Assembly: GCA_904395845.1 (NCBI GenBank)
Contig: CAJFOH010000032.1
Location: 1 to 37,886, forward strand
Direction: 5' to 3'
Origin: an uncultured Lachnospiraceae bacterium
Lineage (GTDB): Bacteria > Bacillota > Clostridia > Lachnospirales > Lachnospiraceae
Length of the DNA stretch: 37,886 nucleotides
The translations under genes and the position numbers were made by a program. This document shows, piece by piece, positions 1-37,886 of the stretch; position 1 is the first letter of the stretch; every line of letters starts with the position of its first letter. The notes beneath the pieces are model-generated. The model was not told where the DNA came from. It ran no database searches and was given only the letters and a program-made list of their open reading frames with translations.

Positions 1-73
1 AAAGGTAGAAGTAGTGTATATCACTTCTTCTACCTTAAATGAAATAAAAGGATTAAAGAAAAGGAAGAAGATT

Positions 74-1057
74 ATGAGGCTAGGAAAAGTTTCATATAAT
101 ACATTAAAAAAAAGTATTTTAAGACCAATTACACCAAGAAGAAAAGAAGTTCTTGTAGGTGCAGGAATTGGAAGGGACAGCTCCGTACTTTCATGGGATA
201 AAGACGGAGTTTTTGTTATGTCCGTAAATTCCATCTGTCTAGATAGTAGAAAAGCACCTATCTTTGCATTTTATCGTGTTGTAAATGATTTATTTGCAAG
301 TAGTGCTACTCCAATTGCAATTTCTGTTGAGATTATATTTCCTAAAAAAAGCGAAGAAATGCGTATGCTACAATGGATGAAGCAGTTAGATGAGTTATGC
401 CAAGCACACAATATGGAAATTATTGGTGGTCATACAACAGTTTCCATGGCAGTAACTATGCCAATATTATCATTAACAGCCATAGGAAAAAGAGAAGAAA
501 AAATACTAGAGGGTGCAAAGGCTGGACAAGATATTGTTATTACAAAGACAGTTGGATTAGAAGGAAGTTATCTAATTGCACATTATAAAAAAGAAGAGTT
601 ATTAAAGAGATATCGAGAGGAATTTTTAGATGGTGCAGAACGTTTTATTAGCAAATTAAGTTGCCAAAAGGAATGTGAGATAGCTAGAAAACTTGGAGTA
701 TCTGCAATGCATAATCTATCAGAAGGTGGAGTGTTTGGAGGATTATGGGAGCTACTTGATGGAGCAAATGTTGGAATGAATATTGATTTAAAGAAAATCC
801 CAATGGATCAACGAACCGTAGAGGTTAGTGAATATTTTAATGTGAATCCATACTATCTACTATCTGGTGGTTCTATGCTTATGACAACTAATAATGGAAA
901 TCAATTAGTAGAGGCGTTGCATAACGAGGGAATTGATGCAGTTGTTATTGGAAAAGTGACAGGGGGCAATGATAGAATTATTGTAAATGAAGAGGAACAG
1001 CGATTTTTAGATTTACCAAAACAAGATGAAATCTATAAATTAGATATTATTGGTTAA
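74..1057 (+). CDS. AIR synthase-related / HypE-like protein
   Basis: ORF 14..1057; start at ATG 74 (MRLGKVSYNTL...) looks more natural than 14. Contains GAGIGRDSSVLSW, IIGGHTTVS and NLSEGGVFGGLWEL, resembling AIRS/AIRS_C (PurM/HypE) domains. Confidence 0.7.
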   Translation: MRLGKVSYNTLKKSILRPITPRRKEVLVGAGIGRDSSVLSWDKDGVFVMSVNSICLDSRKAPIFAFYRVVNDLFASSATPIAISVEIIFPKKSEEMRMLQWMKQLDELCQAHNMEIIGGHTTVSMAVTMPILSLTAIGKREEKILEGAKAGQDIVITKTVGLEGSYLIAHYKKEELLKRYREEFLDGAERFISKLSCQKECEIARKLGVSAMHNLSEGGVFGGLWELLDGANVGMNIDLKKIPMDQRTVEVSEYFNVNPYYLLSGGSMLMTTNNGNQLVEALHNEGIDAVVIGKVTGGNDRIIVNEEEQRFLDLPKQDEIYKLDIIG

Positions 1058-1092
1058 TGGCAATAATAAAAAAGTAAGAGAAAGGAATTGCT

Positions 1093-1593
1093 ATGAATAT
1101 TATATTATTTGAACCAGAAATCCCAGCAAATACAGGAAATATAGGAAGAACTTGCGTGGCAACAGGGACAAGTTTGCATTTAATTGAACCATTAGGATTT
1201 CGTATTACAGAAAAGGCAGTAAAACGGGCAGGTATGGATTATTGGGATCAATTAGACTTACATATTTATGATAACTTTGAAGATTTCTTACAGAAAAATC
1301 CAAATGCAAAAATTTATATGGGAACCACAAAAGCGAAGAAAACGTACACAGAGGTATCCTATGAGCCAGATTGTTTTCTTATGTTTGGGAAAGAAAGTGC
1401 AGGAATCCCAGAAGAAATATTAGTAGACTATGAAGAAACGTCTATTCGTATTCCAATGAATTCTAATATTCGTTCTTTAAATCTTTCCAATTCTGTAGCA
1501 ATTGTTTTATATGAAGCATTAAGACAAAATCAGTTTTTAAATATGGAATTAGAAGGTGATTTGCACCGTTTACATTGGAAAGGTGACAAATAA
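1093..1593 (+). CDS. trmL: tRNA (cytidine(34)-2'-O)-methyltransferase, SPOUT family
   Basis: MNIILFEPEIPANTGNIGRTCVATGTSLHLIEPLGF, MFGKESAGIPEEIL and IPMNSNIRSLNLSNSVAIVLYEALRQ motifs characteristic of TrmL. Confidence 0.93.
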   Translation: MNIILFEPEIPANTGNIGRTCVATGTSLHLIEPLGFRITEKAVKRAGMDYWDQLDLHIYDNFEDFLQKNPNAKIYMGTTKAKKTYTEVSYEPDCFLMFGKESAGIPEEILVDYEETSIRIPMNSNIRSLNLSNSVAIVLYEALRQNQFLNMELEGDLHRLHWKGDK

Positions 1594-1729
1594 ACAAAAA
1601 TTTAACGAAAAAATATTGCAAAACATTCATTACTTTCTTATAATATAAGGGTTAATAAAAAAATGGAAATTCCTACGAGTAAACAATAGGATTTCTTAAA
1701 ACAGTAGAATACAACGATATGAGGGAATC

Positions 1730-2386
1730 ATGGAAAAACAGTATATTTTATTTGATTTAGACGGAACACTTACAGACCCCATGGAGGGTATTACAAAGTC
1801 GGTTCAGTATGCATTAAAAAAGTTTAATATTGAAGTTGAAAATTTAGAGAAATTAACTTCATTTATTGGTCCACCATTAAAACAAGGATTTATGGAGCAA
1901 TATGGATTTAGCGAAGAAGACGCATTAAAAGCAGTAGAGTTATCAAGAGAATATTTTGTGCCAATTGGAATGTATGAGAATCAAATATATCCTGGAATTC
2001 GAGAAATGCTAGAAAATCTAAAAGAAGCTGGAAAAACATTACTTGTTGCTACATCAAAGCCAGTTGATTTTGCAGAAAAGATTTTAGAGCATTTTGGAAT
2101 TGAGGAATATTTTGAATATGTTTCGGGTAGTTCATTAACGCAGGAAAGAACTACGAAAGAAGAAGTAATTGCTCATTTATTAGAAGAAGAACAATTGGTA
2201 GACATGACAGAACTAATTATGGTTGGAGATAGAAAGTATGACATCCTAGGAGCAAAAGAGTTTGGGATTAAATCCGTTGGTGTATTATATGGATATGGCT
2301 CCTATGGTGAATTGAAAAAAGCAGGTGCTGATTATATTGTAAAATCAGTAAGTGAATTAGAAGATTTATTATTAAGAGAAGATTAG
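1730..2386 (+). CDS. HAD family hydrolase, phosphoglycolate phosphatase-like
   Basis: FDLDGTLTDPMEGITKSVQYAL, ATSKP, MVGDRKYDILGAKEFGIKSVGVLYGYGS: HAD motifs I-IV. Confidence 0.88.
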   Translation: MEKQYILFDLDGTLTDPMEGITKSVQYALKKFNIEVENLEKLTSFIGPPLKQGFMEQYGFSEEDALKAVELSREYFVPIGMYENQIYPGIREMLENLKEAGKTLLVATSKPVDFAEKILEHFGIEEYFEYVSGSSLTQERTTKEEVIAHLLEEEQLVDMTELIMVGDRKYDILGAKEFGIKSVGVLYGYGSYGELKKAGADYIVKSVSELEDLLLRED

Positions 2387-2404
2387 TGAATAAATAGGTA
2401 TATT

Positions 2405-3130
2405 ATGTTAGATATTATTATGGAAGATGAGCATATTCTTGTCGTAAGAAAGAAAGCAGGAATAGAATCTCAAAGTGGAAAGTCATTTGCAATGGATTTA
2501 GCAAGTGAAATAAAAACATATTTAACAAGAAAAAGCAAAGAGAAAACACCAGCTTATGTAGGTGTGATTCATCGATTGGATCGCCAAGTATCTGGTGTAA
2601 TGGTATATGCAAAAACAAAAAAAGCAGCCGCTCATTTAAGCAAGCAAGTACAAGATGGTACAATGAAAAAGTACTATTATGCCCTCCTTTGTGGCACGCC
2701 GAAAGAAAAAAGTGGTACACTTGTAGACTATTTGCTTACCGATAAAAGAAACAATGTGACAACAGTAGTGGATAAGCATACACAAGGAGCAAAATATGCA
2801 GAATTATTCTATGAAGTTTGTCCTATGAACGATTGGTCGGAAGTAGATGTACTAGCTAAGAAGTACCCAGAAGAAATAAAAGACACAACCCTTGTAAAAG
2901 TACATCTTATTACTGGAAGACAACATCAAATTCGAGTACAGTTTTCTAGTAGGAATTTATCACTATTTGGAGATAAAAAGTATAACAAGCATTACAATCA
3001 AGGTTTTAATGAAAAAAGAGTAGAAGCAATTGGATTGTGTGCTTGTCAGTTATCATTTGTTCACCCAATAACAAATAAGGAAATGACATTTTACTATGAA
3101 AAAAATACCAATAAGAAATCACTCTCCTAG
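2405..3130 (+). CDS. RluA-family pseudouridine synthase
   Basis: VIHRLDRQVSGVMVYAKTKKAAAHLSKQ (catalytic HRLDxxxSG) and LITGRQHQIRVQFSS. Confidence 0.92.
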   Translation: MLDIIMEDEHILVVRKKAGIESQSGKSFAMDLASEIKTYLTRKSKEKTPAYVGVIHRLDRQVSGVMVYAKTKKAAAHLSKQVQDGTMKKYYYALLCGTPKEKSGTLVDYLLTDKRNNVTTVVDKHTQGAKYAELFYEVCPMNDWSEVDVLAKKYPEEIKDTTLVKVHLITGRQHQIRVQFSSRNLSLFGDKKYNKHYNQGFNEKRVEAIGLCACQLSFVHPITNKEMTFYYEKNTNKKSLS

Positions 3131-3201
3131 AGAATAGAAGTTGTTTTTTCGTCTATACTATTAGTGTACAAAACATAAATAGTAAGGGGACAAAAGATAC
3201 G

Positions 3202-4230
3202 ATGACTAGGAAACAAAAGAGAGCAATATTCTTTATAGGAACTACTGGTGTAGTCTATTTCGTATTTCGATACTTACTACCCTTAGTAGTTCCTTTTTTA
3301 TTTGCAGTATTACTTGCCTATGGAATTTGGAAGCCAGCAAAATTTATTAGTAAGAAATTCCATATATCAGAAACCATTAGTGGTATTTTTATTTTAATTT
3401 TTATATCCACTATTTTTGTGGGAATATTATATATTGTTGGTGGACTTCTTATAGGGCAAATAGAAACCTTTGTGGATAAACTACCTGAGTATAGCGATAG
3501 TATCATACAAAAAATAACTACTTTATGTATGAATATAGAACATTTTTTTCGGTTAAAAGATGGCTGTATGATTGGTTATTTGTATCAATTATTAGACAAT
3601 ATGGAAGTAGCAATTTTAGAAGAAATTATGCCATATATTATGAATAATTCCTTGCCATTTGTTGCTAGTATTGTAGAAATTACCACAGTATCAGCAGTTG
3701 TATTTGTTGCCACTATTTTTTGTATTCATGAGCGGGATATTATATTGAAGAAAAAAGAACAGTCTATGTATTTAAGAGAAATTAATGTAATTACAAGAAG
3801 ACTAAAAAGTGTAGGTGGTGCATATTTAAAAACGGAGCTAATTATTATGCTTCTTACAACTGCAATTTGTATGATTGGTTTAACAGTAATTGGAAATCCC
3901 TATGGTATTTTAATTGGATTGTTACTTGGAATTTTAGATGCACTACCTATTTTTGGAACAGGAACTGTTTTTATTCCTTGGGTAATTATTAGTATTATAA
4001 ATGGAAATTGGATACAAGCTGCACAGATTGGTACTATTTATGCCATTTGCTATTTTCTAAGAGAAATCTTAGAAGCAAAGTTACTTGGGGAGAGAATTGG
4101 AATGATTTCTATTGAAACAATGATAACTATGTATGTAGGATTAAAATTATTTGGTTTAATGGGATTGTTTTTAGGGCCAATCGGTTGGATTTTAATAAAA
4201 GAAATTGACAAAACGTATAATATGTCTTAA
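3202..4230 (+). CDS. AI-2E family membrane protein, sporulation protein YtvI-like
   Basis: Multi-TM protein with PIFGTGTVFIPW and GLMGLFLGPIGWILIKEI typical of YtvI/AI-2E family members in spore-formers. Confidence 0.8.
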   Translation: MTRKQKRAIFFIGTTGVVYFVFRYLLPLVVPFLFAVLLAYGIWKPAKFISKKFHISETISGIFILIFISTIFVGILYIVGGLLIGQIETFVDKLPEYSDSIIQKITTLCMNIEHFFRLKDGCMIGYLYQLLDNMEVAILEEIMPYIMNNSLPFVASIVEITTVSAVVFVATIFCIHERDIILKKKEQSMYLREINVITRRLKSVGGAYLKTELIIMLLTTAICMIGLTVIGNPYGILIGLLLGILDALPIFGTGTVFIPWVIISIINGNWIQAAQIGTIYAICYFLREILEAKLLGERIGMISIETMITMYVGLKLFGLMGLFLGPIGWILIKEIDKTYNMS

Positions 4231-4254
4231 AATAAATCCAATGTGACAATGAAA

Positions 4255-4460
4255 AGGATTAGTATATGAAACTTAGCTTTTTAGAGAGGATAGGGTTGGT
4301 GCAACTATCTAAGCAAAGACATAGAACCTACCTTGGAGTCTTCATGTGAAAGCATGACGTATTCGGCGTTAACGAAGCAATGAGTGAACGATAGTTAATT
4401 AGGGTGGTACCGCCGATAGAAGTTTCGGTCCCTTTGAATAGGGATACGAGGCTTTTTTTA
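4255..4460 (+). promoter_or_regulatory. T-box leader (tRNA-Pro responsive, inferred) upstream of proS
   Basis: T-box core AGGGTGGTACCGC at about 4401, followed by a GTCCCTttgaatAGGGAt hairpin and T-run (about 4430-4462), 5' of an aminoacyl-tRNA synthetase gene. 5' boundary approximate. Confidence 0.88.
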
Positions 4461-4559
4461 TTGTAAGAAATGTTTATACAACGATGAAGAAAATCACTAC
4501 TGATAAAATCATTGTTGCTACAAAGAAAGCCTTGTATCGAAAATTAGGAGGAAAAGGAT

Positions 4560-5996
4560 ATGGCAAAGGAAAAAAAATTAGTAGAAGCCATTACATCTAT
4601 GGATGTGGATTTTGCACAATGGTACACAGATGTTGTGAAGAAAGCAGAATTAATTGATTATTCTAGTGTAAAAGGATGTATGGTAATTAAACCAGCAGGT
4701 TATGCAATCTGGGAAAATATTCAAAAGGAATTGGATAAACGTTTTAAAGCAACTGGCGTAGAAAACGTTTATATGCCAATGTTTATTCCAGAAAGTTTAT
4801 TACAAAAGGAAAAAGACCATGTAGAAGGATTTGCACCAGAAGTAGCATGGGTAACTCATGGTGGGTTAAATGAATTACAAGAAAGAATGTGTGTAAGACC
4901 AACATCTGAAACACTATTTTGTGATTTTTATGCAAAGGATATCCAATCTTATCGTGACTTACCAAAAGTTTATAACCAATGGTGTTCTGTTGTTCGTTGG
5001 GAAAAGGAAACAAGACCATTTTTACGTTCTAGAGAATTTTTATGGCAAGAAGGACATACTGCTCATGAAACAGCAGAACAAGCAGAAGAAAGAACCATTC
5101 AAATGCTAAATTTATATGCTGATTTTTGTGAAGAAGTTCTTGCAATTCCTGTAATTAAGGGAAGAAAAACAGACAAAGAAAAGTTTGCAGGAGCAGAAGC
5201 AACCTATACAATCGAAGCATTAATGCACGATGGAAAAGCATTACAATCAGGAACAAGCCACAATTTCGGTGATGGATTTGCAAAGGCGTTTGGTATTCAA
5301 TTTACTGATAAGCAAAATAAATTACAATACGTTCATCAAACATCATGGGGACTTTCTACTCGTTTAATTGGTGGAATTATTATGGTGCATGGAGATGACA
5401 GTGGTCTTGTATTACCACCAAGAATTGCTCCAACACAAGTAATGATTATTCCAATCGCACAACATAAGGAAGGTGTTCTTGATAAGGCATATGAATTAAA
5501 GAGCCAATTAGAAGAAAACTTCCGTGTAAAAGTAGATGCGTCTGACAAAGGACCAGGATTTAAGTTTGCAGAGCAAGAAATGCGTGGTATTCCAGTTCGT
5601 ATTGAACTTGGACCAAAGGATATTGAAGCAAATCAAGGTGTGATTGTACGTCGTGATACAAGAGAAAAGATTGTAGTTTCCTTAGATGAATTAGCAGAAA
5701 AATTAGAAGAAGTATTAAATACTATTCAAGTAGATATGTTAGAGAGAGCAAGAGCTCATAGAGATAGTCATACAGTAAGTGTTACTACTTATGATGAGTT
5801 TAAAGATGCCATTGCTAATAAACCAGGATTTGTAAAAGCAATGTGGTGTGGAGATGAGGCTTGTGAAGTAAAGATTAAAGAAGAAACAACAGCAACTTCT
5901 CGTTGTATGCCATTTAAGCAAGAACAAATTTCAGGACATTGTGTATGCTGTGGAAAAGAAGCAAAAACAATGGTTTACTGGGGAAAAGCATACTAG
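4560..5996 (+). CDS. proS: Prolyl-tRNA synthetase, archaeal/eukaryotic type (no bacterial editing insertion)
   Basis: [108 protein letters not shown]. Confidence 0.97.
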
Positions 5997-6009
5997 AAAA
6001 ATTGTAGTA

Positions 6010-6055
6010 GTTAAAGTGTCAAAGAAAATAAAATCGTTTCTTTTGACACTTTAAC
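6010..6055 (+). terminator. Inverted repeat / probable terminator downstream of proS
   Basis: GTTAAAGTGTCAAA-gaaa...tttc-TTTTGACACTTTAAC inverted repeat directly after the proS stop. Confidence 0.6.
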
Positions 6056-6081
6056 TTATGTTTCGTAGGAGGGAGCTAGTT

Positions 6082-7467
6082 ATGAAGTGTCCAATATGTG
6101 GAACAGAAAATAAAGACAATGCATTTGAATGTGTTGCCTGTGGTCATAGATTTAAGATAGAAGAAAAAGATATTTCTTGGGTAGAATCCATTGATTTTAC
6201 AAAGGGAATTGAGTGGGATTTGGATTTGGAAAAACCAGATATAAACTCTGTACTTGATAATCAACTTAACAAACAAGAAGAAAAAGAAATTACCATAATT
6301 CCTACCCCAAAGACAAATGTAAAAAAACAAGAAACAACTCAAATAGATAGGGAAATATTTAGTGATAATAAGAAAGAACCTATATTTAAAGAACCAAAAT
6401 ATAAGTCATATACAAAGGACGCCAATAGAGAGTCACTTGGAAAAGAAACGATAAGTAAAAAAATTACCAATTCAGAGTCAATTAAGGGAGAGTCAAGCAA
6501 TCAACAACGCATTGACAAAAAAGTTGCAAAAAATGAAATTGCAAATAAAGAGATTACAAATACAAAAGTTGCAAACAGAAAAGTTACAAACAAAAAAGTT
6601 ACAAATAAAGAAATGATTCATAAAGAATCTACAACTAGAGAGTCTGAAAGTAAAAAACCAACGAACAAGACTACTTTATCAAAACAACAAGAAACGAAAG
6701 AAATGGAATATAAGGCGAAACAAAATCGTGTAAAAATAGATAATACAGAAGATGACGGATTTGATGAAGACTTTGCAAAGAAAGTATATGGAAGTTACAC
6801 AAAAAAGTTATTTACTATTGTAGGTGTAGCTATTGTACTGGCAATCTTAGCTGTCATTGTTATGGTGGTCGGTTCAATGAATAAAAATAAGAATAATTTT
6901 TATACTCCAAATGAATCATCTTCCAAAGAAATAGTTTCCAATGAATCAAAATCCAATGAAGATACTTCAAATGAGCAATTACAAGATACCAATGAATCAA
7001 GTATGAAAGAAGATAGTACAGCTGAAAATACTTCAAATGAAAATACTTCAGGTGAGGATACTTCAAGCCAAGGCCAGTTAGAAGACGGAACAATTATTAT
7101 TGATAATAAGTATGAAGCAGTAGTTACCAATGGTACCATTTCTATTACGAAATATTTGGGAAATGAGGCAGTTGTTCAAGTTCCAGCCACTTACAACCAA
7201 ACTCCTATTAAAACTATTGAGAAAGAAGCATTTAAGGATAAAACATCCGTTACTTCTATTATCATTGAAGAAGGAGTGGAAATAATAGGTGTGGACGCAT
7301 TCTATGGATGTAGCAGTTTAACAAGTATTTTCTTGCCAGCTTCTATTAAAGACATTGGGGAAGGAGCATTTAATTATTGTGGACCATTGACTATATTGTG
7401 TAAAGAAAATACTTACGCTTTTAGCTTTGCACAAAGATGGAATGTACCGATACACATACAGCCATAA
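6082..7467 (+). CDS. Zinc-ribbon protein with low-complexity linker, one TM helix and an extracellular BspA-type (LRR_5) repeat
   Basis: N-term CPICGTENKDNAFECVACGHRF; TM LFTIVGVAIVLAILAVIVMVV; C-term EKEAFKDKTSVTSIIIEEGVEIIGVDAFYGCSSLTSIFLPASIKDIGEGAFNYC. Start at 6082 preferred to 6058. Confidence 0.8.
   Translation: MKCPICGTENKDNAFECVACGHRFKIEEKDISWVESIDFTKGIEWDLDLEKPDINSVLDNQLNKQEEKEITIIPTPKTNVKKQETTQIDREIFSDNKKEPIFKEPKYKSYTKDANRESLGKETISKKITNSESIKGESSNQQRIDKKVAKNEIANKEITNTKVANRKVTNKKVTNKEMIHKESTTRESESKKPTNKTTLSKQQETKEMEYKAKQNRVKIDNTEDDGFDEDFAKKVYGSYTKKLFTIVGVAIVLAILAVIVMVVGSMNKNKNNFYTPNESSSKEIVSNESKSNEDTSNEQLQDTNESSMKEDSTAENTSNENTSGEDTSSQGQLEDGTIIIDNKYEAVVTNGTISITKYLGNEAVVQVPATYNQTPIKTIEKEAFKDKTSVTSIIIEEGVEIIGVDAFYGCSSLTSIFLPASIKDIGEGAFNYCGPLTILCKENTYAFSFAQRWNVPIHIQP
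6523..6627 (+). repeat. In-frame degenerate 15-nt tandem repeat (7 units) encoding [VIM][ATI][NKH][KRTN][KE]
   Basis: VAKNE-IANKE-ITNTK-VANRK-VTNKK-VTNKE-MIHKE read directly in the 6082-7467 CDS. Confidence 0.75.
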
Positions 7468-7518
7468 TACATATAATAGGATAGAAAACAGATATTGTTG
7501 TAACAGAAAGGAAATACT

Positions 7519-8853
7519 ATGAGCGTGGAAATGCAGATTCCAGATAAGGTATCGTTTATCATAGAAACACTAGAACAAGCAGGATTTGAAGCTTTTGCAG
7601 TTGGTGGGTGTGTAAGGGATACACTTTTGCACAGAATTCCTGGTGATTGGGATATTACAACCAATGCTTCCCCAGAACAAGTAAAACAAGTCTTTCATCG
7701 AACCATTGATACTGGGATTGAGCATGGGACGGTTACTGTTATGTTAGACAAAGAAGGATTTGAAGTGACCACATATCGCATTGATGGGGAATATGAAGAT
7801 GGTAGACATCCAAATTCAGTGGAATTTACCAATGACTTAGTAGAAGACTTAAAACGTAGAGATTTCACCATCAATGCAATGGCATATAACAAGCGAGTAG
7901 GAATTGTTGATGCATTTTCAGGAAAAGAAGATTTAAAACATGGAATCATTCGATGCGTTGGTAAAGCAACGGAACGATTTTGTGAAGATGCACTTAGAAT
8001 TTTACGAGCCATTCGTTTTTCTGCTCAATTAGGGTTTGAAATTGAAGAAGAAACGAAAAAAGCCATTGAGCAAATTGCTCCCAACTTATTAAAGGTAAGT
8101 AAGGAGCGAATCCAAGTAGAATTAGTAAAGTTACTGGTAAGTCCACATCCTGAAAAATTACTAATTGCCTATGAAACAGGTGTGACAAAGTTAATTTTTC
8201 CTGAATTTGATCATATAATGAATCAGCAACAAAACAATCCTTGCCACTGTTATACAGTAGGTATGCATACTATTGAAATGCTAAAAATAATAAAGCCTAC
8301 AAAAGTGCTTCGTTTATCCGCACTTCTCCATGATATAGGAAAGCCATTGGTTCATCAAGTAAATGATGATGGAGCAGATGTATTTCCTGACCATAATAAA
8401 GTAGGAAGTGAACGAACAAAACGTATATTGAGAGATTTACGTTTTGATAATGACACCATAGATAAAGTAAGTAAATTGGTGATGTATCATTCCCACCATT
8501 TTAAAGTAGATAAAGCAGATATAAGAAAGCTACTTTGTAACATTGGGCATGAATTGTTTCCAGATTTATTAGAACTTGCCATTGCAGATACAAAGGCAAA
8601 AAGTAATTATAAAAAGGAAGAACGTTTAAGAGAAATTGAGCAAATAAAAGTTCTTTATGAAGAAATCAAAGAGGCAAATGAGTGCGTCTGCTTAAAACAG
8701 TTGGCAGTTAGTGGAAAAGATTTAATGGACGCTGGGGTATCTCAAGGAAAGCAAATTGGAGTAATACTAAATGAGATGCTTGCTTATGTGTTAGAGCACC
8801 CAGAGGCAAATGAGAAAGAGTTTTTATTAATGCAGTGGGACTTAAAAAAATAA
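7519..8853 (+). CDS. cca: CCA tRNA nucleotidyltransferase with HD domain
   Basis: AFAVGGCVRDTLLHRIPGDWDITTNASPEQV, RRDFTINAMAYN, LRILRAIRFSAQLGFEIE, and HD motif LSALLHDIGKP. Confidence 0.95.
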   Translation: MSVEMQIPDKVSFIIETLEQAGFEAFAVGGCVRDTLLHRIPGDWDITTNASPEQVKQVFHRTIDTGIEHGTVTVMLDKEGFEVTTYRIDGEYEDGRHPNSVEFTNDLVEDLKRRDFTINAMAYNKRVGIVDAFSGKEDLKHGIIRCVGKATERFCEDALRILRAIRFSAQLGFEIEEETKKAIEQIAPNLLKVSKERIQVELVKLLVSPHPEKLLIAYETGVTKLIFPEFDHIMNQQQNNPCHCYTVGMHTIEMLKIIKPTKVLRLSALLHDIGKPLVHQVNDDGADVFPDHNKVGSERTKRILRDLRFDNDTIDKVSKLVMYHSHHFKVDKADIRKLLCNIGHELFPDLLELAIADTKAKSNYKKEERLREIEQIKVLYEEIKEANECVCLKQLAVSGKDLMDAGVSQGKQIGVILNEMLAYVLEHPEANEKEFLLMQWDLKK

Positions 8854-8874
8854 AAAAGTAAGAATCTTAAATAA

Positions 8875-8922
8875 AAATACCCAAAGGTAATGAGTGTGAA
8901 CGCTCAAACCTTTGGGTATTGT
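8875..8922 (+). terminator. Terminator hairpin between convergent cca and Crp/Fnr genes
   Basis: AATACCCAAAGGT-aa-TGAGTGtgaaCGCTCA-aa-CCTTTGGGTATT long imperfect stem. Confidence 0.7.
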
Positions 8923-8972
8923 TAGTTATTAGCAACCAAAGAATTTGCAATAGGATTTTAATGGAAATAAAA

Positions 8973-9638
8973 TTATGAGTTTTTAAATCGAAACTGATTT
9001 TTATGGAAATCCAAAATCCCCTCTTTTTTTAGTTTATTAAGTTCTGTGGACATAGCACTTCGCTCCACACAAAGAAAATCAGCCAGTTCTTGCCTACTAA
9101 ATGGAATGGAAAATATAGTTTCTTTGGAGGAAGTTGCTTCATCAGAAAGATAGGCTAGTAATTTTTCTCTTGTGGTTCGCTTGGACAAATAGCGAATTTT
9201 TTTATTTAAGAAAATATTTTTTCTGGCAAAAATTTTTAACATATTTTCAATGAGTTGATGATGGAATTTACAGGTGGAGGAACAAGTAGTTAAAATTCCA
9301 CCACAATCCAAATATAAAATAAGAGATTCTTCATTGGAAATAACACTAACAGGTAGTGGCTCTTGTTGGAAAAAAGAGAAGGTTTCACCAAATAGTTCAC
9401 CAGTACCAACATTTCCAAAAATCGTCCGATTTCCCAAAATATCTTCATACAAAATTTGAACACTTCCCTGCAATACTACACAAGTATAATGAATGGTAGT
9501 ACCAGCTAAAAAAATAATTTCATTTTTTTCATACGTTTTTGTAAATGCTTTTAAACATGGCAAAAGATGGGGTAGGTCTACTTCATGAATTCCATGAAAT
9601 AAGGGGCATTGCAATATTTTTTTATAATGTTCTGTCAT
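8973..9638 (-). CDS. Crp/Fnr family transcriptional regulator
   Basis: cNMP-like domain (LQGSVQILYEDILGNRTIFGNVGTGELFGETFSF) plus C-terminal HTH (IPFSRQELADFLCVERSAMSTELNKLKKEGILDF); divergent from hcp. Confidence 0.92.
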   Translation of the reverse strand: MTEHYKKILQCPLFHGIHEVDLPHLLPCLKAFTKTYEKNEIIFLAGTTIHYTCVVLQGSVQILYEDILGNRTIFGNVGTGELFGETFSFFQQEPLPVSVISNEESLILYLDCGGILTTCSSTCKFHHQLIENMLKIFARKNIFLNKKIRYLSKRTTREKLLAYLSDEATSSKETIFSIPFSRQELADFLCVERSAMSTELNKLKKEGILDFHKNQFRFKNS

Positions 9639-9681
9639 AAGTCACCTCATTTGTTGGAAAAACAACATATTTTTTTCTTTT

Positions 9682-9710
9682 ATTGTATTAGACTTAGATT
9701 GTAACGTCAA
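9682..9710 (-). promoter_or_regulatory. Predicted sigma-A promoter of the Crp/Fnr gene
   Basis: On the minus strand: TTGACG (9710-9705), 17-nt spacer, TACAAT (9687-9682). Confidence 0.7.
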
Positions 9711-9725
9711 GAGGGGAATCCTCTT
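9709..9725. promoter_or_regulatory. Palindromic operator candidate AAGAGG-ggaat-CCTCTT
   Basis: Perfect 6-bp arms (7/8 when extended) abutting the minus-strand -35, in the divergent hcp/Crp intergenic region. Confidence 0.55.
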
Positions 9726-9789
9726 AAGGAAAAAAATCAATGGACAATCAAAAAAAATAACAAAATGATAGATAAAAGGAGAACGCAGA

Positions 9790-11664
9790 ATGAGTATGTA
9801 TTGTATGCAATGCCAAGAAACAGCTGGAAATGTAGCTTGTACAAAGGCTGGCGTATGTGGAAAAAGTGCAGATTTAGCCAATATGCAAGATTTATTAATT
9901 TATGTAACAAAAGGATTAAGTGAAGTAACAACAAGACTTAGAAAAGAAGGAAAAACAGTTTCAAAAGAAGTAAATCATTACATTACACTTAACTTATTTA
10001 CAACCATTACAAATGCAAACTTTGATGATGAAGTATTTTTTGCAAGAGTAAAAGAAACTATTGCAATGAAGCATCAGTTAATGGAACAACTATCTGATAA
10101 GAGCAATTTATCAAAAGCTACAACTTGGGATTTCGAAGAAGGGGTAGCAGACGTTCTTGCAAAGAATAATGAAGAAACCAATGCTTTCTTAAAGGAAAAA
10201 TCAGAGTCTAGTGAAGTAGGAGTATTAGCAACCCAAAATGAAGATATTCGTTCGTTAAGAGAATTAATTACTTACGGATTAAAGGGATTATCTGCTTATT
10301 CAAAACATGCTAACGCATTAGGATATGATAAGGAAGAAATTGATGCATTTATGCAAGAAGCATTAGCAAAGTTACTTGATGATTCTTTAACCGCAGAGGA
10401 ATTAATTGCACTTACAATGGAAACAGGTAAGTTTGGTGTTGATGGTATGGCACTACTTGATACAGCTAATACTACAACCTATGGAAATCCAGAAATTACA
10501 AAGGTAAATATTGGAGTAGGAAAAAATCCTGGTATTTTAGTATCTGGTCATGACCTTGCTGATTTAGAACAATTATTAATTCAGACAGAAGGAACAGGTG
10601 TAGATGTATATACTCACTCTGAAATGCTACCAGCCCACTACTATCCAAAGTTAAAGAAATATAGCCATTTAGTAGGCAACTACGGAAATGCTTGGTGGAA
10701 ACAAAAAGAAGAATTTGAATCTTTCAATGGACCAATTTTAATGACAACAAACTGTATCATTCCTCCAAAAGTTTCTTATAAGGATAGATTATTTACAACA
10801 GGAGCAGCTGGTTTTGTAGGATGTAAGCATATTGAAGGAGAAGCTGGAAGTAAAAAAGATTTTTCTGAAATTATTGCACTTGCAAAAACTTGTGAACCAC
10901 CAACAGAAATTGAAACAGGAGAAATTGTAGGTGGATTTGCTCATGAACAAGTATTTGCACTTGCTGATACTGTAGTAGAAGCAGTAAAATCTGGAGCAAT
11001 CAAAAAGTTTGTTGTAATGGCAGGTTGTGATGGACGTCAAGCAAGTAGAAGTTATTATACAGACTTTGCAAAGGCTCTTCCAAAGGATACTGTAATTCTT
11101 ACAGCAGGTTGTGCAAAGTATAAATACAACAAGTTAGATTTAGGAGATATTGGTGGTATTCCACGAGTACTTGATGCAGGACAATGCAATGATTCTTATT
11201 CCTTAGCATTAATTGCATTAAAATTAAAAGAAGTATTTGAACTTTCTGATGTAAATGAATTACCAATTATCTACAACATTGCTTGGTATGAACAAAAGGC
11301 AGTGATCGTATTATTATCTTTATTATACTTAGGAGTGAAAGAAATCCATTTAGGACCAACATTACCAGCATTCCTTTCTCCAAATGTAGCAAAGGTTTTA
11401 GTGGAAACATTTGGAATTGGTGGAATTAGTACAGTAGAAGAAGATATGAAAATGTTTTTTAAAGAAGAAGGAAATGAAACTTCTAGCATTACAAAAGATA
11501 TGATTATTGGTGATATTTTAAAGAAAAACCCAGAAAATGCAAGAGTATTAATGGAAGCAGGTATGCATTGCCTTGGATGTCCAGCATCACAAGGGGAAAC
11601 ATTAGAAGAAGCTTGTATGGTGCATGGAATTGATGTCAATGGGTTACTTGGTAAATTAAAATAA
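9790..11664 (+). CDS. hcp: Hydroxylamine reductase (hybrid-cluster protein) with C-terminal DUF1858-like domain
   Basis: [23 protein letters not shown] cysteine cluster; [36 protein letters not shown]; extra C-term [46 protein letters not shown]. Confidence 0.95.
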
Positions 11665-11670
11665 GAATAG

Positions 11671-11724
11671 AAAAGATAGTTAAATGTTCCGTGGTAATAC
11701 ACCAAACATTAGCTATCTTTTTTA
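11671..11724 (+). terminator. Intrinsic terminator downstream of hcp (potentially bidirectional)
   Basis: AAAAGATAG...AATGTT..TGGT..ACCA..AACATT..CTATCTTTTTT hairpin with T-run. Confidence 0.8.
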
Positions 11725-11756
11725 TAATAGAATAAATATAATATAATTTATTACAA

Positions 11757-11949
11757 AAAAAGAAAGCAATGAACAGACTGAGAAGGTATCTGAACATTGC
11801 TTCTTTTTTTAGAAATACAATAGGGGGGAAGTATTTCTAAATCTATTTAAGAAAGGGAGGAGAGCTAATAATTAGCTCTGTTATGAAAAAAATATTTTCA
11901 AATAGGATTTTAAATCCTAGGCAATTTTCTTTGCCTTGTTCTATTTGAT
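11757..11949 (-). ncRNA. Candidate C-rich small regulatory RNA (about 190 nt), undescribed
   Basis: Minus-strand TATAAT (11961-11956) places a TSS near 11949. Predicted RNA has a 3-way junction (11948-11898), a hairpin (11879-11861), single-stranded CUCCUCCC, a hairpin with CCCCCC loop (11838-11811) and an AAGCAAUG...CAUUGCUU terminator followed by U-run (about 11803-11755). No substantial ORF. Not experimentally supported. Confidence 0.5.
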
Positions 11950-11955
11950 GATTTT

Positions 11956-11985
11956 ATTATAGGCAGAAATCGTGAAGAAATCGTG
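11956..11985 (-). promoter_or_regulatory. Predicted promoter of the candidate sRNA: TATAAT plus 11-bp-period direct repeat at the -35 region
   Basis: Plus-strand AGAAATCGTG-a-AGAAATCGTG at 11965-11985; minus-strand TATAAT at 11961-11956; no good -35 hexamer. Confidence 0.5.
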
Positions 11986-12177
11986 TTGTTCATGTGAAAG
12001 TATTTTTAATATCTTATGAATAAATTGTGAACATAGTTTTGAACATAGTTGCAAACATATAAAATATTAAAAGGACAGAAAATTATGTTGTATTTTTTGC
12101 TATTCATTGATATATTAATAGAAACAATAGAAATTAAAAAAACATTATCAGAAATTATATAAAAAAAGAGGTATCCT

Positions 12178-13236
12178 ATGACAATGAATTTCCAATGTCC
12201 AGGGTGTGGTGCAACACTTACTTATAAAGAAGGGACAGACATTTTAAAATGTGAATATTGCGATACGGAAGTATCAATTCAAGCGTTAAAAGAGCGAGAA
12301 GAAGAGAAAACACAGGAAGAACAGTATTCTTTTGATAGACAGCAAGTAGTTAGAGAAGAAGAAGAACAAGATTTTAAAGCATTCCATTGTAGTAGTTGTG
12401 GTGCAGAGCTTCTTACCGATGAATATACAGCAGCTACATTTTGTAGTTTTTGTGGAAGTCCAGCATTGGTAGAGGAGCGACTAACAGGTGAGAAACGACC
12501 AACACTTATTATTCCATTTAAAATCAATAGGGAGCAGGCAATGGAAAAATATCGTAGTTGGACAAAAAGAGGAATATTAACACCAAAAAAATTTTCCAGT
12601 TCCCAAACATTAGAAACAATTTCAGGAATGTATGTGCCATATTGGTTATATGATTATGATGCAAATGTATCAATGGGGGCACATGGGACAAAAGTGAATG
12701 TAACAAGAAAAGGGGATACAGAGTATATTTACACAAGACACTATGATATTTATCGAAATGTAACCACGCAGTTTGATAGAGTGCCACAAGATGCGTCAGA
12801 AAAAATGGTGGATAGCATTATGGAGCAGTTAGAACCATTTCACTATGAAGATATGACTACATTTGAACTACCATATTTATCAGGTTTTTTGGCTGAAAAA
12901 TATAACTATACAGGAGAACAGTTACAGCCAAAAGTAGAAGAAAGAGTAAATCAGTTTGCAACTGATATTACAAGAAGTACCATTCAAGGTTATTCTAGTG
13001 TTGCTGTCACTTATTCCAATACAAATTTGTCAAAAATTGATATGGTGTATGCCATGTTTCCAGTTTGGACATTAAATTATACATATCGAGGAAAATTATA
13101 TACTCTTACTATGAATGGGCAAACAGGTAAGATGGTAGGAACATTACCAATCAGTCCGAAAAAAGCCTTTGCGATTTGGGGAATTGGAAGTGTGGTATGT
13201 TTTCTTTTATTACTTATAATAGGGGGAATGGTATAA
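12178..13236 (+). CDS. Zinc-ribbon membrane protein with two CxxC...CxxC ribbons and C-terminal TM helix
   Basis: FQCPGCGATLTYKEGTDILKCEYCDTEV and FHCSSCGAELLTDEYTAATFCSFCGSPALVEERL; C-term AFAIWGIGSVVCFLLLLIIGGMV. Confidence 0.75.
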   Translation: MTMNFQCPGCGATLTYKEGTDILKCEYCDTEVSIQALKEREEEKTQEEQYSFDRQQVVREEEEQDFKAFHCSSCGAELLTDEYTAATFCSFCGSPALVEERLTGEKRPTLIIPFKINREQAMEKYRSWTKRGILTPKKFSSSQTLETISGMYVPYWLYDYDANVSMGAHGTKVNVTRKGDTEYIYTRHYDIYRNVTTQFDRVPQDASEKMVDSIMEQLEPFHYEDMTTFELPYLSGFLAEKYNYTGEQLQPKVEERVNQFATDITRSTIQGYSSVAVTYSNTNLSKIDMVYAMFPVWTLNYTYRGKLYTLTMNGQTGKMVGTLPISPKKAFAIWGIGSVVCFLLLLIIGGMV

Positions 13237-14153
13237 TGGTAGAAAAAATTGTTCAATGGAAAAAACTATCTACAAAGACTATGCTATGCACAAAACTATG
13301 CATGGTACTTTCTACATGTATGTTGCTATTTGTTGTTTGTGGATTTGCAAGTGAAAGTAAATATATATATGATGAGGCAAATCTATATTCTTCCAATGAA
13401 ATAAATCAGTTGGAAAGTGAAATACAATCATTAATAGAAAATGTACAATGTGATATTAAAATAGTAACAGCTTCTTATGTAGGTGAAAATACTGACCAAT
13501 TTATTGATGAGTTCTTTTTTGAACATGATTTTGGATATGGAAGTAGTCGGCGTGGTGTAGTATTTTTTATAGATATGGATAATCGACAGTTTCGTATTTT
13601 TGATTATGATGATAATGGAGAGTTTTTCTTTTCTGATGAAGAAAGAGAACTAATTGCAGATGATATTATGGCCATGTTAGGTGCAGGTCAATATATGGAT
13701 GGGGCAATGTACTTTCTTGAACGAGTACAGTTACAAGGTGAAAGTAATGTTAGTATGGATGAAGAACAATTACAGCAGGAGTTAGAGCAAATCTATGAGC
13801 AATATGATATTGATAATAATGCAGAAGATGTAATTTCAATTTCTCTATCTTCTTCTAGTATGGAAGATATAATGATACGTTTATTAGTTGCAATGGGCGT
13901 TTCTGGTATTTTTGTAGGAATCATTGCATTTGCCACCAATGGAAAGCAAAAAGTATATGGTGGAACGTATGTAAAACAGGACTCTATGAGAATAAATCGA
14001 AAAGTAGACCGTTATACCCATACTACAGTAGTAAAAAGACAAATAGAGCAACAGAAAATGACACAACAACAAAACTCCAGTCATCATTTTGGTGGTGGAA
14101 GTTCAACCCATACTACGTCTAGTGGTGGCCGAAGTAGTGGTGGAGGATTTTAA
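13236..14153 (+). CDS. TPM-domain membrane protein with Gly/Ser-rich C-terminus
   Basis: YIYDEANLYSSNEINQLESEIQSLIENVQCDIKIVTASYVGENTDQFIDEFFFEHDFGYGSSRRGVVFFIDMDNRQFRI matches the TPM pattern; tail HHFGGGSSTHTTSSGGRSSGGGF. ATG at 13236 overlaps the upstream stop (TAATG). Confidence 0.8.
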   Translation: MVEKIVQWKKLSTKTMLCTKLCMVLSTCMLLFVVCGFASESKYIYDEANLYSSNEINQLESEIQSLIENVQCDIKIVTASYVGENTDQFIDEFFFEHDFGYGSSRRGVVFFIDMDNRQFRIFDYDDNGEFFFSDEERELIADDIMAMLGAGQYMDGAMYFLERVQLQGESNVSMDEEQLQQELEQIYEQYDIDNNAEDVISISLSSSSMEDIMIRLLVAMGVSGIFVGIIAFATNGKQKVYGGTYVKQDSMRINRKVDRYTHTTVVKRQIEQQKMTQQQNSSHHFGGGSSTHTTSSGGRSSGGGF

Positions 14154-14221
14154 CCTATCTTGACGGAAAAGAAGAATAATGGCATAATAAACAAAAAAGT
14201 TTTTTAATAAAGGAGATTACT

Positions 14222-14746
14222 ATGGAACAGAAACATCCAATCGTAACATTTGAAATGGAAAATGGAGATATTATTAAGGCTGAATTATATCCAGAAGTTG
14301 CACCAAATACAGTAAATAACTTTGTTAGCTTAGTAAACAAAGGGTTTTACAATGGATTAATTTTCCACCGTGTTATTGCTGGCTTTATGATTCAAGGTGG
14401 TGACCCAGAAGGAATAGGAATGGGTGGCCCAGGATATTCTATTAAGGGTGAATTTACACAAAATGGTTTTACAAACCAATTAAAGCACTCAGCAGGTGTA
14501 TTATCAATGGCTCGTGCCATGAACCCAAACTCAGCTGGAAGCCAATTTTTCATTATGCATAAAAATGCTCCACATTTAGATGGTGCTTATGCAGCATTTG
14601 GTAAAGTAGTAGAAGGAATGGATATTGTAGATAAAATCGCAGATGTTCGTACCGATTACAGCGATAGACCAATGGAAACACAAAGAATGAAAACAGTAAC
14701 TGTTGAAACATTTGGTGTAGAATATCCAGAACCAGAAACATGCTAA
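14222..14746 (+). CDS. Cyclophilin-type peptidyl-prolyl cis-trans isomerase
   Basis: NFVSLVNKGFYNGLIFHRVIAGFMIQGGDPEGIGMGGPGYSIKGEF and SAGSQFFIMHKNAPHLDGAYAAFGKVVEGMDIVDKI. Confidence 0.96.
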   Translation: MEQKHPIVTFEMENGDIIKAELYPEVAPNTVNNFVSLVNKGFYNGLIFHRVIAGFMIQGGDPEGIGMGGPGYSIKGEFTQNGFTNQLKHSAGVLSMARAMNPNSAGSQFFIMHKNAPHLDGAYAAFGKVVEGMDIVDKIADVRTDYSDRPMETQRMKTVTVETFGVEYPEPETC

Positions 14747-15672
14747 TTTATCATAGGTTAGAAACGGAAATGTTAATTGCAATAACAGATGAACCACAAA
14801 TAGCAAGACAATTACAAGAACAAAAACAGTCTGTTATTGGTATATTAAGCCCCAAATCAGTCACCTCGGACTGGTCTGGGGTTTCCTATTTATCAGAGGA
14901 TATTACCCTATTATCTTATGTAAGTGAAGAAAATAGGGGGTATTGTAGGGAAGTTTGTTATCGTATGTTAGGGCTACCAATGGTAATTGGGCAGTTTCAA
15001 ATAGGAGAAGATAGCTATATCATACGGGAAATGGTAGAAGATGATGTAAACCAGCTCTATCCGTTGTATGAAGAACCACATTGGAAACAGTTTTTAGAAC
15101 CACTTCACAAAGAAAAGAAAGTAGAATTGGAGAAAATCAAAGGATATATTACACATAGTTATCCTGTGTATCGTTGTGGTATTTGGTCATTGGTAAAAGG
15201 AAAGAAGAAAGAAGATATACATTCTTGTCTTTATAGTAATGAGAGGGCAACCATTGGAACATTTATCAATGAAAGTAAGAGTAGAACAATTCAAATAGGC
15301 AGAGATGGTAGTGAGAAGAACGTGGCTCAGGTAAAAGTAGCTGAAGATAGCAGGAGAAATGGTGTAGATACTATATTAGATAACAGTAGGCAAGAAGTAA
15401 TCGGAAGAATTTCCTTAGAATATAAGGAATATGGAGATTTTAATGGTTGCTTTTTAGGATATGCTCTAAAAGAGTCAGAGTGTGGAAAAGGAATTGCAAC
15501 GAGAGCTTGCAAATTAGCACTTTCTTATGGAAAAGAGGAATTGGGAGAGGAACATATTTATGCAATAATTCATAAAGATAATCATTTGTCTATCAACATG
15601 GCAAAGCGATTGGGAATGAAAATGGTTGGTAACTATGGAGAAAATGGGATTTATTGTGGGATTATTGCATAG
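14740..15672 (+). CDS. GNAT family N-acetyltransferase with N-terminal extension
   Basis: YIIREMVEDDVNQLYPLYEE, VIGRISLEY, FLGYALKESECGKGIATRACKLAL, AIIHKDNHLSINMAKRLGMKMVG. Start overlaps the PPIase stop (ATGCTAA). Confidence 0.8.
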   Translation: MLIYHRLETEMLIAITDEPQIARQLQEQKQSVIGILSPKSVTSDWSGVSYLSEDITLLSYVSEENRGYCREVCYRMLGLPMVIGQFQIGEDSYIIREMVEDDVNQLYPLYEEPHWKQFLEPLHKEKKVELEKIKGYITHSYPVYRCGIWSLVKGKKKEDIHSCLYSNERATIGTFINESKSRTIQIGRDGSEKNVAQVKVAEDSRRNGVDTILDNSRQEVIGRISLEYKEYGDFNGCFLGYALKESECGKGIATRACKLALSYGKEELGEEHIYAIIHKDNHLSINMAKRLGMKMVGNYGENGIYCGIIA

Positions 15673-15693
15673 AACAATCACAGTATAAATAAC

Positions 15694-15733
15694 AGAAGCT
15701 ATTGCAAACTTGTGTTTACAATAGCTTCTATTA
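15694..15733. terminator. Bidirectional terminator between convergent GNAT and ABC genes
   Basis: AGAAGCTATTG...CAATAGCTTCT inverted repeat (15694-15729). Confidence 0.7.
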
Positions 15734-15786
15734 TAAGGGTAATAGATAAATTTTAAATAAATTAAAATTTACAATATTGGAAAGCA

Positions 15787-16668
15787 TTATTGATGTTGTT
15801 CCAAATAATACAAATATACATCTTCTAAACCAATACCACTGGTCACAGGTTCAAATTCCTTTGGTAGATTATCCCCTACCAAACGTAATACTTGCCCTTC
15901 ACTTCTTTGATAAATATTTCCCATTCCATACTCCGTTTGGTAACGGTCAATTTCTTCTAAGGTACAAAGTTTTTCTCCTACTTTACCTTGTATAGACTCA
16001 ATTAGGTTTGTAGGAGTATCTGATGCTACAAGACATCCATTCTTCATAAGCAATACTTGATTTGCAATACATTCAATGTCTGTTACCACATGGGTTGCTA
16101 AGAGAACCAAACGATTTTGTGCAATTTTTGAAATATAATTGCGAATGTTAATCCGTTCTTTTGGGTCAAGACCTGCTGTTGGCTCATCTAAAATTAAGAT
16201 TTCTGGATTGCCAAGTAATGCTTGAGCGAGAAAAATACGTTGTTTCATTCCACCAGAAAATCCTTTCAAGCGGTCATTTCTTTTTTCATACAGCCCAACG
16301 ATATGTAACAACTCATCAATTTGCTTCTTCGCTTCTTGTTGTTTCATTCCTTTTAAAGACGCCATATAAAATAGAAAACGATTTGCCGTAAAGGATTCAT
16401 ACATTCCTTGACTTTGTGGCATATATCCTACTATTTTACGAAACTTACTACCTAATGTAAGAATATCTTTGCCATTATAAAGGATTTCCCCAGAATCCCT
16501 TTTTATAATATCTGTAATTAAATTCATAAGAGTAGATTTCCCAGCACCATTCGTTCCTAAAATCCCATAAACACCATTAGAAAATGTATAAGAAAATTGA
16601 TTTAATGCTGTCACTGTATTATATTGTTTTGTTAAATTTTTTATTGTTAATTCCATAGTCCCCTCCAT
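15787..16668 (-). CDS. ABC transporter ATP-binding protein
   Basis: GILGTNGAGKSTLMNLI (Walker A), FSGGMKQRIFLAQALLGNPEILILDEPTAGLDP (signature and Walker B), LLATHVV. Confidence 0.96.
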   Translation of the reverse strand: MEGTMELTIKNLTKQYNTVTALNQFSYTFSNGVYGILGTNGAGKSTLMNLITDIIKRDSGEILYNGKDILTLGSKFRKIVGYMPQSQGMYESFTANRFLFYMASLKGMKQQEAKKQIDELLHIVGLYEKRNDRLKGFSGGMKQRIFLAQALLGNPEILILDEPTAGLDPKERINIRNYISKIAQNRLVLLATHVVTDIECIANQVLLMKNGCLVASDTPTNLIESIQGKVGEKLCTLEEIDRYQTEYGMGNIYQRSEGQVLRLVGDNLPKEFEPVTSGIGLEDVYLYYLEQHQ

Positions 16669-19070
16669 TGTTTTAAGATAGATAGTAATCTATTTTTTGG
16701 TTGTTCTTTGTAATTCCAATAGTAATAGCTAATAATAAGACCTATGATTGCAAGTAGACAATATAAGAGAAATATTCCAAAGGAAACATAGTTTGTCCAT
16801 ATCCCTGCATACTTAACTTGAAATATCAGATTAAAATGGTCAAAGAAAGAGATACCAAACAAGGAAAAAGCAGTTGGTAAAAATACAATTCCAAGGGACA
16901 AGACCATACTTCCAATAGCACCTTGGCATAAAGTAGAGGAAAAGATAACAATACTAGCTACAACAAAAGCGAGGAGAAGATGGCTAACCCCTCTTATGAG
17001 CAAGGCACTTTGTATAGAATAAGAAAATATACTATGTTGTAATACTTCTAAACTATATACAGATGCCGACAAAGAAGTAGGTACTCCATATTTATTATAA
17101 AATAGAAATATTTGTGTTATTGTAAATAGAGTCCATAAAAGAAATGTAAGGAGAAATACTACATTTCTTTTTACTTTCCACAAATGATAACGCCCTTTAG
17201 GAGTAAGAAATAGGCTAGGCTTCATATTGGTTTTATATTCATAGCATATGGTGGAAGATAGTAGTAAAATAAGAATAACAAATTCCATGGTGTAGAGTTT
17301 TGTGTTATCATTCATACCAATTTCACCAAAAATAACATGATAAGGATAGGGATTGACTAATTCTAGTTTTAAATGGCTTGGCAGTTGCTCCAAACGATTT
17401 AAATCAGAAAGTAGAAGTTGTGTTGCTTGCATATTTGCTTCTAATCCTCTTAGACTATCTTCCATGTCATAATTAGAATGGAGTGAATTACTGTATTTTT
17501 GCAATTCTTTATACTGAATTTGCTCTCGTTCTTGTTTAAGTAACAGTTCATTTTTTATTATAGTTCTATCTACACCTTCATAGGAGGTGTAAAGTTTTTC
17601 TGCCAAATATTCATAGTTATCCATTTCATTAGTTGGAAGACTCATATTAGGAAGAACCCATATAAAAAGTATAATAAAAATCCATAAACCTTTTTGAGAA
17701 ACTAAAATTTTATAAAACTCCATAGAATATAGATTTGTACCAAGTACAAGTTTATTTCTACATAATGGTTTGACAATATATTTGTCTAAAAAAGAAAGAA
17801 TTTTGTTTCTACCAAAAGGATAGCATACACAATTTAAGTAACTATTTATTGCTAGAAATAAGAAAAATAGTAATGCAATGGTAAATAATATAATATGCCA
17901 TTCACCAATGGGAACTTGAAAAATATTTAAGTTTACATATCGAAAGAATACAGTTTTTAAGGATAGTAATGTTACTAGATTAATGGTACGAAAAATTGAT
18001 AATATGCTGTTTCCCTTGATTGTTGCAAAAAGCCCATATTCTATTGCCATTACTACACAGCTAAGACCTATGCCAATGGAAATGGATTGACTCCAATGAA
18101 AAATACTCCAAAGGACAAGACCTAAAATAAATGCAATAAAAACTTGTAATATCAGATACCATAAAAGAAACTGATAAGTAGTTAATGGCATAGGAAATGG
18201 TTGGAACTCTGGAATTGATTGAATGTATCGATTCCATTCCAATAGGTTTCCATAGAAAACATAGGAACAAATAATTTTTACTCCATAAGTAGATAGGACT
18301 ACAAGAATACTACATAGAAAAAGAGCAAAAAAACGATAGCATGTTATGGTCCATCGCCCATTTTTCGTTCCAAAAATAAGTGGTTCTAAACCATTTGTTT
18401 TTGCTTCAAGCAACACAATAGAAACAATGACCATAAGTAGTATGAAAAAAATGCTACTACTATTATCATTTATAATGGATAAAACAAAGCGATTTTGTCC
18501 TATGGAAAGTTCTATATTTTTTACAGCTTCAAAATCTTGTTTTGTCTTTAGAATATTTTTGTAGGAGAAGCTATTCTCATTGGAAAAAATAGGTAGGTTT
18601 TGATAGGTGTTCGCTCGTTGTTCTATTTGTATTAGGTAGTCTTTGTAGCCTAAAAGGTAAGAAAGTTGTTGTTCCCATTCCAGAAGAACCTGATATTCCA
18701 TTTTCTTTTGTTCCATCAAATGAGTATCATTAGCAATGGACGTTACATAATCATCAATGGTTGGATATTGTTTTTTGTATTCTTCTAATAGTTCAGGATA
18801 AAACGGGCTATCTTTCATATGATAAAGTAAAATAGCTTGTTGGAACAACATCGCTTCCTCTTTTTTTGTAGCAATTAGTTGCTGTTTTTCTGGCAAAGAA
18901 TGTACACTTAACTCATCATACGTTTGTTGAAATGTAGATTGATAAAAGGAAATATCTCCATTGGTGTGTTCTTGCTCTTGTATTACAAATGTAAAAATTT
19001 GAAAACATATAACAAGAAGGATTCCAACCAGAAACTTTTTATGAAACAATATACGCTTGATTTCTTCCAT
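16647..19070 (-). CDS. ABC-2-like permease, internally duplicated (807 aa)
   Basis: Many hydrophobic segments; overlaps the ATPase gene; two halves each with a TM, a large polar loop, a TM and a KTN...(T)xKGR motif. Confidence 0.75.
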   Translation of the reverse strand: MEEIKRILFHKKFLVGILLVICFQIFTFVIQEQEHTNGDISFYQSTFQQTYDELSVHSLPEKQQLIATKKEEAMLFQQAILLYHMKDSPFYPELLEEYKKQYPTIDDYVTSIANDTHLMEQKKMEYQVLLEWEQQLSYLLGYKDYLIQIEQRANTYQNLPIFSNENSFSYKNILKTKQDFEAVKNIELSIGQNRFVLSIINDNSSSIFFILLMVIVSIVLLEAKTNGLEPLIFGTKNGRWTITCYRFFALFLCSILVVLSTYGVKIICSYVFYGNLLEWNRYIQSIPEFQPFPMPLTTYQFLLWYLILQVFIAFILGLVLWSIFHWSQSISIGIGLSCVVMAIEYGLFATIKGNSILSIFRTINLVTLLSLKTVFFRYVNLNIFQVPIGEWHIILFTIALLFFLFLAINSYLNCVCYPFGRNKILSFLDKYIVKPLCRNKLVLGTNLYSMEFYKILVSQKGLWIFIILFIWVLPNMSLPTNEMDNYEYLAEKLYTSYEGVDRTIIKNELLLKQEREQIQYKELQKYSNSLHSNYDMEDSLRGLEANMQATQLLLSDLNRLEQLPSHLKLELVNPYPYHVIFGEIGMNDNTKLYTMEFVILILLLSSTICYEYKTNMKPSLFLTPKGRYHLWKVKRNVVFLLTFLLWTLFTITQIFLFYNKYGVPTSLSASVYSLEVLQHSIFSYSIQSALLIRGVSHLLLAFVVASIVIFSSTLCQGAIGSMVLSLGIVFLPTAFSLFGISFFDHFNLIFQVKYAGIWTNYVSFGIFLLYCLLAIIGLIISYYYWNYKEQPKNRLLSILKQWRGLWN

Positions 19071-19200
19071 ACGTCCCCCTTATAGTAAAAATATTGTAAG
19101 TAAATATTTCAAACCTATTACATAACATGATAGGTATTTTCAACGTGTGATATCACTAATAGGATAAAATGTAGCAGTGAATAAACCTTAGTATTAAAAA

Positions 19201-20364
19201 TTACTGGTTTATATTATGTAAGATTAAGTTGTTAGTACCTATATATTTCTTTTCAATATAATAGCTAGGAAATACATTAGTAATATCATCTCCATTAGTA
19301 AAAAATACTTTATCTTCTGTGGAAAAGGCAAAGGTAGGGTGACCAGTAATAGAGTCATAGGAGATAGTATCTAGTAAATTTCCATCATAATCATAGATGC
19401 GTAGCCCTCGCATAGAGTTTTCCACTAGATTTAGACTATCTACATAGGTATTAGTAGAATTACATAGGTAAGCATACGTATCATCATAAAATACAACACC
19501 TAGCTCTACTCTATTTTGGGCTTCTTTTTCTATGGTAAGTTCACCTGTATGAATATCCATTTGGTAAAAGCCAATATCAGAAGAAAATAAATAGAGAATA
19601 TCATTTTTAATTGCAAAGCCTCCACCTTCAAACCCAGTGACAAAAGAGGTACTTTCCACTTGTTTTCCTGACTTAATATCATAGAGAAGGATAGTTTCGC
19701 CTCCTTCTTTTTTGGAAAACATAACAATAGAATCATGAACTATTTTTGCCATATAAGGTATGGCTGTAGTATTTCCTTCTACAACACAAGTAGCTTTGGA
19801 AGTAGTATCGTTAAGAGAACAATAATAAATGCCATTATATTTTGCATTTTCTTCATATCGACTAACTTCTACAAGTAAATAGTTTCCATTTATACTCCAG
19901 CTATATCCATATCCTTGGGATAAATCAATCGTACCAAAAGAAATTTCCTTAACTTTTCTATGGTTACTTCCATCTAAATTCATACAATACAAATGAAAGG
20001 TATCTGAGGAGTCGGGTTGGTAGTAGATTTGGTTATTATATAGAAAAATTTTTGTAGAAAGTCCTACAAAACTGTTACAGTGTTCGTCATTATGGTTGCA
20101 CTCAATATTACTACAAAGAGGATACCATTCTTCTCCATTGGAAGAGTAATATACATAGTGATTGTTTAGGGTATAATAGCCGTCATCAGTTACAATCCAC
20201 TGCCCTTGAATACTTTGATATTGGTTTATGGTAGAATGAACTGGCTGTTGGGTTTCTTGCCCAATGTTAGAGCAACCGTTAAAGAAAAAACATATAGGAA
20301 ATAGAAATAATATAATATGTATTTTGAAAAAATGTAATAAAAAGAAATGTATTTGCTTTTTCAT
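19201..20364 (-). CDS. Lipoprotein of unknown function, DUF5050-like/beta-propeller-like
   Basis: Signal peptide with lipobox (CFFFNGCSN); WYPLCSNIECNHNDEHCNSF motif; repeated YxxxxDTxT/IYYxS-like strands suggestive of a propeller. Confidence 0.65.
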   Translation of the reverse strand: MKKQIHFFLLHFFKIHIILFLFPICFFFNGCSNIGQETQQPVHSTINQYQSIQGQWIVTDDGYYTLNNHYVYYSSNGEEWYPLCSNIECNHNDEHCNSFVGLSTKIFLYNNQIYYQPDSSDTFHLYCMNLDGSNHRKVKEISFGTIDLSQGYGYSWSINGNYLLVEVSRYEENAKYNGIYYCSLNDTTSKATCVVEGNTTAIPYMAKIVHDSIVMFSKKEGGETILLYDIKSGKQVESTSFVTGFEGGGFAIKNDILYLFSSDIGFYQMDIHTGELTIEKEAQNRVELGVVFYDDTYAYLCNSTNTYVDSLNLVENSMRGLRIYDYDGNLLDTISYDSITGHPTFAFSTEDKVFFTNGDDITNVFPSYYIEKKYIGTNNLILHNINQ

Positions 20365-20393
20365 AAAATCCCCTTTCCATTGACTAGTACAAC

Positions 20394-20421
20394 AAAAGGG
20401 CAGTTAAAAAACTACCCTTTT
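20394..20421 (-). terminator. Terminator downstream of the flavodiiron gene
   Basis: AAAAGGG(c)AGT...ACT(a)CCCTTTT inverted repeat. Confidence 0.7.
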
Positions 20422-20430
20422 GCTATATAA

Positions 20431-21606
20431 TTATTCACTATCTACAAGATTAGCAACATCTTCTGTAATCTTATCCAACTGTTCCTTAGAAGGAATGTAT
20501 TGAATACGAATCTTATCAAGACAAATATCATAGCCACAAGCAATTAAATCTTGTTCAACCATACCAATGCTTTGTCCACCCCAACCATAAGAACCAAATG
20601 CAAATGCTTTTAAATGATTTTTTGCAGAAAGTCCCTTTAAGTAGCAAAGAAAACCTGCTACCGTTGGTAAATATCCGTTATTTAGTGTTGGAGAACCAAC
20701 TGCAAGATATTTTGCGTCAATAATGCGAGTCATAATATCTGAAATATGAGTTTCCTTTAAATCATACACTTCAGTTGTAACACCTTTAGAAGCAAAGCCT
20801 TTTTCAATTGCTTTTGCAATTTTTTCAGTAGAATGCCACATACTATCATATACGATTAAAGCATTTTCTCCAGATTGTAAACTTGTCCATTTTTCGTAGG
20901 CTTCAAAAATATCTTTTACATGAGAACGCCAGATAACACCATGGCTAGTAGCAATAATTTCAACGTCTAAATCCTTTACAATGTTAACAGCAGTAGCTGC
21001 TTGCTTACTATATGGAAGCACAATATTTGCATAATACTTTTGAGCTTCTTCCATAATAATATCAAATGGTTCTTCATCATCAAAACGGCCATTAGATGCA
21101 TAGTGTTGACCAAAAGAGTCGTTAGAGAATAAGATTTTTTCCTCTGGACAGTAAGTAACCATGTTATCAGGCCAGTGAACCATTGGAGTAGGAACAAAAC
21201 GAAGAGTACGAGAACCAATGTTTAATGTTTCATTTGGCTTAACTGCCATATAGTTAAATTCTCCGTAATGAGCCATTAATCCTTTCATACCTTGTGGAGA
21301 GCTAGTAACAATAGTTGCGTTTGGTGCAACTTTCATAACTTCTGGTAATGCACCAGAGTGGTCCATTTCTACGTGATTGGATACAATATAGTCAATCTTT
21401 GCTGGATCAATAATAGAAGAAATACGAGCAATTAGCTCATCAGCAAAAGTATTCTTTACTGTATCAATTAATGTGATTTTTTCATCAATAATCAAGAAGG
21501 CATTATAAGTTGCACCACGATTTGTTGTATATCCATGGAAATTACGAATATCCCAATCAATAGCACCGACCCAGTAAACCCCTTTTTTTACTTCAATAGC
21601 GTTCAT
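20431..21606 (-). CDS. FprA family A-type flavoprotein (flavodiiron protein)
   Basis: Metallo-beta-lactamase diiron site SNHVEMDHSGALPEV plus flavodoxin domain ALIVYDSMWHSTEKIAKAIEKGF and FGSYGWGGQSIG. Confidence 0.95.
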   Translation of the reverse strand: MNAIEVKKGVYWVGAIDWDIRNFHGYTTNRGATYNAFLIIDEKITLIDTVKNTFADELIARISSIIDPAKIDYIVSNHVEMDHSGALPEVMKVAPNATIVTSSPQGMKGLMAHYGEFNYMAVKPNETLNIGSRTLRFVPTPMVHWPDNMVTYCPEEKILFSNDSFGQHYASNGRFDDEEPFDIIMEEAQKYYANIVLPYSKQAATAVNIVKDLDVEIIATSHGVIWRSHVKDIFEAYEKWTSLQSGENALIVYDSMWHSTEKIAKAIEKGFASKGVTTEVYDLKETHISDIMTRIIDAKYLAVGSPTLNNGYLPTVAGFLCYLKGLSAKNHLKAFAFGSYGWGGQSIGMVEQDLIACGYDICLDKIRIQYIPSKEQLDKITEDVANLVDSE

Positions 21607-21750
21607 AAGTTACTCCTTTCAATGTATCTATTATATAATATTTAAGCAATCATAATCTTATATATTATATAGCATTTTGTGGCTACTGTCTACCAATCCA
21701 ATGAATAAGTTTAAAATCTATTTTATAATTTTTAGCAATTCTTTTGTATC

Positions 21751-22998
21751 TTACTTATCTTCATCTTCATTATTAGAAGGTGTAGATAAAGAATTTGTAG
21801 GAGTAAGACGTTCATTTTCTAGTCCAGAGTTTTCGTACCATTTTGCCAATAAATTTTTAACAGAGGCAAAAATAGGAACTGCAATTAACATACCAAGTAA
21901 TCCACCTAGATTTCCACCAATTAAAATTGCAATCATAGTAAAAACAGCGTGAAGCCCAACCTTGTCACCAACAACTTTTGGTGCAAGTAAATTGTTATCA
22001 ATTTGTTGCACAATTTGCATGGCAATAATAATCCATAAAACTTGTAAAAAATCTCCATTTAAAAATGCTACAAGTGCAGCAAGTAGTGTTCCAATCCATG
22101 GACCTACATAAGGAATCATATTTGTAATACCTGCAAACATACCAATAATTACAGCATATTTAACATTTAGAATAAGTAGTGCAATAATTGACATAATACC
22201 TACAAAAAAAGCTTCTAGTAATTGACCTTTTATGTAGTTGTTAAATGTTTCATCAAAGGTATAAAAAGCATTTTTTAGATGTTGTCCAATTCGGCTTTTT
22301 CGAAATAGAACAAAAAACAGCTTGTTCCATAGTTCAAGAAAATATTCCTTATCAAGTAACAAGTAAATACTTAAAATTATAGATGCTACAATACTAATTA
22401 CATTGCTTCCAATATTAATGGCAGAGGAAACAATATTTGTAATACTATTGGATAGAAATAGTTGTAAATTGCTAACGATAGTAGATAGATTATTTCTAAA
22501 AGATTCTACCACAGGAATATTTAATTCATTAAGCTTTTGCTCGATTGCCGATAAATCAAATCGTTCTGACGTTAAATATTGTCCAACAGATTGAGCGATT
22601 GCTGTAATAGAAATATTTTTTGACAATTCTCCACCAATCATAACATAGATACTAACTATCATTGTAAGAATAAAGAATACTAGGAGAAGATATACCATTA
22701 ATACACTAATGCCACGACGTGTACTTTTCTTTTTTAATATACCACCTATCCATTTATTCTTTTCTAGTTTATGTTCAATCCAAAAAACAGGTGACCATAA
22801 AAAATATGCAATTACAACCCCAATAAATAAAGGTTTTAAAATTTTAGTAATCATATGGGTTGTAGAGAGGAAAAATGTCCAAAAGAAACCAAAATTTTGC
22901 AACAGATGAATTCCTAAATAAATAGTAAATGCAGTAATGACAACATAAATACAAATCTTTAGGAGTTGCTTATCCAAATTAAATTTCATAGTTTGCAT
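21751..22998 (-). CDS. AI-2E family transporter
   Basis: VIIGMFAGITNMIPYVGPWIGTLLAALVAFLNGDF and GLHAVFTMIAILIGGNLGGLLGMLIAVPIFASVKNLL. Likely start MQTMKFNLDKQL at 22998 rather than 23097. Confidence 0.88.
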   Translation of the reverse strand: MQTMKFNLDKQLLKICIYVVITAFTIYLGIHLLQNFGFFWTFFLSTTHMITKILKPLFIGVVIAYFLWSPVFWIEHKLEKNKWIGGILKKKSTRRGISVLMVYLLLVFFILTMIVSIYVMIGGELSKNISITAIAQSVGQYLTSERFDLSAIEQKLNELNIPVVESFRNNLSTIVSNLQLFLSNSITNIVSSAINIGSNVISIVASIILSIYLLLDKEYFLELWNKLFFVLFRKSRIGQHLKNAFYTFDETFNNYIKGQLLEAFFVGIMSIIALLILNVKYAVIIGMFAGITNMIPYVGPWIGTLLAALVAFLNGDFLQVLWIIIAMQIVQQIDNNLLAPKVVGDKVGLHAVFTMIAILIGGNLGGLLGMLIAVPIFASVKNLLAKWYENSGLENERLTPTNSLSTPSNNEDEDK

Positions 22999-23210
22999 TG
23001 TCCTTTCTTTCAAGTAGCGTTTCTGCTGGTTATCCAACGTTTGATATGGGATAACCATTTTGGGCTTATTATAGCATAAGAAAAAACAGATAGGCAAATA
23101 AAATTCATTGTTTTTATAAAAGGAATGAAAATGTTTATTGAAAAATTAAAATCCACCAATTATAATAAAATTGTATACAATATACCTATGGGAATTGTGG
23201 AGGAAGAAAA

Positions 23211-24104
23211 ATGGATGAAATGTATTTAAAAGCACTAGCTAAAATAAATCTAGGTCTAGATGTAATAAGAAAACGAGAAGATGGTTACCATGAAGTAAAA
23301 ATGGTAATGCAGACATTAAAGATGTATGACAGAATTAATATAAAGAAAATAAATAGGAAAGCTTCAAACAAGAAAGATATCTATGTTACAACCAATTTGC
23401 CATATTTACCAAGCAATGAAAATAATCTTGTGTATAAAGCTGCTAAGTTATTAATGGATGAATTTGATATTAATCAAGGAGTATCAATTAACTTGTTTAA
23501 GTATATTCCAGTTGCAGCAGGAATGGCAGGGGGAAGTTCTGACGCAGCGGCTGTTCTTTATGGAATGAACCGTATGTTTCGTTTAGGGTTGTCCATGGAG
23601 GAGTTAATGGAGAGAGGAGTAAAAATTGGTGCAGATGTTCCTTATTGTTTAATGAGAGGGACGGCACTTGCAGAAGGGATTGGAGAGAAGCTTACAATAC
23701 TACCTAGTTGTCCTTCTTGTTATATTGTAATTGCAAAGCCACCAATTTCTGTCTCTACAAAGTTTGTTTATGAAAATCTTCATGCCAATGAATTAACAAC
23801 ACATCCAGACATTGAAGGTTTGATTCATTGTATGGAAAACAATGATTTAGTAGGAATGTGTAATAAAATGGGAAATGTTTTAGAAACGGTAACCATTCCT
23901 GCTTATCCAGTCATTGAAGCAATCAAAAAAGTAATGTTAGAACAAGGGGCAATAGGGGCAATGATGAGTGGAAGTGGTCCTACTGTGTTTGGTATTTTTC
24001 AGGAGTTAGAAAAAGCAGAACAAACATATCAAATACTACGCCAAGGGGATTTGGCAAACCAAGTGTATCTAACAGAGCCTTACAATATACCAAGGAAGGA
24101 ATAA
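23211..24104 (+). CDS. ispE: 4-diphosphocytidyl-2-C-methyl-D-erythritol kinase
   Basis: AKINLGLDVIRKREDGYHEVKMVMQTL; IPVAAGMAGGSSDAAAVLYGMN; GAIGAMMSGSGPTVFGIF. Confidence 0.97.
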   Translation: MDEMYLKALAKINLGLDVIRKREDGYHEVKMVMQTLKMYDRINIKKINRKASNKKDIYVTTNLPYLPSNENNLVYKAAKLLMDEFDINQGVSINLFKYIPVAAGMAGGSSDAAAVLYGMNRMFRLGLSMEELMERGVKIGADVPYCLMRGTALAEGIGEKLTILPSCPSCYIVIAKPPISVSTKFVYENLHANELTTHPDIEGLIHCMENNDLVGMCNKMGNVLETVTIPAYPVIEAIKKVMLEQGAIGAMMSGSGPTVFGIFQELEKAEQTYQILRQGDLANQVYLTEPYNIPRKE

Positions 24105-24109
24105 TAGCT

Positions 24110-24778
24110 ATGGATATAAAAGAAAGTGAATATTTACCACTTAGAGATGTTGTATTTCTTACCCTTAGAAAAGCAATTTTAAGAGGGGAATTAGCACCAG
24201 GAGAACGTTTAATGGAGCTTCAACTAGCAGAACGACTTGGAGTAAGCCGTACTCCTATTCGAGAAGCTATGAGAAAATTAGAATTAGAAGGCCTAGTGGT
24301 TATGGTTCCTAGAAAAGGGGCAGAAGTGGCTAAAATATCAGAGAGAAGTCTAAAGGAAGTACTAGAAGTAAGAAGAGCCTTAGAGGAGCTTGCCGTAGAG
24401 CTTGCCTGTGAGAGAATGACAGAGGAGGAATTTGAGGAATTAAAAAAAGCTTGCATTGCATTTGAACATGTTTCTAATAGTAATGATTTAATTGATGTGG
24501 CACAAAAAGATGAAGAATTCCACGATGTTATTTATAAGGCAACAAACAATAGCAAACTGATTTTGCTAATTAATAATTTAAGAGAGCAAATGTATCGTTA
24601 TCGTTTAGAATACATTAAGGACAAGGAAAAAAGACAGGAGCTAGTAGAAGAACATAAACATATTGTCAATGTGTTGTCACAAAAAAATGTAGAAGAAGCA
24701 AAGATTGCAGTAAAAGAGCATATTGATAATCAAGAAATGACTGTTACAAAAAATTTAAAAGAACATGATTTGCTGTAG
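24110..24778 (+). CDS. GntR family transcriptional regulator (FCD domain)
   Basis: LRDVVFLTLRKAILRGELAPGERLMELQLAERLGVSRTPIREAMRKLELEGLVVMVPRKGAEVAKIS. Confidence 0.95.
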   Translation: MDIKESEYLPLRDVVFLTLRKAILRGELAPGERLMELQLAERLGVSRTPIREAMRKLELEGLVVMVPRKGAEVAKISERSLKEVLEVRRALEELAVELACERMTEEEFEELKKACIAFEHVSNSNDLIDVAQKDEEFHDVIYKATNNSKLILLINNLREQMYRYRLEYIKDKEKRQELVEEHKHIVNVLSQKNVEEAKIAVKEHIDNQEMTVTKNLKEHDLL

Positions 24779-24787
24779 AGTAGATAG

Positions 24788-24824
24788 GAAAAGCTGCCAC
24801 CCTAAAGTAGTGTGACAGCTTTTC
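24788..24824. terminator. Terminator between convergent GntR and AraC genes
   Basis: GAAAAGCTG...CAGCTTTTC inverted repeat. Confidence 0.7.
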
Positions 24825-24870
24825 TTATCTTATAATACAAGGAATTAAAAAAGGATAAAATACATATGCC

Positions 24871-26106
24871 TTATGACATAAGTTCACGATACTCTCGTGG
24901 AGTTTTTCCCATTATTTTCTTAAATACTTTTGTAAAATAGTTTAAATCAGAAATCCCAACTTCACTAGCAATGGCTTGAATTTGTAGCGTAGTAGATTGT
25001 AATAAAAATACAGCACGTTTCATACGTTTGGAATTGACATAGTCGGTCAATGTTTTTCCAGTTTCTTTTTTAAATAATGTGGATAAGTAGCTTGCATTTA
25101 CATTTAATTCACTTGCAATGGTTTTTAAGGTTAAATCTTGTTTTAAATCAGAGTCAATCATATTTATAATTTTTTGCACAAGAAGACTATGACCTTTTAA
25201 GGAATGGTGTTTCACTGCATTACAGTACTTTCGTATCATTTCATAAGAAAGTTCATCTAGTTGTATTATAGTAGAAGCTTGTTCAATTTTATAGGCAAAT
25301 TGAGAGGAAATAGAGTCTAGATGTAGTGGATGAACTTGCCCAGCTTCTGCCGCTTTTCTTAAAATAGAGTTAAAAATAATTCCATAATTTTTTCTATCTC
25401 GTAAAGTATCCTCTAGTCGTTTTGGCATTTGAATGGCAGAAAATTTTGTAAATGCCTGTGTTGCAGCAGTCACATTTCCTTTTGACACAGCATCTAATAA
25501 TTCATTTTCACCACGATATCGTTCTTCTAACAACTCTAAGTTAAAATCATTGGAAATATTAGGATTATATTCATAATCTTCTTCTATATCCAGTTGAAAA
25601 TAGTTGATATACTGGATGTTAAAGTTTTGAAACGAACCAAATAAATACTTTCCCATTGCATTGACCACAGAATAAAAAAGGGTGTGTGGTTGAATAATAG
25701 TTAGGTGGTTAAAGTAATTATTTAAAAGGGCAGTCATATCCTTAGGAATATGAAAATTTTCTATTTGACGTTTTAAGTCTAGGCTTGTTTTTGGTTCTAG
25801 TAAAAATGGTCCAATAATAAAAATGGATTCTTCATCGTTTGGCAATGGCACGAACAAATAATGACAACAAAATCTAGATTGAAAATGATAAATCACATTT
25901 GGCTTACATTGATGCAAAAGTTTTAGTAAAGCTTTATTGCTAGAAAATGTTTGATATAATTGGTTACGAAACCCATAGTCAAATTCAGGAATTTCTGTAT
26001 AAGGTGGTTGTAAAATAAAACATGGAACATGGATTCCATGGAAAATATCACATATGAAGTCAAGAGTTAGTTTTATATTATCTGTTGGATTCATAAAAAC
26101 CTCCAT
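24871..26106 (-). CDS. AraC family transcriptional regulator
   Basis: C-term LTLKTIASELNVNASYLSTLFKKETGKTLTDYVNSKRMKRAVFLLQSTTLQIQAIASEVGISDLNYFTKVFKKIMGKTPREYRE: double-HTH AraC domain. Confidence 0.94.
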   Translation of the reverse strand: MEVFMNPTDNIKLTLDFICDIFHGIHVPCFILQPPYTEIPEFDYGFRNQLYQTFSSNKALLKLLHQCKPNVIYHFQSRFCCHYLFVPLPNDEESIFIIGPFLLEPKTSLDLKRQIENFHIPKDMTALLNNYFNHLTIIQPHTLFYSVVNAMGKYLFGSFQNFNIQYINYFQLDIEEDYEYNPNISNDFNLELLEERYRGENELLDAVSKGNVTAATQAFTKFSAIQMPKRLEDTLRDRKNYGIIFNSILRKAAEAGQVHPLHLDSISSQFAYKIEQASTIIQLDELSYEMIRKYCNAVKHHSLKGHSLLVQKIINMIDSDLKQDLTLKTIASELNVNASYLSTLFKKETGKTLTDYVNSKRMKRAVFLLQSTTLQIQAIASEVGISDLNYFTKVFKKIMGKTPREYRELMS

Positions 26107-26524
26107 ATTGGGTGGGTATTTTTAGAAACAATATTTTTTTTAGTTATTATCGTATAATTTTTGTATTATTTCAAGGTGAAATAATAATATTACGATAAAC
26201 ACTAAAAATAGTACTCACAGATTCCGTACGTTCTATGATAACGTTATGTTAAATAATAAATTAACAAGGTAAGTGATAGGTAGATAAGTTATTATATCAC
26301 ATCTTGTTAGTATTATTAGTTTTTAAAATATTATCAGATAATATTATCCATTCTAGGTAAGTTTGTCAGAACATTTTTCGAAGCAGAGGCAATAGTAATA
26401 ACTCTTAATGTTGTTAAAAAAATAACTTATGAAAAATGCAAGATTAGGTATTTAATATTTTTTCGTAATGGTGTATATTACTATTGCATTATGTAAAATA
26501 TATATAAAGAAGGAGGAAAAGCCT

Positions 26525-27562
26525 ATGAAGATGACATTTCGTTGGTATGGTTCAGATGATCCAGTAACACTTGAGAATATTCGTCAAATTCCAGGTATGA
26601 CAGGTGTTGTATCTGCTATTTACAGTATTCCAGTTGGTGAAGTTTGGCCAGAAGAGGAAATTGTGAAGCTTAAAAAGCAAGTAGAAGATGCAGGCTTAGA
26701 GCTAGAAGTTATCGAAAGTGTACCAGTACATGAAGATATTAAGTTAGCTCGTGGCGATTACAAGCGCTACATTGAAAATTACAAAACAACAATTAGAAAT
26801 TTAGCAAAGCACGGAATTAAGTGTATTTGTTACAATTTCATGCCAGTATTTGACTGGACACGTTCTCGTTTAGATCAACCATTAGAAGATGGATCTAACG
26901 CTCTTGTATATTACAGAGAAGACGTAGACAAAATGGACCCAACAAAGTTAGCATTACCAGGTTGGGACTCTTCTTACTCTACAGATGAAATGAGCCAATT
27001 AATTGACGCTTATAAGGAATTAGGAGAAGAAGGATTATGGAAGAACTTAGAGTACTTCATTAAGGAAATTATGCCAGTTGCAGTGGAATGTGACGTTAAC
27101 ATGGGTATTCATCCAGACGATCCACCATGGCCAATTTTTGGTATTCCAAGAATTATTACTTGTGAAGCAAACTTAGATAGATTCTTAGCATTATATCCAG
27201 ACAAGCATCATGGATTAACATTATGTAGTGGAAGTTTAGGATGTACAAACTTAAACGATATTCCAGCTTTAATCCGTAAGTATGGAAAAGAAGGAAGAAT
27301 CCACTTTGCACATATTAGAAATGTTAAGATTTTAGATGACGGTTCTTTTGAAGAATCTGCTCACCTTTCTGGATGTGGTTCTTTAGATATCGTGGAAATT
27401 TTAAAAGCATACCACGAAACTGGTTTTAAAGGTTATGTAAGACCAGACCACGGACGTATGATTTGGGGAGAAACAGGTAAGCCAGGATATGGTTTATATG
27501 ATAGAGCATTAGGTGCTACCTATATGAATGGTATTTGGGAAACGCTTGAAAAGTTAAGCTAG
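26525..27562 (+). CDS. uxuA: Mannonate dehydratase
   Basis: [93 protein letters not shown] 26525 with AAGGAGG RBS. Confidence 0.97.
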
Positions 27563-27594
27563 GGGAAATATTAATATCCATATAGGAGGATTAT

Positions 27595-29007
27595 ATGTCA
27601 AGCAATAACAATAGACCTAGTAGTCTTAGACCTTTTGGTCTTAGGGACAAAATCGGTTACATGTTTGGTAACTTTGGTAATGACTTTACCTTCGTATTTG
27701 CCAGCAGTTTCTTAATGATTTTTTATACTAAAGTATTAGGAGTTAGCGGTGGAATGGTAGGAACATTGTTCTTAGTTTCCCGTATCCTAGACGCATTTAC
27801 AGATATTACAATGGGACGTATTGTAGATACTGCAAAGCCAGCAAAAGACGGAAGATTCCGTCCTTGGATTCGTAGAGTATGTGTTCCAGTAACAGTAGCT
27901 TCATTTTTAATGTATCAGTATGGTGTGGCAGATTGGCCAATGTGGGCGAAAATCGTTTACATTTATGTAACCTATTTAGTATGGGGAAGTATCTTCTATA
28001 CAGGAATTAACATTCCTTATGGTTCCATGGCATCTGTAATTAGTAGTGATGCAGGAGATAGAGCGTCTTTATCTATCTTTAGAAATCTTGGTACAACATT
28101 AGCAAACCTAATGATTGGTGTAGGAGTTCCATTAATTGTTTATACTTCTGACGCACAAGGAAATCAGGTGGCAGTTCCAGAACGTTTTACACTTATCGCA
28201 GGAATTTTTGCAGTGTTATCACTTATTTGTTATATTCTTTGCTACAAGCTATGTGTAGAAAGAGTGCAAGTAAGCAAGGTAGAAAAAGAAAAAGCACAAT
28301 CTCCAAAAGAATTAATTGCTAGTATTGGAAAAAATAGAGCGTTATTAGCGATTATTGGTGCTGCTATGGCATCTTTACTTGCTATGTTTTTAGTAACCTC
28401 TATGAATAACTACGTATATTTAGATTACTTCAAAGATAAAAATATGTTATCTATTGTAACTCTTGTTATGACAGGAGTATCACTGGCAATCGCACCATTC
28501 TCTACTGCAATTGCAAAGAAGTTTGGTAAAAAAGAATCAGGAGCAGTAGCTCTTATTATTACAGCCATTACTTATTTTGTAATGTATGTGTTAAGAACAG
28601 AAAGTGCAGTTGTATTTATCGTTTTAACTGGAGTATCTTATATAGGTGTGGCATACTTTAATATGATTATCTGGGCCTATATTACTGATGTTATTGATTA
28701 TCAAGAAGTCTTAACTTATAAAAGAGAAGATGGGACTGTTTATGCAGTTTACTCTTTTGCAAGAAAAGTAGGTCAAGCATTAGCTGGTGGAATCGGTGGT
28801 TTTGCCCTAGAGCTTATTGCTTATGACAGTAGTGCCGTTGCACAAACAGCAGAAGTAAATGGAAAGATTTATACTGTAAGCACAATCTTCCCAGCAATTT
28901 TTTACTTGATTGTGGCACTTATTTTAATCTTCTTCTATCCATTAAGTAAAAAAATAGTGGAACAAAATGTAGAAGAATTAAAACGTCGTCACGAACAACA
29001 AAATTAA
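27595..29007 (+). CDS. MFS transporter, GPH (glycoside-pentoside-hexuronide:cation symporter) type
   Basis: LRDKIGYMFGNFGNDFTFVFASSFLMIFYTKVLGVS; DITMGRIVDTAKPAKDGRFRPWI; FARKVGQALAGGIGGFALELIAY. Confidence 0.93.
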   Translation: MSSNNNRPSSLRPFGLRDKIGYMFGNFGNDFTFVFASSFLMIFYTKVLGVSGGMVGTLFLVSRILDAFTDITMGRIVDTAKPAKDGRFRPWIRRVCVPVTVASFLMYQYGVADWPMWAKIVYIYVTYLVWGSIFYTGINIPYGSMASVISSDAGDRASLSIFRNLGTTLANLMIGVGVPLIVYTSDAQGNQVAVPERFTLIAGIFAVLSLICYILCYKLCVERVQVSKVEKEKAQSPKELIASIGKNRALLAIIGAAMASLLAMFLVTSMNNYVYLDYFKDKNMLSIVTLVMTGVSLAIAPFSTAIAKKFGKKESGAVALIITAITYFVMYVLRTESAVVFIVLTGVSYIGVAYFNMIIWAYITDVIDYQEVLTYKREDGTVYAVYSFARKVGQALAGGIGGFALELIAYDSSAVAQTAEVNGKIYTVSTIFPAIFYLIVALILIFFYPLSKKIVEQNVEELKRRHEQQN

Positions 29008-29022
29008 TATAGTTTGCTAGAT

Positions 29023-29075
29023 AAACACTTCATATCATATAAAAGGACTACTTTTATAGTTATGAGGTGTTTTCT
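29023..29075 (+). terminator. Intergenic hairpin between symporter and HAD genes (partial terminator or processing site)
   Basis: AAACAC...TATAAAAG-gacta-CTTTTATA...GTGTTT nested inverted repeat. Confidence 0.5.
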
Positions 29076-29107
29076 ACAAAAAGAATAATGGAATGGAGGA
29101 AAATGAT

Positions 29108-29956
29108 ATGTCTAATTTAGTAAATGAAATTGGTGTTAGAAAAGATTTTCTTCTTTGTGTAGACTCTGATGGGTGTGCCATTGATACAATGGAAGTAAAA
29201 CATGTAAAATGTTTTGGTCCATGTATGGTAGACGTTTGGGGATTACAACAATGGGAAGAAGAAATCCTAAATCGTTGGAATGTTATTAACTTATATTCTA
29301 TGACAAGAGGAATCAATCGTTTCAAAGGGCTTTTAATGGCGTTGCAAGAAATTGATAAGAAATATACAAAAATCGAAGGATTAGAAGCATTCTACGATTG
29401 GTGTGAAATTACCCCTCAATTATCCAATAAGTCATTGGAAGAAGAAATTAGTAAAGTTGATAGCATTTGCCTAAAGAAAGCACTTGAGTGGTCAAATGCT
29501 GTAAATGCAAGTATTAAGAAGCTTCCAAATGAAGAAAAGAAAGCATTTGCTGGTGTAAAAGAAGCACTACAAAAAGTAAAAGAAGAAGCAAATATTGCTG
29601 TTGTATCATCTGCCAATCGAGAAGCTGTATTAGAAGAGTGGGAAGAACATGGACTACTTGAATATGTAGATGTTATTTTTGCTCAAGATGCTGGTACAAA
29701 GGCAAAATGTATTGCTGACTTGTTAGAGCTTGGTTATGATCGTTCTAACGTTGTTATGATTGGTGATGCACCTGGCGATTATGATGCGGCAACAAGAAAT
29801 GGTGTATTTTTCTATCCTATTTTAGTAAAGAAAGAAACAGAATCTTGGAAAGATTTTGAAGAAAATGGATGGAAACACTTAAAAGAAGGTACATATGCTG
29901 GTGCATATGCCTCTCAAAAGTATAAGCAATTTAGAGATAACTTATCAGGTAACTAG
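29108..29956 (+). CDS. HAD family hydrolase
   Basis: FLLCVDSDGCAIDTMEVKH (variant motif I), AVVSSANREAVLEEW, VVMIGDAPGDYDAATRNGV. ATG 29108 with GGAGG RBS. Confidence 0.82.
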   Translation: MSNLVNEIGVRKDFLLCVDSDGCAIDTMEVKHVKCFGPCMVDVWGLQQWEEEILNRWNVINLYSMTRGINRFKGLLMALQEIDKKYTKIEGLEAFYDWCEITPQLSNKSLEEEISKVDSICLKKALEWSNAVNASIKKLPNEEKKAFAGVKEALQKVKEEANIAVVSSANREAVLEEWEEHGLLEYVDVIFAQDAGTKAKCIADLLELGYDRSNVVMIGDAPGDYDAATRNGVFFYPILVKKETESWKDFEENGWKHLKEGTYAGAYASQKYKQFRDNLSGN

Positions 29957-30201
29957 AAGTAAATCATAGGCTTTATAGGGCGCTTCCATATTTGTAATTA
30001 GAAGTAGTTCACATAGTAAGACAGACAGTTTTCCTTATGAACCAATAAAGTAGTTAAGTATTTGTTATATAGAAAGAAGAAGGGATATTCTATCCTATGA
30101 GATAGGGTATCAAAATAAATAATGTGATACAGAAAAAGATAGAAATAAGATTGTTTTTTATCTTCTTCATAATAAACAAAATAGAAAGATTAGGTGATAA
30201 T

Positions 30202-31956
30202 ATGGCAAATTTAAAAGGTAGACCATTTTACCTAGATGATGAAGCAGTAAAGTGGGTAGAAGATACTTATGAAAGTATGACACTTGAAGAAAGAATTGGA
30301 CAACTATTTGTTAATATGGGTTCTTCTAGAGAAGAAGATTACTTAAAAAGTGTACTAGACACTTATAAAATTGGTGGTGTTCGTTACAATCCTGCAAAGG
30401 CAGAAGAAGTTTACGAACAAAATAAAATTTTACAAGAAAATAGTAAAATTCCATTATTAATTGCTGCTAATACAGAAGCTGGTGGAAATGGAGCTTGTAC
30501 TGATGGTACAGAAGTAGGTATGCCAGTTAAAATTGCAGCTACTAATGATCCTAAGTATGCTTATGAATTAGGTAGAATTTCAGGGATTGAAGCAGCAGCC
30601 ATTGGTTGTAACTGGTCATTTGCTCCAATCGTAGATATTACTGAAAACTGGAGAAACCCTATTATTTCCACTCGTGCATTTTCTAATGATGCAGATAAGG
30701 TATTAGAATACAGCCTTCAATTTATGAAGGGTATGAAGGAAAATGGGATCGCTTGTGCCATGAAGCATTTCCCAGGAGATGGAATTGATGAAAGAGATCA
30801 TCATTTAAGTAGTGCAGTAAATGATTTATCTTGTGAAGATTGGGATAATACATTTGGAAAAGTATATAAAGGAATGATTGATGCAGATATTCCTTCTGTA
30901 ATGGTTGGTCATATTATGCTTCCAGAATACCAAAAGAAATTCAATCCAAATATGACAAATGAAGACTTACGCCCAGCTTCCTTAAGTAAAGAACTTGTAA
31001 CTGATTTATTAAGAAATCAATTAGGATTTGATGGATTAGTAGTGACAGATGCAAGTCACATGGTAGGTATGACAGGAGCTATGAAGCGTGAACAAATTTT
31101 ACCAGAAGCAATTAAGGCCGGTTGTGATATGTTCTTATTCTTCAATGACCCAGATGAAGATACACAATATATGTTAGAAGGATACAAAAACGGAACAATT
31201 ACAGAAGAACGTTTAAAAGATGCCAACTACCATATTTTAGGTATGAAAGCTATGTTAGGACTTCATAAGAAAGAAAAGACTGCTATTATGCCATCAAAGG
31301 AAGGTCTTTCTGTTATTAAATGTGAAGAACATGTAAAAGTTTCTGAAGAAGTATCTGATAAGGCAATCACTTTAGTAAAGAACTTACAAAAGGATATTTT
31401 ACCTATTACACCAGAAAAGTTTAAGAGAGTATTATTAGTACCTCAAACAGGTGTGCCAGTATTGTTTGACTTTAGTAGAGGGAAAAAAGCTCATGAAGTA
31501 TTAAAAGAGCTATTAGAAGCACAAGGATTTGAAGTTACAATCTTTGAATCACTAAGAGATAAGTTAGCTACATTACCACCAGAAGAAAAGGCACAAGCTG
31601 TTATGAATGTATATGCTTCAAAATCAAGTATTAACAGTTTTGTTGAAAAATACGATTTAGTTATCCATGTAGCTGATGTATCAGGAATGATGCAACCAGT
31701 ACAAAGAATTATTTGGGGAACTACAAAGGGAACACATGATATTCCTTGGTATGTTCATGAAGTACCAACAATCTTTGTATCTGTATGTTGTCCATTCCAC
31801 TTAGCAGATGTGCCACAAGTTAAGACTTATATTAACTGCTATGATAAGCAAGAAAGTACAATGAAAGCATTGGCAGAAAAGTTAGTAGGTAACAGCGAGT
31901 TTACTGGGGTAAGTCCAGTAGATGCATTCTGTGGATATCCAGATACAAGATTATAA
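30202..31956 (+). CDS. Glycoside hydrolase family 3 protein, beta-N-acetylhexosaminidase-like, no signal peptide
   Basis: MTLEERIGQLFVNMGSS; CAMKHFPGDGIDERDHH (NagZ-like motif); DGLVVTDASHMVGMT. ATG 30202 preferred to 30124. Confidence 0.88.
   Translation: MANLKGRPFYLDDEAVKWVEDTYESMTLEERIGQLFVNMGSSREEDYLKSVLDTYKIGGVRYNPAKAEEVYEQNKILQENSKIPLLIAANTEAGGNGACTDGTEVGMPVKIAATNDPKYAYELGRISGIEAAAIGCNWSFAPIVDITENWRNPIISTRAFSNDADKVLEYSLQFMKGMKENGIACAMKHFPGDGIDERDHHLSSAVNDLSCEDWDNTFGKVYKGMIDADIPSVMVGHIMLPEYQKKFNPNMTNEDLRPASLSKELVTDLLRNQLGFDGLVVTDASHMVGMTGAMKREQILPEAIKAGCDMFLFFNDPDEDTQYMLEGYKNGTITEERLKDANYHILGMKAMLGLHKKEKTAIMPSKEGLSVIKCEEHVKVSEEVSDKAITLVKNLQKDILPITPEKFKRVLLVPQTGVPVLFDFSRGKKAHEVLKELLEAQGFEVTIFESLRDKLATLPPEEKAQAVMNVYASKSSINSFVEKYDLVIHVADVSGMMQPVQRIIWGTTKGTHDIPWYVHEVPTIFVSVCCPFHLADVPQVKTYINCYDKQESTMKALAEKLVGNSEFTGVSPVDAFCGYPDTRL
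31931..31956 (+). repeat. 26-bp direct repeat, copy 1 (3' end of the GH3 CDS)
   Basis: GTGGATATCCAGATACAAGATTATAA. Confidence 0.95.
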
Positions 31957-31972
31957 AAGTCTTATTTAACAT

Positions 31973-32010
31973 ATCCTCCTAGTGTTATAGACGCTAGGGG
32001 GATTTGTTTT
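31973..32010 (+). terminator. Intrinsic terminator downstream of the GH3 gene
   Basis: ATCCTCCTAGTG-ttataga-CGCTAGGGGGAT followed by TTGTTTTTTAG. Confidence 0.85.
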
Positions 32011-32140
32011 TTAGTCATACTATGAAATATAAATATTTTTTCGTTAAATTGTTTCATAAATGTTGAAATAATGTTAATATATAAGTATATTTAACATTAG
32101 TCTTCAATGGTAAACAAAAACTTATTAAAGAGGTGGAAGT

Positions 32141-33745
32141 ATGAGAAGTTTAGTAAAAAAATGTATTTGTGTCTTTAGTATTGGTATGTTTGTATCTAGT
32201 GTTGGCTGTGGAAATAAGTCCACATTCATTCAGGAAGGAAGTCATACTCGTGAAGAAACTTATATGGAAGAATTTAGAACGAAATACATAGAAAATGATA
32301 GTTTTATACTACATATGGAGGAATCACTTTTTTCGGAAAAGGAGATAAAAGAATTAAATCAACTTGTTAAAAATGATTTGGAAGTGATAAAAAAAGAGAG
32401 TAAGAGCCTAAAAGAACCTAGTATTATTTATGTTGTAAGTGATACTCTAACAGGTGGAATACAGGTGGTGGAAAACAAAATTTTTTGTACCAAAGAGCAA
32501 ATACAAACAGGGGAATATCGAAGGAGTCTAATACAAACAAGTATATCCATTCCAAATATGTGGCAGGCAATTGGACTAGACAACTATTTATTTGGAAAAG
32601 AAGGACAGAGTAGTATAGGAATTGAAGAGTTGAAAAATTATTATAAGAATCAGGAAAATATGGCTACATTATCTCTAATTCCAGCATATTTTATAGATTC
32701 TTTTGTAGATGAAGATACAAAGAACATGGCATATGAAACAGCAAATCAGCTGACATCGTATATTATGGATACATATGGAATAGAAGTATTTTTAACTACA
32801 AATCAATTAGGTGATTATCGACAGAAGTGGTTAGAAAGCATAGAGATTTCCAATTATGTAGAAAATTATAATTTTTTTACTGATGAAATGACCTATGTAT
32901 TAGATGATAGTGTACCGTTAATTATGAAATATAAAAATTTATCTTTTTATTTAGAGCCAGTAAATTGGATGGATAGTGCAAGTGAAGTGTATCATGTATT
33001 AGTTAAGTGGAAAGAAGGCTATGATTTTATGTTTACATCACTAGAAAAAAACGAGCCTGCTGCATTTGAATTAATAAAAGAAAATATTGATGCACCAGTA
33101 TTTGTAAAGGTTATGGATTATGATACAGATATTATTAGTCATACAGATGATGATAACACGATTCATTTAAGTAGATGGTATGATTTTTATCATGAGTGCG
33201 TACATATATTACAGCTGGAAGGGAAACATTATAGAGATTTTCATTGGTTGTATGAAGGTTCTGCTGAATATATTTCTTTAAGTACAAAAAGCTTTTTTGT
33301 AGATGAAAAATATAAAAAAGGAAACTTTGATGTTATAGTAAATAATGGTGGATACGTAGGAAAGACAGAGGCGGATAAACAATTATTGGATTATATAAGA
33401 GAATATTATCTAAGAAAAACAGAAAAACCTAAAGAAATCAAGGATATACAGCTTCAGTTAATTACCGAAGCCATTGGAAGATTTACATTGCTTTATCCAG
33501 AGGTTGAAGTAACAGAACCAGTTGCCCTACCTCCAAATGTAAGATGGTGGGATGAGAATGGAGCGAAAGGAAATTTTTTAACCTATCCACAAGCTCAGGT
33601 TGTTGTTACCTATTTGTCAGAGAAGTATGGCTTGGATATGGTAGTAAAAGTGGAGAAAGGAATAATTACTTTTGAAGAAGCATTTGGAGCAGATGAACTA
33701 ACAGTGATTCAACAATGTATTGATGATTTAAGGAAAAGTGAATAA
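32141..33745 (+). CDS. Lipoprotein with HExxH gluzincin-like metallopeptidase motif
   Basis: Lipobox FVSSVGCGN; YDFYHECVHILQLEGKHYRDFHWLYEGSAEYIS (HECVH plus downstream EGSAEY). Confidence 0.65.
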   Translation: MRSLVKKCICVFSIGMFVSSVGCGNKSTFIQEGSHTREETYMEEFRTKYIENDSFILHMEESLFSEKEIKELNQLVKNDLEVIKKESKSLKEPSIIYVVSDTLTGGIQVVENKIFCTKEQIQTGEYRRSLIQTSISIPNMWQAIGLDNYLFGKEGQSSIGIEELKNYYKNQENMATLSLIPAYFIDSFVDEDTKNMAYETANQLTSYIMDTYGIEVFLTTNQLGDYRQKWLESIEISNYVENYNFFTDEMTYVLDDSVPLIMKYKNLSFYLEPVNWMDSASEVYHVLVKWKEGYDFMFTSLEKNEPAAFELIKENIDAPVFVKVMDYDTDIISHTDDDNTIHLSRWYDFYHECVHILQLEGKHYRDFHWLYEGSAEYISLSTKSFFVDEKYKKGNFDVIVNNGGYVGKTEADKQLLDYIREYYLRKTEKPKEIKDIQLQLITEAIGRFTLLYPEVEVTEPVALPPNVRWWDENGAKGNFLTYPQAQVVVTYLSEKYGLDMVVKVEKGIITFEEAFGADELTVIQQCIDDLRKSE

Positions 33746-33916
33746 AGATTGCCAAGGAAATATAAAGCCATTTATATTTGAAATGTACCGTTTGTTAAAA
33801 AAATCAGTGATATATAACCACTATCTTGCTATATAGGGAAAATGTGATATACTGAGAATAAATATACATAATTATATATAGGTATAAGTAAACTATAAGT
33901 AAACCATATATTTATA

Positions 33917-33942
33917 GTGGATATCCAGATACAAGATTATAA
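33917..33942 (+). repeat. 26-bp direct repeat, copy 2 (intergenic vestige of GH3 C-terminus GYPDTRL*)
   Basis: Exact copy of 31931-31956: GTGGATATCCAGATACAAGATTATAA. Confidence 0.95.
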
Positions 33943-34025
33943 GGAATATAGTAAAAAATAGTATTTTAGATACACTAACAAGCAAAAAGATTTTATTACA
34001 ATAAACTTATAACAATAGGTTACAC

Positions 34026-34084
34026 AACAAAAGGGATTTTTTTCATACATTTTGTTATGGAGAAAATCCTTTTTTGTTGTATAG
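34026..34084 (+). terminator. Long hairpin, probable terminator
   Basis: ACAACAAAAGGGATTTT...AAAATCCTTTTTTGTTGT. Confidence 0.6.
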
Positions 34085-34189
34085 ATAAAAGAAATTTAGA
34101 AAAGATTTCAATTAGTTATTTTTTGTAGAGGAAAGATATGTTATAGTATAAATAAAAAGAGTGATAAGAAAAAATGGAGGAATTAATGT

Positions 34190-34468
34190 ATGAATTTTAT
34201 ATATGAAGAAAATCGAATTTATTTAAACAATGAAGATAATGTAGTAGTGGCAGAAATACGATTTCCAGAAGTGGAAGGAAACACCGTTGAAATTACAAGA
34301 ACCTTTGTGGATGAATCCTTACGTGGACAAGGGGTAGCTGGAAAGTTAATGAATGAAGCAGTAACTTCCTTAAAAGAGAAAGGAAAGAAAGTAATACCTA
34401 CATGTTCCTATGCAAGAAAGTGGTTTGAGAACCATGAAGAATACAAAAGTATGGTAGCAGAAAAATAG
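34190..34468 (+). CDS. Small GNAT-like N-acetyltransferase (YjdJ-like)
   Basis: IRFPEVEGNTVEITRTFVDESLRGQGVAGKLMNEAVTSLKEKGKKVIPTCSYARKWFENHEEY. Confidence 0.92.
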   Translation: MNFIYEENRIYLNNEDNVVVAEIRFPEVEGNTVEITRTFVDESLRGQGVAGKLMNEAVTSLKEKGKKVIPTCSYARKWFENHEEYKSMVAEK

Positions 34469-34609
34469 ATTTGAAAGGTATTTTGTAAAAATATAATACT
34501 TATAAATATTATTATATTTTATGTAATGGAACAAGTGTGTAATGAAGCTTCATACATGACCAAAAATATGAAAATCTAGAGAAAGGAGAGTCTACTCAAA
34601 AAATATCCG

Positions 34610-34815
34610 AAAACAAAAGTAAAAGGTACACAAACTTCATGACAAAATAGAAAAAATTTGTATGATTATTTAAATAAAACAATAGCTGAGATAATGAAGT
34701 ACAAACCATTCTACATAGCAATTGAAGAATTGAATGTATTATAAATGATGAAGAATAGACATTGCAAGTATGTACCAAAGGCTAATTTAGGAATTAACAA
34801 CTCACATTTTGGGTA
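34610..34815 (+). pseudogene. Decayed IS200/IS605 OrfB (TnpB) fragment
   Basis: Frame-shifted translations VHKLHDKIEKI, NKTIAEIMKYKPFYIAIEELNVL*MMKNRH resemble TnpB (xKLHEKIxNIR...HKTTTEIVKxxPxxIVIEDLNVKGMMKNRHLAK). Confidence 0.7.
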
Positions 34816-34826
34816 GCGGTAGTATT

Positions 34827-35759
34827 ATGGATAAGGTGGCAGTTTTAATTCCATGCTACAATGAGGAAAAAACAATAAAAAAAGTAGTAGAAGATTGGAA
34901 AAAAGAACTTCCAACAGCAGTGATATATGTATATGATAACAACTCAAAGGATAATACTGCAAAAATAGCAAAAGAAGCAGGGGCGGTAGTTCGCCATGAA
35001 TATCAGCAAGGAAAAGGAAATGTAATTCGCCGTATGTTTCGAGAAATTGATGCAGAGTGCTATATTATGATTGATGGAGATGATACATATCCAGCAGAAT
35101 ATGCAAGTAAAATTGTAAGTGCAATTCAAAACGGGGCGGATATGGTAGTGGGGGATCGTTTGTCTTCTACTTATTTTGAAGAAAATAAAAGACCATTTCA
35201 TAATTTAGGGAATAGTTTGGTTCGAAGTACAATTAACCGATTGTTTAAAAGCAATATTAGAGATATTATGACAGGATATCGTGGATTTAGTTACGATTTT
35301 GTAAAAACGTTTCCAGTATTATCAAAAGGATTTGAAATCGAAACAGAAATGACTATTCATGCAGTGGATAAAAATTTGTATGTGGAAAACATTATTATTG
35401 ATTATAGAGATCGCCCAGAGGGAAGTGAATCAAAGTTAAATACATATCGAGATGGAATGAAAGTACTTATTACAATCGGTAAATTATATAAGAATTATAA
35501 GCCACTAGGATTTTTCGGATTTCTATCTAGCTTGTTATTTATATTATCTGCTATTTTATTTGTACCAATTTTTTGCACTTATATACAGACAGGATTAGTT
35601 CCAAGGATTCCAACATTAATTGTTAGTGGATTTGTTGCTATGGTTGCAATACAATCATTATTTGCTGGGGTTATATTAAGCACCTTATGTACAAAAGAAA
35701 GACAAGAATTTGAATTTCGCCGTTGTCTTATCCATAATATGAAAAAGGAAAACGTATAA
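34827..35759 (+). CDS. Glycosyltransferase family 2 with C-terminal TM helices
   Basis: VAVLIPCYNEEKTIKKVVEDW, VYDNNSKDNTAKIAKEAGA, MIDGDDTYPAEYASKI, DIMTGYRGFSYDFVKTFPVLSKGFEIETEMTIHA. ATG 34827 preferred to TTG 34809. Confidence 0.92.
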   Translation: MDKVAVLIPCYNEEKTIKKVVEDWKKELPTAVIYVYDNNSKDNTAKIAKEAGAVVRHEYQQGKGNVIRRMFREIDAECYIMIDGDDTYPAEYASKIVSAIQNGADMVVGDRLSSTYFEENKRPFHNLGNSLVRSTINRLFKSNIRDIMTGYRGFSYDFVKTFPVLSKGFEIETEMTIHAVDKNLYVENIIIDYRDRPEGSESKLNTYRDGMKVLITIGKLYKNYKPLGFFGFLSSLLFILSAILFVPIFCTYIQTGLVPRIPTLIVSGFVAMVAIQSLFAGVILSTLCTKERQEFEFRRCLIHNMKKENV

Positions 35760-35798
35760 ATTAGATATAAAAATAGAAATAGTTACTTAGAAAAAAGA

Positions 35799-35866
35799 AA
35801 AGGTAGATTTAGTTTTTATTCATACAATATTTACTACTAACGAATAAAAATAAATCTACCTTTTTG
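35799..35866. terminator. Bidirectional terminator between convergent GT2 and plsC-like genes
   Basis: AAAGGTAGATTTA(g)TTTTTATTC...GAATAAAAATAAATCTACCTTTTT. Confidence 0.85.
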
Positions 35867-35875
35867 ATTAGAAAA

Positions 35876-36604
35876 TCAAGAGTTTTTAAGCATTTCCTCA
35901 ATAATAGACTGGGTATATGCTCCTAGGAATTTCTTTTGCTCTTTCTCTAATTCTTTGATTTTTATTGGTTCTCCAAAAGTAACAGTAACATGTCTTTTAC
36001 GAATTTTAGGGAATTGATTTTCAAAAATATCAGCAGTTCCTTTCATTGCAACAGGAATAATTGGGCAACCGGATTTTTCAGCAATTTTTAAACTTCCTTC
36101 CTTAAATGGCATTAACTCAAGTTCAGAGCCAGTATTTCTTGTGCCTTCAGGGAAAATCCAAATGGAAATGCCTTGTTTTACTTTTTCAATTCCTTCTAAA
36201 ATGGTTTTTAACCCCTCTTTAATATTATTACGGTCTAAGAATAGGCAATTTACAAGACGCATCCAATGAGATAATAGAGGGATTTTTTCCATCTCTTTTT
36301 TTGCAATAAATCCTGTTAAGTTAGGAACTAAGGAATAACCAATTACAATATCATAGAAACTTCTATGATTTCCTACATAAAGAACAGGCTCATCAGGAAT
36401 ATTTTCTTTCCCAATAACTGTTAATTTTGTCCCAGATAAAAATAATACAACACGAAATGCCCATTGAATAATAGCTAATGAGCTTTTGTTTCGTAGATTT
36501 GGATTAAATTTACCTATGATGTACTCAATAATTTGTACAAGAATCGTTGCGATTAAAAATAAAATAACAAAACTTGCAACAAGTATAAAACGTATCATAG
36601 TCAA
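35876..36604 (-). CDS. 1-acyl-sn-glycerol-3-phosphate acyltransferase
   Basis: VLYVGNHRSFYDIVIGYSL (HxxxxD-type NHRSFYD), WIFPEGTRNTGSELELMPFKEGSLKIAEKSGCPIIPVAM. Confidence 0.94.
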   Translation of the reverse strand: MTMIRFILVASFVILFLIATILVQIIEYIIGKFNPNLRNKSSLAIIQWAFRVVLFLSGTKLTVIGKENIPDEPVLYVGNHRSFYDIVIGYSLVPNLTGFIAKKEMEKIPLLSHWMRLVNCLFLDRNNIKEGLKTILEGIEKVKQGISIWIFPEGTRNTGSELELMPFKEGSLKIAEKSGCPIIPVAMKGTADIFENQFPKIRKRHVTVTFGEPIKIKELEKEQKKFLGAYTQSIIEEMLKNS

Positions 36605-36736
36605 CCTCGCCTTCTACTATGTTTCAACTATGGAATATATGGAAAAAGCACTGATACAACCATAGTATCATAGTAGTAAAATATTTTAAGTATATTTTAC
36701 ATTAGAACAATGGAAGTTGCAATAAAAAAATACAAT

Positions 36737-36772
36737 AAAAAAGCTTCTGGTAGTTACACAAGAAGCTTTTTA
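36737..36772 (-). terminator. Terminator downstream of the Rpn-like gene
   Basis: AAAAGCTTCT...AGAAGCTTTTT inverted repeat. Confidence 0.7.
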
Positions 36773-36781
36773 AAGAATAGG

Positions 36782-37783
36782 TTACGAATTAGAAGGATAG
36801 GCTTTTAGCCATTCTTCTTTTAACTGTTGTAATTGTTCGGTAGAAATGTTTGCAATGTCTATGATGAAATTATCATCAACATGTTTAGAAAGCATATTAA
36901 AAACTATTTGACGAATACTTTCTAGTTTGCCTTGTTCAAGTCCTAATAACAGTCCTTCCTCTCTACCCATAGTACGAATATCATTGCTTAAATTACACAT
37001 ATGCGTCACCGCCCTTTCTATTTCTAAATCGTGGTTACCTGAAGTTCCTAATTCTTCCCTCATATTTTTCAATTTACTGATGGAAGATAACTTAGGAGAA
37101 AATAAGGTAGATAAAAATTCCAATAACTTATTATCTGGAACAACATCATAGTTTAATCGAATCATAATAACTTCCATTAAGTCATAGGTTTCTCTTTTTT
37201 CTTTTACATTACCATAAACTTGTTCTTCTATTGTATAATATCGATTAATGGAATTCCCCTTTTCTTTGTGGGGATTGGTGCATATCCAAATGGAATATAC
37301 TTTTTTCATATCTTCATAATGTGAGCCAGAAAATTCCACTCCCTTTTGGGAAGAAATTAAACGACAAGCATAGTAAACTCCACGTGTTAGTATAGAGTAA
37401 GATAGTCGTTCGGTTGTTTGAGCTTCAATGTTGATAATTAATTTTACTGGTTCTTTCTTCGGCGTTATAGCAAAGAAGCGAATGTCATAAAATATCTTCC
37501 CCTCTGTTATACTACTATCCTCAATATTTAGTCCAGCAATTTTTTGAGCTACAAAGGTAGCTTCGTTGTTTGCATTTGTTCTATCAGGGTCGATAGAAAC
37601 TTTGGATACTTCTACTTGCTCAATGTAGTTGTTAGTAATTTCTTCCACACTACAAGTGGAAAAATCAGAAATACAATGCTTTAAAATAAAAGCAAGAATT
37701 GGTTTGTAAGACAATATTTTCTTTCAAGATGCATCGTATAATTTTTGTTCCTCCAAAGATGAATTGGAAAACTCTATTTTCAT
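36782..37783 (-). pseudogene. Rpn/PD-(D/E)XK nuclease family (transposase-like) protein interrupted by an in-frame UGA
   Basis: ORF 36782-37714 (IFYDIRFFAITP...KLIINIEAQ...SILTRGVYYACRLISSQKG) begins at a TTG. Upstream in frame: GGAGG-N8-ATG encoding MKIEFSNSSLEEQKLYDAS-UGA-KKILSYKPILAFILKH. Confidence 0.75.
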
Positions 37784-37886
37784 AAATGAAATACCTCCTT
37801 ACTCTCCAGTACAAATAAGGTGTATAAGGTGTAATAACCTATCATTAATGCTAGATTATTACAAAAGGCTATAAAAAAGTAATACC

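Follow-up and report, generated by a model that had tools for sequence, protein, structure and literature searches.

The locus and its predicted RNA

We have analysed a stretch of 37,886 nucleotides from an uncultured Lachnospiraceae bacterium (the window). In the interval between hcp and a zinc-ribbon gene its minus strand carries a predicted transcription unit, convergent with hcp, whose promoter and RNA features can be laid out as follows.

12178-15672, plus strand: zinc-ribbon / TPM / PPIase / GNAT gene set, the divergent neighbour of the RNA (TPM assigned by Pfam)
11971-12031, minus strand: six boxes phased at 11 bp, from a pattern match with 1 mismatch; conserved in 114 instances
12031-12026 (TTCACA), 12020-12015 (TTCATA) and 12009-12004 (TTAAAA), minus strand: boxes 1 to 3
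11998-11993 (TTCACA), 11987-11982 (AACACG) and 11976-11971 (TTCACG), minus strand: boxes 4 to 6
11956-11961, minus strand: -10 element TATAAT, 9 bp past the last box, with a predicted start near 11949
11755-11949, minus strand: predicted small RNA of about 190 nt, from fold z-score and homologues
11898-11948, minus strand: 5' three-way junction, confined to the source species and G007
11881-11892, minus strand: arm 1, UUUUUUUCAUAA, antisense to a start codon and the lysine codons after it, from alignments
11861-11879, minus strand: central hairpin AGAGCUAAU/AUUAGCUCU, with covariation on 105 matches
11849-11862, minus strand: arm 2, CUCCUCCCUUUCUU, antisense to an extended Shine-Dalgarno (SD) sequence
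11808-11841, minus strand: hairpin AGAAAUAC..GUAUUUCU with a CCCCCC loop, confined to the source species and G007
11755-11810, minus strand: intrinsic terminator, with its U-run at 11761-11755

The first-pass annotation had described an unusually structured minus-strand unit at this place, and the folding energies agree with it. Residues 11955-11750 (206 nt) fold at -55.4 kcal/mol, compared with -26.5 +/- 3.5 for dinucleotide shuffles (z -8.4; 0 of 200 shuffles). The TATAAT at 11961-11956 lies where that annotation had put it, and the hairpin AGAGCUAAU/AUUAGCUCU, the linker CUCCUCCCUUUCUU, the CCCCCC-loop hairpin and the U-run terminator are all found in the sequence. When the 5' domain is folded alone (-12.9 kcal/mol), it takes the three-way form that had been drawn, with the helix UCAAAUA/UAUUUGA around two hairpins; the same closing helix is absent from the minimum-energy structure of the whole 206-nt RNA. 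In G007, the nearest relative, the closing helix of this domain is retained. The second inner hairpin could re-form there through double changes (AGGAUUU/AAAUCCU to AGCAAU/AUUGCU), and the minimum-energy fold of G007 retains it only in part. Two features had escaped the earlier reading: the second antisense arm (UUUUUUUCAUAA against AUGAAAAAA) and the array of boxes with 11-bp phasing.

The zinc-ribbon/TPM/PPIase/GNAT set is a conserved flank of the RNA in many genera; the zinc-ribbon protein itself (12178-13236, plus strand) has no Pfam match. The other side varies. The convergent neighbour is hcp only in the source genome (G000) and in G007, and elsewhere it is an AGCS Na/Ala symporter, a glutamine synthetase, a Ca/Na antiporter or another gene (gene names outside the window were read from sequence). 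A link to nitric oxide or redox stress had been proposed from the neighbourhood of hcp. We do not follow this proposal, as hcp adjoins the RNA in these two genomes only and the promoter resembles htrA promoters and the CssR-type box TTTTCACA. A Crp/Fnr-family regulator is encoded divergently from hcp (8973-9638, minus strand; Pfam) and is more likely than the small RNA to be the redox/NO regulator of hcp. Elsewhere in the window a T-box leader (4240-4436, plus strand; RF00230, 118.6 bits) lies upstream of an ORF (4560-5996) that looks like a prolyl-tRNA synthetase; it is the only Rfam family at gathering score in the window.

A conserved core in Lachnospiraceae

A DNA search of the genus finds the RNA in 7 of 8 genomes; the match in G006 (L015) was a spurious 25-nt match and is left out of this count. 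With a covariance model, run under strict filters so that the counts are lower bounds, the RNA was recovered in at least 52 of 397 sampled Lachnospiraceae genomes and at least 41 of 334 genera. The same model matched only two genomes in a class-wide sample of 391, both of them Lachnospiraceae, and a second model built from 105 matches and used with a stricter cut-off gave 46 genomes and 35 genera, again as lower bounds. When a species-level collection of named genomes was scanned with an exact pattern, 112 stretches matched, and almost every one was from Lachnospiraceae. Hungatella hathewayi, Enterocloster and Lacrimispora are among the carriers, and we take them to be members of this family. 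Tandem copies about 225 bp apart occur in some genomes (L048, L090, L109, L123, L132). A search of phages, plasmids and viral contigs for the RNA gave no match. We also considered a repeat element in the source genome and rejected this idea, since there is a single real copy and the remaining matches are short and weak.

The alignment of the seven genus sequences reveals a conserved core together with a conserved promoter, and arm 2 (CUCCUCCCUUUCUU) is invariant in 7 of 7. In the core, UUUUUUUCAUAAUAC comes first and is followed by a 6-11 bp hairpin of the GAGCUGAUAA/UUAUCAGCUC type, then by CUCCUCCCUUU and lastly by an intrinsic terminator. Family-wide, the shared parts are the U-tract with CAU, the hairpin and CUCCUCCCUUU. 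Both CTCCTCCC and TTTTTCATAA are kept in 30 of 30 loci found by the model, a count to be read with the fact that the covariance model itself favours these two motifs. Arm 1 (UUUUUUUCAUAA) is likewise present in 30 of 30 such loci, and in paralogues that were found by promoter alone. The pattern scan demanded arm matches, and arm conservation was therefore not counted from it. When folded, the homologues give an RNA of roughly 110-150 nt with an unpaired 5' part and U-tract, the hairpin, an unpaired C-rich linker and the terminator. The RNA of the source species reaches its length of about 190 nt through the extra 5' three-way junction and the extra hairpin with the CCCCCC loop. Of the C-rich motifs put forward earlier, the CUCCUCCC linker is conserved, while the CCCCCC-loop hairpin, like the three-way junction, is seen in two species only.

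On the 105 matches the central hairpin is 98.2% paired, with double changes in 4 of 7 pairs; 0 of 500 shuffles equal this and none of the slid versions of the alignment equals the real pairing; the covariation result is helped, though, by an alignment that had been fitted to the structure. A terminator follows the core on the minus strand in 111 of 114 instances, compared with 17 in shuffles. Two unlinked second copies under the same promoter (L211 and L212) retain both arms with a completely different hairpin sequence. Because they keep the arms and exchange the hairpin, they provide independent evidence that it is the arms that selection preserves.

A functional plus strand would offer another explanation for this conservation. 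The region would then be a leader with the SD sequence GGGAGGAG, the hairpin and a tiny ORF starting ATGAAAAAA, and GGGAGGAG does precede ATGAAAAAA in all copies. We regard this reading as barely credible. The promoter array, the -10 element and the terminator all run in the minus-strand direction, plus-strand terminators occur in 13 of 114 instances, no more than in shuffles, the hairpin would put about 20-35 nt between SD and ATG, and the length and sequence of the ORF vary among genomes. A plus-strand peptide was rejected on the orientation of promoter and terminator.

The minus-strand unit is, from these comparisons, a predicted conserved small RNA. The general features of an anti-SD small RNA are found in it, namely its own predicted promoter and terminator and a conserved unpaired C-rich stretch complementary to the SD sequence. 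Rfam (release 15) returned no family at gathering score for the RNA stretch or for 20 homologous loci, and our literature search found no description of this RNA and none of any anti-SD small RNA of Lachnospiraceae. Published work on Clostridium phytofermentans includes transcription start site data (PMC5171806). An Rfam scan and a covariance search were among the checks that the first-pass annotation had proposed for its candidate, an undescribed C-rich small RNA with an SD-binding CUCCUCCC linker. The scan found no family at threshold, the search recovered the RNA across Lachnospiraceae with a covarying hairpin, and the candidate is borne out in these respects. By sequence criteria it is a previously uncatalogued RNA that is spread over dozens of genera of gut Lachnospiraceae.

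A phased promoter array and its likely regulator

The consensus of the six boxes over 114 instances is TTCATA, TTCAAA, TTCAAA, TTTACA, AACATG and TTCAYG at a spacing of 11 bp. The distance from the last box to the -10 element is identical in 110 of 114 instances. When 30 genomes were searched with the promoter only, the known copies and three further sites were found, and the reversed pattern gave 0 matches. Two of the further sites are the second copies of the small RNA (L211, L212) and one (L210) lies before a gene for an HtrA-type protease. The upstream regions of 30 htrA loci were compared with the array. Most of these carry boxes ending in CACA in the same phase, 9 bp from a -10-like hexamer, and TTTTCACA boxes are present in two htrA promoters of the same genus. 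The sequence TTTTCACA has been named the canonical CssR box of Bacillus (PMC6749698). As an observation on the htrA genes themselves, most of the upstream regions examined (L219-L242) share the arrangement TTCACA..ATCACA-N5-ATCACA-N9-(-10), a likely conserved regulon signature.

This likeness suggests a putative regulator of the OmpR/PhoB type, belonging to the htrA/CssR kind. Most htrA promoters have CACA-type half-sites, to which those of the small RNA promoters (TTCAYR, TTCAAA) are not identical, and therefore another member of the OmpR family may be the regulator. Among the flanks read, no two-component gene pair stands out beside the small RNA loci or beside the htrA genes. A response-regulator gene before htrA in L245 looks from its sequence to be of the AraC type.

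An anti-SD RNA of the same type could instead be placed under another OmpR-family regulator, such as one for phosphate (PhoP), one that answers to stress from antibiotics or at the cell wall, or a redox regulator like ResD. Its targets would then be mainly metabolic or transport genes. Phased TTNANA repeats are typical of the OmpR/PhoB class and the array would fit this class as a whole. The known RNA nearest in mode, alpha-r14/NfeR1, targets ABC transport and ntrB mRNAs (PMC10746234), and RoxS is controlled by ResDE (PMC8216469). Against this, the promoter search of 30 genomes gave no more than three additional sites, and one of them belongs to an htrA gene. The Pho regulon was considered and rejected, as the half-site repeated in the pst promoters of these genomes is a different one, TTTACA. 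We judge this alternative to be somewhat unlikely.

A different C-rich non-coding unit lies behind the same kind of boxes at two loci (L038, G002:C143:48731; L040, G005:C43:31977). It consists of UUUUUCAUAC, a CCCGGUGG hairpin, a run of 10-12 C, CUCCCUUUUUCAUAAC and a terminator, is convergent with a spoIIID-like gene and is probably a sister RNA.

Two antisense arms, proposed function and known systems

The sequences complementary to the arms are AAAGGGAGGAG for arm 2 and AUGAAAAAA or UUAUGAAAAAAA for arm 1. The arms stand in an order that would let them pair, across the hairpin, with the SD sequence and the start codon of a single mRNA. A cofold with a membrane-protein gene of the source genome (L251, G000:C92) forms 11 + 11 pairs with the hairpin kept, at a net of about -23 kcal/mol. 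The same leader of this best own-genome target is not retained in relatives: a 44% identical relative in G007 is without it at the start taken, and G003 keeps GGGAG..ATGAAAAAG. Target statistics were obtained for 357 genes from a 400-kb sample of one relative, with start codons picked by a simple rule. The real arms bind the initiation regions with a median of -9.7, compared with -3.9 to -9.3 for shuffled arms, and are stronger than 24 of 24 such controls. A hydrophobic N-terminus, by a crude call, is found in 19 of the 35 best-bound genes and in 92 of 357 overall (p = 1.4e-4), with 1 of 24 shuffles equal; this enrichment of secreted proteins arises partly because MKK starts are common in such genes. 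Sites of the form GGGAGG-N3-9-ATGAAAAA number 30 in 8 genomes, against 6 for the reversed pattern, and sit before many lipoproteins, permeases and other membrane proteins. The design of an SD arm, a hairpin and a start-codon arm would provide a rule for spotting targets.

It might be that only CUCCUCCC pairs and that the U-tract with CAU serves as a binding site for a chaperone (Hfq or other) or as a stability element. U-rich single strands are classical chaperone sites and those of this RNA would fit such binding; in addition, alpha-r14 acts through its anti-SD motifs (PMC10746234). However, CAUAA is conserved together with the U-run, even in paralogues with unrelated hairpins, the order and spacing of the arms fit an SD sequence plus a start codon, and both arms form in the cofold. 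We consider a plain anti-SD RNA improbable. Still further from our expectation is a sponge that titrates G-rich RNAs or a protein without acting on mRNA starts, which we hold to be highly improbable. C-rich small RNAs of B. subtilis are bound by the G-rich sponge RosA (PMC8216469), yet complementarity to both SD and start codon, correctly ordered, would not be expected of a decoy.

The reading that we prefer is that of an envelope- or secretion-stress-induced small RNA under OmpR/PhoB-type control that represses export clients through two arms; we give it about an even chance. An OmpR/PhoB-type response regulator would bind the 11-bp repeat array beside the -10 element and turn the gene on. 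This regulator would most likely be the htrA controller or its sister, sensing trouble in protein export or in the envelope. The RNA would present two single-stranded arms joined by a hairpin. On one and the same mRNA, CUCCUCCCUUU would pair with the SD sequence and UUUUUUUCAUAA would cover the start codon together with the lysine codons after it (AUGAAAAAA), so that ribosomes could not load. The outcome would be less synthesis of export clients (membrane and secreted proteins) under stress, because MKK genes with a purine-rich ribosome-binding site largely encode lipoproteins, exported and membrane proteins. The anti-SD arm could also pair unspecifically with many mRNAs. In its most specific form the proposal is tentative and, taken whole, rather doubtful: a CssR-like regulator would induce an RNA whose two arms clamp MKK mRNAs at SD and start codon and shut down export clients in many gut Lachnospiraceae, with paralogues under the same promoter that retain the arms and swap the hairpin.

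The nearest described RNA is alpha-r14/NfeR1 of alphaproteobacteria (SmelA075, RF02344), a trans-acting RNA with an ultraconserved unpaired CCUCCUCCC anti-SD motif, variable stems and a conserved promoter element, which silences mRNAs at the ribosome-binding site (PMC10746234, PMC3927594). The Lachnospiraceae RNA likewise has a conserved unpaired anti-SD motif, a varying stem and a conserved promoter. In contrast to the three hairpins of alpha-r14, each with CCUCCUCCC unpaired, there is one CUCCUCCC here, in the linker after a single hairpin, and a second arm is directed against the start codon; the phylum and the promoter are different as well. The alpha-r14 model was the best sub-threshold match (26.3 bits, gathering score 58.8). 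With this score and without the three hairpins, the RNA is not a member of alpha-r14.

Among Firmicutes RNAs, RoxS/RsaE, FsrA and CsfG of Bacillus and Staphylococcus pair with G-rich or SD stretches through C-rich single strands (PMC8216469). The RNA described here shares with them a C-rich single-stranded region complementary to SD sequences. RoxS is under a two-component system (PMC8216469), and the regulator proposed here is a response regulator. Unlike these RNAs, it has the U-tract/CAU arm and different promoter boxes, and the Rfam scan gave no match to them. In the CssRS secretion-stress regulon of Bacillus subtilis, TTTTCACA-type boxes overlap the -35 region and htrA is a target (PMC6749698). 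The array described here has the same phase and distance as the htrA promoters, with half-sites TTCAYR/TTCAAA that are not exactly TTTTCACA. Our literature search found no small RNA of the CssRS regulon.

In the human gut, Lachnospiraceae rank as one of the major bacterial families. The RNA is widespread and readily recognised, and cultured species of Hungatella, Enterocloster and Lacrimispora carry it. MicA and RybB are the sigma-E small RNAs of enterobacteria, which lower outer-membrane protein synthesis under envelope stress. The likeness to them concerns the proposed role only, an envelope stress that leads to an RNA stopping envelope-protein synthesis; there is no sequence relation, and a response regulator is proposed instead of a sigma factor. 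If the promoter has been read correctly, the RNA would be a Gram-positive counterpart of the sigma-E small RNAs, and whether monoderms cut the flow of exported proteins by an RNA under envelope stress would become a testable question.
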